From Chlorobiaceae bacterium (GTDB taxonomy: Bacteria; Bacteroidota; Chlorobiia; Chlorobiales; Chlorobiaceae): a stretch of DNA of 64,000 bases. Position 1 is the stretch's first letter; every line of letters starts with the position of its first letter. The notes under the pieces were generated by a model, which was not told the DNA's origin, ran no database searches, and worked only from the letters and a program-made list of their open reading frames with translations. Position numbers and translations under genes: made by a program. This document shows positions 1 to 64,000 of the stretch, in pieces. The DNA lies in NCBI GenBank assembly GCA_013334965.1, contig JAAXWO010000003.1:124001-188000 (forward strand). Reading direction: 5' to 3'.

Positions 1-1
1 C

Positions 2-1249
2 GACGCGGTCGGCATCACCAACCAGCGCGAGACCACCGTTGTCTGGGATCGCAGGACGGGCAGGCCGGTGCACAACGCCATCGTCTGGCAGTGCCGACGC
101 ACCAGCGAACTCTGCAGCCGTTACTCCGGAGAGGCGAAGCCCATACGGGAGATGACCGGACTGCCGGTTGACGCCTATTTCAGTGCCACCAAGATACGCT
201 GGATCCTCGACAACGTCACGGGGGTCGACGCCGATGAGCTGCTGTTCGGCACGATTGACTCATGGCTCATCTGGAAGCTGACAGGCGGCCGGGTGCATGC
301 GACCGATGTCACCAACGCCTCCCGAACGCTCCTGTTCGACATTCGTGAGCGGCGCTGGGACCCGGGGCTTGCCGCCCTGTTCGGCGTGCCCGAATCCATG
401 CTTCCGGAGGTGAGACCTTCGATAGGCGGGTTCGGCACGGTAAACGCCATTCGTGAGCTGGATGGAGTGCCGATCGCAGGCGTTGCCGGAGACCAGCAGG
501 CGGCCCTGTTCGGCCAGTGCTGTTTTGAGCCGGGATCGGTCAAGAACACCTACGGAACCGGTTGCTTCATGATGATGAACACCGGACAGGATTTCGTTCG
601 TTCGGGCAACGGGCTGCTGACGACCCTCGCTCTCGACGGTTCTGGTCAGCCATGTTACGCCGTTGAAGGCTCCGTTTTCATAGGCGGGGCGGTGATGCAG
701 TGGTTGCGCGACGGGTTGCGGATGATCGGCGACGCCGCGGAGTCGGAGCAGATGGCCGAATCGGTCGGCTCGAACGGCGGCGTCTACATGGTGCCTGCCT
801 TCGTGGGACTCGGCGCGCCGCATTGGAACATGGATGCGCGAGGCACCATCGTAGGCCTGACGCGCGGAACATCAAGAGAGCATATAGTGAGGGCTGCGCT
901 CGAATCGATCGCGTTCCAGTCGTACGACGTGTTCCGGGCGATGGCTGCCGACACGGGAATCGAGCCGCAGGGGCTGACGGTCGATGGAGGCGCAGTAAAG
1001 AACGGATTCCTCATGCAGTTCCAGTCCGACCTGCTCGACATTCCGGTGTTCAAGCCCCGGAACATCGAATCGACCGCGCTTGGAGCGGCGTGCCTTGCCG
1101 GTTTGCAGACGGGAGTCTGGAGCTCGTCAGCCGATCTCCGGGCATTGAACCAGGTGGACGCCACATTCAGGCCATCGATGAATAAGGAGGACAGGGAGAT
1201 GCTGCTCGAAGGTTGGCGCAAGGCGATCCGGCAGACGCTTGCCGAGTGA
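2..1249 (+). CDS. glpK: Glycerol kinase (5' truncated by window edge)
   Basis: Open frame from base 2 reads DAVGITNQRETTVVWDRRTGRPVHNAIVWQCRRT, a FGGY/glycerol kinase signature; also GTGCFMMMNTG and DGGAVKNGFLMQFQSDLL. Confidence 0.95.
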   Translation, partial: DAVGITNQRETTVVWDRRTGRPVHNAIVWQCRRTSELCSRYSGEAKPIREMTGLPVDAYFSATKIRWILDNVTGVDADELLFGTIDSWLIWKLTGGRVHATDVTNASRTLLFDIRERRWDPGLAALFGVPESMLPEVRPSIGGFGTVNAIRELDGVPIAGVAGDQQAALFGQCCFEPGSVKNTYGTGCFMMMNTGQDFVRSGNGLLTTLALDGSGQPCYAVEGSVFIGGAVMQWLRDGLRMIGDAAESEQMAESVGSNGGVYMVPAFVGLGAPHWNMDARGTIVGLTRGTSREHIVRAALESIAFQSYDVFRAMAADTGIEPQGLTVDGGAVKNGFLMQFQSDLLDIPVFKPRNIESTALGAACLAGLQTGVWSSSADLRALNQVDATFRPSMNKEDREMLLEGWRKAIRQTLAE

Positions 1250-1377
1250 TTTCCTAGGATGATGGCAGATAATCATAGAGGGAATTATTGATTAAGCTAA
1301 ATCATTGTTATAAAAAAGTATGCTGAAGATATTGGAGTGAAGTCCCAGGAGTATTTGTATCTCTTTTTCTCTATCTC

Positions 1378-1500
1378 CCCGGGTTAAACCCCTCCTGAAT
1401 GTAGGAGGTTAAAACCCGGGGCAACTGAATGTAAGATATCTGAATGTCCGTCGGGCTAAAGGCCATCCTGAATGTGGGAGATCAACAGCCGGGGCAATAA
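1378..1500. repeat. Palindrome-rich dispersed intergenic repeat, related to the 59.8-61.7 kb array
   Basis: gggttaaaccc, ctcctgaatgtaggag, ggttaaaacccggggcaactgaatgtaagat and gtccgtcgggctaaaggcc share words and order with the 59.8-61.7 kb units. Confidence 0.7.
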
Positions 1501-1505
1501 ACCTA

Positions 1506-1727
1506 ATGAATACCATGGCCAGACATACCCGACCCCATGAGGGCGTACCGGAAACCGTAACCTGCCCGATGTGCGGGAAGGAGTTCACCTGCGGACTTTC
1601 CAAATTATGCTGGTGCGCTACTTTGCCTATGTCCGACAAGGTTCGTGCCTGGCTTGCCGAACGTTACGAAACCTGTGTCTGCATGACATGCCTTATGAAA
1701 CTGATCGAGGATGATCAGAAAGGATGA
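1506..1727 (+). CDS. Small cysteine-rich CWC-type protein
   Basis: CPMCGKEFTCGLSKLCWCATLP motif typical of cysteine-rich CWC family. Confidence 0.75.
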   Translation: MNTMARHTRPHEGVPETVTCPMCGKEFTCGLSKLCWCATLPMSDKVRAWLAERYETCVCMTCLMKLIEDDQKG

Positions 1728-2030
1728 TGCTGATCGACCGGCGTGATGCTCCAGGGCGTTTTGCCTCTTTCCATCGAATCGATCATCCGGACAGGGTGGC
1801 CACCTCCTTCCCCTCATCGAATTGTTTGTCAGACTCCTCTGCCTTCAGGGATCAGGGTTTTCTCCGCTCTTGATCGCCGTATCACCTGAACAAAAAACCT
1901 GGCAGGCTTATTACATGCCGGGAAATGCCGTCAGGTTGTCCGCATAAACCCCGTATGTTCGTTATATTGCCTGTGGTTTCGCCTTGAAGGCGATGTATCG
2001 AAAACAATAGAGGTATCCTGGACAAGAGAC

Positions 2031-2870
2031 ATGAACGATCAAAGAATATCGATTCTCGGATGCGGATGGCTTGGATTGCCGCTCGCCCGTTATTTTGCCG
2101 GAAAGGGATTCCGGGTCAAGGGATCGACCACCAGCGAAGGAAAGTTTGACGCGCTCCGTGCAGCCGGAGTAGAGCCATACCGGATCGTCTTGGGCGATTC
2201 GCTTGAAGGCGACGTCAAACCGTTCCTCGACAGCGAGATCCTTGTCGTGAACATTCCTCCGCAGCGTCGGGACGATATCGTCGAATACCATGTCGGGCAG
2301 ATATCCATGCTCATCGACGCTATCGCCGAATCGCCGGTAAAACATCTCCTGTTCGTAAGCGCCACGTCGGTCTATCCGGCGCTTGGCCGAGAAGTCGTTG
2401 AGGATGATGCATTTGCCCCCGAAGATGCCGATACGCCGGTCGGACAGGCGCTGCTCTACGTCGAGGATATGCTTCTTTCCGAACCAGCCTTCAACACGAC
2501 GGTGGTAAGGTTCAGCGGACTGATCGGTCCTGGCCGTTATCCGGTAAACTTCATGCAGCGCATGAAGGAGATCGCTGATTCCGACCAGCCGGTTAACCTC
2601 GTTCATCTCGACGACTGCGTGCAGATTATCGGCGAAATCATCAGCAGGGAGCTCTGGGGAGAGGTGTTCAACGCCAGTTGCCCCGGCCACCCGACGAGGC
2701 GCGAGTTTTATGCTGTCGCTGCAGAGAGCCATGGCCTGAGCGCGCTGCCTCCGGCAGCAGCAGTCGGCCGACCGTTCAAGACCGTAAGCAGCGAAAAACT
2801 CGAAAAGGCCCTGGGGGGATACCGTTTCCTGCATCCGGATCCGCTTGCAATGGCCCGAACTGTAGAGTGA
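2031..2870 (+). CDS. NAD(P)-dependent epimerase/dehydratase (SDR, YeeZ-like)
   Basis: Starts ISILGCGWLGLPLARYFAGKGFRVKGSTTS; SATSVYPALGREVVEDD. Confidence 0.85.
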   Translation: MNDQRISILGCGWLGLPLARYFAGKGFRVKGSTTSEGKFDALRAAGVEPYRIVLGDSLEGDVKPFLDSEILVVNIPPQRRDDIVEYHVGQISMLIDAIAESPVKHLLFVSATSVYPALGREVVEDDAFAPEDADTPVGQALLYVEDMLLSEPAFNTTVVRFSGLIGPGRYPVNFMQRMKEIADSDQPVNLVHLDDCVQIIGEIISRELWGEVFNASCPGHPTRREFYAVAAESHGLSALPPAAAVGRPFKTVSSEKLEKALGGYRFLHPDPLAMARTVE

Positions 2871-2946
2871 TTTGTCGTATTGTGCAGATTGGCATCATGC
2901 ACCCCGTACCTTAAGGGCAGGGTGCATGGAACGAGCCTGGCGGCGT

Positions 2947-3417
2947 CTACAGAATGAATTCGAGGTCATATCCGCCTTCAGCAGCTTCGACGGCAAAATC
3001 TCTTAGTTTCCGGAGGAACCCGACTGCCTTGTCAGGATCGAGCGCTCTCCAGTAGGCGATTTTAACCGGGTCGTCCTGCCAGCCGAGCATAACCCGTTCA
3101 GGACTTTTCGACCCGATATTTTCGATGCACCCGTCGATGATCTTCAGCATCCCCCCGATGCTTGCAGACGGCAGGAACGCTTCGTCCCAGCTGTCGAGTC
3201 CGTTGTTCGATTCAGAGATGAACGGAAGGGCGTTCAGCGCCTCTGCCACGCCGTAATGGAACAGGGCCGCCAGGTCGTGAGGGGAGATGTCGATCGAGGC
3301 GTAAACCTTGTAGTCGCTGTCGTCAAGCCTCACGGTGCCTACCTGTCCGGCGCGGTAGATCGGAAGCTCGCGGTGCAGGGGGTTTTCGTCGTCGAGCAGG
3401 ATGTGACGTACTGTCAT
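2947..3417 (-). CDS. Hypothetical protein (~156 aa, start trimmed to internal Met)
   Basis: Uninterrupted ORF with the coherent segment MTVRHILLDDENPLHRELPIYRAGQVGTVRL; the 40 aa upstream of this Met look non-coding. Confidence 0.6.
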   Translation of the reverse strand: MTVRHILLDDENPLHRELPIYRAGQVGTVRLDDSDYKVYASIDISPHDLAALFHYGVAEALNALPFISESNNGLDSWDEAFLPSASIGGMLKIIDGCIENIGSKSPERVMLGWQDDPVKIAYWRALDPDKAVGFLRKLRDFAVEAAEGGYDLEFIL

Positions 3418-3613
3418 GATGCTTTGATTCCGAACTGAAACGATTAATTCTGGATTGCTGTTTTTCTGAATGGAATTGGTTTCGCAGGGCGTCTTTAGTA
3501 TAATTAATTTTTGGCAGTGAAGTGAATACAGCGTCAAATGTACTCGTGAACGGTCAGATTGAACAACAGGGCAACCTCAATATGCTTGGTCAAATTTATA
3601 GATACAGATCATA

Positions 3614-6160
<2,547 letters not shown>

Positions 6161-6209
6161 TCACCCTTGCATACATAGCCAGTTCCGATGAACAGGTTGC
6201 GACAACAGC

Positions 6210-6250
6210 AAAGAGGCTGTCTCAGATGTACATGATGAGACAGCCTCTTT
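6210..6250. terminator. Perfect 15-bp hairpin downstream of clpC
   Basis: aaagaggctgtctca gatgtacatga tgagacagcctcttt. Confidence 0.7.
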
Positions 6251-6459
6251 GTATTCTAACTGCGAGGCCCTGGCTGATGGGCTTCGGACGGCAAGCCTTG
6301 AATGGCGTACAGGAATGTCCGCCCTCTTTTGGGCATGTTGAGTTCGATTTTAAAGGAGTACTGGTTTTCCAACCCGCCATTATCCCCGATGAGCATGACT
6401 TGGCCGATGTGCCTTCTGAGACTGCCTGGCGTTACCCGTGGATAAAGCATAACAAGGCA

Positions 6460-6487
6460 AAAGGGCCGCCCTCTCAGGCAGCCCTTT
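6460..6487. terminator. Hairpin at the 3' end of trpB2-like gene
   Basis: aaagggc-c-gcc ctctca ggc-a-gcccttt, just beyond the minus-strand CDS end at 6511; T-rich on both strands. Confidence 0.6.
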
Positions 6488-6510
6488 GTTTTGTTCTCTG
6501 AAAACCATCC

Positions 6511-7878
6511 TCAGCCGATCTGCGGGTGGCCTTCGAGAGACTGGAGCGAACGCTGAAGCATCTCTTCGGGCAGGGCGTAGTCGCTGATCCTCCCGGACAG
6601 GAACGCATCGTAACCCTGCAGGTCCATAAGCCCGTGTCCCGACCAGTTCATGAGGATCACCTTCTCCTTGCCCTCCGCTTTCGCCTGTTTCGCTTCGCGG
6701 ATGGTCTGGGCTATGGCGTGCGAGGTTTCAGGAGCGGGAATGAACCCTTCGGTATGGGCGAAGAGCAATGCCGCCTCATAGCATTCGGTCTGAGGCATGG
6801 CGGTCGCCTCGATCAGGCCAAGCTGCTTCACATGGCTGACAAGCGGAGCCATGCCGTGGTAGCGCAACCCTCCGGCGTGGATGGCCGGCGGGACGAACCG
6901 GTGACCCAGGCTGTGCATGGGCAGGAACGGAGTCATCTTGGCAACGTCGCCCGCATCATACACGTAAGGCCCCCTGGTAAGGGTAGGGCAGGCCTCTGGT
7001 TCTGTCGCGATCACCCTGACCTCCTTGCCGTGGATCTTGTCGCACAGGAACGGGAAGCTGATTCCTGCGAAGTTGGAGCCGCCACCCGCGCATCCGATGA
7101 CGATGTCCGGGTATTTTCCGATCTTGTCAAACTGTTTTTTCGCCTCAAGGCCGATAATGGTCTGGTGCAGCATCACATGGTTCAGCACGCTGCCCAGTGC
7201 ATAGCGGGTATCGTCGCGCTCCACGGCCTGCTCTATCGCTTCGCTGATGGCGATGGCGAGGCTGCCGGGCGTATCGGGGGTTTCTTCAAGGATTTTGCGG
7301 CCGATGGCGGTCTCCATGCTCGGGCTGGGGAAGCAATCGGCGCCCCAGGTTTTCATCATGATCTTCCTGAACGGCTTCTGGTCGAAGCTGATCCTGACCA
7401 TGAACACCTTGCACTCGATGCCGATAAGCTTGCAGCTCATGGCCAGCGCGCTGCCCCACTGGCCCGCGCCGGTCTCGGTGGTCAGGTACTTGATGCCGAA
7501 CTGCTTGTTGTACCAGGCCTGGGCGACCGCCGTGTTCGGTTTGTGGCTGCCTGCAGGCGATACGCCTTCGTTCTTGTAGTAGATCTTTGCCGGGGTGCCG
7601 AGGGCGGCTTCGAGCCTGCGGGCGCGGTACAGCGGTGACGGGCGCCAGAGTTTGAGGATGCCGAGCACCTCTTCGGGAATGTCGATCCATCGCTCGGTGC
7701 TTACCTCCTGCTCGATCAGGTTCATCGGAAAGACCCTTGCGAGGTCATCCGGCCCGATCGGGTTTCCGTCCGGCCCGACAGGCGGCGGCAGCGGAACAGG
7801 AAGGTCAGCCTGGATGTTGTACCATTGGCGGGGCATCTCGTCCTCGCTGAGGAGGATCTTTGTGGGCTCTGTACTCAT
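6511..7878 (-). CDS. trpB2: TrpB-like pyridoxal-phosphate dependent enzyme (TrpB2 type)
   Basis: [47 protein letters not shown] is characteristic of TrpB2. Confidence 0.92.
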
Positions 7879-8026
7879 GCTGGTATTACTTGTTTGACAT
7901 GTAAGATTCCTGGCTCGCAGGTCAGGCCATTATGAAAAATAGAGGACAAGGCGCGGATTTCAATACTGTAAAGTAACGAATTAATGAATGATGATGTAAA
8001 AAAGAGGTGAAACGTCAGGATGTGGG

Positions 8027-8112
8027 TGCCGAAGGCGGGAATCGAACCCGCACGTCCATTGCTGAACACGGGATTTTAAGTCCCGGGCGTCTACCAGTTC
8101 CGCCACTTCGGC
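8027..8112 (-). tRNA. tRNA-Leu (anticodon UAA)
   Basis: Reverse complement GCCGAAGTGGCGGAACTGGTAGACGCCCGGGACTTAAAATCCCG...GGTTCGATTCCCGCCTTCGGCA; 7-bp acceptor stem, long variable arm, TTCGATTC T-loop; CCA not encoded. Confidence 0.95.
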
Positions 8113-8193
8113 AAGCATTCAGATCGGAAACGGCCTAATTTACCATCTTTACGACGAATACACAAACAGCGTTCGTTTCCGATCATCCGTTTA

Positions 8194-9264
8194 TTATGGA
8201 GTGAAGTGGTCGAACCCCTTTCCTGAATCAGCGAGGTCGATCGTCATGCCGTAGATGTCGGTCAGCAGCAGCCCCTCTTCGGGCTCCGTGATCCTGCCGA
8301 TGATCGAGATGTCACGGTTTGCAGCGATATCGTCGTAAAGTCCCTTCGGCACCGTGAACAGCAGCTGGTAATCCTCACCTCCCGACAGCGCCCATGAGAG
8401 GGCATCCTCCTGGAACTCTTCGGCGATGCTTCTCGCTTCGGGAAGCACAGGGATCCGTCCTTCTTCGATCAGGGCACCCACGCCTGACCTCCGGCAGATA
8501 TGGCCGATATCGGAGGTCAGGCCGTCCGAGATGTCGATCATGGATGTCGGCACGATATCATTGTCGCGGAAAAACCGTATCGTGTCCAGGCGCGCTTCAG
8601 GCAGCAGGTGGTGACGGATGGCCCCGGTATACTCCTGCAGTTCAGCCATCACATCCTTGTTGTATGGCTCGTTGTTGCGCAGTTGCTCGATCATCGTCGC
8701 CCGTTCCCGGAGCAGCACCTTCAGGCCCGCTGTCGAGCCTCCGAGCGTTCCCGTCACGCAGACCAGGTCGCCCGGCATGGCCCCTTTTCTCAGCGTCAGG
8801 CGATGTTCGGCAGTTTCTCCGATCATGGTCACCGAAATCGTGAGGCCCGACGGTGAGGACGAGGTATCTCCGCCAGCGATGGCCAGACCATATCGGGATG
8901 CCGCATGGACCATGCCGCGGTAAAGCTCCTCGACCATTTCCACCGGTACCTTGCGCGGCACGGCGATCGAAACCAGCGCGTATCGAGGCTCTGCGTTCAT
9001 GGCGCAGACGTCGGAGACGTTGACGCTGATCGACTTGCTGCCGAGGTGGTGCATCGGGGTGGTCAGGAGGTCGAAGTGCACATGTTCGACGAGAAGGTCG
9101 GTCGTGGCGACCTGAAGCGCGGGGCCGCCGGTGCGGTAGACCGCACAGTCATCGCCGATACCCTCCATGAGGCCGGGAGCGTTTTTCAGCGAAGGGGCTG
9201 CAATGGCCGAAACTCTTTCGATAAGCCCGAATTCACCGATCTCCGAAATAGGTTTGAATGACAT
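8194..9264 (-). CDS. thiL: Thiamine-monophosphate kinase
   Basis: EFGLIERV, GIGDDCAVYR, VSDVCAMNAEPRYALVSIAVP, AIAGGDTSSSPSGL, DISDGLTSDIGHI. Confidence 0.95.
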   Translation of the reverse strand: MSFKPISEIGEFGLIERVSAIAAPSLKNAPGLMEGIGDDCAVYRTGGPALQVATTDLLVEHVHFDLLTTPMHHLGSKSISVNVSDVCAMNAEPRYALVSIAVPRKVPVEMVEELYRGMVHAASRYGLAIAGGDTSSSPSGLTISVTMIGETAEHRLTLRKGAMPGDLVCVTGTLGGSTAGLKVLLRERATMIEQLRNNEPYNKDVMAELQEYTGAIRHHLLPEARLDTIRFFRDNDIVPTSMIDISDGLTSDIGHICRRSGVGALIEEGRIPVLPEARSIAEEFQEDALSWALSGGEDYQLLFTVPKGLYDDIAANRDISIIGRITEPEEGLLLTDIYGMTIDLADSGKGFDHFTP

Positions 9265-9350
9265 ATATTTACGTACATTAAAAATTAGACATGCTTTTCC
9301 GGCATACGCCGGGCCCGCCGTTCACAAACATAGACAATTTCTTTTTTCCC

Positions 9351-10301
9351 ATGGGTTTTTTTGACAAGCTCGGGTTGACGCGCCTGAAAGAGGGGCTCAC
9401 CAAAACCCGCGATACCTTTCGGGACAAGCTCTCATTCGTCACGAAAGGCAAGACGGAGGTAGATGACGAGTTCCTCGAAGAGCTCGAAAACATTCTGGTG
9501 GCCGCCGACGTGGGTGTCGAAACCACGCTCGACATCGTCGAAGCCGTCACCGAACGATCGAAGTCCGAAACCTACCGCACGGAAGAGGAGTTGAACCGGA
9601 TGGTCATGGACGAAATCCGGAAGCTTCTGACCGAATCCGGCCACGACCACCCGGTCGATTTCGATGCTCCGCTTTCAGCAAAACCTTACGTCATCATGAT
9701 CGTAGGCGTGAACGGCGCAGGAAAGACCACCAGCGTCGCCAAGCTTGCCCACAACTACGAAAAGGCGGGCAAACGGGTCGTGATCGCTGCCGCAGACACC
9801 TTCAGGGCGGCCGCATACGAACAGCTCAAGATATGGGCCGACCGGGCAGGCGTACCCATCATCGGCCAGGGACAGGGCGCAGATCCGGCCTCCGTGGTTT
9901 TCGACTCCGTCAGTTCCGCCATATCCAGGGGGAGCGACGTGGTGCTGGTCGATACGGCCGGTCGCCTGCACAACAAGAGCCACCTCATGGAAGAGCTTGC
10001 AAAGATCATGCGCGTGGCCCGAAAGAAGATTCCGGAAGCCCCTCACGAAGTGCTGCTGGTGCTCGACGGCACCACCGGGCAGAACGCTGTGCTCCAGGCC
10101 AGGGAGTTCACGAAATTCGTCAACGTCACCGGCCTGGTCATGACCAAGCTCGACGGCACCTCCAAAGGGGGCATCGTACTCTCGATTTCGCGTGAGCTCA
10201 ACCTTCCGGTCAAGTACATCGGCGTGGGCGAGAAGATCGACGACCTCCAGCTGTTCGATCGCGTCAAGTTCGTCGAGGCGCTGCTCGAAAAAGAGGGGTG
10301 A
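9351..10301 (+). CDS. ftsY: Signal recognition particle receptor FtsY
   Basis: GVNGAGKTTSVAKLA, AADTFRAAAYEQLKIWADR, VDTAGRLHNKSHLMEEL, MTKLDGTSKGG; start trimmed to MGFFDKLGLTRLKEGL. Confidence 0.96.
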   Translation: MGFFDKLGLTRLKEGLTKTRDTFRDKLSFVTKGKTEVDDEFLEELENILVAADVGVETTLDIVEAVTERSKSETYRTEEELNRMVMDEIRKLLTESGHDHPVDFDAPLSAKPYVIMIVGVNGAGKTTSVAKLAHNYEKAGKRVVIAAADTFRAAAYEQLKIWADRAGVPIIGQGQGADPASVVFDSVSSAISRGSDVVLVDTAGRLHNKSHLMEELAKIMRVARKKIPEAPHEVLLVLDGTTGQNAVLQAREFTKFVNVTGLVMTKLDGTSKGGIVLSISRELNLPVKYIGVGEKIDDLQLFDRVKFVEALLEKEG

Positions 10302-10325
10302 AAAAGGCCTCTCCATGGATTCTAT

Positions 10326-10346
10326 GGGCGGTTCGTGAACCGCCCT
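10326..10346 (+). terminator. Hairpin downstream of ftsY
   Basis: gggcggttc gtg aaccgccc-type stem; weak T tract. Confidence 0.4.
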
Positions 10347-10429
10347 TGCCTGCCTTTTGATACAACATCCAGCGTTCCGCCCTCCTTTCAGCTTGCTTAA
10401 GCCAATTGATTATATCGAGGCTGCCTGAT

Positions 10430-11005
10430 CTACTCCTCCATCAATTGCGTTACGCTCATCCCAAGATTTCCCAGCAGTGTCGTCGGGTCGCTGATCCGGA
10501 ACAGGTGCGTGCCGGATCGGGCGTCCTGTGCGCCGAGCCTGTCGGCGACGGTCGATGATTCAGGCATCGACGCGACCAGACCCGCCAGAGGGTTCTCGAT
10601 CCTTGACGGTCCGGTGAACATCACCACATGGACGATCTCGGCATCAGGGAGGTCGAGGAGGTAATCGATATGCCAGTGCAGTTTTTTGCCCGCTTTTCCG
10701 GTCGGTTCACGGTATCCCGTGGCCGTGAAGTGTTCGACAAGCGCTTTCCGGATCTTGTGCGGTTTCCCCTTGCCGCTTCTTGACGCGTGGCGCACCAGCC
10801 TTCCGGCAAGCGGAAACGCCCCCTTGCCGTCGCCCAGCGCCGAGCCGACATAGAGGTAGGTCCCAGGCTCGAAGCTGATCGCCCTGCCTCCAAGAAATCT
10901 CCCGAACGAAACCTCCGCAGGCGCACGGAGTTCGATGAGCAGCATATAGGTGCCCTGGCGGGAATTGTGGCCGAAAATGGTAAACTGCATAGAGCGGAAT
11001 TGCAT
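10430..11005 (-). CDS. GIY-YIG nuclease family / DUF123 protein
   Basis: GTYMLLIELRAPAEVSFGRFLGGRAISFEPGTYLYVGSALG and KLHWHIDYLLDL are DUF123 hallmarks. Confidence 0.85.
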   Translation of the reverse strand: MQFRSMQFTIFGHNSRQGTYMLLIELRAPAEVSFGRFLGGRAISFEPGTYLYVGSALGDGKGAFPLAGRLVRHASRSGKGKPHKIRKALVEHFTATGYREPTGKAGKKLHWHIDYLLDLPDAEIVHVVMFTGPSRIENPLAGLVASMPESSTVADRLGAQDARSGTHLFRISDPTTLLGNLGMSVTQLMEE

Positions 11006-11090
11006 TATTGAGGATAAGATGCAATATTAGCGAAGCTGTATCAAGCGGTCAATCTGCCGGTTGCGAGATTGACGGGCACTCATATCGACG

Positions 11091-11765
11091 GTGATGATGA
11101 AAAGTATGCGAAACAGCGACGACATGGCGCATGAGCGCCGGGAGATGGTTGAGCAGCTCAGGCTTTACGGTATAAGCAATCCCCGTGTCCTCGATGCTTT
11201 TATGACGGTCAGGCGGCACCTGTTCCTGGAAGAGCCACGCCGTCCGTTCGCATACAACGATTGTGCCTGGCCCATAGGGTACGGGCAGACCATATCGCAG
11301 CCCTATACGGTGGCCTATATGACGACGCTTCTCGTTGAGCGGGTTCCGTCGGGCAAAGTTCTTGAAATCGGGACAGGCTCCGGATACCAGGCAGCCATCC
11401 TGGATGCTCTCGGGTACCAGGTGTTTACGATTGAACGCATCCCGGGCCTGTACGACATGGCCGGCAAGGCGCTGGATTCCATGGGGATACAGGTGACCAG
11501 GAGATGCGGTGACGGTACGCTCGGCAGGGAGGAGGAGGCGCCGTTCGACGGTATCATCGTCACGGCAGCCGCCCCCCATGAACCACGGAGCCTGATGGGG
11601 CAGCTTGCCGACAGCGGCGTGATGATCGTTCCCCTCGGTGACCTCGGGTCACAGCAGATGACGGTGATCCGGCGCAGGGGCAGCCGGTTCGAACATGAGG
11701 TGTTTCACAGTTTCGCCTTTGTGCCGCTCTGCGGCAGGGAAGGCTGGTCAGATAACTACGGATAA
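11091..11765 (+). CDS. pcm: Protein-L-isoaspartate O-methyltransferase
   Basis: RHLFLEEPRRPFAYNDCAWPIGYGQTISQPYTVAYMTTLL; VLEIGTGSGYQAAIL. Confidence 0.95.
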   Translation: MMMKSMRNSDDMAHERREMVEQLRLYGISNPRVLDAFMTVRRHLFLEEPRRPFAYNDCAWPIGYGQTISQPYTVAYMTTLLVERVPSGKVLEIGTGSGYQAAILDALGYQVFTIERIPGLYDMAGKALDSMGIQVTRRCGDGTLGREEEAPFDGIIVTAAAPHEPRSLMGQLADSGVMIVPLGDLGSQQMTVIRRRGSRFEHEVFHSFAFVPLCGREGWSDNYG

Positions 11766-11790
11766 CAAGTCAATAAAGATAGAGACATTT

Positions 11791-13887
11791 ATGGCACTTA
11801 TGAGCAAGTTGAGGGACAAGACGCACATCTTGATGATTATCCTTGTCGTCACATTTCTGGGCCTGATCGTTTTCGAGTGGGGGATGAACTTCACCGGGCC
11901 GACCAAGAAAGCCGGGCTTGCAGGAAAGGTCAATGGGCGCTCCATTACCACTGAGCAGTACGAAGAGATCTACAACGGCCTGAACGATAATTTCAGGCGG
12001 ACCAACCCCGGGGCCGAGGTCACCCCGCAGGTGGAAAACAACTTCCGTGAGCAGGCCTGGAACGTCGCCGTCGATCAGGCGCTCGTCGAAGAAATGTTCG
12101 AGAAATACGGTATCAAGGTCCAGGACAGCGAAGTGCTTGCAGCGGTCAACAACGAGGCCAACCCGCCCATGATCATCCGCCAGAACTTCACCGATCCGCG
12201 TACCGGCAAGATCGACCGGCAGGTGCTCGAACAGGTGCGTCGCGACCCCAAGGCAAAAGCTTTCTGGGTAAAGGCCCAGGAGGTCGTCAAACGTGAACTG
12301 ATGGTCGACAAGCTGCTTATGGCCCTCAAGACGATGGCTGTCGTCACCGAGCCTGAAGTCGTCGAACTCGTCCAGCGCCAGTTCACCACCTTCCAGGCAT
12401 CATTCATTCCTTTCCCGCTGAGCTATGCCGGTCCCGAGACCATGTTCCCGGTCAAGGATGACGAGATCAAGAGCTGGTACACGGCCCACAAAGAGCAGTT
12501 CAAGCAGGATAACACGAGAACCGGCGAGTTTGTGTTTTATCCGCAGACCCCCTCTTCACACGACAGCCTTCAGGTTAAAAAGGAGATCGACGGCCTGGTT
12601 CCGCAGTTTGCCGCCGCACCAAGCGACAGCGAGTTCGTCAAGGTTCAGAGCGACAGGCCAACGGCAGCCAACGTCACCTATTCGAGGGCCGATTTTTCTC
12701 CGGCGGCAGGCAATGCAGTTTTCGGTTCACCAAAACTGGCTGCAGGCCAGGTTGTCGGGCCCATAGCTGACCGCGGTTTTTACCGCCTGCTGAAGATCAA
12801 GGGCGTTTCGTCGGGCGAACCGGCGGCTAGCGCCTCCCACATACTTATTCGCGTCAACCAGGCTGATGCGGCACGCTCTCTCGCGCTTGTCGACCAGATT
12901 CTGGGAGAGCTGAAGAAAGGCGTTTCATTCGAGACCCTTGCAGCAAAATATTCTGAGGATCCCGGCAGTGCCCGCAACGGTGGTTTTGTCGGATGGTTCA
13001 CCAAGGAGCGGATGGTGCCCGAATTCTCGCAGGCTGTTTTCGCCGGGAAGCCAGACCAGATTGTCGGCCCGGTAAAGACGCAGTTCGGCCTGCATATCAT
13101 CAGGATAGACGGCTTCGACCAGAAGCGGATCGTCTGTTCTGAAGTGGCGAGGCAGATAAAACCCTCCTCCCAGACTGTCGAGTCCATAAAAAGGAACGCG
13201 ATGGCTTTCCAGTCGGAAGCGAAGTCAAAGGGATTCGAGCAGGCCGCAAAGAGTGCAAAGCTCGATATCGTGAAGACCGGTGAGTTCTCAAGGCAGAGCC
13301 TGATACCTGTGCTCGGCATGAACGACAAGGTGACCCGGTTCGCCTTCAAATCGAAGGAAGGGGATCTCTCGGACGTGCTCGAAACCGAGAAGGGATTCGC
13401 GGTCATGAAGATCCTCTCGAAGAACGATACAGGCTATCGCCAGCAGGATGCGGAACTCAACGCCATGATCAAGTCAGAGCTGGTTCGCGAAAAGCAGGGC
13501 GTGGCCCTGAAAGCCAAGCTTGCCGCCCTGTCGGCATCCGCCGGAGGTTCGCTTGACGCCATCGTCGCCCGTGACCCGAGCCTCAAGATCTTTACCTCGA
13601 ACGAGATCCGCTGGCGTGACGGCGTCATTGCAGGAGCAGGAGCCGATCGTCAGCTTGTGGAAGCCATGGCAGGCATGAAACCGGGCAAACTCTCACCGCC
13701 CGTCCAGTTTGCCAACGGATATGCGCTTGTGCTGCTTACAGGACGGCAGCTGGCCGAAGGCGTGGATATGAATGTCGAAAAGGGGCGTATTCTGCCCCAG
13801 TTGCTCAAAGTGAAGCAGGAGCAGTTATTCGCCGAATACTTCGGTTCGCTCCGCAAATCAGCTAAAATCGAAGATTTCCGGCAGTGA
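11791..13887 (+). CDS. SurA-N/PpiD-like peptidyl-prolyl cis-trans isomerase, membrane-anchored
   Basis: Start trimmed to MALMSKLRDKTHILMIILVVTFLGLIVFEWGMNF (one TM); parvulin signature ASHILIRVNQAD...FETLAAKYSEDPGSARNGGFVGWF. Confidence 0.92.
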   Translation: MALMSKLRDKTHILMIILVVTFLGLIVFEWGMNFTGPTKKAGLAGKVNGRSITTEQYEEIYNGLNDNFRRTNPGAEVTPQVENNFREQAWNVAVDQALVEEMFEKYGIKVQDSEVLAAVNNEANPPMIIRQNFTDPRTGKIDRQVLEQVRRDPKAKAFWVKAQEVVKRELMVDKLLMALKTMAVVTEPEVVELVQRQFTTFQASFIPFPLSYAGPETMFPVKDDEIKSWYTAHKEQFKQDNTRTGEFVFYPQTPSSHDSLQVKKEIDGLVPQFAAAPSDSEFVKVQSDRPTAANVTYSRADFSPAAGNAVFGSPKLAAGQVVGPIADRGFYRLLKIKGVSSGEPAASASHILIRVNQADAARSLALVDQILGELKKGVSFETLAAKYSEDPGSARNGGFVGWFTKERMVPEFSQAVFAGKPDQIVGPVKTQFGLHIIRIDGFDQKRIVCSEVARQIKPSSQTVESIKRNAMAFQSEAKSKGFEQAAKSAKLDIVKTGEFSRQSLIPVLGMNDKVTRFAFKSKEGDLSDVLETEKGFAVMKILSKNDTGYRQQDAELNAMIKSELVREKQGVALKAKLAALSASAGGSLDAIVARDPSLKIFTSNEIRWRDGVIAGAGADRQLVEAMAGMKPGKLSPPVQFANGYALVLLTGRQLAEGVDMNVEKGRILPQLLKVKQEQLFAEYFGSLRKSAKIEDFRQ

Positions 13888-13908
13888 CCGGAAGAGAGCG
13901 CAAAGCAT

Positions 13909-13944
13909 AAAAAAAGGCTGCCCCGGAAAAGGCAGCCTTTTTTT
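13909..13944 (+). terminator. Rho-independent terminator after the PPIase gene
   Basis: aaaaaaaggctgcc cggaaaa ggcagccttttttt. Confidence 0.9.
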
Positions 13945-13969
13945 ATGGGTAGACAAAGGAGCGTCCCCA

Positions 13970-14165
13970 CCCTTTAAAGGAGGGCGGACATTCCTGTCCG
14001 CCATTCAGGGAAGTTCATGGTTATCCCATTGGAGCTGCGCCATTTGCTATCCCGCAATCTGAAGAAAATGGCGGGTAGGAAAACCCGCCCTCCTATGAAA
14101 AGCAATACACATTCTCTTCGCAGGGTTCAATGAAAGGGTGTCGGACATTCCTGTCCGCCATTCAA
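13970..14165. repeat. Dispersed palindromic intergenic repeats
   Basis: Two copies of cggacattcctgtccgccattca plus gcgggtaggaaaacccgcc; shares gacattc / gccattca words with the 59.8-61.7 kb array. Confidence 0.6.
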
Positions 14166-14183
14166 TGGCGTTTCCAGGCTCGC

Positions 14184-15986
14184 TCAATGCGCCTGGACGA
14201 ACTCTTCAAGGCGGGTTTTTATTGCTTCAACCTTGTGCATCATGAGGCATTCGGCAGCAAGCGCTTCGCACTCATCGATCGAATACCTGTTGACTGCGGT
14301 CTTCAGCGCAGGGATTTCGGAGCTGACGATGCTGAACTCCCTGAGGCCGCAACCTATCAGGAACGGAATGGCAAGGGGATCGGAGCCCATATCGCCGCAC
14401 AGCGAGACTCGGCAGTGGTTTTTCTGCGCTGTTGAAATGATCCTGTGGAGCTGACGGATGATTGCCGGGTGGAACTTCTCGAACAGGTCCTGCACGATGA
14501 GGTTGTTGCGGTCCACCGCAAGGGTGTACTGGGTCAGGTCGTTGGTGCCGATGCTCACGAAATCCACTATTCTGGTGATTTCGTCGATCAGCTCGACGGC
14601 CGCCGGAATTTCAATCATGGCTCCAAGGCCGGGTTTGTCAAACGGCTCGCTGGACTCGCCCCTGATGCGTTTGTAATGCTTTTCGAGCAGGCCCTTGATG
14701 TATTCTATCTCTTCGATGGAGGAGATCATGGGCATGAGCAGATCGATATTGCCGTGGACGTTCGCCCTGATGATAGCCAGGAGCTGCGCATTGAGTATTT
14801 CCGGTACATCGATCAGGATCCTGATGCCCCTCCATCCAAGGTTCGGGTTCGGTTCCTTGACCGGGGAGTATATCAGCTTGTCTCCGCCGATATCGAACAG
14901 CCTTATGACCAGCGGTTTTGGGTGGAGCATCTCCGCCATTTCGAGGTAATACTCCTGCTGGAAAGACTCCTTTGGGGGTTTGAGGTCGTCAAGGAACAGG
15001 TTTTCAGTCCTGAACAGTCCTACTCCTTCAGAGCCGGTTGTCTCAAGGTTATCGAGTTCCTCCTTGAAATCGATGTTCGAGTAGGCCGATATCCTCACGC
15101 CGCAGCGGGTGAACGCAAGCTGATGGGCATGCAGCGAATCGTCTGCCTCGCGTCTTGTTTCGGACTCCTTCTTTTTCTGGTACTCCTCGACGGTTTCATC
15201 CTTCGGATCAGTGATGATCAGTCCGTTGCTGCCGTCAAGGATGATGTGGTTCCCGGAGAGCAGCTTCTGGGAGCGGTTGCCGAGGCCGACCACCATCGGG
15301 ATATTGAGCGATTTGCAGATCAGCGATATGTGCGAGGTCTTGCCGCCGGTATCGGTCGCAAAGCCCTTGACGTTGCTTCTGCTGAGCAGGATGATGTCCG
15401 CCGGGGAGAGGTGGTGCGACACCACGATCTTGCCTTCCGGCACCCACGAATGCAGCTTGTTGATGTTGAGGTTCCTGACGATCCTGTCCCTTATGTCGTG
15501 CAGGTCGGTCGCCCGTTCGCGGAAAGATATGTCGTCTGAATTGATGAAATTTTCGAGGTATTTCCCGAACTCCTGTTCAATGACCAGGTGCGCCGGTTTC
15601 AGCTCCGTTCGGATCCGCCTTGAAATGGTCTTGATAAGGAACGGGTCCTTGAGCAGCAGGATCTGCGCCTGGAAAATATCGGAATAGAGCCTGCCGATCT
15701 TGCGAGTCGTCACCCGCTCGATCTTTTTAAGCTCTTTCTCGGAACGGTGCAGGGCGGTAAGGAAGCGTTCCACCTCCTCTTCGACGTTTTCGGGGCACAG
15801 CTCGTCGGTTTCGTGATCGATGGTCTCCTTGACGAACTCATACACTTCACCGATAGCGAACCCTTTGGAGGCTCCGATACCACGATACCGACGCTCCTTG
15901 CCGGAGGCCGCATGGTCATTTTCGGTGTCTCCCGCGGATTCCGGCGAGAGTTTGCCGGTGGATTTCGGTGTTTTGCTGTAGTGCAT
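14184..15986 (-). CDS. ptsI: Phosphoenolpyruvate-protein phosphotransferase (PTS enzyme I)
   Basis: GGKTSHISLICKSLNIPMVVGL, GVGLFRTENLFLD, SIGTNDLTQYTLAVDRNN, CGDMGSDPLAIPFLIGCGLREFS. Confidence 0.96.
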   Translation of the reverse strand: MHYSKTPKSTGKLSPESAGDTENDHAASGKERRYRGIGASKGFAIGEVYEFVKETIDHETDELCPENVEEEVERFLTALHRSEKELKKIERVTTRKIGRLYSDIFQAQILLLKDPFLIKTISRRIRTELKPAHLVIEQEFGKYLENFINSDDISFRERATDLHDIRDRIVRNLNINKLHSWVPEGKIVVSHHLSPADIILLSRSNVKGFATDTGGKTSHISLICKSLNIPMVVGLGNRSQKLLSGNHIILDGSNGLIITDPKDETVEEYQKKKESETRREADDSLHAHQLAFTRCGVRISAYSNIDFKEELDNLETTGSEGVGLFRTENLFLDDLKPPKESFQQEYYLEMAEMLHPKPLVIRLFDIGGDKLIYSPVKEPNPNLGWRGIRILIDVPEILNAQLLAIIRANVHGNIDLLMPMISSIEEIEYIKGLLEKHYKRIRGESSEPFDKPGLGAMIEIPAAVELIDEITRIVDFVSIGTNDLTQYTLAVDRNNLIVQDLFEKFHPAIIRQLHRIISTAQKNHCRVSLCGDMGSDPLAIPFLIGCGLREFSIVSSEIPALKTAVNRYSIDECEALAAECLMMHKVEAIKTRLEEFVQAH

Positions 15987-15997
15987 GATCGGCAGTG

Positions 15998-17530
15998 CTA
16001 AAAAGGTGCTGCGTCAGAATTATTGATATAGCCATCCATGTCCATGGGCGGAGGTTCCGGCAGGAACGCCTCCTGGTATACAGGCGCGGAATGGTCCTGA
16101 TGGTGATGGCCTTCGTCTCCTGCCGTCAGGTAGGAGTTGGCCGTAGACTGGAACCGGCCATAGTTTTTGAGGAACAGCAGCCTGACGGTGCCGATCGGCC
16201 CGTTACGCTGTTTGCCGATGACGACCTCGGCGATATCCTTGGTCGAAGAGCCGTCCTCGAAGTTCTTGGTGCCGTACATCTCGGGCCTTGAAAGGAACAT
16301 GACCATATCGGCGTCCTGCTCGATCGAACCCGACTCCCTGAGGTCGCTCAACTGCGGCCTGCGGTCACCGGAACGCTGTTCCACCGAACGGTTGAGCTGC
16401 GCCAGTGCGATGATGGGTATGTTGAGCTCCTTTGCGAGCGCCTTGAGCGAACGGGAAATCTGGGCGATCTCCTGCTCGCGGTTCGAGCGTCCGTCCCTGA
16501 CCGGCGTGACCAGCTGAAGGTAGTCGACCACCACCATGCCGATGCCGTGCTCCTGTTTCATGCGCCTGGTCTTGGCCGTCAGCTCCATGATCGAGATGCC
16601 CGGCGTATCGTCGATGAACAACTTGGCTTCCGCAAGGGCGTCCATGCTGTTGATGATCTTGCCCATCATTTCCGGCGAAATCTGTCCACGCCTGACCAGT
16701 TGCGACTCCACATACGCCTCGGCGCACATCAACCTGACGGCGAGCTGGATTTCGGCCATTTCAAGGCTGAAGAAAAGCACCGGAGTGTTGAAGTTCACGG
16801 CGGCGTTACGAGCCAGCGCCAGCGCAAAGGCCGTTTTACCCGCGGAAGGACGGGCCGCGATGATGATCATATCCGAGTTCTGGAACCCGGCAGTGTAAGC
16901 GTCCAGGTCCGAGAATCCCGACCCGATTCCAGTGACCGACGATTGGGACGAACTCAGGGTTTCGATCATCCTCGTCGCCGTCTTCAGCAGCTCCTTGATG
17001 CTGGTAGCCTTTTTCTTGATGCCCGACTGCGAGATGTTGAAGAACTGCTGCGAAGCGTTCTCCACCAGGTCGAAGATGTCCATCGAGGTGTTGTAGGCCG
17101 CTCCGGAGATGTGCGACGATATCGAGATCAGGCGGCGGTAAAGGTACTTCTCCTTCACCAGCCGGGCATAGTACTCGATGTTTGCCGAGCTGATCACCTT
17201 GCCTGACAGCTCGCCGAGATAGGGCCTTCCGCCGATGTTCTCCAGCTCGCTGATTCTCGACAGCTCCTCGCTTACCGTGATCAGATCGATGGCCTGGCGC
17301 TTCTGGTAGAGCTGCATCATCGCACGGAAAATGATCTGGTGCCGCTTCTCGTAAAAGACCGCCTCTCCGTTGTCCCCGAAAATCTGTATCACCTGCTCGA
17401 TAGGATCGTCTTCCAGCAGGATGCATGCAAGCACCTCCTGCTCGACTTCCAGCGAGTAGGGAGGAACCCTGCTTTCCTGGCTGAAATCGATGTCGCGGCT
17501 CAGGTCGAGCTGTGCTTCACGCTTCTTCAT
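15998..17530 (-). CDS. dnaB: Replicative DNA helicase
   Basis: RVPPYSLEVEQEVLACIL, IIAARPSAGKTAFALALARNAA, VVVDYLQLVTP, QLNRSVEQRSGDRRPQLSDLRESGSIEQDADMVMFL. Confidence 0.97.
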   Translation of the reverse strand: MKKREAQLDLSRDIDFSQESRVPPYSLEVEQEVLACILLEDDPIEQVIQIFGDNGEAVFYEKRHQIIFRAMMQLYQKRQAIDLITVSEELSRISELENIGGRPYLGELSGKVISSANIEYYARLVKEKYLYRRLISISSHISGAAYNTSMDIFDLVENASQQFFNISQSGIKKKATSIKELLKTATRMIETLSSSQSSVTGIGSGFSDLDAYTAGFQNSDMIIIAARPSAGKTAFALALARNAAVNFNTPVLFFSLEMAEIQLAVRLMCAEAYVESQLVRRGQISPEMMGKIINSMDALAEAKLFIDDTPGISIMELTAKTRRMKQEHGIGMVVVDYLQLVTPVRDGRSNREQEIAQISRSLKALAKELNIPIIALAQLNRSVEQRSGDRRPQLSDLRESGSIEQDADMVMFLSRPEMYGTKNFEDGSSTKDIAEVVIGKQRNGPIGTVRLLFLKNYGRFQSTANSYLTAGDEGHHHQDHSAPVYQEAFLPEPPPMDMDGYINNSDAAPF

Positions 17531-17574
17531 TCCTGTACTTTTTCCCCTCTATCCTGTTAATTCTTCAGTATCGG

Positions 17575-18198
17575 TCAACCCTTCAGGCAGACCTTGTCGT
17601 AATGGGCTCTCAGCATCTGGACATCCTCCCAGCAGGGCCTTTTCCAGTTCGGGTTTCTCAGGAGCGCCGCCGGGTGGTACGTAACCACACAGTCGAACTG
17701 GTTCCAGCGGATGATGCGTCCCCTCATGGCGCTCAACGACAGGGTGTTGCCGAGTATGGTGTTGGCAGCCACACGGCCCAGCAGGAGAACCACCTTGGGC
17801 TTCACGATCTCAAGCTGCTGCATCAGGAATGGTTTGCAGCTCTCAATCTCGTCGCTTAACGGATTCCTGTTCTCCGGCGGGCGGCACTTGACGATGTTTC
17901 CTATATAAACGTCGCTCCGTTCAAATCCTATCGCCAGCAGGATCCTGTCGAGCAGTTGGCCTGAGCGGCCTACAAAAGGCCTTGCCTGGGCATCCTCTTC
18001 AGCTCCCGGGCCTTCTCCTATAACAAAAAGTCCGGCCTCGGGATTCCCTTCACCGAACACGACGTTGCTGCGTGTCAGCGAAAGCCTGCAGTTGGTGCAC
18101 CCTGCGGCGCTCCTGCTGAGCGTAGCGAGCTCCATCGCCGGTGAATCGCCGGGCCCCGGGGATTCAGGATGCGGATCGAAAAGCGAATCCTGCGTCAT
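17575..18198 (-). CDS. Uracil-DNA glycosylase (family 4/5 type)
   Basis: FGEGNPEAGLFVIGEGPGAEEDAQARPFVGRSGQLLDRIL, YIGNIVKCRPPENRNP, VVTYHPAALLRNP. Confidence 0.92.
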   Translation of the reverse strand: MTQDSLFDPHPESPGPGDSPAMELATLSRSAAGCTNCRLSLTRSNVVFGEGNPEAGLFVIGEGPGAEEDAQARPFVGRSGQLLDRILLAIGFERSDVYIGNIVKCRPPENRNPLSDEIESCKPFLMQQLEIVKPKVVLLLGRVAANTILGNTLSLSAMRGRIIRWNQFDCVVTYHPAALLRNPNWKRPCWEDVQMLRAHYDKVCLKG

Positions 18199-18217
18199 TG
18201 CACTTCAGGGGTTTCTG

Positions 18218-19444
18218 TCATCGATACAGGAGCGGTTCGATGGCGTCGAGAAGCCTTCCGGCTGCAGCGTCCTTGCTGAGCAGCGGCAGTTCCGAAACAT
18301 TTCCGGCACGGTCCAGCAGCGTCAGCACGTTGGTGTCAACTTCGAACCCCGAAGTGCTTCGGTCATAGACGTTGAAGGCCACCAGGTCGAGTTTCTTGTT
18401 CTCCAGTTTTTCCCTGGCATATCCAATGCCGCCAGCGGTTTCCAGAGCGAACCCGACTGATATCTGGCCCTGCTTCCTTCCTGCGGAGAACTCCGCCAGG
18501 ATGTCTGGATTCCTCACCAGCCGGATATCCATTGCCGCCCCGCTCTTCTTGAGCTTGCCTTCCACAGGCTGTTCCGGTCGGTAATCAGCCACGGCCGCAG
18601 CCCCGATAAACAGGTCGCAATCGTCGAAAAACCTGCGTGACGCCTCCATCATCTCCATGGCGCTTTCAACATCGATGCGCTCGACTCCGGCAGGGGTATT
18701 GAGGCTGACCGGACCGGTCACGAGCCTGACGATCGCCCCGCGTCTTGCCGCGGCAGCTGCGATGGCGAACCCCATCTTGCCTGACGAGTAGTTCGACAGG
18801 AACCGGACATCGTCGATTTTCTCCCTGGTAGGTCCGGCGGTGATCAGCACCTTTTTGCCTTTCAGCAGCGATTCCGGAGCAGGTTCGAGCATGTCGGCAA
18901 GGGTCTCGACGATCGTTTCCGGCTCGGGCATGCGGCCCAGCCCGCACTGGCCGGAGGCAAGGTCGCCGCTTTCCGGTTCGAGGATGGAGCAACCCTGCGT
19001 CGCCAGGACCGAAAGGTTCCGCCTCACGGAAGGGGACTCGTACATGTAGCCGTCCATGGCGGGGACCACGAGCACCGGTTTTTCCGGGCGAAGCGTGATG
19101 AAGCAGACGGAGAGCATGTCGTCGCACAATCCTGCGCTCAGCCTTGCGATCGTGTTCGCCGTCGCAGGAGCGATGACGAAAGCGTCGGCCCACTCCCCGA
19201 GCGTGATATGCAGGGTGCGGTCGCCCTCGCCGGGGCTATCTTCCGAAAACATGTCGCCGAGCACCGGAGCCCTGGAAACGGTCGCCAGGGAAAGCTCGCT
19301 CACGAACTTCAATGCCGACTTCGTAGCCACGACCTGCACGTTGGCTCCCGATTTTTTCAGCAGCCGGACGAGGTGCGGCGTTTTGTAGGCGGCGATGCCG
19401 CCGCAGATGCCGAGGAGGATGTTTTTACCGGTCAGCACGCTCAA
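18218..19444 (-). CDS. coaBC: Bifunctional phosphopantothenoylcysteine decarboxylase / phosphopantothenate-cysteine ligase
   Basis: LLGICGGIAAYKTPHLVRLLKKSGANVQVVATKSA; VLITAGPTREKIDDVRFLSNYSSGKMGFAIA. Confidence 0.96.
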   Translation of the reverse strand: MSVLTGKNILLGICGGIAAYKTPHLVRLLKKSGANVQVVATKSALKFVSELSLATVSRAPVLGDMFSEDSPGEGDRTLHITLGEWADAFVIAPATANTIARLSAGLCDDMLSVCFITLRPEKPVLVVPAMDGYMYESPSVRRNLSVLATQGCSILEPESGDLASGQCGLGRMPEPETIVETLADMLEPAPESLLKGKKVLITAGPTREKIDDVRFLSNYSSGKMGFAIAAAAARRGAIVRLVTGPVSLNTPAGVERIDVESAMEMMEASRRFFDDCDLFIGAAAVADYRPEQPVEGKLKKSGAAMDIRLVRNPDILAEFSAGRKQGQISVGFALETAGGIGYAREKLENKKLDLVAFNVYDRSTSGFEVDTNVLTLLDRAGNVSELPLLSKDAAAGRLLDAIEPLLYR

Positions 19445-19495
19445 ACTGATAAATGGTTGTCATTAAATGTATGAAAAATAATGGGGAGAGGAGCC

Positions 19496-22400
19496 CTACT
19501 CTTTTTTCTCCTTTTTCATGAGCACGTGATCCATGAACTGGCTCCAGGTGTGGAACTTCTCACGGTAAGAGACGCTTACACCCCAGTTCTGCGTCGGTTT
19601 CTGAAGATTGGAGTAGGCGGCGTCGTTGTTGTTCATGCCGTAGGAGCGGAAAGCCTCGATGTAAACCTTCGGATTGACGCGATACTCGATCTTCTGCGAC
19701 GATCCGTAGTAGTTCGTCGTCGTATTGGTTTTCGAACTGGTGGGCGTGCTGCCGGTGCCGATGAGCCTGATCTTTCCGTTGGTTCCCGGTACCAGCATGG
19801 CGAAGTAGAGCTCCAGCCCGCTCAGGTTGCCGTTGGTTCCCGTACCGAGGTTGACGTTGAAGCTCTCCAGTCCGGCGACGTCCTGAACGATGCTCGACAA
19901 CTGGGAGGAAAGCATGCCGCTTCCCGCAGAGACCCCGACGCTCGACACAGGGATGTTGCCGCCTGCCGCCTGCCGTTCAGGATTGAGGTACCACTGCCTC
20001 GAAAAGAGCATGGAGACGACGTTAAGGTCGGCGTTGGGATCGATATGGCTCGTATAGCGTCCGATCATGTTCATGGCGGAATATGGCTGGGTGTCGTCGT
20101 TCAGGTAGTATCCCATGCGCACGTTCGGGGCGTCCAGCGTGCCGCTGACAGCGATGAGCAGCTTGACTTTATCCCGCTCACCGGTCTGGGCGTCATATGC
20201 CGAAACCTGTTTGCCGCCGTAGATGTTCTCCAGGCGGCCGTCCCTGATCTCCTCATTGTTCCAGACCACCCTGCCGCCGTCGTCCAGGTCGAAACTCGAA
20301 TTGGAGAAGGTGTATTTGCCGCCGATGATGTCCACGGAACCATACAGGCTGAAGCGCTGATCGACCTTGTTGACCACGAGCGACAGGTTGTTGATGGATG
20401 ATTCGATCCGTTCCCCCCTGATGCGGTCGAAAATCATGGTGCCTTTCAGCGGCTCGTTGCAGTTGAGCTTCAGGTTCCTGATCTGGAGGATGTCGAGCAG
20501 GTTGTAATTGAACTGCGGATAGCCTGCGGGCTTCGCTTTCGCCTTTACCAATGTATTGGCCACAGGCCTTCGCGGCACGAATTCGATGAATTTCTCCACT
20601 CCGATATACTTCGCGCTTTCGTTGGACCCCTTTCGATACAGGCTGAAATCTGCCGACGTCAGCGTGAGTTCGCCCTCAGCAGTCGGAGCGGTCAGCTCAC
20701 CGTAAAAGAGCAGGTTTTCAGTCGATCCGGTGATGGTGCCGAACGACGTATCGTCCTTCAGGTCCTTTTTGTTGTAGAGCATCAGGTTCCGGAAGGTGCC
20801 GCCGAGGTTGACCGACCTGGGGTTGAGACCTTCGAGTCTGATCAGGCCGCTGATCGTGCCTGTCCCCTGGAGGCTGTCCCTGACCTTGATGCTGCCGAGG
20901 TCTATCCTTGAGGGCGTGCCGGTCACTTCGCCGTTGATGCGGTATGCGACCTGCGTAGGCGCTATCCGCAGCTTCGTGTCGTTCAGGCGGGTCGTCAGGA
21001 ATATGTCAGGTCTCGGCATGGTGCCGCTGATGCGTATATCCGTCGGGATGATGCCCTCGGCATAGTCGAAAAGCGGTACGACGTAGGCGATGAACCTCGC
21101 CGACAGGTCGTCCGAATGGAAAGATGCCTGCAACGGGAGGTTTTCCGGTATGCTAACCTCGAAAGGGGAGAAGTTCATATGCAGCGGAATTGAGCCGGAA
21201 CCGCGTATCGTGTTGAATGAGGGGCCTTTATTCCCTCCGGCCGCAGCAGGTGACGTGTAGCTGTCGAAGTCGAAGCGCAGGCGATCCCCGGAATGGCCTG
21301 CCGTCATGCGGATGGTGCCGATCTTCATCTCGTCGTAGGCGACATCGTTGCCTTTCAGTTCGAATTCGCTCGTTTTGGAGCCCGGCGCACCGCTGACCGA
21401 AATGAGGCCGTTGGCGCGGCCAGAAAGGGGGTTCAACTTCGGGTCGAGCAGCAGATGCCTCATTTCTGCAAGATCGATGTTCGACAAGGTGCAGCGGAAG
21501 GTTCCCGGCATCGTGCTGCTGAGCAAGCCGTCGAGTTCCACCGACTGGTTGCCCTTGCTGAACCTGAAGCGGTTGAACCTCGAATAGGCAGGAGCGAGAT
21601 CCACCGTAGTGCCTGGTGCGGTCATCCAGATCCCCTGCGGGCTCGACAGCTGGAGCTTGTCGACGGTCACTGTGGCCGACTGACCTGACCGCAGCGCCCG
21701 GAACGCCGCCGTAAGCTTCTGCTCGAACTGCGGCATGGCAAGATCCATGGAGGTGGTGAGCAACCCCTTGTCGAACGACGAGACGAGATGCAGGCTTTTA
21801 AGCTCCTTCCCGGCGACGCTCATCGACGCAGCACTACCCGAGAGCGAAGCCGAAGAGACTCCGCCCGCTCCGCACTTCATTTCACCCTTCATCGCGGCAT
21901 TGGACATGCTGAACGAGGGGCCGTTGGAAAGCCACCCTATGCCGATGTCGGCATCGAGCGAGAGCACCCCGCCCGAACATGCCCCCTTGCCTGAAGCGTT
22001 GCCCTGGAACTGAAGCTCCTTCACCGGAAGGAGCGGTCTCAGGGGCGCAAGGTCGCGAACGCTCACCCTGTAGCTGAAGGCATACGGGAGCTCCGACTGG
22101 GTCGCCGCTACGGACTGGGAAAGGCCGAACTCCTTTGAAACACAGGATGACGCCTGCCGGATCGAACCCATGACCTGGGTCAGCGAAGCGCTACCCTGCA
22201 TGGAGAGATCAATGGCGTCGCTTGTGAGCGTGATCGATGAGGAGGTCGGCGACTGTACGATGCTTGCCGAAACGGGCGATCGATCCCTGATCTGGAATTC
22301 GTTGATCGTCGACGGTGCGAACGCCATGTTCGCCTTGATGTTGAGGGTCGACGGGTCGAATCCCTGGCCCTTCATCTCAAAGGAGCCGTTGAGGTCGCTC

Positions 22401-24061
22401 TTGAACTCCGGTGATGCGGCGACCTTCGACAGGTCAAGCCTTTTTACCCTACCACCGAGCTGATATGAGGGAACTTCCGATGAAAAATCGATGGTGCCTG
22501 CCAGAACGATGCCTGACCCGTCCGTATGTTGCAGGTCGGTCGAAAGATCGAGCTTCCTGCCGCTGAAATCAAGGACGATCGATCCTGAAGAGAGCTGCTG
22601 CTGTTGCCAGAATGCACTCTTTACCGTGGATTCGATGCGTCCGGATTCGACACCGTCGGCTCCGAAGTCGCCCCGGAACGATCCTGAACCGGAAAAGCCG
22701 CTTTTTACCTTTTCGATTCCGATAAGCCGGTGCGGTTCGATTTTGTCGACCGTAAACTTGCCGTCGGCCATATACCGGCCTTCCGACCTGCGAGCAGTCT
22801 CAAACTCCACCGATCCTTCGCCGATAGCGGTTTTAAAAGCCATATCGGTCAGCCATCTGTCGAGCCGTCCCCTCAACTTGCCGTTGAACTCGACGCCTCC
22901 CGCATCCCTCGCAAGTTTATTATACCGTTCATCCTTCAGCAAGCGGTCGAGAAATCCGGAAGATAGTTTCGACTTGTCGAACTGCAGTTGGAACGACAGG
23001 TTCTTTTTGTCGAGTACGTTGAGCATCTCACCCTTGAACGCAATGCGGCTGTCGCCATGTTCGAAGGTTACCGGCAGGATCTGCAGGTCCGAGAGGGAGC
23101 CCTTGGCGTCGCCCTTCAAGCGGTAAACACCTGCAGGAAACGACGGCATTGGATAAAAGCGGTTCAGGTCGTCGGTATGGAGAGTGACGGATTCGACATG
23201 CACGAACGCCTGGTTTTTCAGGACACTCTCGGTCGAAATGCCCGAAAAGAGGTCAAGGCCATCCATCGATACTGATAGTTTGACGCTGCTTTTGTCGGTT
23301 TCGAGGTCGAGTCCGATCAGTTCGCTGCGAACCGATGAAAGCGCCAGCGATCCTGCACCCTTTCTCAGGACAAACCCCCGGTCCGGCATCGTGAACTGCA
23401 TCTGGTCGATCGATCCCATGAACTGGTATTTCGCGACGAAAACTTTCGACATGTCGAGGCTGAACTCCCTGAGCTCGTAAGCCGGTGCGTTGTTCGGCAC
23501 CCATGTCAAAGAGCCTTTCCTGACGCTCAGGTGTCGGGAGCGAAACTTTCCGATGGCAAGCACTTCAGGCCTGTCCGGATGCCTTTTCGAGAAAATTGAT
23601 TCGAGGTTGAGGTGGCCGTTGTCGTGCTGGACAACGCGTCCCCTGAACCCCTCGACCTCGACATCCTTGAAGGAAAGCACGGTGATCCTCGGCTTGAGGA
23701 GCGCGAGGAAATTGAATTTCAGCCTTATTTGTTGAGCGGTAACCGCAGGCTCTTTCGCCCCGTCTTCGTAAATGGCCGGAGCGACGATGGTTACCTTGTC
23801 GGGGAACCGAAGCTGCATCTCCCGCATTTCGAGCCTGCCCAGGTACTCATCGTTGAACAGCGCGAGAATCTGCTGCCTGGCGATAAGGTCGAACGTACCG
23901 GTGTTGAGGACGAACGCGGTGATCACGACGAGAGCCAGGATGGCCGCCGAAACGGCAGCCATGATGAGCAACGTGTATTTCTTAGCTTTTTCCACCACTT
24001 TGCCCGGGGCAGTAAAGGTGAACGATGGTTTCAATGATGCCAGTCGTCGATCGACCTTCAA
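19496..24061 (-). CDS. TamB-like translocation/assembly module protein (DUF490)
   Basis: 1521 aa, single N-terminal TM, long AsmA/TamB-like beta-rich body, DUF490-like C-terminus ([25 protein letters not shown]...[20 protein letters not shown]). Confidence 0.85.
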
Positions 24062-24485
24062 GCAGCGGCACGGTCAGTACCGCCCCTCCATGACTGAGGA
24101 CAGCCGATGCGCCGGCTATTTTGTCGACAGACCAGTCTGCACCCTTGACCAGGATATCCGGCAGCAGCAGGGTGATCAGCTTCTCGGGCGTATCGTCGTC
24201 GAAAAAGGTGACGGCATCAACCACGGCGAGCGCGGCGAGCACTTCAGCCCGGTCATCTTCCTGCGACACAGGCCTGTTCGGCCCTTTCAGCCTTCTGACC
24301 GATGCGTCGGTGTTCAGTCCGACCACCAATCTGTCGCCGAGGCTGCGGGCGGCCTTGAGGTAGCGTACGTGGCCGGCATGGAGAATATCGAAACATCCGT
24401 TGGTGAATACGACCTTTTTCCCTTCCGACTGCCAGTTCCGGACTTTCAGGAGAACCTCTTCGTGGGAGAGCTGTTTGGGCTGCAT
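23982..24485 (-). CDS. rfaE2: D-glycero-beta-D-manno-heptose 1-phosphate adenylyltransferase (RfaE domain II)
   Basis: [50 protein letters not shown]. Confidence 0.93.
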
Positions 24486-24853
24486 ATATCCTTCGGGATC
24501 TTCATGTTGGCGTAATTACTTTTAGATAAGAAATATAATGCGGATTATTCACTCGGGGACCCGCTGAAATTTGTCGCAGGTCAAGCGCCGCCTCATGTTT
24601 CTCATTGATACTCCTGCCGTACTATTCATCGTGACGGCTTGTGTCTGTTTCGGAAAGGACGGAAGGGCCCCGAAACTCCGGACATTTGTAAATCCGTATC
24701 GATATGGATACTCTTCAGGATAACCGGGTGGCTAAGCTCGCCCGCAACGACCGGAATAAAAGGCGGCCTGCCGGTATTGGAACACATGTAACAATGCAAA
24801 GGGCTTGATGTCATGAGCCCGGGAAGAGGAAACATCTACCGATTTGAAATACT

Positions 24854-25336
24854 ATGATGGTGCTTGAAAAAGTGACATTCCACTACAACGAAACAGAAGA
24901 CCGCATTTGCATGCTGGCCGATGTTGTAGGCGGGGAAAAAGTGGTTTTCTGGTTTACGCAACGCTTCAGCCGGCGTATCGGCACTGCCTTGTGCTCATAC
25001 TGCGAGAATTCCGGACGTGACTCGTCTGTTGTCGACAAACCCCTGATGCTTTCCTGCCAGCAGCGGGAAGCTGAGTGGGCCAACAGCTCTTCCGAGCCGG
25101 TCAAGGTGGAGAACTCGTCCCGGTCGTTTTTTCCGGATAGGGTAGACCTTACCTTTTCCCCCGAAAGGGTTCAGATGCGATTTCCATTGAAGGGCGGGGA
25201 GGTCGCCGTCATACCGTTTAACCAGACAGAGCTTCGTCAATGGCTCTCCATTCTCTACCGGACATTCCACCTGGCGGAATGGTCCACCGATACCTGGCCG
25301 GACTGGCTGAAGCAGGACGGTCCTGTCAATAACTGA
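24854..25336 (+). CDS. Conserved protein of unknown function (copy 1 of a ~160-aa paralog pair)
   Basis: Clearly alignable end to end with 35776..36258 (VL.KVT..Y...EDRI.M; SC.QREAEW; ELRQWL.I; W..D.WP.W). Confidence 0.85.
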   Translation: MMVLEKVTFHYNETEDRICMLADVVGGEKVVFWFTQRFSRRIGTALCSYCENSGRDSSVVDKPLMLSCQQREAEWANSSSEPVKVENSSRSFFPDRVDLTFSPERVQMRFPLKGGEVAVIPFNQTELRQWLSILYRTFHLAEWSTDTWPDWLKQDGPVNN

Positions 25337-25360
25337 AAACGCCTTCGGGATGAATTGCGC

Positions 25361-25651
25361 TCACGAGGACTCTGCCATACCCGGGGTTTCAAGCAGGGAG
25401 CCGTTGCTTGACAAGGATGGTATCGGCAGGCTGGCCATCAGTGCATGCATGGGGACATTCAGAGCAGCGCTGATCCTGACATAATTGAGAAGCGTGATGT
25501 TTTTTTCCCCGCGTTCCACCATTCCTATATATGTCCTGTGAAGTCCGGCTACCTCAGCGAGCTTCTCCTGGGATAACCCCTGCCTTACCCGTTCGGTACG
25601 AATGATCCTGCCGATGAGAAGAGGTATGTTGTTGTGTTCAGGCATAGGCAT
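25361..25651 (-). CDS. XRE-family helix-turn-helix regulator
   Basis: LIGRIIRTERVRQGLSQEKLAEVAGLHRTYIGMVERGEKNITLLNYVRISAAL. Confidence 0.92.
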   Translation of the reverse strand: MPMPEHNNIPLLIGRIIRTERVRQGLSQEKLAEVAGLHRTYIGMVERGEKNITLLNYVRISAALNVPMHALMASLPIPSLSSNGSLLETPGMAESS

Positions 25652-26000
25652 AAAAGAGTAGAATCATATACCGACATGGTTCACACTATGATCAACTACG
25701 GCACTGTTACGCAGTGAATACGGTGTGCCAAATCCATTCACAGATAAGATACGCTATTAATAATATACATCGCAAGAGGGATGAGCTACATTATTGGCGC
25801 CATGGCACTCAATTACGTGATAAAGGAGAGAAATGCTACGGCAGCAGAGTAATGGGTGAGGTAGTGGATGTAATTCCATTGAGCTTGTCGTTAAATGAAA
25901 TTACGCGGAACGCTGTGCCCCCTGTTCAAGACGGAGTGTGGAAAGAAAGGAGTATTTCCCAAAAGTCAGGATGATGCCGGTGTGTCGCAATATCGGGAGC

Positions 26001-26140
26001 GAGGCTGTCTCAGTGGTATGGACTGAGATAGCCTTGCTGCGTTTTTAACGGAGGTCGGGTTTTCCATACCCCATTATCCTCGAACAGCGAGGATCCGGAT
26101 GATGGGTCTTTTGAGACAACCTGGCGCTCCCGGGGTTAGG
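26001..26140. repeat. Degenerate dispersed element, copy B (copy A at about 6210..6441)
   Basis: aggctgtctcag...ctgagatagcct hairpin, then gttttcca..ccc.cattatcc.cga and cttttgagacaacctggcg, in the same order as 6210-6441. Confidence 0.55.
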
Positions 26141-26152
26141 TGTTGGCGGTAT

Positions 26153-27244
26153 TTAAGGCGCCTGGCGACGAAACCGCTCTTTCAGTCGAAGGAAGGGTCG
26201 TTCTATGAGGCGCCATGAAAAGAGTGAAAACCCCAACGTCAGCAGTGCGGCCAGCACAGCCTGTTGCGGCTTTGAAAACGGGGTTTTCTGTAAAAACCAC
26301 AATATCGGGTAATGCCAGAGGTAGATCCCGTAAGAGATGCTGCCCAGCCAGGCCAGAGGCTTTGCACTCAGTATCGAGCTGAGTATGCCTTCAGGAACCG
26401 ACACAAGCTCAAGAATGATCAATGCCGTGGCAAATTCGGCGGCCCCGAATTGCCATATATATAAAGGCGGCTGTTGCCAGTCGGCTTTGTTGGCCATGAT
26501 CGCAACGGTGAAGAGGGCAATCGAAAGGGTCGCCGAGGATACAAGCCGTGACTGTTTCCATGATTTGAGAGCCCCTGCATTCAGGAGTGAGGCAAGCAGG
26601 CATCCTGTGAGCAGCATGTCGGCCCTGCAGTCAAGGCCATTATAAAGCCGGTCCCAGCTCGCTCCGGCATAAAGAAGGTACACACGCCATCCCCATGACA
26701 GGGCCAATGAGATTCCGATAACGAAGGATCGATACCTCATGGACAGTCCTGAGATGATCATGAGAAGAATCGGCCATAACAGGTAGAACTGCTCCTCGAT
26801 TGCAAGTGACCAGGTATGTCCCAGAATTTCCGGACGATGAAGGCCAAGCGCTCTTGTCCAGTTGGAAGAGTAGAAGAGTGCGATCATCGCGTCCTGAAAC
26901 TGGCGCGCGATGTCGTTCGGGCTCCTGAAATAAAATATGCTGAATGCGAGAAAGGTCAAAAGCATGAAGACAAGGCCGGGCATGAGCCTTAAAATCCTGC
27001 GCATATAGAAATAGCCGAGGCCCGACGGGAATCGGTTCCGGTTCTCCTGCAGAAGCAGTATGGTTATCAGGAATCCGCTCAGGACAAAAAAAATGTCCAC
27101 CCCTATGAATCCGCCGGAAAATCCGGGGATATCGGCATGAAAGAGGAATACCAGTGAAACAGCAATGCCTCTGAGGCCATCGAGAGCAGCGTTATGTTGC
27201 TTTAAGAGGCAGGGTTGTGCTGGAGAGTGCTGCATAGATTCCAT
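26153..27244 (-). CDS. Membrane-bound acyltransferase (OafA/YrhL family)
   Basis: LDGLRGIAVSLVFLFHADIPGFSGGFIGVDIFFVLSGFLIT; GHTWSLAIEEQFYLLWP; SYGIYLWHYPI. Confidence 0.95.
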   Translation of the reverse strand: MESMQHSPAQPCLLKQHNAALDGLRGIAVSLVFLFHADIPGFSGGFIGVDIFFVLSGFLITILLLQENRNRFPSGLGYFYMRRILRLMPGLVFMLLTFLAFSIFYFRSPNDIARQFQDAMIALFYSSNWTRALGLHRPEILGHTWSLAIEEQFYLLWPILLMIISGLSMRYRSFVIGISLALSWGWRVYLLYAGASWDRLYNGLDCRADMLLTGCLLASLLNAGALKSWKQSRLVSSATLSIALFTVAIMANKADWQQPPLYIWQFGAAEFATALIILELVSVPEGILSSILSAKPLAWLGSISYGIYLWHYPILWFLQKTPFSKPQQAVLAALLTLGFSLFSWRLIERPFLRLKERFRRQAP

Positions 27245-28267
27245 GAACCTCTTGTTAAGGCGCTGGGGGAGATGAGTGCCGGCTCAGCGGATAAACACCA
27301 ATAGTCACAAAAGTTAAGATAACAGCGACGAATAACCAACCGGGTACTGAATGGGGACGCGGAGTGATAGTCGTTCAATTCATGGAGATCAGTTGCGACG
27401 CGAACATGGGGTAATGGAGGTGATCAGCCCGAACTGGAAATGGCGCATTGGGCAAAAGGATTGAGGAGGCGTGGGTGAGGCCTTGCCGGGGCCCGTGAGC
27501 TTCATGCTTGTGCCTGGCGAACTTGGTGATCGTATATATTACGCTAAAGGGCGTAATTGTGTGGCGGAGGATTGAAACTGGGAAGCTAAAAGAGGATTTT
27601 ACGTAAACAATTTGACAAGAAAACAGGCGTTAGAGTAGGGGGGAAGTATAATGGGGGTGGGTTTAAGCCTGAAAATTGTATATTCACAAGAAATTGTTCA
27701 CAATTGTAAATGGCAATACTTACAGTGCGATTAATAGTGCGTAATCGACACGTTTGACTTGGCTGCTGCGGCAGTTTGAGCCGAACGCCGCTAATTATGT
27801 GCGTATTGGGGGGGAATAAATGTGATTATGATGTAATATTAGTCAAATGATATTAATAGTATGTTGAAGTATTGTGGGATGTAAAGTATTCTAATGAATG
27901 GAAAATTGCGCTGGCCTTTGTTCATAATGGTTAAGTAAGCACTGATGGCCTTTTTCAGGTTGTGTGGAGATATCTATAATTAGCCCTTATGCTATTGATA
28001 GTATGTGGCTATTCCGCATTCTTATGATTACTATTACGCTTATAAAAAAGTATTTCCGTGTAAGTGCTTCGTTATAATGCGGTTGGTTGGTCTCAAAGTC
28101 GGAGTTAATTCCTTTTTTTGACTTCCATATGAAGTATTGTACAGGTACAGTTAGATTCGCTCAGGCATTGCCTATCTGCTGGGTTTGTCGGTGAAGCATG
28201 AGTGGTTTAATAAACAAGAGCATATATAAAGATTAGCTATAACATACAGCAACAGCTGAAACAAAAA

Positions 28268-28275
28268 ACAAAGGA
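28268..28275 (+). promoter_or_regulatory. Shine-Dalgarno-like site of the giant surface protein gene
   Basis: acaaaggagtcataagATG. Confidence 0.6.
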
Positions 28276-28283
28276 GTCATAAG

Positions 28284-31200
28284 ATGGCTTTACAGGGATT
28301 TAATGAATCGTATTACCTCAGCGCGAAGCTGCTTCAGTTGCATTCGCTTGGTCAGAATCTGGACGTGACGACTCCTGCGCAGTTGAAGGTGGTGCTGGCA
28401 GGTTACGGGTTCACGCCGGAGTCACACTATATGACCTGGGGTTATAAGGAGAATCTGCCTCCGAACGAATATTTCAATGCCTACGAGTATATCACGGCAA
28501 AGGCTGAGCAGCTTCATGCCAACGCTCCGCTGAGCTATCCTACCATTGAGGATGCCAAGGCTGCGTTCAAACTTGCATGGCCAGGCGATGCATACCAGCA
28601 CTATCTCCAGTTCGGCGCCTTTGAAGGTATCAACCCTTCAGATTCGTTCGACGAGTGGGCTTACCTGGGCGACAAGCTTGCGCTGCTGCAGGCCAACAGC
28701 TCAACCCACGATGCGTGGGTCGGCAAGACAACTGCGGATCTGCTTGACTACTTCCATGGCGTCGGCTTGACTCCTCTTACCCACTTCATCCAGTACGGAC
28801 AGGGCGAAGGCTTGCACGCGACGGCTGTTGCTGCAACCTACGAGCTTACCGCAGGCGCTGCGAGCGTAAATGAAGGCGGTACGATCGTATTCACCCTCGA
28901 CACTACCCACGTTCCTGCAGGCACCTCTCTTAACTATACCCTCACCGGTATAGAGGCAAGCCGTATCGACGGTGGTTTACTGAACGGTACGGTGACGGTC
29001 ACCGCCGACGGTACTGCTACCATTACCGTTAAGGTTCTTGAGAACCACTTTACCGATGGTACCGACACCTTGGGCGTATCGGTCAACGGCGGCGCAGCAA
29101 CTGCATCGGTAACCGTTAACGATACATCGGTTACACCTCCGCAGGTTCTGACGATTCTGAACGACGACGTTATCAACGCTCTGGCCAGCGACATGCTGAT
29201 CACCGGTGTGGTGAGTGACGACGCACGCTGGACCTCAACATTGAACGCCGGTGACGCGATTCATGGCAATCCAGCTTTCGACAACACATTGCGCGTGACT
29301 GCCGAAGGTGAGGCTCCTCATGTGGATGGCTTCACGATGGACGGTGTTCAGACGCTTGAAGTGCGCTCATACACATCGACAAGTATGGAGCCTTCTCCGT
29401 TGACCGTTCATGGCCTTTCCCTTGGTCTCATGAATGTGACCGGCCTTGAGAAAGTTGTGTCGGATAACTCGACTGGCGATATCTCACTGAATTACGTGCA
29501 GAATATCGTTGACCTTGAGCTTAACGCACAGAACAATCCGATCGCTGTTGATGTTCACTATATCGCTGATGCGGTAGCAGGTGATAACGATACACAGAAT
29601 ATCGCGCTCGACAATTTCGCTGGAAATATTTCTGTTGGCGATTCATCACACTACGGGATTGAGAACGTGGCAATCACGACCAGCGGCCGCTCGTCTGATA
29701 TCAATCTGTACAGCAATGATATCAATGCGATTTCCATCGCTGGTAGCGCTGACCTCACGTTGGAAGTGGATGGCAGCCAGCTTACAACAGTTGACGCACA
29801 TACTTTTGCCCACAACCTGGATCTGACGGCTGACCTGGATACCGACAGTTCGGTTGTTACCAGCAGCGGTGACGATTACCTCGATCTAACGATTTATGGT
29901 GACGGAACGGCTGTAATCAACGCTGGAGAGGGAGACAATTCGGTTTATGCCCTCGAGAACTCCAGTGTCGCAGGTATTGACATCACAACAGGTGCAGGTG
30001 ACGACACCATCGTTGTTTATGAACTTGACAATGAGGATGAGACCACAGTTACGGTTCATGCAGGCAATGGGCACAACGTGATTGGTGTTTATGGCGATGT
30101 TTTTGATAACTACACCTACACGCTCGCATCATCGATAACCGGCGGAAGCGGTGTTGATAATGTAACAATTGGCGTCGGCGGTGGATTGGCGACAAGCCAG
30201 ACAGAGGTAGACGGCTACTCTGCTGACCAGTGGGGTTCAGTAGCTCTTGGAGATGGAGAGGGCGGTGTCGTTGATGAACAGTTCATTGGTGGTCCTATCG
30301 GTAACACGCTTGACGTTAGTGGCAGCATTTATGGTATTGTTACTGCTGGAAAAGATAATGATATCGTGCATGTCGGCGGCCCTATCGTCATAGAATCCAT
30401 ACAGAATACCTTCAGCAACTACGAAGACATCGGTTCAGTCTATGATGATGGTGAAGGACACATTATCTACAGCGATGATGATCTTAACTACATCAGCCCT
30501 GAGGGCGGATTGACAACCAACCCAGACATCGATCACGTTATTACCAGTGCCAACATTAATCTTGGCGATGGAGATAACCAGATTTTCGTTGGTGATGACA
30601 TCAACGGTAATGCGGTCGTCGTTCTTGGCAATGGTGGAAACTATGTCGAAGTCGGCAACGATATTCAGGGCGCCTCATCGGTGACCTTCGGCGATGGTAA
30701 CAACACCCTGATTGTACACGATGACGTTCGTGAAGATGCGACAATCGCCTTCGGCAATGGCAGCAACGATGTCTCTGTGGACAATGACATCTACGATAAC
30801 GCATCGTTCACCTTCGGTAACGGCAGCAATACCCTCGAATCCGATGGCATTTCTGATGCAGCATCGCTCACCTTCGGTGACGGCGCCAACGATGTTACTG
30901 TTTATGGCGATGTGGAGGATAATGCCACGTTGACCTTCGGCGACGGTGCAAATACGTTGGATCTCCATGGAGGATATGACTTCAATGGCGATAACGATGG
31001 AGTAGGCGTCGTAGTGGAGTTCGGTAACGGTGGAAATACCATCAATGCTGACGCACTCTATTATACGACCCTCACTTCCGGTTCAGGCGACGATACGCTG
31101 GATCTTTCCTCCGGCGGTGACCTTATGAATGACAGCCATGTCGATCTTGGAGCAGGAGCAGACACGCTCATCGTCGCTGGTGGTTATTATAGCTGGGCAG

Positions 31201-34200
31201 CTTACATCTCCGGCGAGAAAGGCACGACTGTCGAACTGGGTGCTGGAAACGACAATGCAACTCTTGTAATGGCCCAGACCGATCACGAAACAGAGTCCGA
31301 AGATTGGGCTACTATCGTTCGTTCAGGTGCAACACTTGACGGCGGTACTGGCTTGACACTTGTCGCTGAGAATGATACACTGACCGTTGAGAGCGTTGAC
31401 TATGCTAATCTGGTTGATATGACAGAGTACCAGGAATCAACTGTCACGTTCAACAACAGCTACCAGGTAGGTGATGTCGTGACGGTTACAATTGCCGGTG
31501 TCAATTTCAACTACACGGTTACGCTTGCTGACCTTGCACAGGGACCGGATTCAGTTGCATCGAATGTCGCCAATGGTTGGCTTGCAGAGAGCACGGATGT
31601 TGATGATCCGGTTCAGCCAAGACTGAGCGACTATCACTTCGGTGGAGTAAGTTCTGACGGTGTGGTCACGCTGACCAGCACGATCATTGCCGAGGATCTC
31701 ACGATCACCAGCAGCGATACGGTTGTGGAAGTCGTCCAGAGCTCAAATACTGGTGTAAGCGGTTTCGAAACACTGAATCTTGTTGCTCTCAACCAGATTC
31801 ATAATGTTACAGACAGCACCTATACACATCCCAGTGACGAGACTCCTGAGTTAAGCGCTAATTTCGATCTGATCACCGGCGTCCAGCAGATCAACCTTGA
31901 CAGCCAGGAGACGTTGAAATCATTTGTTCATCATCATGCCGATACGGTTGGTGGTGATGATGTCCTGACCTTCACCGAGTACAGCAGTGGTGACGTTACG
32001 CAGTTCAACCTGCTCAACCTTCCTGCTGGTCTTGGTGAGAACATCACCTTGTCCGGTAACGAATCTTCAGCAACCGGCAATGCGCAGGTCGAGCGTATCG
32101 ACATCGGTAATGACAATGGCGACCACCTGATCGGTGATGTGATCACGGTTCTTATCAATGGATCAGCATACAGCTACACCGTAACTGCACAGGATCTCGC
32201 AGGCGACAACGCACAGGAAGATGCGGATAATATTGCGGAAGGGTTGGCAGGTGTGCTCGCAGCGGCTTCTGGATCGACCGGCTTTACGGTTACCTATGAC
32301 GACAACCAGATTCTGTTGACAGGCGCTCGTGGCGCAGAGGGAGTCACCGTAGTGACGGGGCCTGGCACGCCTTCAGAAGATGGTGTCGTCCATATTCAGG
32401 ACAGCACTCCTCTGGATGACAGCACTGTGGATGTGCACCTGAATGCAACGCTGGCGGTTCCGGAAATCGCTTCTGAAAGTGCCGACGTCCTCGGTATCGA
32501 TATCAACGGTCACGGAGCATTCGATCTGTTGATCGAGTCAGATAACAATCATACCAACAATGATTTCGAGTATTACGGAAGCAGTGCGGGGGTTGATCTG
32601 TCCAACAACGGATTCGAGAATCTGTCGCTGAATGTGATTGACTCTTACAGCCACTACATCGACACCAACGGCGGTAACCACAACTTCCTGTTCGGTGAGG
32701 TTTCCCTGACCGGCGGTGCAGCTGGTGAGACGATCACGCTTGACAACCTGGGTGTCCACACCCTGACGTCAACATCGGCAGCAGACGTCGTGGCGATCTT
32801 CAACGACATTGCTGATGACGATTACATGGTTGCTTATGATGACAGCGAACCAGGTGATAGAATCGCATTTAACTTTAATATCACCACCGGTTCAGGAGAC
32901 GACGTCGTTGACATGCAGGGTATTCTTTTCTCCAAATACTCTACAGTCAACCTCGGAGAGGGAACTGACCGCCTCAAGATCGACAATGGTTTCTACGAAG
33001 CTGAGCAGTTCACGAACAGCGATGAGATCAATGAAGATTCAATGTGGCAGCATGTCAGGAACGTAGAGGAGGTAGAGGTTCTGATCGGTAACATGATTAC
33101 AGACAGCGATCACATCTGGGGTTCTGACTCTCTCTCATTTGATGAGTATGCATTCGCTGCAGGCTTTGAGACATTGATCATTGACGAGTTCTCGCATCTT
33201 GATGGCTTGACCGTTGGTGATGCATTTGCAAGAGACTTCGCCATCAATGCCGATGACGATGTTACTGTAGATAACCTTGATATCTATACTGACAACGATG
33301 TCACGATCAATGCAGGGTATTACTTCTCGGTGGGTGAAGGGTTTATCGCTTTTGGCTCACAGTCGAATGTAACGATTACTGCAGACGACAACTCAGACCT
33401 GACACTTGACAGCAACGGCAGTGGCGATATCGACATCAACTTCGGTGACCATGCGAACATCAATCTTACGCAGGATGGTACCGGTACTGTAGACGTTACG
33501 GTTTATGATGACAGTGATGTTACCATCGACCAGAACGGAAATGGCGCTGTAACTGTGGATGCCGATTATAACAATAATGTCGATGTCAACATTGATGGGC
33601 TTGGACCGGTTGATATAACGGCCGGCAGTCATACCGATATCTTTTTGTCTATCGGCGACAATCACAATGAAGCTGATGTCACGATTACACAGTGGGACAG
33701 CAGCCAGAGCTCAATCCATCTGGAAGGGCTCAACGTCGACCAGGATGTGACGGTTAACATCACGGTCTTTGGTGTAGCGAACTCTACCAACATCGCAAGC
33801 TTGGGTGGTACATCGATTTACGATACTGACCTGAATGTATCTGATTCAAATGGCGGTATCGATACCCTGAACCTGACCTCAGTTTGGGGTGACAGTAATG
33901 CCGTTAATGTCCGCATTGAAGATTCATGGGCAGTCGGTTCACTGAAAGTTGATGCGACCGATATCCAGGCTCATCACCTCTTCATCAATGGTTCACAGGA
34001 AGATGACGCTACATTGAACATCCTGGGTTCATTGACAGATGTGAACAATATCCTTGGTGGTGGTGAGGCTGATACGATCACAGGTGGTGCTGCCGATGAC
34101 ATCCTTCAGGGTGATGCAGTGACTGCACAGGTTGAGATTTACACGGTAACGTTTGCTAACAGCTATGACAAGGGTGATGTTATCCACCTGACTGTCGATG

Positions 34201-35285
34201 GAGAAGAGCTCATAGCAACAGTTGGTACTTTGGGTACGATCTCAGGTTATTATGTTGCAGAAGCCTTCAAAAACTACATCGCGACCGGTAATGATGGTGA
34301 ATCCAACATCAGCTTTACAGGTGATGCATGGGGTGACTTCAATGATCATGTTACTGGTTCACACGGCATTTCAGATGGCGCAGTTCTGACGCTGACGGGA
34401 ACAGAGGTTGGCGAAGGTCATTCGGTAACGGCTTCGGTCAACAACGGTGCTGATCAGGCTGTTGCAGCACAGTATCAGACGCTTCAGGCTGGCACTGACG
34501 GCTGGACGAGCAAGATCACCTTCAATGGTACCGATTACACGATCAATTCTGATGGTGGAACTGGAGTCCTGGATGCTGGTTACACAGCCCTGAGCAATGC
34601 GGTTACCGGGTTGGGTGGTACAATCAACTATGACAACGGCACCAATCTGCTGACAATCACCGGTCATCTTGATGGAGCTGCATTCCCGCAGATGACGGCT
34701 GCTACAACAGGTACGTTGGCTTTCCATGCAGCAACCGGATTGCCGGCCGATCAGGCTGATCCGAGTGTGGTTCAGACGCAGGATGTCAGCGCAAGCACGG
34801 GTATGGCAGCAGATGTTCTGACTGGTGGTGCAGGTCATGATACCTTCGTGGTTACCGAGTCGCAGCTTACAAACTTCGACACAATCACGGACCTCAACAT
34901 CGTCAACGGCTCATTGTCGCATGACCTGATCTCTCTTGGTTCCTTCTACGAGAAGACAACAGAACTGTCATGGGGCGATGTTAACCACAACACAGTTCAG
35001 GAGCTCGTGATTGATGATGTGGTGAATGGTGGCGTAGCTGTTGCAATGAATGGTGCAAGCCTGAGTGCAGCAGTGAACTCGCTGTTCGATGGTGGAAGCA
35101 GCCCGTTCCACAACGGTTCTCCAACAGATACCAATGCAGCCGGTCTGTTCACCTACGGTGGTGAGACCTATCTCGTCGCAGTGGGTGAGAATTCAACAGG
35201 CGCATTCGGTGCTGATGACTTCATCGTCAAGGTAACCGGTGTTACTGGTATTCTGGACACGGCTGATTTCGCTGGCACCATCTGA
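28284..35285 (+). CDS. Giant (2333 aa) RTX-like/solenoid surface protein, putative type I secretion substrate (S-layer or adhesin-like)
   Basis: N-terminal HYLQFGAFEGINPSDSFDE / HFIQYGQGEGL modules, Calx-beta-like domain, 21-aa G[DN]GxN repeats, 20-aa solenoid repeats, RTX-like GGAGHDTF, C-terminus AGLFTYGGETYLVAVGENSTGAFGADDFIVKVTGV; Asp/Asn-rich, no Cys seen. Confidence 0.9.
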   Translation: MALQGFNESYYLSAKLLQLHSLGQNLDVTTPAQLKVVLAGYGFTPESHYMTWGYKENLPPNEYFNAYEYITAKAEQLHANAPLSYPTIEDAKAAFKLAWPGDAYQHYLQFGAFEGINPSDSFDEWAYLGDKLALLQANSSTHDAWVGKTTADLLDYFHGVGLTPLTHFIQYGQGEGLHATAVAATYELTAGAASVNEGGTIVFTLDTTHVPAGTSLNYTLTGIEASRIDGGLLNGTVTVTADGTATITVKVLENHFTDGTDTLGVSVNGGAATASVTVNDTSVTPPQVLTILNDDVINALASDMLITGVVSDDARWTSTLNAGDAIHGNPAFDNTLRVTAEGEAPHVDGFTMDGVQTLEVRSYTSTSMEPSPLTVHGLSLGLMNVTGLEKVVSDNSTGDISLNYVQNIVDLELNAQNNPIAVDVHYIADAVAGDNDTQNIALDNFAGNISVGDSSHYGIENVAITTSGRSSDINLYSNDINAISIAGSADLTLEVDGSQLTTVDAHTFAHNLDLTADLDTDSSVVTSSGDDYLDLTIYGDGTAVINAGEGDNSVYALENSSVAGIDITTGAGDDTIVVYELDNEDETTVTVHAGNGHNVIGVYGDVFDNYTYTLASSITGGSGVDNVTIGVGGGLATSQTEVDGYSADQWGSVALGDGEGGVVDEQFIGGPIGNTLDVSGSIYGIVTAGKDNDIVHVGGPIVIESIQNTFSNYEDIGSVYDDGEGHIIYSDDDLNYISPEGGLTTNPDIDHVITSANINLGDGDNQIFVGDDINGNAVVVLGNGGNYVEVGNDIQGASSVTFGDGNNTLIVHDDVREDATIAFGNGSNDVSVDNDIYDNASFTFGNGSNTLESDGISDAASLTFGDGANDVTVYGDVEDNATLTFGDGANTLDLHGGYDFNGDNDGVGVVVEFGNGGNTINADALYYTTLTSGSGDDTLDLSSGGDLMNDSHVDLGAGADTLIVAGGYYSWAAYISGEKGTTVELGAGNDNATLVMAQTDHETESEDWATIVRSGATLDGGTGLTLVAENDTLTVESVDYANLVDMTEYQESTVTFNNSYQVGDVVTVTIAGVNFNYTVTLADLAQGPDSVASNVANGWLAESTDVDDPVQPRLSDYHFGGVSSDGVVTLTSTIIAEDLTITSSDTVVEVVQSSNTGVSGFETLNLVALNQIHNVTDSTYTHPSDETPELSANFDLITGVQQINLDSQETLKSFVHHHADTVGGDDVLTFTEYSSGDVTQFNLLNLPAGLGENITLSGNESSATGNAQVERIDIGNDNGDHLIGDVITVLINGSAYSYTVTAQDLAGDNAQEDADNIAEGLAGVLAAASGSTGFTVTYDDNQILLTGARGAEGVTVVTGPGTPSEDGVVHIQDSTPLDDSTVDVHLNATLAVPEIASESADVLGIDINGHGAFDLLIESDNNHTNNDFEYYGSSAGVDLSNNGFENLSLNVIDSYSHYIDTNGGNHNFLFGEVSLTGGAAGETITLDNLGVHTLTSTSAADVVAIFNDIADDDYMVAYDDSEPGDRIAFNFNITTGSGDDVVDMQGILFSKYSTVNLGEGTDRLKIDNGFYEAEQFTNSDEINEDSMWQHVRNVEEVEVLIGNMITDSDHIWGSDSLSFDEYAFAAGFETLIIDEFSHLDGLTVGDAFARDFAINADDDVTVDNLDIYTDNDVTINAGYYFSVGEGFIAFGSQSNVTITADDNSDLTLDSNGSGDIDINFGDHANINLTQDGTGTVDVTVYDDSDVTIDQNGNGAVTVDADYNNNVDVNIDGLGPVDITAGSHTDIFLSIGDNHNEADVTITQWDSSQSSIHLEGLNVDQDVTVNITVFGVANSTNIASLGGTSIYDTDLNVSDSNGGIDTLNLTSVWGDSNAVNVRIEDSWAVGSLKVDATDIQAHHLFINGSQEDDATLNILGSLTDVNNILGGGEADTITGGAADDILQGDAVTAQVEIYTVTFANSYDKGDVIHLTVDGEELIATVGTLGTISGYYVAEAFKNYIATGNDGESNISFTGDAWGDFNDHVTGSHGISDGAVLTLTGTEVGEGHSVTASVNNGADQAVAAQYQTLQAGTDGWTSKITFNGTDYTINSDGGTGVLDAGYTALSNAVTGLGGTINYDNGTNLLTITGHLDGAAFPQMTAATTGTLAFHAATGLPADQADPSVVQTQDVSASTGMAADVLTGGAGHDTFVVTESQLTNFDTITDLNIVNGSLSHDLISLGSFYEKTTELSWGDVNHNTVQELVIDDVVNGGVAVAMNGASLSAAVNSLFDGGSSPFHNGSPTDTNAAGLFTYGGETYLVAVGENSTGAFGADDFIVKVTGVTGILDTADFAGTI
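30564..30938 (+). repeat. Six in-frame units of a 21-aa (63-bp) solenoid repeat
   Basis: Translated units such as GDGDNQIFVGDDINGNAVVVL / GNGGNYVEVGNDIQGASSVTF / GDGNNTLIVHDDVREDATIAF; five of 21 aa, one of 20 aa. Confidence 0.9.
33417..33656 (+). repeat. Four in-frame units of a 20-aa (60-bp) solenoid repeat
   Basis: GSGDIDINFGDHANINLTQD / GTGTVDVTVYDDSDVTIDQN / GNGAVTVDADYNNNVDVNID / GLGPVDITAGSHTDIFLSIG, each exactly 20 aa. Confidence 0.88.
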
Positions 35286-35295
35286 TCTGGTGAGT

Positions 35296-35327
35296 AAGGA
35301 CTGCACTTTTTCAAAGGTGCAGTCCTT
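35296..35327 (+). terminator. Perfect 11-bp hairpin directly after the giant gene
   Basis: aaggactgcac tttttcaaag gtgcagtcctt; no strong T tract. Confidence 0.5.
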
Positions 35328-35342
35328 TGATTTAAAATTAAG

Positions 35343-35369
35343 CGCCCCTTGTCATGAGGGGCGTTTTTT
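35343..35369 (+). terminator. Rho-independent terminator between the giant gene and the DUF6447-like gene
   Basis: cgcccct tgtcatg aggggcg tttttt. Confidence 0.85.
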
Positions 35370-35396
35370 AATGGTAACCGTTAAACAATCACAACA

Positions 35397-35585
35397 ATGC
35401 CGGAAATAAAAATTGATGACGTAGCATACGACATTGAGTCCCTGTCTGCTGAAGCTAAGGCACAGCTTCGTAATCTCAGGGTCTGCGATGCGAAGATACA
35501 GCAGCTCAGGATCGAGATTGGGTTGTTGCAGACAGCAAGAAAAGTGTTTGCCGATACGTTGAAAAGCCAGTTGCCGAAAGAGTGA
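35397..35585 (+). CDS. Small DUF6447-like protein
   Basis: MPEIKIDDVAYDIESLSAEAKAQLRNLRVCDAKIQQLRIEIGLLQTARKVF matches recalled DUF6447 character. Confidence 0.75.
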   Translation: MPEIKIDDVAYDIESLSAEAKAQLRNLRVCDAKIQQLRIEIGLLQTARKVFADTLKSQLPKE

Positions 35586-35669
35586 GTAACAATCTGATGA
35601 GGGTGATGAACATGGACACCGTTCTCGTTCATCTACGTCAGATCCTTATCCCGACCGATTATGTACCTG

Positions 35670-35708
35670 AAACCCTCAGAGCCTCTCTGCGCTGGGGGTT
35701 TTTTTATG
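35670..35708 (+). terminator. Rho-independent terminator after the DUF6447-like gene
   Basis: aaaccctcag agcctctctgcg ctgggggttt ttttt (one G-U pair). Confidence 0.75.
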
Positions 35709-35775
35709 ACCATGTTTCAGAGTTACATGTTTCCTTGTCTGGGAAGTAGACGCATAAACCTATATCGAGTTTCGA

Positions 35776-36258
35776 ATGGTTGTATTGAATAAAGTGACCA
35801 TGACCTATCATGCGTCAGAGGACAGAATCCGCATGACGGCCCAGATCAAGGGAGGCGAACAGGCCGTATTCTGGTTGACGCTTCGCATGTGCAGGCTTTT
35901 TGTCGGATCAATCTGCAGACACCTTGAAAAAACCGGGGATCATCAGGCCCGGGTGGAAAAGAACCTGCAACAGTCATGCAGGCAGCGGGAAGCGGAGTGG
36001 AAACATACTCCATCACCACCAGTATCCCTGACGCCTCAAGCCATGATCGTACTGCCGAAATCGGTAAAACTCTCATGCTCTGAAAACGGTGCCCGCTTTC
36101 TTTTTCCTTTTAAGGAGGGTAATGGCGCATTATTGCAGATGAGCAATCTCGAACTCCGGCAGTGGCTCGCTATCATGCACAAAAATTTCAAAAAGGCAGA
36201 CTGGCCGATGGATGTATGGCCTACATGGTTTATGGATGAGGGATCAGCAAGCAATTAG
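35776..36258 (+). CDS. Conserved protein of unknown function (copy 2 of the ~160-aa paralog pair)
   Basis: Alignable end to end with 24854..25336. Confidence 0.85.
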   Translation: MVVLNKVTMTYHASEDRIRMTAQIKGGEQAVFWLTLRMCRLFVGSICRHLEKTGDHQARVEKNLQQSCRQREAEWKHTPSPPVSLTPQAMIVLPKSVKLSCSENGARFLFPFKEGNGALLQMSNLELRQWLAIMHKNFKKADWPMDVWPTWFMDEGSASN

Positions 36259-36448
36259 CAATACCCGTGCTCTATGTATGAGAGCAATACATCCGGCATG
36301 TTGAGAGCTGAACACTGTTTCTGCAGGGCGTATATTGGATGGTATGTTACGCGAATGTATCATATGAAATCCAATCTCCATTCAGTACCATTATGCTCAA
36401 ATAGTGGGAGATGAATTTCAATACACTATATCCTGACCAGATATCACT

Positions 36449-37087
36449 ATGGATCCGAAACAACTCCGAATTGTCGTAAGCGGACCTGTTGGAGCAGGGA
36501 AGACAACGCTTGTCAGGGCCCTGGCCGAGCGACTGCAGGTTCCCGTCGTTCCTGAAAACATGAGGCAGATATATGCCCTCTTGCATGACTATACCACGAT
36601 CAAGTCCAGTTATCTCTCTTCACAGGAAGAAACGCAGCGCGCCCTTGATCATCTGATGGAAGCTTTTTTCAAGTGGGCTGATGAGAGGGAAAGGATCTAT
36701 GCCGGTAATACCGGTTTTGTCGCTGACCGGTGGGAGGCCGATCTGCTTGATTTATGGTTAAAGCTCTTTGCAGAGGTCAGATGCGATGCAAGGACACAGA
36801 AATTGTACTCCATGATGATTGACCGGTCCCGCTCCATGAGTTTCGCCATTACGCTGCCTCCTTCCAATTTTTCGGTGGAGTCCATGAATGAAGATGGCCT
36901 TCCCAGAAAGAGGAGTTTCAATCTCACCCTTCTCTCGCATGTCGTAACGGGCGGCCTCATCCGTTTATGCCCGGCATTGAAGGTCATAAACGTCAACAAT
37001 ACGACCCTCTCGGTAGAGGAGCGTCTCGATCAGATTTACAGGATAGTCATGAACAGTGACTCCGATGTTCGCGCCCGCTCAAAGTGA
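36449..37087 (+). CDS. P-loop AAA/nucleoside-kinase-like protein
   Basis: RIVVSGPVGAGKTTLVRALAERL Walker A; GFVADRWEADLLDLW. Confidence 0.75.
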   Translation: MDPKQLRIVVSGPVGAGKTTLVRALAERLQVPVVPENMRQIYALLHDYTTIKSSYLSSQEETQRALDHLMEAFFKWADERERIYAGNTGFVADRWEADLLDLWLKLFAEVRCDARTQKLYSMMIDRSRSMSFAITLPPSNFSVESMNEDGLPRKRSFNLTLLSHVVTGGLIRLCPALKVINVNNTTLSVEERLDQIYRIVMNSDSDVRARSK

Positions 37088-37444
37088 TGATCCTGAATGT
37101 GCTTTCATGGTAGTGAACGGGGTCATCCAATAAGCCTCCATTGACTGTGTGCCAGCGCCAAACGATGATCTGCCTTCCAACAAGGGCAGCCCTGACATAC
37201 CTGATTGACGCAAATCCCTCACTCCCCTCTTCTTCATTTACAACTGACGTCTGGTTCTCGGCTTCCATGATCAACGAAATCATATCGACCGACAGGTCAT
37301 GGTGGGGAGTGCATGAACCTTCCATCATTCGATGGAGCGTTTCGGGAAATCGACGACCTCCGGGCACGTTTTTGCATGAAAAAGCCTATTCCCATCCTCT
37401 TCGTTTAACCCTGTTATAATACCAGAAAAACCATTGGATATCCC

Positions 37445-37558
37445 ATGTCGAAGCCTCTTTACGGACGCTCTGGCGTTGCGGCAGGAGCGTTGAACGCAAT
37501 CGGTATGAGCAGGCTGGCAGGAGGGGGAGTTCCAAATCCTTGTAGGATTGTTCTCTAA
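37445..37558 (+). pseudogene. Possible remnant of an OGT/SPINDY-type glycosyltransferase
   Basis: Reads MSKPLYGRSGVAAGALNAIGMSRLAGGG..., resembling the RVAASLLNAIGLPEL motif of OGT-like enzymes; truncated by a stop after 37 codons. Confidence 0.35.
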
Positions 37559-38118
37559 TTCTCCGTATCTATGCTGTTGATATTTTCCCGATTTTCCATG
37601 CAGAACCCTGACCTGTCCGTTATGAATATGGTTAATGGCGCACCAGTCGGAACCGCATTACGTTCGTTACCCTGATCACGGCATGAGCCTGTTCATGGTA
37701 TGAGCAATTCCATTTCTGGTCATCCCGCCCAGCTCCATGCTGCGGCTGAAAAGGCATCCGAGGCGAGAACGGAGTGGGGCGCTGGTAAAGGGTACTTGAA
37801 AGCAGGTCTTGATCTGAATATCTTTCGGGCAGATGGTTTGATGCGATGATAATTGAATAATTGGCTCCTGATATATTGGTTAATCTGAAATGCGTCGCAT
37901 AAATACGGGTGTTCCTGATGTTGATTAAACTGTCGGATTATGTTGCATGAAGGCGTTAAATAAAAACTGTTTATATCTTTTCACTTAAGGGCGGATAAAT
38001 ATTATGCTATATGATAATATCATTGCATCGGTTGTGAATCATTTGTTCGGGAATTGTCGCTTTGTCGTCTAAAGTGAACATTATGGCTATTGGTAATACA
38101 ATATAAACGTATAGTTGC

Positions 38119-41100
38119 GTGATGATGTTTTCCTCCCTTGTGATGAAGCCGGATAGAGTCGCTGATCCAACAAGTTGGGTCGGACATATTCCATTTGCTT
38201 TCTGGGTGATCGAAGCTGTAAAGCCATCTGTATTTGTCGAGCTCGGAACACATACCGGAAACTCATATTTTGCCTTTTGCCAGAGCGTTTATAACAACCA
38301 TTTGCCGACACGCTGTTATGCGGTAGATACATGGGCTGGCGACGAACATGCCGGTTATTACGATAATGCCATATATGAGGATGTGTTATCGTACAACGAA
38401 TCGCACTATTCCGGTTTTTCTTCCCTGCTTCGCATGACGTTTGACGATGCGCTCCAGCACTTCAGCGACAAATCGATCGATCTGCTCCATATTGACGGGT
38501 TTCATACGTATGAAGCCGTTAAACACGATTTTGAGACATGGTTGCCGAAGATCTCTTCACGCGGAATAGTTCTTTTTCATGATATTAACGTCAAGGGCAG
38601 GGGTTTTGGCGTCTGGAAATTCTGGGAAGAGATATCAGCCCGATATCCGCATATTGCATTTGACCAGTCGTACGGTCTGGGTGTTCTCGTCGTCGGTGAA
38701 GAACAACATCCTGCGATGGTTGACATATGCAACCTGTTTCAAACGTTATCCGGTCAATATTTCATAAAGGCAATTGTTTCGAGACTTGGCCATACGATCG
38801 CCCTTGAAAAACAAAATGATACATATAGCCAATTCATTTCCGAACGGGATGAACGGATCGGTACGCTCTCTCGGAGGGTGGTCGAATGCGATGATCAGAT
38901 CGGGGCGCTCTCTTCAGGGGTTTCCGAATATGAGGCACAGGTTTCCGGGTACGACGCGCAGATTCGCCAGTTCGCCCAGAGGGTTGCCGAGCGGGATGAG
39001 CAGATCGGTTCGCTGAAGGCGATGCTTCATGAGCAGACCCACAAATCGGCTGAACTCGAACATAACATCAACAAGCTCCTTCGTTCAAGCAGTTGGCGGA
39101 TGACCAAACCGATAAGGAAGCTCTCCAATTCGATCCGCAAGCGGGTTCGCAAGCTCAAGCAATTTCTCGGTATCAAAAAGTATGACAGCGTTTCAGCGCA
39201 GGAGAGGCCAATCAATAACGAATCTCCGGGTTCACAGTATTCCAGGGATCTCCGGGAGGCCTTCATCTCCCTGCATGGCAGGGCCCCGATCTATTTCCCG
39301 CCGGTAGACCTCCCGGTGGTCTCTGTCATTATACCTGTCTATCGCGGTCTGGCGGATCTTGAAACCTGCCTGCGTTCGTTGGCGGTGCATCTGGCGACTG
39401 AACCCTCTTTCGAAGTGATCCTTGTCGATGATTGCCCCGACGAGCCTTGTCTCTGGGCGATTCCCGACAGCGGCGGGTTATTGAAACTCGCAAATTCGGA
39501 GAACCTCGGGTTCCTGCTCACCTGCAACCGGGGCGCCGAACATGCGCGTGGCCGCCATATCTGTTTCCTGAACAGCGATACCATCGTTTCGTCCGGTTGG
39601 CTGAGCTCTCTTGTCGAAGCGCTGGAGGATACCAGGGACGCCGCGATATCGGGAAGCATGCTGCTGAACACCGACGGGACCATCCAGGACGCCGGATGGC
39701 GCATCCTGGACAACGGGTGGGGCTATCCGATCGGACGTGGCGCAGATACGCTCAATGGGGCATACACCTGTCGCCGCGAGGTTGATTGCGTGACTGGCGC
39801 GTGCCTGTTGATATCCCAATCCCTTTTCAGGGAGATGAAGGGGTTCGATCCGGGTCTCGCCCCCGCATTTTATGAGGAGTTCGATCTCGCGTTCCGTGTC
39901 CGTGCAAGAGGCCTGAAGGTGATATACGAACCCCGCAGCCGAGTCGTTCACCTGGGGAGCGCGTCGTACGGTGAGGAGCGGCGAAACCAGCTTTCAGGCA
40001 TCAATCACGCGAAATTCGTCAAGCGGTTTGAAAAGGTGCTTTCCAAACACCCGTCGGGAACAGAAGGCGAGTTTGCGCTTATGGAGGTCAACGGCCGTCC
40101 GTTGCTTCTGGTGGTCGATTATGGCGTGCCGCAGCCGAACAGGCATGCCGGCGACGTGACCATGAGCAGCTACCTCTCCCTTCTGGCTACGGCAGGGTGG
40201 CGGGTCGTGTTCTGCCCCATGGACGGCAAGGCACAGGGGCCTTTCGCCGAAGCTCTCGAGCGTCAGGGCATCATGCTGGTCAGGTCGCCCCAGACCATCG
40301 AAAGCTGGCTTGCGGAGCATGGCAGGCACGTCAGGGAGGTGCTGATGGCGAGGCCGGAAATTGCCGAGAAGATCATCGGTCAGGTGCGCAAGAACACTTC
40401 TGCCCACGTCAGTTACTATACCCATGACCTCCATTACCTGAGGCTGGAGCGGGCCGCAGAGGTGAACAACGACCCGAAACTGCTGGTTGAGGCTGATCTC
40501 CAGAAAAAGAGGGAGCTCTTTGTGTTCAGCAGCGTGGATCATGTGGTGTCGCCGAGCGAGGATGAAGCCGAGGTCATCCGCACCCTTGTTCCGGGTAAGC
40601 CGGTTACCGCCGTACCCCCCTACTATTATGAACCAGCAAACATCTGCAGTCACGATGCGTCCCATTTCGATCGCCTTGCCGATGTGGTATTTGTCGGAGG
40701 ATTCCCCCATGTTCCGAACGTCGATGCCGCCCTGTTCATCGCCAACGAAATTATGCCGCTCGTCTGGAAGGAAAGGCCGGATGCTCGCCTGGTTCTCGTC
40801 GGGTATTCGCCGCCGAAAGAGATTCTCGATCTCGCAGGCCCACGTATCCTCGTGACGGGACAGGTGCCGGACGTGAAGCCATACCTCGACAATGCCCGAC
40901 TGGTTCTTGCTGCCTTGCGCTATGGCGCCGGGGTCAAAGGCAAGACCGTCGACGCGCTGCGACTTGGGGTTCCTGTCGTGGCGACCCAGATAGGGATAGA
41001 GGGGATCGGTATCGTCCCGGGTCGGGAAGCCATCGTGGCGGAGAGTGCGCGGGATCTCGCAGGGGGAGTGCTGAAGCTGCTCTCAAGCCCGGAGCGTTGT

Positions 41101-43104
41101 GCCGAGTTGTCTGCGGCTGGCGCCGAACTGGTTCGCCAGCGTTTTTCGCGCGTTGCTGCCCGCACGGCTATCGGCAAGGTTTTCCAGACTTCCCGCTGTG
41201 CTGTCTGCGGATCTGACAACATGATCGTGCCTTCGCTGAAAGAGAACTTCCGGGAGGCATTCGTCTGTAAACAATGCTATGCCCTGGCGAGAACCGAGGC
41301 GCTTGTGCGGGTTCTCCTCAACAGGGTGGCTGGTGACGGTGAGACGTCGCTGGCTGAACTGGCCCGGCGGAGATCCGATCTGCATGTGCATGAATTCGGT
41401 TTCGTCGGCGCTATCGCCGATACCCTGAGAGGACAGCCATGGTTTTCGATGTCCGAGTATTACGAGGATGTTCCGTTGGGGGAGATCGGCCCGAACGGCG
41501 TTCGCTGCGAGGATATCATGCGACTGACATTTCCCGACGGCAGTTTCGACCTCGTCATAAGCCAGGATGTGATGGAGCATGTACCTGAACCGAAGGCCGC
41601 ATTCGCGGAGATTGCACGCGTTCTTCGTCCCGGAGGTTCGCATATTTTCACCATTCCGCTGAATGTGGAGGCGGGGCGGTCGGTAACCCGCGCAAAATTG
41701 ACAGGGAAAGGGGTGGAGCATATCCTGCCTCCCGAATATCATGGCGATCCGGTACGGTCACAAGGCGCTCTCGTGTACACCGATTTCGGCATGGACCTGA
41801 AGGAGATGCTTGAGTCTGTCGGACTTTGTCTGCTCGAACACGACATGCAGCTCCCCGGTTGCGGCGCACAGGCTTCGGTGAGGGTGTTCGAGGCCCTGAA
41901 GGAGCCCGTCGAGGCTTGTCAGGAGAACCCGTCCGAAACGCCGCGCGGTGAAGAACAGAATTCTGAGGGGGATGACAGGAAAGTCTGCATGAATCCCTGG
42001 ACCTACTGTGAAATATATGCAGGCGGAGGCGTCTATCTCTGTTGTCCGGCCTGGAACTACAATGTCTCAATCGGCAACATCTTTTCCGAAAGCCCCGACA
42101 GGATATGGAACAGCCATGAAGCCCAGCAGTTCAGGCGGGGAATCCTGGACGGCAGCTTCGGCGCCTGCGACCATGAGAAGTGCTCGCTGCTCCTCGGAAA
42201 TGCCCTGCCGACCATAACTTCAGCCAGGCACTCATGGCTTGGGGATATCATGTCGGATGCAATCGACAACCGTCGCCTCGTGGCGAAGCATGGCCCGGCC
42301 GTCGTGAAGATCGGTTACGACGCAACCTGCAACCTGATCTGTCCTTCATGCCGTAACGAACGTATCGTTCTCAATCGTAAGGAGCAGGAGGGGCTCAATA
42401 AAATCAGGGACAAGTTCATCCTGCCGCTTCTTGAAAACGCCCGGTTGCTGGTGATGAGCAGCGATGGCGATCCCTTTGCCAGCCCGCATTACCGGGATAT
42501 CATGAAGATGACCTATGAGAAGTTGCCCGACCTTAAGCTCGGCTTGTGTACCAACGGCGTGCTGCTGGATGAGAAGGCCTGGGACGAGTGCCATCTTGAA
42601 GGTCGTACGCAGAGCGTACAGATCTCGATCGACGCCGCAACGGCTGAAACATACGACCATGTCCGCAGAGGCGGAGATTTCGAACGCCTGAAACGCAACC
42701 TGGCTTTCCTCTCCCGGAAACGCCAGGATTCTGTATTTAACTTCGATCTGCTCTTTGTCGTCCAGGCATGCAATTATCGGGAGATGGCCGCTTTCGTCGA
42801 ACTTGGCGAATCGGTTCATGCAGACAGCGTACAGTTCATGCTGATAGACCATTGGGGCCGTGGGCTTGATTCTGGCCAGTATCTCAAGGAAAAGATATGG
42901 GACAGCTCCCATCCGGAATACGGGGCTTTCATGGAGATGCTGAAGGAGGATGTTTTCCGCAGGCCGATCGTGAAGCTCGGCGCTCTTGAGGCGCTGCTGA
43001 GGGGCGAGCAGCCGCCTGAACTTTCGGTCGATTTCGAGAATGGCGAAATCTCCCGTTCAGAGGGCGGATCCGTAGCGCTGTCAGCCGGTAAGGAGGTCTG
43101 CTGA
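38119..43104 (+). CDS. 1661-aa multidomain glycan-assembly protein: SAM methyltransferase - coiled coil - GT2 - GT4 - Zn-ribbon/methyltransferase - SPASM/radical SAM
   Basis: FVELGTHTGNSYFAFCQSV; LLRSSSWRMTKPIRKL; VSVIIPVYRGLADLETCLRSLA; DNARLVLAALRYGAGVKGKTVDALRLGVPVVAT; CAVCGSDN...CKQC; FDLVISQDVMEHVPEPKAAFAEIARVLRPGG; VYLCCPAWNYNVSIGNIF; CNLICPSC (CxxxCxxC). Confidence 0.9.
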   Translation: MMMFSSLVMKPDRVADPTSWVGHIPFAFWVIEAVKPSVFVELGTHTGNSYFAFCQSVYNNHLPTRCYAVDTWAGDEHAGYYDNAIYEDVLSYNESHYSGFSSLLRMTFDDALQHFSDKSIDLLHIDGFHTYEAVKHDFETWLPKISSRGIVLFHDINVKGRGFGVWKFWEEISARYPHIAFDQSYGLGVLVVGEEQHPAMVDICNLFQTLSGQYFIKAIVSRLGHTIALEKQNDTYSQFISERDERIGTLSRRVVECDDQIGALSSGVSEYEAQVSGYDAQIRQFAQRVAERDEQIGSLKAMLHEQTHKSAELEHNINKLLRSSSWRMTKPIRKLSNSIRKRVRKLKQFLGIKKYDSVSAQERPINNESPGSQYSRDLREAFISLHGRAPIYFPPVDLPVVSVIIPVYRGLADLETCLRSLAVHLATEPSFEVILVDDCPDEPCLWAIPDSGGLLKLANSENLGFLLTCNRGAEHARGRHICFLNSDTIVSSGWLSSLVEALEDTRDAAISGSMLLNTDGTIQDAGWRILDNGWGYPIGRGADTLNGAYTCRREVDCVTGACLLISQSLFREMKGFDPGLAPAFYEEFDLAFRVRARGLKVIYEPRSRVVHLGSASYGEERRNQLSGINHAKFVKRFEKVLSKHPSGTEGEFALMEVNGRPLLLVVDYGVPQPNRHAGDVTMSSYLSLLATAGWRVVFCPMDGKAQGPFAEALERQGIMLVRSPQTIESWLAEHGRHVREVLMARPEIAEKIIGQVRKNTSAHVSYYTHDLHYLRLERAAEVNNDPKLLVEADLQKKRELFVFSSVDHVVSPSEDEAEVIRTLVPGKPVTAVPPYYYEPANICSHDASHFDRLADVVFVGGFPHVPNVDAALFIANEIMPLVWKERPDARLVLVGYSPPKEILDLAGPRILVTGQVPDVKPYLDNARLVLAALRYGAGVKGKTVDALRLGVPVVATQIGIEGIGIVPGREAIVAESARDLAGGVLKLLSSPERCAELSAAGAELVRQRFSRVAARTAIGKVFQTSRCAVCGSDNMIVPSLKENFREAFVCKQCYALARTEALVRVLLNRVAGDGETSLAELARRRSDLHVHEFGFVGAIADTLRGQPWFSMSEYYEDVPLGEIGPNGVRCEDIMRLTFPDGSFDLVISQDVMEHVPEPKAAFAEIARVLRPGGSHIFTIPLNVEAGRSVTRAKLTGKGVEHILPPEYHGDPVRSQGALVYTDFGMDLKEMLESVGLCLLEHDMQLPGCGAQASVRVFEALKEPVEACQENPSETPRGEEQNSEGDDRKVCMNPWTYCEIYAGGGVYLCCPAWNYNVSIGNIFSESPDRIWNSHEAQQFRRGILDGSFGACDHEKCSLLLGNALPTITSARHSWLGDIMSDAIDNRRLVAKHGPAVVKIGYDATCNLICPSCRNERIVLNRKEQEGLNKIRDKFILPLLENARLLVMSSDGDPFASPHYRDIMKMTYEKLPDLKLGLCTNGVLLDEKAWDECHLEGRTQSVQISIDAATAETYDHVRRGGDFERLKRNLAFLSRKRQDSVFNFDLLFVVQACNYREMAAFVELGESVHADSVQFMLIDHWGRGLDSGQYLKEKIWDSSHPEYGAFMEMLKEDVFRRPIVKLGALEALLRGEQPPELSVDFENGEISRSEGGSVALSAGKEVC

Positions 43105-43105
43105 G

Positions 43106-44137
43106 ATGGTGACCATACGAGCCAGAGCCCCGTTACGCCTGGGGCTTGCCGGCGGAGGTACCGATGTGTCTCCCTATTGTGACGCCCATGGCGGTTATGT
43201 CCTCAATGCGACGATCGACCGGTATGCCTATGCGGTAATCAAGACCCTTGACGAGCCGATGATCAGGCTTGTGGCAGCCGACCAGCAGATCGAAAGGGTC
43301 AAGCCCAACGTGTTCCCGTTGCACATGAACGGTCATCTCGATCTGCACAAGGCCGTGTATAACCACATGATCCAGCACTTCAACGGGGGCGTGCCGATAT
43401 CCATGGAGCTGATCACCTTCTGCGACGCTCCCGTAGGTTCCGGTCTCGGTTCCTCTTCCACCCTGGTCGTCGCCATGATCCAGGCTTTTGTCGAGCTGCT
43501 CAACCTGCCTTTGGACGATTATACCATTGCGCATCTGGCATACAAGATAGAGCGCCTTGATTGCGGACTGAAAGGGGGACGGCAGGATCAGTATTCGGCG
43601 ACGTTCGGCGGGTTCAATTTTATGGAGTTTTACGCCGACGAACATGCGGTGATCAACCCGTTGCGGATAAAAAGCTGGATTATCAGCGAACTCGAAGCTT
43701 CGCTGATCCTCTATTTTACCGGCGTATCGCGTGAATCAGCCAGGATTATCGCAGATCAGAGCAGCAACATGACTTCGGGAGCCACCGAAGCCCTGGAGGC
43801 GATGCACGGGATCAAACGCGAAGCGCTGGTGATGAAGGAGAGCCTGCTGAGGGGTGATTTCAAGGGGCTTGTCGATTCCATGCGGCAAGGGTGGGAAAAC
43901 AAAAAACGGTCCGCAAGGAGCGTTTCCAACCCCCATATTGACGAAATTTATGATGCCGCGCTGGCTTCCGGGGCTCTTGCCGGAAAGGTTTCCGGTGCAG
44001 GCGGCGGGGGGTTCATGCTCTTTTTTGTGCCGCCTGAGCACCGGATGAACGTCATCCTTGCGTTGAGCGGGTTCAATGGGCAGGTGAGCAATTGCCACTT
44101 CACCAAGCAGGGCTCCCAGGCATGGAGAATTTCATGA
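43106..44137 (+). CDS. hddA: GHMP kinase, D-glycero-alpha-D-manno-heptose 7-phosphate kinase-like
   Basis: IRARAPLRLGLAGGGTDVSPYCDAHGGYVLNATIDRYAY; GSGLGSSSTLVVAMIQAF; KVSGAGGGGFMLFF. Confidence 0.88.
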   Translation: MVTIRARAPLRLGLAGGGTDVSPYCDAHGGYVLNATIDRYAYAVIKTLDEPMIRLVAADQQIERVKPNVFPLHMNGHLDLHKAVYNHMIQHFNGGVPISMELITFCDAPVGSGLGSSSTLVVAMIQAFVELLNLPLDDYTIAHLAYKIERLDCGLKGGRQDQYSATFGGFNFMEFYADEHAVINPLRIKSWIISELEASLILYFTGVSRESARIIADQSSNMTSGATEALEAMHGIKREALVMKESLLRGDFKGLVDSMRQGWENKKRSARSVSNPHIDEIYDAALASGALAGKVSGAGGGGFMLFFVPPEHRMNVILALSGFNGQVSNCHFTKQGSQAWRIS

Positions 44138-44219
44138 TTCAGCAGATATCAGCACGGATATCAGGGACAGGACCGCTCACCGGTGATTTGGTTGAAAATG
44201 CGATGTATAACCAGGGAGC

Positions 44220-44912
44220 GTGATGAAGGAGGCAATAGTACTTGCCGGCGGTATGGGCCGACGTCTGCGCCAGGTCGTTCCTGACCTTCCCAAGCCCATG
44301 GCGCCTGTGGCAGGGCGTCCGTTTCTGGAGATTCTGCTTGACAGCCTTATCCGGAAGGGGATTACCCGCATCATTCTGTCGCTCGGGTTCATGGCAGACA
44401 AAATCATGGACCGTTTCGGCGACAGCTACCGGGACATCGAACTCCGTTATGTGGTGGAAAACACTCCCCTCGGCACAGGCGGGGCGGTTCGGCTGGCCAT
44501 GACTCAATCGGTGCAGGATCATGTATTCGTCTTCAACGGCGACACCTATCTCGACCTTGAGGATGAGGAGCTTGAGCGCCATTGGGCCTTGCACAGGAAT
44601 CCCGTGATTGTGGGACGTGAAGTCCCGGATACGGCCCGCTACGGGAGATTGATCACTTCAGGCGGCAGGGTCATCGGTTTTACCGAGAAGGGGGTCTCCG
44701 GATCGGGGCTTATCAATGCAGGTTGTTATATCCTCAATCGCGGACAACTGGATACATTCCCCCTGGATGTTCCGTTTTCACTGGAGACGGACTTTTTTCC
44801 CTCCGCGGTACAGGAGCAGCGGGTCGATCTGTTTGTGACCAGGGGCCATTTTATAGATATCGGCATTCCCGAGGATTTTGCGCGCGCGCAGACTGAACTG
44901 GCCGGCTGCTGA
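44220..44912 (+). CDS. hddC: Nucleotidyltransferase, D-glycero-alpha-D-manno-heptose 1-phosphate guanylyltransferase-like
   Basis: AIVLAGGMGRRLRQVVPDLPKPMAPVAGRPFLEILLDSL; adjacent to hddA and gmhB. Confidence 0.85.
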   Translation: MMKEAIVLAGGMGRRLRQVVPDLPKPMAPVAGRPFLEILLDSLIRKGITRIILSLGFMADKIMDRFGDSYRDIELRYVVENTPLGTGGAVRLAMTQSVQDHVFVFNGDTYLDLEDEELERHWALHRNPVIVGREVPDTARYGRLITSGGRVIGFTEKGVSGSGLINAGCYILNRGQLDTFPLDVPFSLETDFFPSAVQEQRVDLFVTRGHFIDIGIPEDFARAQTELAGC

Positions 44913-44915
44913 ACC

Positions 44916-45464
44916 ATGGCCCGACCAGCTTTATTCCTTGATCGGGACGGCGTGATCAACATCGATCACGGTTATGTCTATCGCAAAGAGGAGTTTGAAT
45001 TCGTCGATGGAATTTTCGACCTGGTCTCGAAAGCCCATAACGCCGGATACCTTGTGATCGTCGTGACCAACCAGGCGGGGATCGGTCGGGGTTATTACAC
45101 CGAGGCCGATTTTCATGAGCTGATGAACTGGGTCTGCGATGAGTTCAAGCGCCACGGCGGACAGATCGATGCAGTCTATTTCTGCCCGGATCATCCCGAA
45201 CACGGTATCGGCGCCTATCGCAGGGAGAGTCACTACAGGAAGCCAGGGCCGGGAATGCTGCTTCAGGCGGCGAGCGACTTCGATATCGATATGGACCGAT
45301 CGATCATGATAGGCGACAAGCCATCGGACATGGTGGCGGCTCGAACTGCCGGAGTGGGGAGGTTGCTCGAACTGGTCCGGCCGGATGAAACAAGCGACTA
45401 TGTGGCGATCACCGGTTTCAGGGAGGCCCTGCGTTTCATTGAAGGCGTAGGACTGGAGCCCTGA
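44916..45464 (+). CDS. gmhB: D-glycero-D-manno-heptose 1,7-bisphosphate 7-phosphatase
   Basis: ALFLDRDGVINIDHGYVYRKEEFEFVDGIFDLV; VVTNQAGIGRGYYTEADF; RKPGPGMLLQAA. Confidence 0.93.
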   Translation: MARPALFLDRDGVINIDHGYVYRKEEFEFVDGIFDLVSKAHNAGYLVIVVTNQAGIGRGYYTEADFHELMNWVCDEFKRHGGQIDAVYFCPDHPEHGIGAYRRESHYRKPGPGMLLQAASDFDIDMDRSIMIGDKPSDMVAARTAGVGRLLELVRPDETSDYVAITGFREALRFIEGVGLEP

Positions 45465-45563
45465 ACTGTCCAAATCGAAATCGCGTTCGAAATTGATTCT
45501 TTCGATAGAACGACGGGCTTCACCATGTCTTGTGACACGGATGTCGCAACGAGCGAGAGCTTC

Positions 45564-47528
45564 TCAGACGGTCGGAGCGGCTTCCTGCGTGGCCGGTTTG
45601 ACGGCGAACTGGATGTCGTAGAGCTTTTTGTAGATGCCGTCAATGGCGATCAGCTCGTGGTGGTTGCCGGACTCGACCACTGACCCGCGTTCCATCACGA
45701 TGATCCTGTCTGCGTTCTTGATGGTCGAAAGGCGGTGGGCGACCACCAGAGCGGTACGGTCTTCCATTGCATGGTCGATTGCCTGTTGAACGACTTTTTC
45801 CGACTCGTTGTCCAGGGCGCTGGTCGCTTCGTCAAAAATGAGCAGTTCGGGATTTTTTACCATGGCTCGGGCGATGGCGATGCGCTGGCGCTGTCCGCCG
45901 GAGAGCTGGAGGCCCCTGTCGCCGATGAGGGTGTCGTAATCCAGCGCTTTTTCCATAATGAAGTTGTGGGCGTTGGCCAGCATGGCGGCCTTCTCTATCC
46001 GCGGTCTCGTGATCTCGTCGTGCACGCCGTAGGCGATGTTCTGCTCGATGGTGTCGTTGAAGAGGATCACCTCCTGGCTGACGACGCCGATCATTTTCCT
46101 CAACTGTTTGTAGTCGAATTCACGGATGTCGATGCCGTCGATGGTGATGCGTCCCGAATCGACGTCGTAAAATCTCAGCAGCAGGTCTACGGCGGTCGAT
46201 TTGCCCGATCCGGACTGGCCGATCAGGGCGACCGTTTCGCCTTTCTTTATCTCAAAGCTGACGTTGTCAAGCACGTTGGGGGCATCCGCTTCCTGGTTGT
46301 ATCTGAAGCAGACGTTCTCGAACCTGATGGTGTCCGAAAAACCGCTGATTGGGCGGGTTCCGTTGATGATGGCAGGTTTGGTGTCGAGGACTTCGAAGAG
46401 CCGTTCCACGGAGATGAGGCCCATCTGCATGGAGGAGCTGGCTTCGCCCAGCATCTTGATGGGGCCCATGGTCGAGTAGAGGGTGAATGCAAAGACCAGG
46501 AGCTCGTTGGCGGTCATCACGCCCTGGAACACCTGAAGGCCTCCGAACCAGAGCACCATGGCGATGGCAGCGATCAGGAGCGTTTCGTTGAGCGGGCTGA
46601 TCAGGTTCCTGAGCTGGGCGATCCTTATGCCGAGCTTCCGGAAGTCTTTGGTGAATGACTTGAACCTGGCGAGTTCGACATCTTCAAACGCGGTCGATTT
46701 GATGACCTTGATGCCGTTGAACTTTTCCTGCAGGACGGAGTTCATGTCACCCATCCTGGTCTGGAAGCTGAGGGCCAGGCCCTTGACGTTTTTGCCTATC
46801 AGGCGGATGAAGAACAGGATCAGCAGCGACGTGAATCCGGAAAAGAGGGTCAGCTTCCAGCTCAGCGCGAAGAGGACGCCTGCATAGACGAAGATCGAGA
46901 AGGGGTTCTGGAGAAAGTTGATGAAGGTCGAGCTGATGCTGTTGTTGACGTTTTCGACATCGTTGTAGACGAAGTTCATCAGGTTGCCGACCCGGTTCTT
47001 GTTGAAGTAGTCGAGCTGCATCTCGATGATGCTTCTGAATACGTCGTCGCGCAGTTTTTTCGCGGTTTTGGTCTGAATCCTGAAAATGATCTGCTGGTTG
47101 AGGTAGATGAACAGGTTCTTGATGGCGAAAGCCGAAATAAGGAAAATGCAGATTTTCAGCAGCGTCAGTTCCTTGGTGGGCGCACTGAACATCTCCTGGA
47201 ACTTCTGGAGGGCCCAGGCTTTCAGGTGATCGGTATTCTTGAGCTTTGCCGCACCGGCAGACGGTTTTGCTTCGGGAGCGGCCTGTCCGGGTTGGGGAGC
47301 CGTCGCCGTTTTTTCTGCCAGTCCGCTTGCTCCCGGATTTGCGGGCGCGGGCGCTGTCGCGCTCGTTTGAGCCGTTTTGCCAGCCGAAAAGACTTCGTTC
47401 AGCAGGGGCAGGATGGAGTAGATCGATACGACGCTGAAGAGCGAGGTGATCATGCTGACGAAAACGACCAGCACGATTTTGCCTTTCGATGGTGCGAGGT
47501 ATCGCAGTATTCTCATCAATAACTTCAT
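45564..47528 (-). CDS. ABC transporter ATP-binding/permease protein (MsbA-like)
   Basis: ALIGQSGSGKSTAVDLLLRFYD, LSGGQRQRIAIARAMVKNPELLIFDEATSALD; Ala/Pro-rich insertion after TM1. Confidence 0.92.
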   Translation of the reverse strand: MKLLMRILRYLAPSKGKIVLVVFVSMITSLFSVVSIYSILPLLNEVFSAGKTAQTSATAPAPANPGASGLAEKTATAPQPGQAAPEAKPSAGAAKLKNTDHLKAWALQKFQEMFSAPTKELTLLKICIFLISAFAIKNLFIYLNQQIIFRIQTKTAKKLRDDVFRSIIEMQLDYFNKNRVGNLMNFVYNDVENVNNSISSTFINFLQNPFSIFVYAGVLFALSWKLTLFSGFTSLLILFFIRLIGKNVKGLALSFQTRMGDMNSVLQEKFNGIKVIKSTAFEDVELARFKSFTKDFRKLGIRIAQLRNLISPLNETLLIAAIAMVLWFGGLQVFQGVMTANELLVFAFTLYSTMGPIKMLGEASSSMQMGLISVERLFEVLDTKPAIINGTRPISGFSDTIRFENVCFRYNQEADAPNVLDNVSFEIKKGETVALIGQSGSGKSTAVDLLLRFYDVDSGRITIDGIDIREFDYKQLRKMIGVVSQEVILFNDTIEQNIAYGVHDEITRPRIEKAAMLANAHNFIMEKALDYDTLIGDRGLQLSGGQRQRIAIARAMVKNPELLIFDEATSALDNESEKVVQQAIDHAMEDRTALVVAHRLSTIKNADRIIVMERGSVVESGNHHELIAIDGIYKKLYDIQFAVKPATQEAAPTV

Positions 47529-47871
47529 GGACTTGCTTCACTGATTCTTGTTGGCGCGAATGTGCAAATATAATGCAATAATCCGAAAGTCGGCTTTATG
47601 TGGGGCGGCTACTGTTTCCGCGTTGTGCCCTCCTCCGGCAGCGTAGTCGTGCGCGCGGCTTTTTGTCCGTCACAACGCGTTCCCTTCTTTCAAGCCAGTT
47701 TTGTACCTTGTGGTGAGTTATCTGCATATCGTCTCACCTGTGGATATGCATGTCCCGATCCCTCCGACGCTGATCTGGCGGGATTTCTATTTGAACCGTG
47801 ACGCATGTCACCCGGCGAACCATCATTTGCAGAAGTATGACAGACAAGATCATTAATCGCTCCCTGGTGCA

Positions 47872-48813
47872 ATGACCTCTTTTGTGGAAAGCTTAAGGTT
47901 TCGGAACCGTCCGGGGATGAAATCGCTTGTGTCGGCCATCTCTTACCTTTCGATCAGGATCCTCGGCTTTTTTGTCCGGGCGCTCAGCCTGCGTCAGGCA
48001 CGACGTGTCGCGTGCCTGCTCGGTGATTTCATGCACAAGGTCGTCGGTATGCGCCGAGAAATGGTCTACAGGAACATCGCCCTCTCGTTTCCCGGGAAGT
48101 CTCCTGCCGAAATCCGCAACATCGCCACTGGAGTCTACAGGAATGTTGCGGTCACCCTGATCGACGTCCTTCGGTTTCCGCTCATCAGGAGCCGTGAGGA
48201 TGTCGCCGCGCTGATCGACCTGGACCCTGCGATATTCTTGAAAGGAACGGACAACGGACGCAAGGGCGCTGTCCTCGTATCCGGCCATTTCGGCAATTGG
48301 GAGCTTATGGCGCTGGCATTCGGTATGATGGTCAAGCCGTTGACCATCATCGTCAAGGGGCTGAGCAATGAATCGATCGACCGGAGCATGAACGAACTTC
48401 GAACGCTGAGAGGCAACAGCGTCGTATATGACCGGCAGGCGCTCAGGGAGGGGATGCGGTTGCTGGAAGAGGGGGGCGTACTGGCTGTTCTCAGCGATCA
48501 GTCTGATCCGGGCGCAAAAAATTATATCGATTTTCTCGGCAGGAGGGCGACGGTGTTCCAGGGAGCGGCATTTTTCGCGCTCAAGGCAAAGGTGCCGCTG
48601 TTCGTCGGCATGTGCAGGCGCAGCGGCGACGGCAAATACACCACCGACACCCATGAGATCGATACTTCGGACCTCTCCTTCAACAAGGCGGATATCGCGA
48701 CGCTCACCGAACGCTATACTGCAGTGATCGAGGATTACATCCGTCGCTGGCCGGAGGAGTGGTTCTGGCTGCACAACCGCTGGAAAAACGGCGGTGAATG
48801 GCAAAGCGATTGA
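47872..48813 (+). CDS. Lysophospholipid/lipid A acyltransferase (LpxL/HtrB family)
   Basis: VSGHFGNWELMALAFGMM; GGVLAVLSDQSDPGAKNYIDFLGRRATVFQGAAFFALKAKVP; WPEEWFWLHNRWK. Confidence 0.93.
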   Translation: MTSFVESLRFRNRPGMKSLVSAISYLSIRILGFFVRALSLRQARRVACLLGDFMHKVVGMRREMVYRNIALSFPGKSPAEIRNIATGVYRNVAVTLIDVLRFPLIRSREDVAALIDLDPAIFLKGTDNGRKGAVLVSGHFGNWELMALAFGMMVKPLTIIVKGLSNESIDRSMNELRTLRGNSVVYDRQALREGMRLLEEGGVLAVLSDQSDPGAKNYIDFLGRRATVFQGAAFFALKAKVPLFVGMCRRSGDGKYTTDTHEIDTSDLSFNKADIATLTERYTAVIEDYIRRWPEEWFWLHNRWKNGGEWQSD

Positions 48814-48916
48814 CATCCAGTATATTTGTTGTACATGAAGTTTCCGGTTCGGAGTTGCCCTGTGCCTTGTACGGCGTAGGTCATCGCAATCCAATCAAGC
48901 GTTTATTTCTGTAATC

Positions 48917-49744
48917 ATGCCCAAAACTTTCCAACGCTACTCTGTCGTCATCCCGGTGTACAACCAGCTCCATTACACCTCGCAGTGCGTGGAAAGTCTG
49001 CTTGCCCAGCATGTAAGGCCTGAAAATATCCTGATTATCGACAACGCCAGCAGCGACGATACGCCGCTTTGGCTCCAGAAGCACCCCGAGCTGAAGCAGC
49101 TTCGCAACACGACGAATCTCGGTTGCGGCTGCGCATGGACCCAGGGGGCGGTGCTCAGCCCGGACGCCGAATGGATCGTGCTGCTCAACAACGATGTGCT
49201 TGCGGGTCCTGACGCCGTTGACGCCCTTCTGGACGCGGCTGATCGGGAAAAGCTCGGAGTGGTGAGCCCGGCGCTTCTGGAGGGGACGAACGATTACGAT
49301 TTCGGGAACTTCGTGAAGGGATACCGGAAGAAGATGTCGGGCATGATTCGAAGGGGGCGGTTCCATGGGGTCTGTTTCGCGGTTCACCGGAGCGTTATCG
49401 AGAAGATCGGTTTTCCGGACACCGACCGGCGTCTGGGCGGGTATGAAGACGCTGAGTACCTGTTCCGTTGCCGGCGTGCTGAAGTTCCGATCGGGATCGT
49501 CGGAGATTCGGTGTTCCACCACTTCGGGTCGATAACCCAGAAAGCCATCGTGAAAAAGACGGGACAGAAGTCGCTCGGCGACCGTAAATATTTTCGCATC
49601 AGGGTCGGTTCGAAATGGGCTTCCAGGAAGCTGGAAAATTTCCTCGCGGGACTTACCGTCAAAAAATGGATTCGTGAGGAGAGTTCGAAATCGGGGTATT
49701 CGCTTCATATGTTACGCAGGGATGGTCAGTGGGAGATGCATTGA
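48917..49744 (+). CDS. Glycosyltransferase family 2
   Basis: YSVVIPVYNQLHYTSQCVESLLAQHVRPENILIIDNASSDDT; VLLNNDVL. Confidence 0.92.
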   Translation: MPKTFQRYSVVIPVYNQLHYTSQCVESLLAQHVRPENILIIDNASSDDTPLWLQKHPELKQLRNTTNLGCGCAWTQGAVLSPDAEWIVLLNNDVLAGPDAVDALLDAADREKLGVVSPALLEGTNDYDFGNFVKGYRKKMSGMIRRGRFHGVCFAVHRSVIEKIGFPDTDRRLGGYEDAEYLFRCRRAEVPIGIVGDSVFHHFGSITQKAIVKKTGQKSLGDRKYFRIRVGSKWASRKLENFLAGLTVKKWIREESSKSGYSLHMLRRDGQWEMH

Positions 49745-49795
49745 TCCTTAAATCTGCAATGTCTGGTCTTCATAACGACAAGACTATCGATACCG

Positions 49796-50815
49796 ATGGA
49801 TAGTGCGGTGATCGACGACAGGGTGCAGGTGACCTTCTTCCTGATCACCTATAACCAGGAAAAGTATGTGCGGGAGGCGATCGAGGGGGCTTTCAGCCAG
49901 ACCTACTCGCCGCTTGAGATCGTCATCTCCGACGATTGTTCGACGGACGGCACCTTCCGGATCATCGAGGAGATGAGTGCGAAATACGATGGGCCGCACA
50001 AGGTCGTCGTCAACAGGAACAGCGAGAACCTCGGCCTTATCGGCCACATCAACAGGATCAACTCCCTCTCTTCAGGTGAGCTGATCGTTTATGCGGCGGG
50101 CGACGACATATCGCTTCCTTACAGGACGGAAAAGGTGGTGGAGCGATATCTGGCTTCGGGCCGCAAGGCATCGTTGATCCATTCGCCGGTTTTCCTCATC
50201 GATATTGCTGGCAACAGGAGCGGTATGAGGCTGCCGCCGATGGTATCGAGGGGACTCTCCCTTGAGGAAATGGCCGTCAGCAGCGCGCTGATCATCGGGG
50301 CGACTTCTGCCTTCACCAAGAGGATCGAAGAGAGGTTCGGTCCGATCAGGTACGACAAGTGCATCGAGGACCTGGTGATGGGGTTCAGGAGCGCACTGAC
50401 CGGCGGGCTTGAGTACATTCCTGAACCGCTGATTCTCTACAGGCACGAATCCGGTATAACAGCCAGGTCGGATTTCCGGTTCCAGAGCTGCGACGATTCG
50501 GTGAGGCGGGAGATCCGCAACCAGGAGATCTATCTGGCGGTTCTCTCACAGCGGATGGACGATCTCGTGAGACTCGGGGAAACCGGATTGCTGCCCCTGT
50601 TGCAAAGCAGACGTAGAGCGGCGCTCCTGAGGCGAAAGGTGTGGACACGGCACTACCGTTTCTTCAGGCTGGCCTCCTATGCCGCCAGGCGCGGCCTTCT
50701 TGTGCATTTTTTCAAGTCGGTGCTTCGCGAGAAAAAATGGCGGCTCTTCTTCCCTTTAAAGAAATTGATGCACACGCGCTCAGTCGGTCAGTTGATCAGC
50801 CCGACACCGGGTTAA
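49796..50815 (+). CDS. Glycosyltransferase family 2
   Basis: VTFFLITYNQEKYVREAIEGAFSQTYSPLEIVISDDCSTDGTF. Confidence 0.92.
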   Translation: MDSAVIDDRVQVTFFLITYNQEKYVREAIEGAFSQTYSPLEIVISDDCSTDGTFRIIEEMSAKYDGPHKVVVNRNSENLGLIGHINRINSLSSGELIVYAAGDDISLPYRTEKVVERYLASGRKASLIHSPVFLIDIAGNRSGMRLPPMVSRGLSLEEMAVSSALIIGATSAFTKRIEERFGPIRYDKCIEDLVMGFRSALTGGLEYIPEPLILYRHESGITARSDFRFQSCDDSVRREIRNQEIYLAVLSQRMDDLVRLGETGLLPLLQSRRRAALLRRKVWTRHYRFFRLASYAARRGLLVHFFKSVLREKKWRLFFPLKKLMHTRSVGQLISPTPG

Positions 50816-50821
50816 CCAGTA

Positions 50822-51793
50822 ATGCTTTCCTTCGTCCTGGGGGAATCCGCTATGGCACAAATGAAAATCTGTCTGGTATGCGATACGCGCCTGCCGGCCA
50901 AAAAATATGGCGGGACGGAACGCATCGTCGTGTGGCTGCTCCTGGAGTATCTGAAAATGGGACACGCTGTCGTCCTGGTCGCGCCGACCGGGACCTCAAT
51001 CCCGGGAGTGACCTGCGTCCCTGCCGATAGTCGTGAACAGGCGTTGATGGCAATCCCGCGCGATGTGGATATCGTTCATTTCCACGGTTGGCCGCCTCCG
51101 TCGGATTTCGCGATGCCGTGGCTGTTCACGCTGCACGGCAATGAGCCCGACAGCTCCAGGATACCGGCCAATACCGTATGCATCAGCGCGAACCATGCAC
51201 AGAGGCATGGACGGAGTCTGTTCGTCTACAACGGGATCAATCCGGATGAGTTTATCTACAGGGAGCAGAAAAAGGATTATCTGCTCTTCTTTTCGCTGGT
51301 CAGGAGGCCGGTCAAAGGGGCTGCCCGGGCGATAAGGCTTGCCCGAAGGTATTCGATGCCGACGGTTTTTGCGGGAGGCTCCCGGATCGATCTGATCAAG
51401 GCCGGAGGCCTGTCGGAAAGTTTTCATCCGATGGTGAAGTTCGTGGGGAAAAAGGGGGGTCTTGAAAAAGCGGAGCTCTTTTCGAATGCCAAAGCCCTCC
51501 TGTTCCCGATCAGCTGGGAGGAGCCGTTCGGCCTGGTGCTGATCGAGTCGTTGCTGTCGGGGACTCCGGTGGTCGCCACGCCGAGGGGTTCTGTGCCTGA
51601 GCTTATCAATTCCGACGTCGGTGCGCTGTTCACCGATGACGACATGTTTCCAGATGCGCTGGAAAAAGCGCTCTCCTGCTCTCCGAAACATTGCCGGGAG
51701 TGGGCCATGACCTATTATTCCTCATCGGTGTGCGCTTCAAATTATCTCAATCTTTACGAACGTATATTGAGCGGAGAGAACCTTTTTGCCTAA
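50822..51793 (+). CDS. Glycosyltransferase family 4 (true start probably 50852 or 50861)
   Basis: KICLVCDTRLPAKKYGGTERIVVWLLLEYLKMGHAVVLVAP; ALLFPISWEEPFGLVLIESLLSGTPVVATPRGSVPELI. Confidence 0.92.
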   Translation: MLSFVLGESAMAQMKICLVCDTRLPAKKYGGTERIVVWLLLEYLKMGHAVVLVAPTGTSIPGVTCVPADSREQALMAIPRDVDIVHFHGWPPPSDFAMPWLFTLHGNEPDSSRIPANTVCISANHAQRHGRSLFVYNGINPDEFIYREQKKDYLLFFSLVRRPVKGAARAIRLARRYSMPTVFAGGSRIDLIKAGGLSESFHPMVKFVGKKGGLEKAELFSNAKALLFPISWEEPFGLVLIESLLSGTPVVATPRGSVPELINSDVGALFTDDDMFPDALEKALSCSPKHCREWAMTYYSSSVCASNYLNLYERILSGENLFA

Positions 51794-52907
51794 GCAATCC
51801 AAGATTATGAGCCGGCGCGCCCCGCAACGTATCCTGGTCATCGTACAGCGCTCCAACGGCGACGTGTTCCTGAGTTCGCCCCTGATCGAGGCGCTCTACC
51901 ATACCTATGGCAGCCCGGACATCGATCTTCTGGTCAACAGCGATACGCTGGCCATCGCCAGAACGCTTCCCCATATCCGGGAGATCCACCAGTTCTCCTA
52001 TACGGATCCCGATGGCCGGTGGAGGCAGACTTCGCGGCTGATCGGAAAGATTGCCCGCAACTACGATCTCAGCATCAATCTCACCACGAGCGACCGCTCC
52101 GTGGTGTTCGCCATGCTCTCCGGAAGCATCTCCATCAGCGCGGTGGAGCAAAGCCCGAAAAAGTCCTGGTGGAAGCGCCGGTTCCTTTCCGCCCATTACG
52201 AATTCGACAGGTCCCGGCACATCATACAGAACAACACTGCGGCGCTGGGCCTGCTGGGCATCGAGGCCGGGAACCTGACGGTCAGTGCGCACAGCGCTCC
52301 TGCGTCGGTCGAAAGTGTCGAGAAGATGCTGGCTGATTCAGGAATCACCGATTTCGTCATCTTCCATCCCGGGGCGCAGTACGAATACAAGGTTTATCCC
52401 GAGGCTTTCCGGAAGGTGCTGCTCGAACGCCTGGATCGTCTCGGCGTCCCGGTGGTCGTCACCGGTTCGAAGAGCGCGATAGACCAGAAGATCAAGGCGT
52501 CGCTTCCGCGGCATGCAAACGTACATGATTTCATCGGCAGGACCAGCATGGAGGAGCTGATCGCGCTGAGTGACCGCTCGCTTGCCTATATCGGGGCAGA
52601 TACGCTGAACATGCATATCGCTGCGGCACAGGACAAACGCATCTTCACCATCTTCGGCCCGACCGTCCTCAGTACCTGGTCGCCGTGGAGCAACGGGCTG
52701 CACGCCTGTGCCAGCGTGAACAGGCCGGTGCAGACCTACGGCAACGTGACGGTCTTCCAGGCTGATATGCCTTGCGCAGGTTGCGGTAAAACCGGTTGCG
52801 ACGACCAGCACGGCGTCAGCGAATGCCTTTACAACATCGAGCCCGATCTCATCGCCCGTGAAATCGAACGGTGGATGGCGGTGTCAGGCCTTGCGAAGGA
52901 TGGCTGA
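51786..52907 (+). CDS. Glycosyltransferase family 9 (heptosyltransferase-like)
   Basis: ILVIVQRSNGDVFLSSPLIEALYHTYGSPDIDLLVNSDTL; HPGAQYEYKVYP; YIGADTLNMHIAAAQDKRIFTIFGPT. Confidence 0.9.
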   Translation: MPKQSKIMSRRAPQRILVIVQRSNGDVFLSSPLIEALYHTYGSPDIDLLVNSDTLAIARTLPHIREIHQFSYTDPDGRWRQTSRLIGKIARNYDLSINLTTSDRSVVFAMLSGSISISAVEQSPKKSWWKRRFLSAHYEFDRSRHIIQNNTAALGLLGIEAGNLTVSAHSAPASVESVEKMLADSGITDFVIFHPGAQYEYKVYPEAFRKVLLERLDRLGVPVVVTGSKSAIDQKIKASLPRHANVHDFIGRTSMEELIALSDRSLAYIGADTLNMHIAAAQDKRIFTIFGPTVLSTWSPWSNGLHACASVNRPVQTYGNVTVFQADMPCAGCGKTGCDDQHGVSECLYNIEPDLIAREIERWMAVSGLAKDG

Positions 52908-52997
52908 TCGGGAATGGATGGTCGTATGGTAATGACCGGGCGCTGATTTAAATTGCGGTCGGAGCGGCATCGACAAATACACAGCAAACACAGGATC

Positions 52998-53864
52998 ATG
53001 AAAATCAGTGCGTTCACCTTTATAAAAAACGGAACGATCTTCGGGTTTCCCTTTACGGAGTCGATTCGTTCCGTGCTGCCGGTTGTGGACGAGTTCGTCG
53101 TCAACGTCGGCAAGGGGGATGACGATACCCTCGAAAGGGTCCGGCAGATCGGTGATCCGAAGATCCGTATCATCGAGTCGCACTGGAACGACAAGATGAG
53201 GGTCAGCGGCTATGTCTACGGCCAGCAGAAGATGATCGCCCAGTTCAACTGCACCGGAGACTGGGCCTTTTACCTGGAAGGCGACGAAGTCGTCCATGAA
53301 AATGAGCTGGATACCATCGTCAATGCCTGTCGCGCCAATCTTGACGATGAACGGGTCGAGGCGTTGAGCTTCGATTATTACCATTTTTACGGCAACGCAA
53401 ACACCTATCTCGATTCTCCCCGCTGGTACCGTCGCGCGGCACGCATTATCAGAACTTCAGTGCGGTCCATAGCGCCTGACGGGCTTTTCTGGCATGTGCT
53501 CACCGACAGGAGCAAGGTCGCCCGTTACCCGAGGGCGGCCCATTCCGGAGCGTCGATCTATCACTACGGATGGGTGAGGAGCGAGTCCGAGATGAACCGG
53601 AAGTCGGAGTACATACAGAAATACTGGAGCAAAAACCACGAGCGTATCGATTACCGGGAGATCGATCCCCGGATCGTTCGCGAGTTCACCGGGACGCATC
53701 CGGCGGTCATCCGCGAGTGGCTTCCGAAGGAGAAGGGAGTCTTTCAGCCCAACCCTGACCACCTCCTGACCAGCCGGGAAAAGAAGCACCGCATCATGGC
53801 GCGTTTCGAAAAGTGGTTCGGATGGGAGCTGAGCAAGAAACATTATATCGCGGTGAAGCCATGA
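52998..53864 (+). CDS. Glycosyltransferase family 2 (WaaE/KdtX-like)
   Basis: MKISAFTFIKNGTIFGFPFTESIRSVLPVVDEFVVNVGKGDDDT; GDWAFYLEGDEVVHE. Confidence 0.88.
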   Translation: MKISAFTFIKNGTIFGFPFTESIRSVLPVVDEFVVNVGKGDDDTLERVRQIGDPKIRIIESHWNDKMRVSGYVYGQQKMIAQFNCTGDWAFYLEGDEVVHENELDTIVNACRANLDDERVEALSFDYYHFYGNANTYLDSPRWYRRAARIIRTSVRSIAPDGLFWHVLTDRSKVARYPRAAHSGASIYHYGWVRSESEMNRKSEYIQKYWSKNHERIDYREIDPRIVREFTGTHPAVIREWLPKEKGVFQPNPDHLLTSREKKHRIMARFEKWFGWELSKKHYIAVKP

Positions 53865-54814
53865 ACCCATCCGTTGTGCTCCTGCCGAACTGGATAGGAG
53901 ACATGCTTCTTGCCCTTTCGATCGTCACGACGCTTCCTGAAAACCGCCGTTCGAATACGACGCTGCTGGTGCCGAAGCAGATGGCGAGCCTCGCCGGGCT
54001 GCTCTGCGATCTTCCGCAGATCGCGTTCGCAAGGGCGGACGAGGCGGAACGCAGGCGCACCGTTGCCGAGGTACGCGCCGGAGGGTTCCATACCATGTAC
54101 CTGCTCCCGTTTTCCTTCTCCTCGGCATGGTTCGCCATGAAGGCCGGAGTGCCGGTCAGGCGCGGCATGTCACGGGAAATGAGGAGGTTCCTGCTCACCG
54201 ATCCTTTGCCGGGCAGCCTGAGGGACAAGTCGCGCCACATCACCTGTGAATATGCCGAAATCCTCGATACGCCATGTCGCCCGCCTGAAGCGTGGAGGGG
54301 CGTGACGGTCAGGCCGGATGAGCGCCATGCCGGATCGATCGTCTATTGTCCAGGCGCGGCCTACGGCCCGGCCAAGAAATGGACGCACTTCCCTGAACTG
54401 GCCCTCATGCAGGCGCGGCACGACATCGTGGTGCTCGGGACGGCTGCGGACGGGGAGTCGGCAAGGGAGATCGCGGATGCTGCGCCGGGAAGGGTTACCG
54501 ACCTGACGGGAAGGACTTCGCTGACGGAGGCGGCGGCCATCATGGCGGGAGCAAGGTCCGTCGTATCGAACGATTCCGGGCTCATGCACCTTGCAGGGTA
54601 TATCGGGGTGCCGGTCATCGGCCTGTTCGGTTCCACCAGCCCGGTATGGACCCGTCCCATTGGTAAGAGGAGCGTCGTGATGAACTCTCGGGAGCCATGC
54701 GCCCCATGCTTCGAACGTACCTGCCGGTACCGCCACTACCGATGCCTCGAAAGCATCGCCCCGGAAGCGGTGGCGAAGGCTGAGGCAGCGTTGTGCGCCG
54801 CTTCGGTTTCATAG
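53861..54814 (+). CDS. Glycosyltransferase family 9 (heptosyltransferase II/WaaF-like)
   Basis: VVLLPNWIGDMLLALSIVTTLPENRR; VVSNDSGLMHLAGYIGVPVIGLFGSTSPVWTRPI; start ATG overlaps the upstream stop (ATGA). Confidence 0.92.
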   Translation: MNPSVVLLPNWIGDMLLALSIVTTLPENRRSNTTLLVPKQMASLAGLLCDLPQIAFARADEAERRRTVAEVRAGGFHTMYLLPFSFSSAWFAMKAGVPVRRGMSREMRRFLLTDPLPGSLRDKSRHITCEYAEILDTPCRPPEAWRGVTVRPDERHAGSIVYCPGAAYGPAKKWTHFPELALMQARHDIVVLGTAADGESAREIADAAPGRVTDLTGRTSLTEAAAIMAGARSVVSNDSGLMHLAGYIGVPVIGLFGSTSPVWTRPIGKRSVVMNSREPCAPCFERTCRYRHYRCLESIAPEAVAKAEAALCAASVS

Positions 54815-54854
54815 CCCCTGCTTGCCATGGGTGCCGGATTGCCGGCGTGCGGCG

Positions 54855-55907
54855 TCAGATATTGAAGAATTCGCGGTACCATTTGATGAACCGGTCTACC
54901 CCGTCCTGGACGGATGTGCAGGGTTTGTAGCCGAGGTCGCGTACGAGGTCCGATACGTCGGCATAGGTGGACGGAACATCGCCGGGCTGGATGGGCAGCA
55001 TGTTCTTTTCAATGGTGGTGCCGAGTGACTTTTCGATGGCTGCGATGAAATCCATCAGCCTCACCGGCTGGTTGTTCCCGATGTTGTAGACCCTGTAGGG
55101 CGCTGACGAAGAGCCCGGGTCGGGCGCAGAGGCCGACCAATCGGGATTCGGGCGGGCGGGGTTGTCGATGACCCTGACGACGCCTTCGACGATGTCGTCG
55201 ATGTAGGTGAAGTCGCGGTGCATGTCGCCGTAGTTGAAGACGTCGATCGGACGTCCTTCGAGCGCGGCCTTGGTGAAGAGGAAGAGCGCCATGTCTGGCC
55301 GTCCCCAGGGGCCGTAGACCGTGAAGAACCTCAGGCCGGTGGTCGGTATGCCGAACAGGTGGCTGTAGGTATGGGCCATCAGTTCGTTTGACTTCTTGCT
55401 CGCCGCGTAGAGGCTGACGGGGTGGTCGACGTTGTGGTGCACGGAGAACGGCTGGAGTTCGTTGAGCCCGTAAACCGATGAGCTGGATGCGTAGCAGAGG
55501 TTGCCGACCTTGTTGTGGCGGCATGCCTCAAGCAGGTTCACGAAGCCGACGATATTGGAACCGACGTATGCGTTGGGGTTGGTCAGCGAGTAGCGGACGC
55601 CTGCCTGTGCCGCAAGGTTGCAGACAGCGTCGAACTGTTCGGTGCGGAAAAGCGTGTCGATGCCCTCTTTGTCTTCAAGGTCGAGTTTGATGAACCGGTA
55701 TCCGGGATATCTGGATGACTGCATCGTTCTGCCGTACCCGACACTGCTGCTGTCGATGCCCGAGAAGTCAAGGCGCCCGTATTTGACCCGTTGGTCGTAA
55801 TAGTCGTTGATGTTGTCGATGCCTACTACTTCGTCGCCTCTCGATGCGAGGCGTTCGGCGAGGTGGAATCCGATAAATCCGGCAGTGCCGGTCACAAGTA
55901 TTTTCAC
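54855..55907 (-). CDS. NAD-dependent epimerase (UDP-glucuronate 4-epimerase-like)
   Basis: KILVTGTAGFIGFHLAERLASRGDEVVGIDNINDYYDQRVKYGRL; ASSSSVYGLNELQPFS; YAASKKSNELMAHTYSHLFGIPTTGLRFFTVYGPWGRPDMA; GTG start. Confidence 0.92.
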   Translation of the reverse strand: MKILVTGTAGFIGFHLAERLASRGDEVVGIDNINDYYDQRVKYGRLDFSGIDSSSVGYGRTMQSSRYPGYRFIKLDLEDKEGIDTLFRTEQFDAVCNLAAQAGVRYSLTNPNAYVGSNIVGFVNLLEACRHNKVGNLCYASSSSVYGLNELQPFSVHHNVDHPVSLYAASKKSNELMAHTYSHLFGIPTTGLRFFTVYGPWGRPDMALFLFTKAALEGRPIDVFNYGDMHRDFTYIDDIVEGVVRVIDNPARPNPDWSASAPDPGSSSAPYRVYNIGNNQPVRLMDFIAAIEKSLGTTIEKNMLPIQPGDVPSTYADVSDLVRDLGYKPCTSVQDGVDRFIKWYREFFNI

Positions 55908-56144
55908 TCGGGAAGATGATGTGGCCCTCGTTCGGGCGGTTGCCGGAAACCGGAAATGCAGCCGGTGGTCGGCGCTCCCGGATGACAAAAGGCATTGTGA
56001 AGAAAGATAGTGAGCTTTTTTGTAAAAAAGGGGGTCGATTTCCCTGATGGAATACTTTCGGATGCTTAGATTATTTTTTCAATTACCGGATAACAACCGG
56101 CATCCCGTGAACCGGGCAACTTCAAAACCGATGAACCGTGGGTA

Positions 56145-57104
56145 ATGAACTCCCTGGCTGAACAGAAGGGCTTCAAACGTCCCGGCCTTGCAGGAACCTC
56201 GCTGGTGCTGCTGTCCATATTGATCGCCTATCCGATTTCGGGCATGATTCTGACGAAACTGGTGGCTGGCGGCCGTTCGATCGATCCCGATTTTCAGTGG
56301 ATCGACGCTACCGTATTGCCTCGTCTGCTTGCAGCCCAGGCGGTCGGGCAGATCCTGGTGCTCGGCCTTCCGGTCTTCTGGCTTGCCCGGAGGGTTACCG
56401 GTTCAGGAGCGTTCGAGAGGGCGAACCTTGCGTGGTTGGGTATCGGACGGCGGGGAGGCGTGCGATCTCTCGTTATGGCTGCCACAGGCATCCTGCTTCT
56501 GCAACCGTTCCTGTACAGCATCGTTGAGCTGCAGAACCTCATCCTGCCCCTTCTTGGCGAAGCTGGCAGGGATATGCTCCGCGACCAGACCCGACTCGAC
56601 CTGTTCATCAGGAAGATCGCCGGAGGAGGATCGTTGAGCGGATTCCTTGCCGCCGCTGCGGTGCTTGTCCTGACCCCGGCCATCTGCGAGGAGCTTTTTT
56701 TCAGGGGATTCGTCCAGAAAAGCTTCGCCGGGATCCTGACGCCGAACAAGGCGGTTCTGCTTACCGGCCTTGTTTTCGCCCTTTTCCACATGGAACTGTT
56801 CAATCTTGTGCCGCTGACTTTGCTTGGCTGGTATATTGGATATATTTACGTACAATCGGATGACCTGACCGTTCCGGCTGTCGCACATGGGACCAATAAC
56901 CTGGCTGCCCTTGTGCTGATCCAGGTGCAGGCCCGTCTGGGCGTCACGGATTCGGGAACGGCCGCTTCCGGTCTCCTCGTGATGTGGCAGTGGTGGGTTT
57001 TCGTGGTTTTATCATTGATCGTCTTTTTTCTGCTGATCCGGCGGTTCCCGGAGCGGCCGGCATCCGCAGATGCTGATAACACAATGCTTGACAGGCGCTC
57101 CTGA
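56145..57104 (+). CDS. CPBP family intramembrane metalloprotease
   Basis: ICEELFFRGFVQKSF; ALFHMELFNLVPLTLLGWYIGYIYVQSDDLTVPAVAHGTNN. Confidence 0.9.
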   Translation: MNSLAEQKGFKRPGLAGTSLVLLSILIAYPISGMILTKLVAGGRSIDPDFQWIDATVLPRLLAAQAVGQILVLGLPVFWLARRVTGSGAFERANLAWLGIGRRGGVRSLVMAATGILLLQPFLYSIVELQNLILPLLGEAGRDMLRDQTRLDLFIRKIAGGGSLSGFLAAAAVLVLTPAICEELFFRGFVQKSFAGILTPNKAVLLTGLVFALFHMELFNLVPLTLLGWYIGYIYVQSDDLTVPAVAHGTNNLAALVLIQVQARLGVTDSGTAASGLLVMWQWWVFVVLSLIVFFLLIRRFPERPASADADNTMLDRRS

Positions 57105-57105
57105 A

Positions 57106-57945
57106 ATGTCTTCCCTGATGCAAAGCAATCTTTTCAAGAGGGTGGCTGTCGCCCTTGTGGGCATTCCCCTGCTTCTCTGGCTCAACATGCAAGGCGGGAT
57201 CTATTTCCTCGTCATGGTGCTCGTCCTCAGCCTCACGGCGACCTTCGAGTTCCGTCGGCTCGCAGCACACCGCGCGCATCCGCCGTCGATCCTGCTGCTG
57301 TTGCCGCTTACGGCGTTTATCCAGCTCAATTTCTATTTCAGGTTCATTGACTACTGGGAAGCGGTGCTGGCTGTCGTCATGCTGCTGTATGTGCTGGAAC
57401 TCTGGCGTCAGCAGGGGTCGCAGTTCCTGAACATCGGTACGACCCTCGTCGGGCTCATCTACGTGAACCTGACCTTCGGCGCTCTTCTCAGGCTGCGCCT
57501 CATGGGAGCGGCTCCCGGCACTCCCGGAACCGATGCCGGGGCTTCGCCTGTTGTCCTCATGTTCTTCTGCGTCTGGGCAGCGGATATTTTCGCCTATTTC
57601 GGGGGACGTACCTTTGGGGGAAAATTCATCACCAGGAAGCTGTTCCCTCGCCTGAGCCCGAAAAAGACATGGGAAGGATATTTTTCCGGCATCGCCGGCA
57701 GCGTGGTTGCCGCATGGGCCTGTGCCTCTTTTGTGAGCGGTTGTCCGACGGTTCGGGCAACGATGATCGGCCTGCTCATCGGCGTCGTCAGCCCTGCCGG
57801 TGACCTGATGGAGTCGATGTTCAAACGTGATGCCGGAGTCAAGGACTCTTCCGGACTCATTCCCGGCCATGGCGGCGTGCTTGACCGTTTCGACACCATC
57901 ATGTTCATTGCGCCACTGATCTATTTTATGGTTTCGCTCAGTTGA
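57106..57945 (+). CDS. cdsA: Phosphatidate cytidylyltransferase
   Basis: WAADIFAYFGGRTFGGKFITRKLFPRLSPKKTWEGYFSG; SPAGDLMESMFKRDAGVKDSSGLIPGHGGVLDRFDTIMF. Confidence 0.95.
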   Translation: MSSLMQSNLFKRVAVALVGIPLLLWLNMQGGIYFLVMVLVLSLTATFEFRRLAAHRAHPPSILLLLPLTAFIQLNFYFRFIDYWEAVLAVVMLLYVLELWRQQGSQFLNIGTTLVGLIYVNLTFGALLRLRLMGAAPGTPGTDAGASPVVLMFFCVWAADIFAYFGGRTFGGKFITRKLFPRLSPKKTWEGYFSGIAGSVVAAWACASFVSGCPTVRATMIGLLIGVVSPAGDLMESMFKRDAGVKDSSGLIPGHGGVLDRFDTIMFIAPLIYFMVSLS

Positions 57946-58047
57946 ACCACTGCCATCGTCGCCGCAAAAGAATGTTTTTCTTATATTAAGTTCCGTTTTA
58001 TAGAAGTTTCAGGACCTCGCGGCATCATCGCTAGCCCGTCATCGACC

Positions 58048-58518
58048 ATGAAAATCGAAGCCCTTCTCAGTGAAAAGTATATCGCGTTGAACCTTGATTC
58101 CCATTCAAAGGAAGAGGTGATCAATGCGATGATTGCCATGGTTGCAAGTCATGACAATGTCAAGAATATCGAACGGCTCGCCGAGGATGTCAGGAAGCGG
58201 GAGCAGGAGATGTCTACCGGCATAGGCAAGAACATCGGCCTGCCTCATGCCAAGACACCGGCTGTGGTCGAGCCCGTACTGGGCGTGGCTACGCTCAGCA
58301 GGGAGGTCGATTTCGACTCCATTGACAACCAGCCGGTGCAGATCGTATTCCTGCTTGCGACTCCTGAAGCAATGCTGGCCGAACACCTGAAGCTTCTTGG
58401 GCGTATTACGCGTCTGGCTGGCAAGGACGAACTCCGGCAGAAGATTCTGGATGCGGTTACCCCTCGTGAGGTCCTCGACCTTTTTCGTGAAGAGGAGAAG
58501 GATTTACCCCAGATTTAA
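58048..58518 (+). CDS. PTS IIA component (nitrogen/fructose-type)
   Basis: STGIGKNIGLPHAKTPAVVEPVLGVATL; FLLATPEAMLAEHLKLLGRITRL. Confidence 0.92.
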   Translation: MKIEALLSEKYIALNLDSHSKEEVINAMIAMVASHDNVKNIERLAEDVRKREQEMSTGIGKNIGLPHAKTPAVVEPVLGVATLSREVDFDSIDNQPVQIVFLLATPEAMLAEHLKLLGRITRLAGKDELRQKILDAVTPREVLDLFREEEKDLPQI

Positions 58519-58539
58519 TATTCGTTACCAAGGCAGGAT

Positions 58540-59811
58540 ATGGCGCAGTTCCAGGCAGTAAAGGGAGCACGGGACATTTTTCCCGATGAGGTCGTCAGGT
58601 GGCACCATGTCGAGGGAGTGATCCGCTCGGTGGCCGCCTTGTACGGGTTCAGCGAAATCCGCACGCCGGTTTTCGAGTATACCGAGCTGTTCCAGCGAGG
58701 CATTGGGTCGACGACAGACATCGTCGGCAAGGAGATGTTCTCATTCCTGCCCGATCCCAACGGCCGCTCGATCACCCTCAGGCCGGAGATGACCGCCGGC
58801 GTGATGCGCGCCTGCCTGCAGAAGAACCTCCTTTCGCTGGCCCCGGTCCACAAGCTCTATTACATCAGCGATCTTTTCAGGAAGGAGAGGCCCCAGGCCG
58901 GTCGGCAGCGCCAGTTCTCCCAGTTCGGCGCTGAACTTCTCGGCGTCTCTTCGCCAGCGGCGGTTGCCGAGGTGCTCACCTTCATGATGCAGGTTTTCGA
59001 AACGCTCGGGCTGCACGGCCTGAGGCTCAGGATCAACTCCCTTGGCGACGTCGAAGACCGGGCCCGCTACCGTGAGGCGTTGCGCGAATATTTCCTTCCT
59101 TACGCAGCCGACCTCGACGAATCTTCGAAAGAGCGGCTTGAGAAAAACCCGCTGAGGATCCTCGACTCGAAGAATCCCGCCCTGAAGGAGATGATCGCCG
59201 GTGCCCCGAGGCTTTACGCTTACCTGAAACCCGAAGCCGTCGCCGATTTTGAAAAGGTGCTCTCCTTTCTTTCGGACAGGGCGATCGCCTATGACATCGA
59301 CCATCTGCTCGTGCGCGGGCTCGACTACTACTGCCATGCGGCTTTCGAGGTCACCAGCTCCGAGTTGGGCGCCCAGGACGCCATAGGGGGCGGCGGTCGT
59401 TACGACAGCCTTGCAAAGGAGCTCGGCGGCACTGCCGATCTGCCTGCCGTAGGGTTTGCCGTCGGCATGGAGAGGCTCATGATCGCGATGGAAAAACAGG
59501 GGCTGTTTGCCACCCTGAACCCGCACGGTCCCCTTGTCTATGTGGTGGTACAGCAGCAGGAGCTCTCCGACCACGGCATGCAGGTCGCCTTCAGGCTCCG
59601 CAAGGCCGGCCTCAAGGTCGAGATCGATCTCGCCGCACGGAGCATGAAGGCCCAGATGCGCGAAGCGAACCGTATCGGCTCATCATACGCGCTCTTTATC
59701 GGCCAGACGGAACACGAGTCGGGCCTCTATTCGCTGAAAAACCTCGTAACCTCCGAACAGACCTCTCTATCACTCGATGCCGTCATCGAAATCCTCTCCA
59801 CCCCGGGTTGA
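58540..59811 (+). CDS. hisS: Histidyl-tRNA synthetase
   Basis: [81 protein letters not shown]. Confidence 0.97.
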
Positions 59812-59817
59812 AACCTC

Positions 59818-61660
59818 GGGGCAACTGAAGAAAATATAAGATGATAATGTCCGCTGGGCTAAAGCCCTGCTGAATGCAGGAGGTCAAACCCCCTGTCCTT
59901 CGTCTTCAATATTCAGTCGGGTTTTAACCCGCCAGCCATTCTGCCCTTTTACATTCCAGCATCCCCGGACGATCCCACATGCATGAGTCCCGACTTGTCG
60001 GGACTCCGGACATTCAGCCCTCTTACATTCAGTAGCCCCGGATGATCCCACATGCATGAGTCCCGACTTGTCGGGACTCCGGACATTCAGCCCTCTTACA
60101 TTCCAGTAGCCCTGGACGATCCCACATGCAGGAGGAGTTCACTCCTCCGGACATTCAGCCCTCTCACATTCCAGTATCCCCGGACGATCCTACATTCGGG
60201 AGTCCCGACTTGTCGGGACGACGGACATTCAGGCCTCTTACATTCAGCAGCCCAGGACGATCCCACATTCAGGAGGAGTTCACTCCTCCGGACATTCAGG
60301 TCTCTTACATTCCAGTAGCCCCGGACTTCAGTCCGGGGAGAGCATGCCCTCCCCCGATCTTCGGGCTTCAGCCCAATATCTGTCACTGCATCAGCAGGGA
60401 TCATGATAAACCCGTTGAAGAGGTTGGACTGAAGTCCGGAATATTAATTTGATCATTTATCCCCGGACTGAAGTCCGGGGCAACTGAAGAAAATATAAGA
60501 TGATAATGTCCGCAGGGCTAAAGCCCTGCTGAATGCAGGAGGCCAAACCCCCTGGCCTTCGTCTTCAATATTCAGTCGGGTTTAAACCCGCCAGCCATTC
60601 AGAGTTTTTCAATTCCAGCATTCCCGGACGATCCCACGTTCAGGAGGCTTTCACTCCTCAGGACATTCAGCCCTCTCACATTCCAGTATCCCCGGACGAT
60701 CCTACATTCAGGAGTCCCGACTTGTCGGGACGACGGACATTCAGGCCTCTTACATTCAGTAGCCCCGGACGATCCCACATTCAGGAGGACTTCACTCCTC
60801 CGGACATTCAGACCTCTTACATTCCAGTAGCCCCGGACTTCAGTCCGGGGAGAGCATGCCCTCCCCCATCTTCGGGCTTCAGCCCAATATCTTTCACTGC
60901 ATCAGCAGGGATCATGATAAACCCGTTGAAGAGGTTGGACTGAAGTCCGGAATATTTTAATTGATCATTCATCCCCGGACTAAAGTCCGGGGCAACTGAA
61001 GAAAATATAAGATGATAATGTCCGCAGGGCTAAAGCCCTGCTGAATGCAGGAGGCCAAACCCCCTGTCCTTCGTCTTCAATATTCAGTCGGGTTTAAACC
61101 CGCCAGCCATTCAGAACTCTTACATTCCAGCATCCCCGGACGATCCTACATTCGGGAGTCCCGACTTGTCGGGACGTCGGACATTCAGCCCTCTTACATT
61201 CAGTAGCCCCGGATGATCCCACATTCAGGAGGAGTTCACTCCTCCGGACATTTAGAACTCTTACATTCCAGTAGCCCCGGACTTCAGTCCGGGGTGAGCA
61301 TGCCCCCCCCGATCTTCGGGCTTCAGCCCAATATCTTTCACTGCATCAGCAGGGATCATGATAAACCCGTTGAAGAGGTTGGACTGAAGTCCGGAATATT
61401 TTAATTGATCATTCATCCCCGGACTAAAGTCCGGGGCAACTGAAGAAAATATAAGATGATAATGTCCGCAGGGCTAAAGCCCTGCTGAATGCAGGAGGTT
61501 AAAACCTCGGGGCAACTGAAGAAAATATAAGATGATAATGTCCGCAGGGCTAAAGCCCTGCTGAATGCAGGAGGTTAAAACCTCGGGGCAACTGAAGAAA
61601 ATGTAAGATGTTAGTCCCCACAGGGCTAAAGCCCTTCTGAGTGTAGTAGGTTAAAACCTT
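59818..61660. repeat. Nested palindromic repeat array: three superunits plus 76-bp tandem tail
   Basis: ggggcaactgaagaaaatataagatgataatgtccgc recurs at 59818, 60477, 60989, 61433, 61509 and (diverged) 61585; inner gacattcag modules at 60009, 60082, 60150, 60224, 60291 / 60662, 60736, 60803 / 61180, 61247. Confidence 0.95.
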
Positions 61661-61854
61661 GTGGCATCAGAAGAAACTGTAAGATCTTAATGTCAGTAGT
61701 TCCGAAGTTTCAGGATTTCTGACATCAAAGAGGCTGAACCTTTGGTCAATTGACGAGAATTCAGGAGATTGAATCCGGGGGAGCCTGAATGCAGGTTCGT
61801 TTCTGCCCGGCGTTCTACCTGCACCCGAACGGCCATGAATTTATCGATGCACCC

Positions 61855-62097
61855 ATGAAACCACAGGTGATCATATACGGGAAACCCGATTGCTGCCTCT
61901 GTGACGAGGCCATGGAGGTTCTGGAGCAGGTCAGGAAGCGTATTCCGTTCGATATCCAGAAAAAAGACATCACGGATGACCCTGACCTTTCCGTGCGATA
62001 CGCCTACAGCATTCCCGTCATCCTCATCGACGGTCGCATGGCATTCAAGCATCGTGTGGAGAAGGATCGCCTCATATCCATCCTCAAGGGTCGTTAA
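61855..62097 (+). CDS. Glutaredoxin-like protein (DUF836 family)
   Basis: KPQVIIYGKPDCCLCDEAMEVLEQVRKRIPFDIQKKDITDDPDL; start trimmed to ATGAAACCAC. Confidence 0.85.
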   Translation: MKPQVIIYGKPDCCLCDEAMEVLEQVRKRIPFDIQKKDITDDPDLSVRYAYSIPVILIDGRMAFKHRVEKDRLISILKGR

Positions 62098-62224
62098 GAG
62101 CGTTCAGGAATCAAGCCACAGTCCGTGAACACACTGGTCCGCCCGGGCCATTTGGATGTGCCGGCGCGGTTGCTTAATATTGATGTTGTCGAGGATATGC
62201 AGGCTCTGAGGGATTTATTTAGGT

Positions 62225-62446
62225 ATGAAAGCTGTTTCAGGGTTAACGATGTTGAAATTCATTCTTCTTTTGATCGCGTTGTGGCTGACCGTTCGCATGG
62301 TTATGCGGATCGTTCGCTTTTCGTTTGTTGTCAGGCGCGCACGGCCAGAGACGCCATCTTCCTCATTCTCCTCTTCCGACGGAAGGGAGCGGGTTCAGGA
62401 GGTTGAGTATGAGGTGATCGAAAGCCACATAAAAAAGGATGAGTGA
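62225..62446 (+). CDS. Small single-TM membrane protein (DUF4834-like)
   Basis: MLKFILLLIALWLTVRMVMRIVRFSFVVRR followed by a polar tail. Confidence 0.6.
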   Translation: MKAVSGLTMLKFILLLIALWLTVRMVMRIVRFSFVVRRARPETPSSSFSSSDGRERVQEVEYEVIESHIKKDE

Positions 62447-62538
62447 CGGCCACTTGGGAGAAGAGCTGTTTGGCTTGTGTGCAGTTTTTTTGTACATTAG
62501 TCGCTGATTGGAGTACCAGCCTGGAGGAACGGCTTCTG

Positions 62539-62563
62539 AAAGTGGGGGATCCCCACTTTTTTG
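62539..62563 (+). promoter_or_regulatory. Terminator-like hairpin in the leader of the rimP-nusA operon
   Basis: aaagtgggg gat ccccacttt ttt lies 20-45 nt upstream of the rimP start. Confidence 0.7.
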
Positions 62564-62581
62564 TTTTCCGTAATATGAGCG

Positions 62582-63106
62582 ATGCAACGCATGGATGAAA
62601 GGATAAGAACCGCGATTGATGAGTCGATGGCTGAAGTTTCAGCCGGGACAGGGCAGGAGATATATCTTGTCGATTCAGTTGTCCGGGGCGGCGGAAGGAC
62701 CATTGAACTGACCGTCGATACCGACAAGGGAATCATCATTGATCAGTGCGCGAAACTGAGCAGGAAAATCAGGGCTCGTCTCGAAAGTTTTGAGGACGAC
62801 CTCATGATGGCTTCCGGTGAGTTCGACCTGCTGGTCTCTTCGCCTGGAATCGGCGAGCCGGTCAAGGTGAAGCGTCAGTATGTCAGGCATCTGGGCCGGT
62901 TGATCAGGATATCCCATATGGATTCCGATGGAGAGCGGCAGGAGATCGACGGTCGGTTGTTACAGGCCGCGGTCGGGGACGAGGAAGAGCCGTTTATCGT
63001 GATTGAACCCATTATGCAGGGAAAGAAGAAGAGAAAGGCGGATGTGCCGCCGATGACCATACGCCTTGCCGATATCGTCAAGGCAGTTGTACAGACTGAA
63101 TTGTAG
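62582..63106 (+). CDS. rimP: Ribosome maturation factor RimP
   Basis: IYLVDSVVRGGGRTIELTVDTDKGIIIDQCAKLSRKI; FDLLVSSPGIGEPVKVKRQYVRHLGRLIRI; located upstream of nusA. Confidence 0.92.
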   Translation: MQRMDERIRTAIDESMAEVSAGTGQEIYLVDSVVRGGGRTIELTVDTDKGIIIDQCAKLSRKIRARLESFEDDLMMASGEFDLLVSSPGIGEPVKVKRQYVRHLGRLIRISHMDSDGERQEIDGRLLQAAVGDEEEPFIVIEPIMQGKKKRKADVPPMTIRLADIVKAVVQTEL

Positions 63107-63226
63107 TCGCCCTCTTCTTATTGTCGCGGGCGAAGGGATAAATATTAAGCGGTACTCAGTAGTGCATGTTTTGGGAAGTGCCAAACGAGTCGCAGACTAT
63201 TTTTTAAAAACAAGGATCACACAGCG

Positions 63227-64000
63227 ATGCCAAGAAAGCAAGTGAAGGGCGAAACTATTGATCGGAAAGCGCAGATTGCAAGTGCTTTTGGAGAGATCGA
63301 GCAGTCTAAGGTGTTTCTGGACAAGCGCTCTGAAAGCGCAGCAGTCAAGATGGACATTGCCGATCTGCTCAAGGAGATCATCCTGAAGCAGCTCAGGAAG
63401 GATTACGATCCTGAGGTGGATGCAAACATCTTCATCAATCCCGAACGCGGCGATTTCGAGGTTTATATCCTGAAGAAAATCGTCAGTGAGGTCGACCTTC
63501 CAACCATCGAAATCGGTCTTGACGAGATTCGCAAGATCGACGATTCACTTGAACTTGGTGATTTTTACGAAGAGGGCCCGATCAAGCTCGACGATTACCT
63601 TACCAGAAAATCGATCCAGATCATCAAGCAGTCGGTGCAGAAGAAGGTTCGCGATCTTGAGCGGCTCGTGGTCTACGAAGACTGCCTCGAGAAAGTCGGC
63701 GAAGTCGTCGCGGGCGAGGTATACCAGGTCAGGCCCAATGAGGTGATATTCACCTATAACACCTCAAAGGACCATCGGGTCGAGCTGGTGCTGCCCAAGG
63801 CGGAGATGATGAAGAAGGACAACCCGCGCCGGACCCCGAGGATGAAGCTCTATGTCAAGCGCATCGAGCGGGAGAAGGTCAAGGTCCGCAACGATGACGG
63901 TTCGGTCCTGGAGCGTGAAAAGCCGGACGGCGGCATGAAGGTGATCGTTTCAAGGGTTGACGACCGTTTCCTGTACAAGCTTTTCGAAAGTGAAGTGCCT
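63227..64000 (+). CDS. nusA: Transcription termination/antitermination factor NusA (3' truncated by window edge)
   Basis: Open frame MPRKQVKGETIDRKAQIASAFGEIEQSKVFLDKRSESAAVKMDIADLLKEII...ANIFINPERGDFEVYILKKIV to window end; absent from the ORF track because it has no stop. Confidence 0.92.
   Translation, partial: MPRKQVKGETIDRKAQIASAFGEIEQSKVFLDKRSESAAVKMDIADLLKEIILKQLRKDYDPEVDANIFINPERGDFEVYILKKIVSEVDLPTIEIGLDEIRKIDDSLELGDFYEEGPIKLDDYLTRKSIQIIKQSVQKKVRDLERLVVYEDCLEKVGEVVAGEVYQVRPNEVIFTYNTSKDHRVELVLPKAEMMKKDNPRRTPRMKLYVKRIEREKVKVRNDDGSVLEREKPDGGMKVIVSRVDDRFLYKLFESEVP

Follow-up and report, generated by a model that had tools for sequence, protein, structure and literature searches.

A nested repeat array between hisS and a glutaredoxin-like gene in a Chlorobiaceae genome: probable local amplification of a palindromic element associated with a subclass 1.2 Y1 transposase

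What kind of sequence is the large nested array that separates hisS from a glutaredoxin-like gene in this genome, and how did it come to be there? The genome has a size of 2.48 Mb in 20 contigs and, judged by its named relatives, almost certainly belongs to the genus Chlorobaculum. The window analysed here is a stretch of 64,000 nucleotides (64 kb). Within it, hisS (58540..59811, + strand, assigned from its open reading frame and from orthologues) is followed after about 2.04 kb, which include three superunits and a tail, by a gene of the glutaredoxin-like family PF05768 (61855..62097, + strand, with the start set by homology).

The superunits all lie on the + strand, at 59818..60476 (superunit 1, 659 bp), 60477..60988 (superunit 2, 512 bp) and 60989..61432 (superunit 3, 444 bp). 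The marker GGGGCAACTGAAGAAAAT begins at 59818, 60477, 60989, 61433, 61509 and 61585, and by these positions the boundaries and lengths given in the initial annotation are exact. Beyond 61432 the array goes on until about 61694 as a tail (61433..61694, + strand, delimited by TRF) of approximately three and a half 76-bp units of the form GGGGCAACTGAAGAAAATATAAG...GCAGGGCTAAAGCCCTGC...GGTTAAAACCTC. TRF scores of 1926 at period 512 and 1572 at period 444 are far above chance. Two further short tandem repeats are found in the window, at 38837-38929 and 39681-39728, with periods of 42 bp and 21 bp.

The first module of every superunit, CCATTC(A/T)G, is degenerate, and after it GACATT(C/T)AG (one copy being GGACATTTAG) is counted five, three and two times, these being the numbers of inner modules originally reported. 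The hairpin-bearing modules are of two types, with the hairpins GTCCCGAC.TT.GTCGGGAC (type A) and GGAGGAGT.TC.ACTCCTCC (type B). Their order is AABAB in superunit 1 (59936..60292, + strand, 67-75 bp each), BAB in superunit 2 and AB in superunit 3, the shorter runs corresponding to the 3' part of the longer ones. Affine-gap alignment of superunits 1 and 2 (94.7% identity) places one 147-bp gap, equal to two modules, and two 1-bp indels, while that of superunits 2 and 3 (96.8% identity) places one 68-bp gap, equal to one module, and no further indel. The earlier reading of these length steps as two modules and one is thus borne out by single clean gaps. The modules at 60152 and 60664, which are positional counterparts, are 99% identical, and the extra A modules of superunit 1 have a private extended stem in common. 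These features fit a history of superunit duplication in which entire modules were also gained or lost on the 5' side.

What the initial annotation missed is the nature of the superunits: the array consists of palindromic units that resemble mobile elements, and the ends of these units also flank a Y1 transposase gene. Each superunit has one palindromic unit, in which two convergent three-hairpin ends surround a core of ~45 nt. The layout at each superunit junction is H1 (CCCCGGACTTCAGTCCGGGG), a spacer, H2 (GGGCTTCAGCCC), the core, H2', a spacer and H1', with GGACATTCA..CTCTTACATTCCAGTAG and then a third hairpin (hp3) outward of H1. A complete end therefore reads hp3, a spacer with GGACATTCA..CTCTTACATT, an unpaired RTWG, hairpin H1, a spacer, hairpin H2 and AATWTCTT, and it is the part outside H1 that recurs in tandem as the inner modules. 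Folded as single-stranded DNA, one unit reaches -71 kcal/mol (z = -9.7).

A covariance model, R1, was built from 14 ends that flank transposase (tnpA) genes, all from other Chlorobaculum-type genomes and none from the host. In the window it finds three convergent pairs at 94-110 bits, exactly one per superunit, and few matches elsewhere. The left members, on the + strand, are at 60267..60384 (94.2 bits), 60779..60895 (94.8 bits) and 61223..61339 (96.5 bits), and the right members, on the - strand, at 60416..60534 (109.8 bits), 60927..61046 (106.5 bits) and 61371..61490 (106.5 bits). The remaining matches are edge pieces, such as an incomplete end (59735..59875, - strand, 59.3 bits) that lies at the array's 5' edge and overlaps the 3' end of hisS, and one distant, more degenerate copy (1324..1473, - strand, 55.8 bits).

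All three hairpins covary. Double compensatory changes are present in 20 of the 22 base pairs across 123 aligned ends, and none of 500 shuffles reaches the observed level; this alignment was fitted to the model, and an independent alignment of 14 sequences agrees on the covariation. RTWG (GTTG 78, ATTG 26, GTAG 9, ATAG 7) occupies the unpaired four-base position 5' of H1 in all but three of the 123 ends, the model having some pull on these bases. Unlike the RTWG side, the bases 3' of H1 are variable, and the orientation of the H1 loop is kept (TC in 97 of the 123). Such an asymmetry about H1 may be the trace expected if the ends are read as single strands with the help of a guide tetranucleotide.

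The site is empty in nearly all the other Chlorobiaceae compared, where hisS abuts the glutaredoxin-like gene; in many of them the start of that gene overlaps or abuts the hisS stop. R1 finds no ends at the empty hisS sites, two of these loci (L039 and L040) carrying one copy further downstream. The closest relative, G007 (91% in hisS), has about 350 bp at the site, consisting of one complete palindromic unit and one module, with a related core. Where the array begins, the last ~10 codons of HisS, which read ..REPAAREALKP* in relatives, have given way to ..STPG*, and the same ending is replaced in G007 too. Comparison of the orthologous sites thus shows that a unit was inserted between the two genes. 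The empty site in most relatives and the one unit in G007 indicate that one element was inserted and then amplified locally, and that it arrived before G007 and the host split. The array then grew in the host lineage or shrank in that of G007, growth being the simpler.

The initial annotation had suggested growth and shrinkage by recombination at two nested scales. Whole-module change does occur at both scales, here and at other arrays, and growth is supported by the orthologous site, with its one unit in G007 and none in most other Chlorobiaceae. Shrinkage has no such support, single steps not being open to polarisation, and homologous recombination was an assumption, slippage or transposase action being possible alternatives. 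In relatives the glutaredoxin-like gene starts within the end of hisS, and the insertion (59811-61855), by parting the two, may have cost them translational coupling.

Comparable arrays are found elsewhere in the host genome, which holds at least 89 element ends (all genome-wide end counts are lower bounds). On contig C8 a second array (C8:180346-182039) is built of three superunits, 370, 442 and 378 bp long and separated in length by gaps of 74 and 68 bp; these superunits are up to 94% identical to those of the hisS site. Further tandem superunits are present on C5 (316 bp x 7.9), C15 (286 and 364 bp, a difference of one module), C18 (306 bp x 4.5) and C3 (357 bp x 2.7), and runs of 72-74 bp modules are found on C12, C13 and C19. 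Units are 95-99% identical within a locus (with outliers at C8 down to 88%) and 64-76% identical between loci, and this greater likeness within loci argues that the arrays grow locally. Amplification is thus shown to have been local and by whole superunits and whole modules. The C8 units form a telling exception: compared with G007, their core has 79% identity to the hisS core and 57% to the one at the C8 site (maxima among shuffled sequences 56-59). It is therefore of the hisS-site type, so a unit type also passed from one locus to another, through either transposition or gene conversion.

The host genome has five Y1_Tnp genes, one of which (contig C13, 152 aa) lies inside these repeats and is bracketed by them. 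R1 finds no ends at the other four. These genes (L003 and L004, adjacent on C2; L002 on C16; L005 on C12) have open frames of 238-336 aa, and inverted hairpin flanks are absent from them. The C13 TnpA scores 71.7 bits against the NCBIfam profile transpos_IS200 (NF033573, cut-off 55) and 93.9 bits against PF01797. Its motifs DHIH, WQ and YINGQTEHH are those of TnpA Y1 subclass 1.2 (DH[IV]H, WQ, Y---Q--HH; PMC6006769), which it also resembles in its length of ~150 aa, its low copy number and its occurrence in Bacteroidetes-side phyla, and Y113, Q117 and H121 are invariant across 19 TnpA homologues. Identification as a RAYT was rejected, since the score against REP_Tyr_transpos is 21.5 bits (cut-off 80) and the motif is Y---Q--HH as against Y---NP in RAYT class 2.

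Homologues of this tnpA are found in 13 of the 21 genomes of the genus and are single-copy in 12 of the 13. They occupy five or more chromosomal sites across the genus, the site being conserved within subclades. Most have H1-H2 ends on both sides in inverted orientation; one, the gene of G007 (L142), is without adjacent ends. These data show that the element ends and the transposase gene go together. Quentin et al. reported that the typical terminal secondary structures are generally absent from subclass 1.2 TnpA (PMC6006769), and this published trait is contradicted by the inverted hairpin ends found at most of the loci tested. Four divergent subclass 1.2 genes, three in the sister genus (L147-L149) and one a second copy in G010 (L152), have flanks with hairpins of a different family, in which motifs such as CCCGTAGGGGCGGCATATTGGTAG occur.

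A strict H1-H2 pattern is found in 15 of the 21 genus genomes, with up to 39 copies, and in none of 65 sister-genus genomes; a reversed control never matches. With the covariance model, ends are detected in all 21, at 4 to 104 per genome (lower bounds). Genomes with and without detected tnpA have median end numbers of 35 and 15.5, respectively, a weak association (p = 0.05, phylogeny ignored). In 8 of the 21, ends are present and tnpA was not detected, among them G005 (at least 104 ends) and G015 (at least 25). The many ends in these two possibly reflect a lost motor, a missed gene or supply from elsewhere.

On the basis of these observations, in which mobility is judged by comparing empty with filled sites, we propose that the array probably arose when a palindromic, non-autonomous mobile element, linked to a Y1 transposase of subclass 1.2, was amplified in tandem on the spot. 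As the same ends flank subclass 1.2 tnpA here and in related genomes, the units look like MITE- or BIME-like derivatives of the element of tnpA. The transposase would move the units via single-stranded DNA, recognising them by their folded hairpins and using RTWG as a putative guide-like tetranucleotide. Tandem growth may have come from unequal recombination, from replication slippage on the hairpins, or from concatemers made by the transposase; most likely it was recombination or slippage, acting at both scales of repetition.

The array could instead be an ordinary minisatellite, in which non-mobile intergenic hairpins such as terminators were copied by slippage and unequal recombination, with the transposase uninvolved. 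The homogeneity within loci and the whole-module steps require nothing more than this, and arrays persist in genomes where tnpA was not detected. We nevertheless regard it as a rather improbable account, because the same point holds either an empty site or a complete unit, because an identical three-hairpin architecture recurs at tens of loci and around tnpA of other species, and because a hisS-type unit is present at C8. It is very unlikely that the array is a structured RNA or 3' UTR element, for example a terminator or a relative of the Acido-Lenti-1 RNA, that was retained for a role in hisS transcripts. Covarying hairpins downstream of genes would suit such a function, and H1 gives matches to Acido-Lenti-1 (RF01687); these, however, reach 23.9 bits, below the gathering threshold of 37, and no Rfam family matches above its threshold. 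The hairpins are moreover found in both orientations and as tandem palindromes, their presence is lineage-specific, and nearly all other relatives have the same site without the element. Least credible of all is an assembly artefact with the copy number wrong, for although 100-N gaps inside two other arrays (L117:7407-7506 on C13 and L122:2330-2429 on C12) indicate that such arrays do trouble assembly, there is no N in the hisS-site array or anywhere else in the window, the copies differ by 3-5% and have a private module order, superunit types differ between loci, and the gap logic recurs at C8.

For the transposase-linked element, the closest known system is REP/BIME/RAYT, comprising the REPtron and the tandem arrays of BIME-2. 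In that system extragenic palindromes form inverted pairs, and a single-copy transposase gene lies between two inverted copies (PMC2817692, PMC3733652). The present system shares with it the unpaired tetranucleotide 5' of a hairpin, the inverted pairs and the tandem mosaic arrays, and, as in a REPtron, the gene is bracketed by an inverted pair of palindromic repeats of which dispersed copies exist as well. It differs in having a transposase other than a RAYT and three hairpins per end. Where REPs have an unpaired GT(A/G)G head, the ends here have RTWG, in most cases GTTG and in nine exactly GTAG. CGTC beside some hairpins was at first suggestive of the CGTC-tagged REPs of Di Nocera et al., but those have an 8-9 bp stem and a 4-5 nt loop and rarely cluster, whereas H1 has a 9 bp stem, a 2-nt loop and dense clusters, and this candidate was rejected. 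As in IS200/IS605 elements (subclass 1.1, for example IS608), there is a small Y1 HUH protein, with hairpins at both ends and a tetranucleotide just 5' of the foot; unlike in these multi-copy elements, whose ends are not inverted, the ends are long inverted repeats, the motif is Y---Q--HH, there is as a rule one tnpA per genome, and no tnpB was seen. MITEs likewise are short non-autonomous units with inverted ends common to the units and the transposase gene; unlike in MITEs, target-site duplication is not established here, and Y1 chemistry would be single-stranded.

Inverted flanks are found beyond the genus. The 300-bp flanks on either side of the gene were compared at 30 subclass 1.2 loci from Chlorobiaceae and 11 Bacteroidota, and at 23 of these their inverted match lies beyond the 99th percentile set by 281 control ORFs. 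In a second set of 20 loci, all but one from outside the order, 13 exceed all 62 same-locus control ORFs (p = 1.3e-7, phylogeny ignored), and in several the Chlorobaculum model itself matches beside tnpA. Inverted flanks thus mark this transposase subclass across Bacteroidota too. In two Bacteroidota genomes that were counted, inverted flanks are present and the repeat is nearly single-copy and almost confined to the gene. Given that dispersed copies are hardly found there, mass amplification looks like a Chlorobaculum trait.

A search of the literature, which subscription journals mostly lay outside, gave no description of Chlorobi REP-like arrays or of subclass 1.2 ends. As a wider and more tentative suggestion, subclass 1.2 transposases might drive a REP-like system of Chlorobiota and Bacteroidota that works without RAYTs and has inverted ends of several hairpins, the enzyme in Chlorobaculum both dispersing non-autonomous units and making the tandem concatemers. 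The ends described here provide candidate DNA substrates, of defined sequence and fold, for an orphan class of HUH transposases, and would extend the logic of REP and BIME beyond RAYTs. The natural series from an empty site through one unit to three superunits offers material for studying how palindromic arrays grow.
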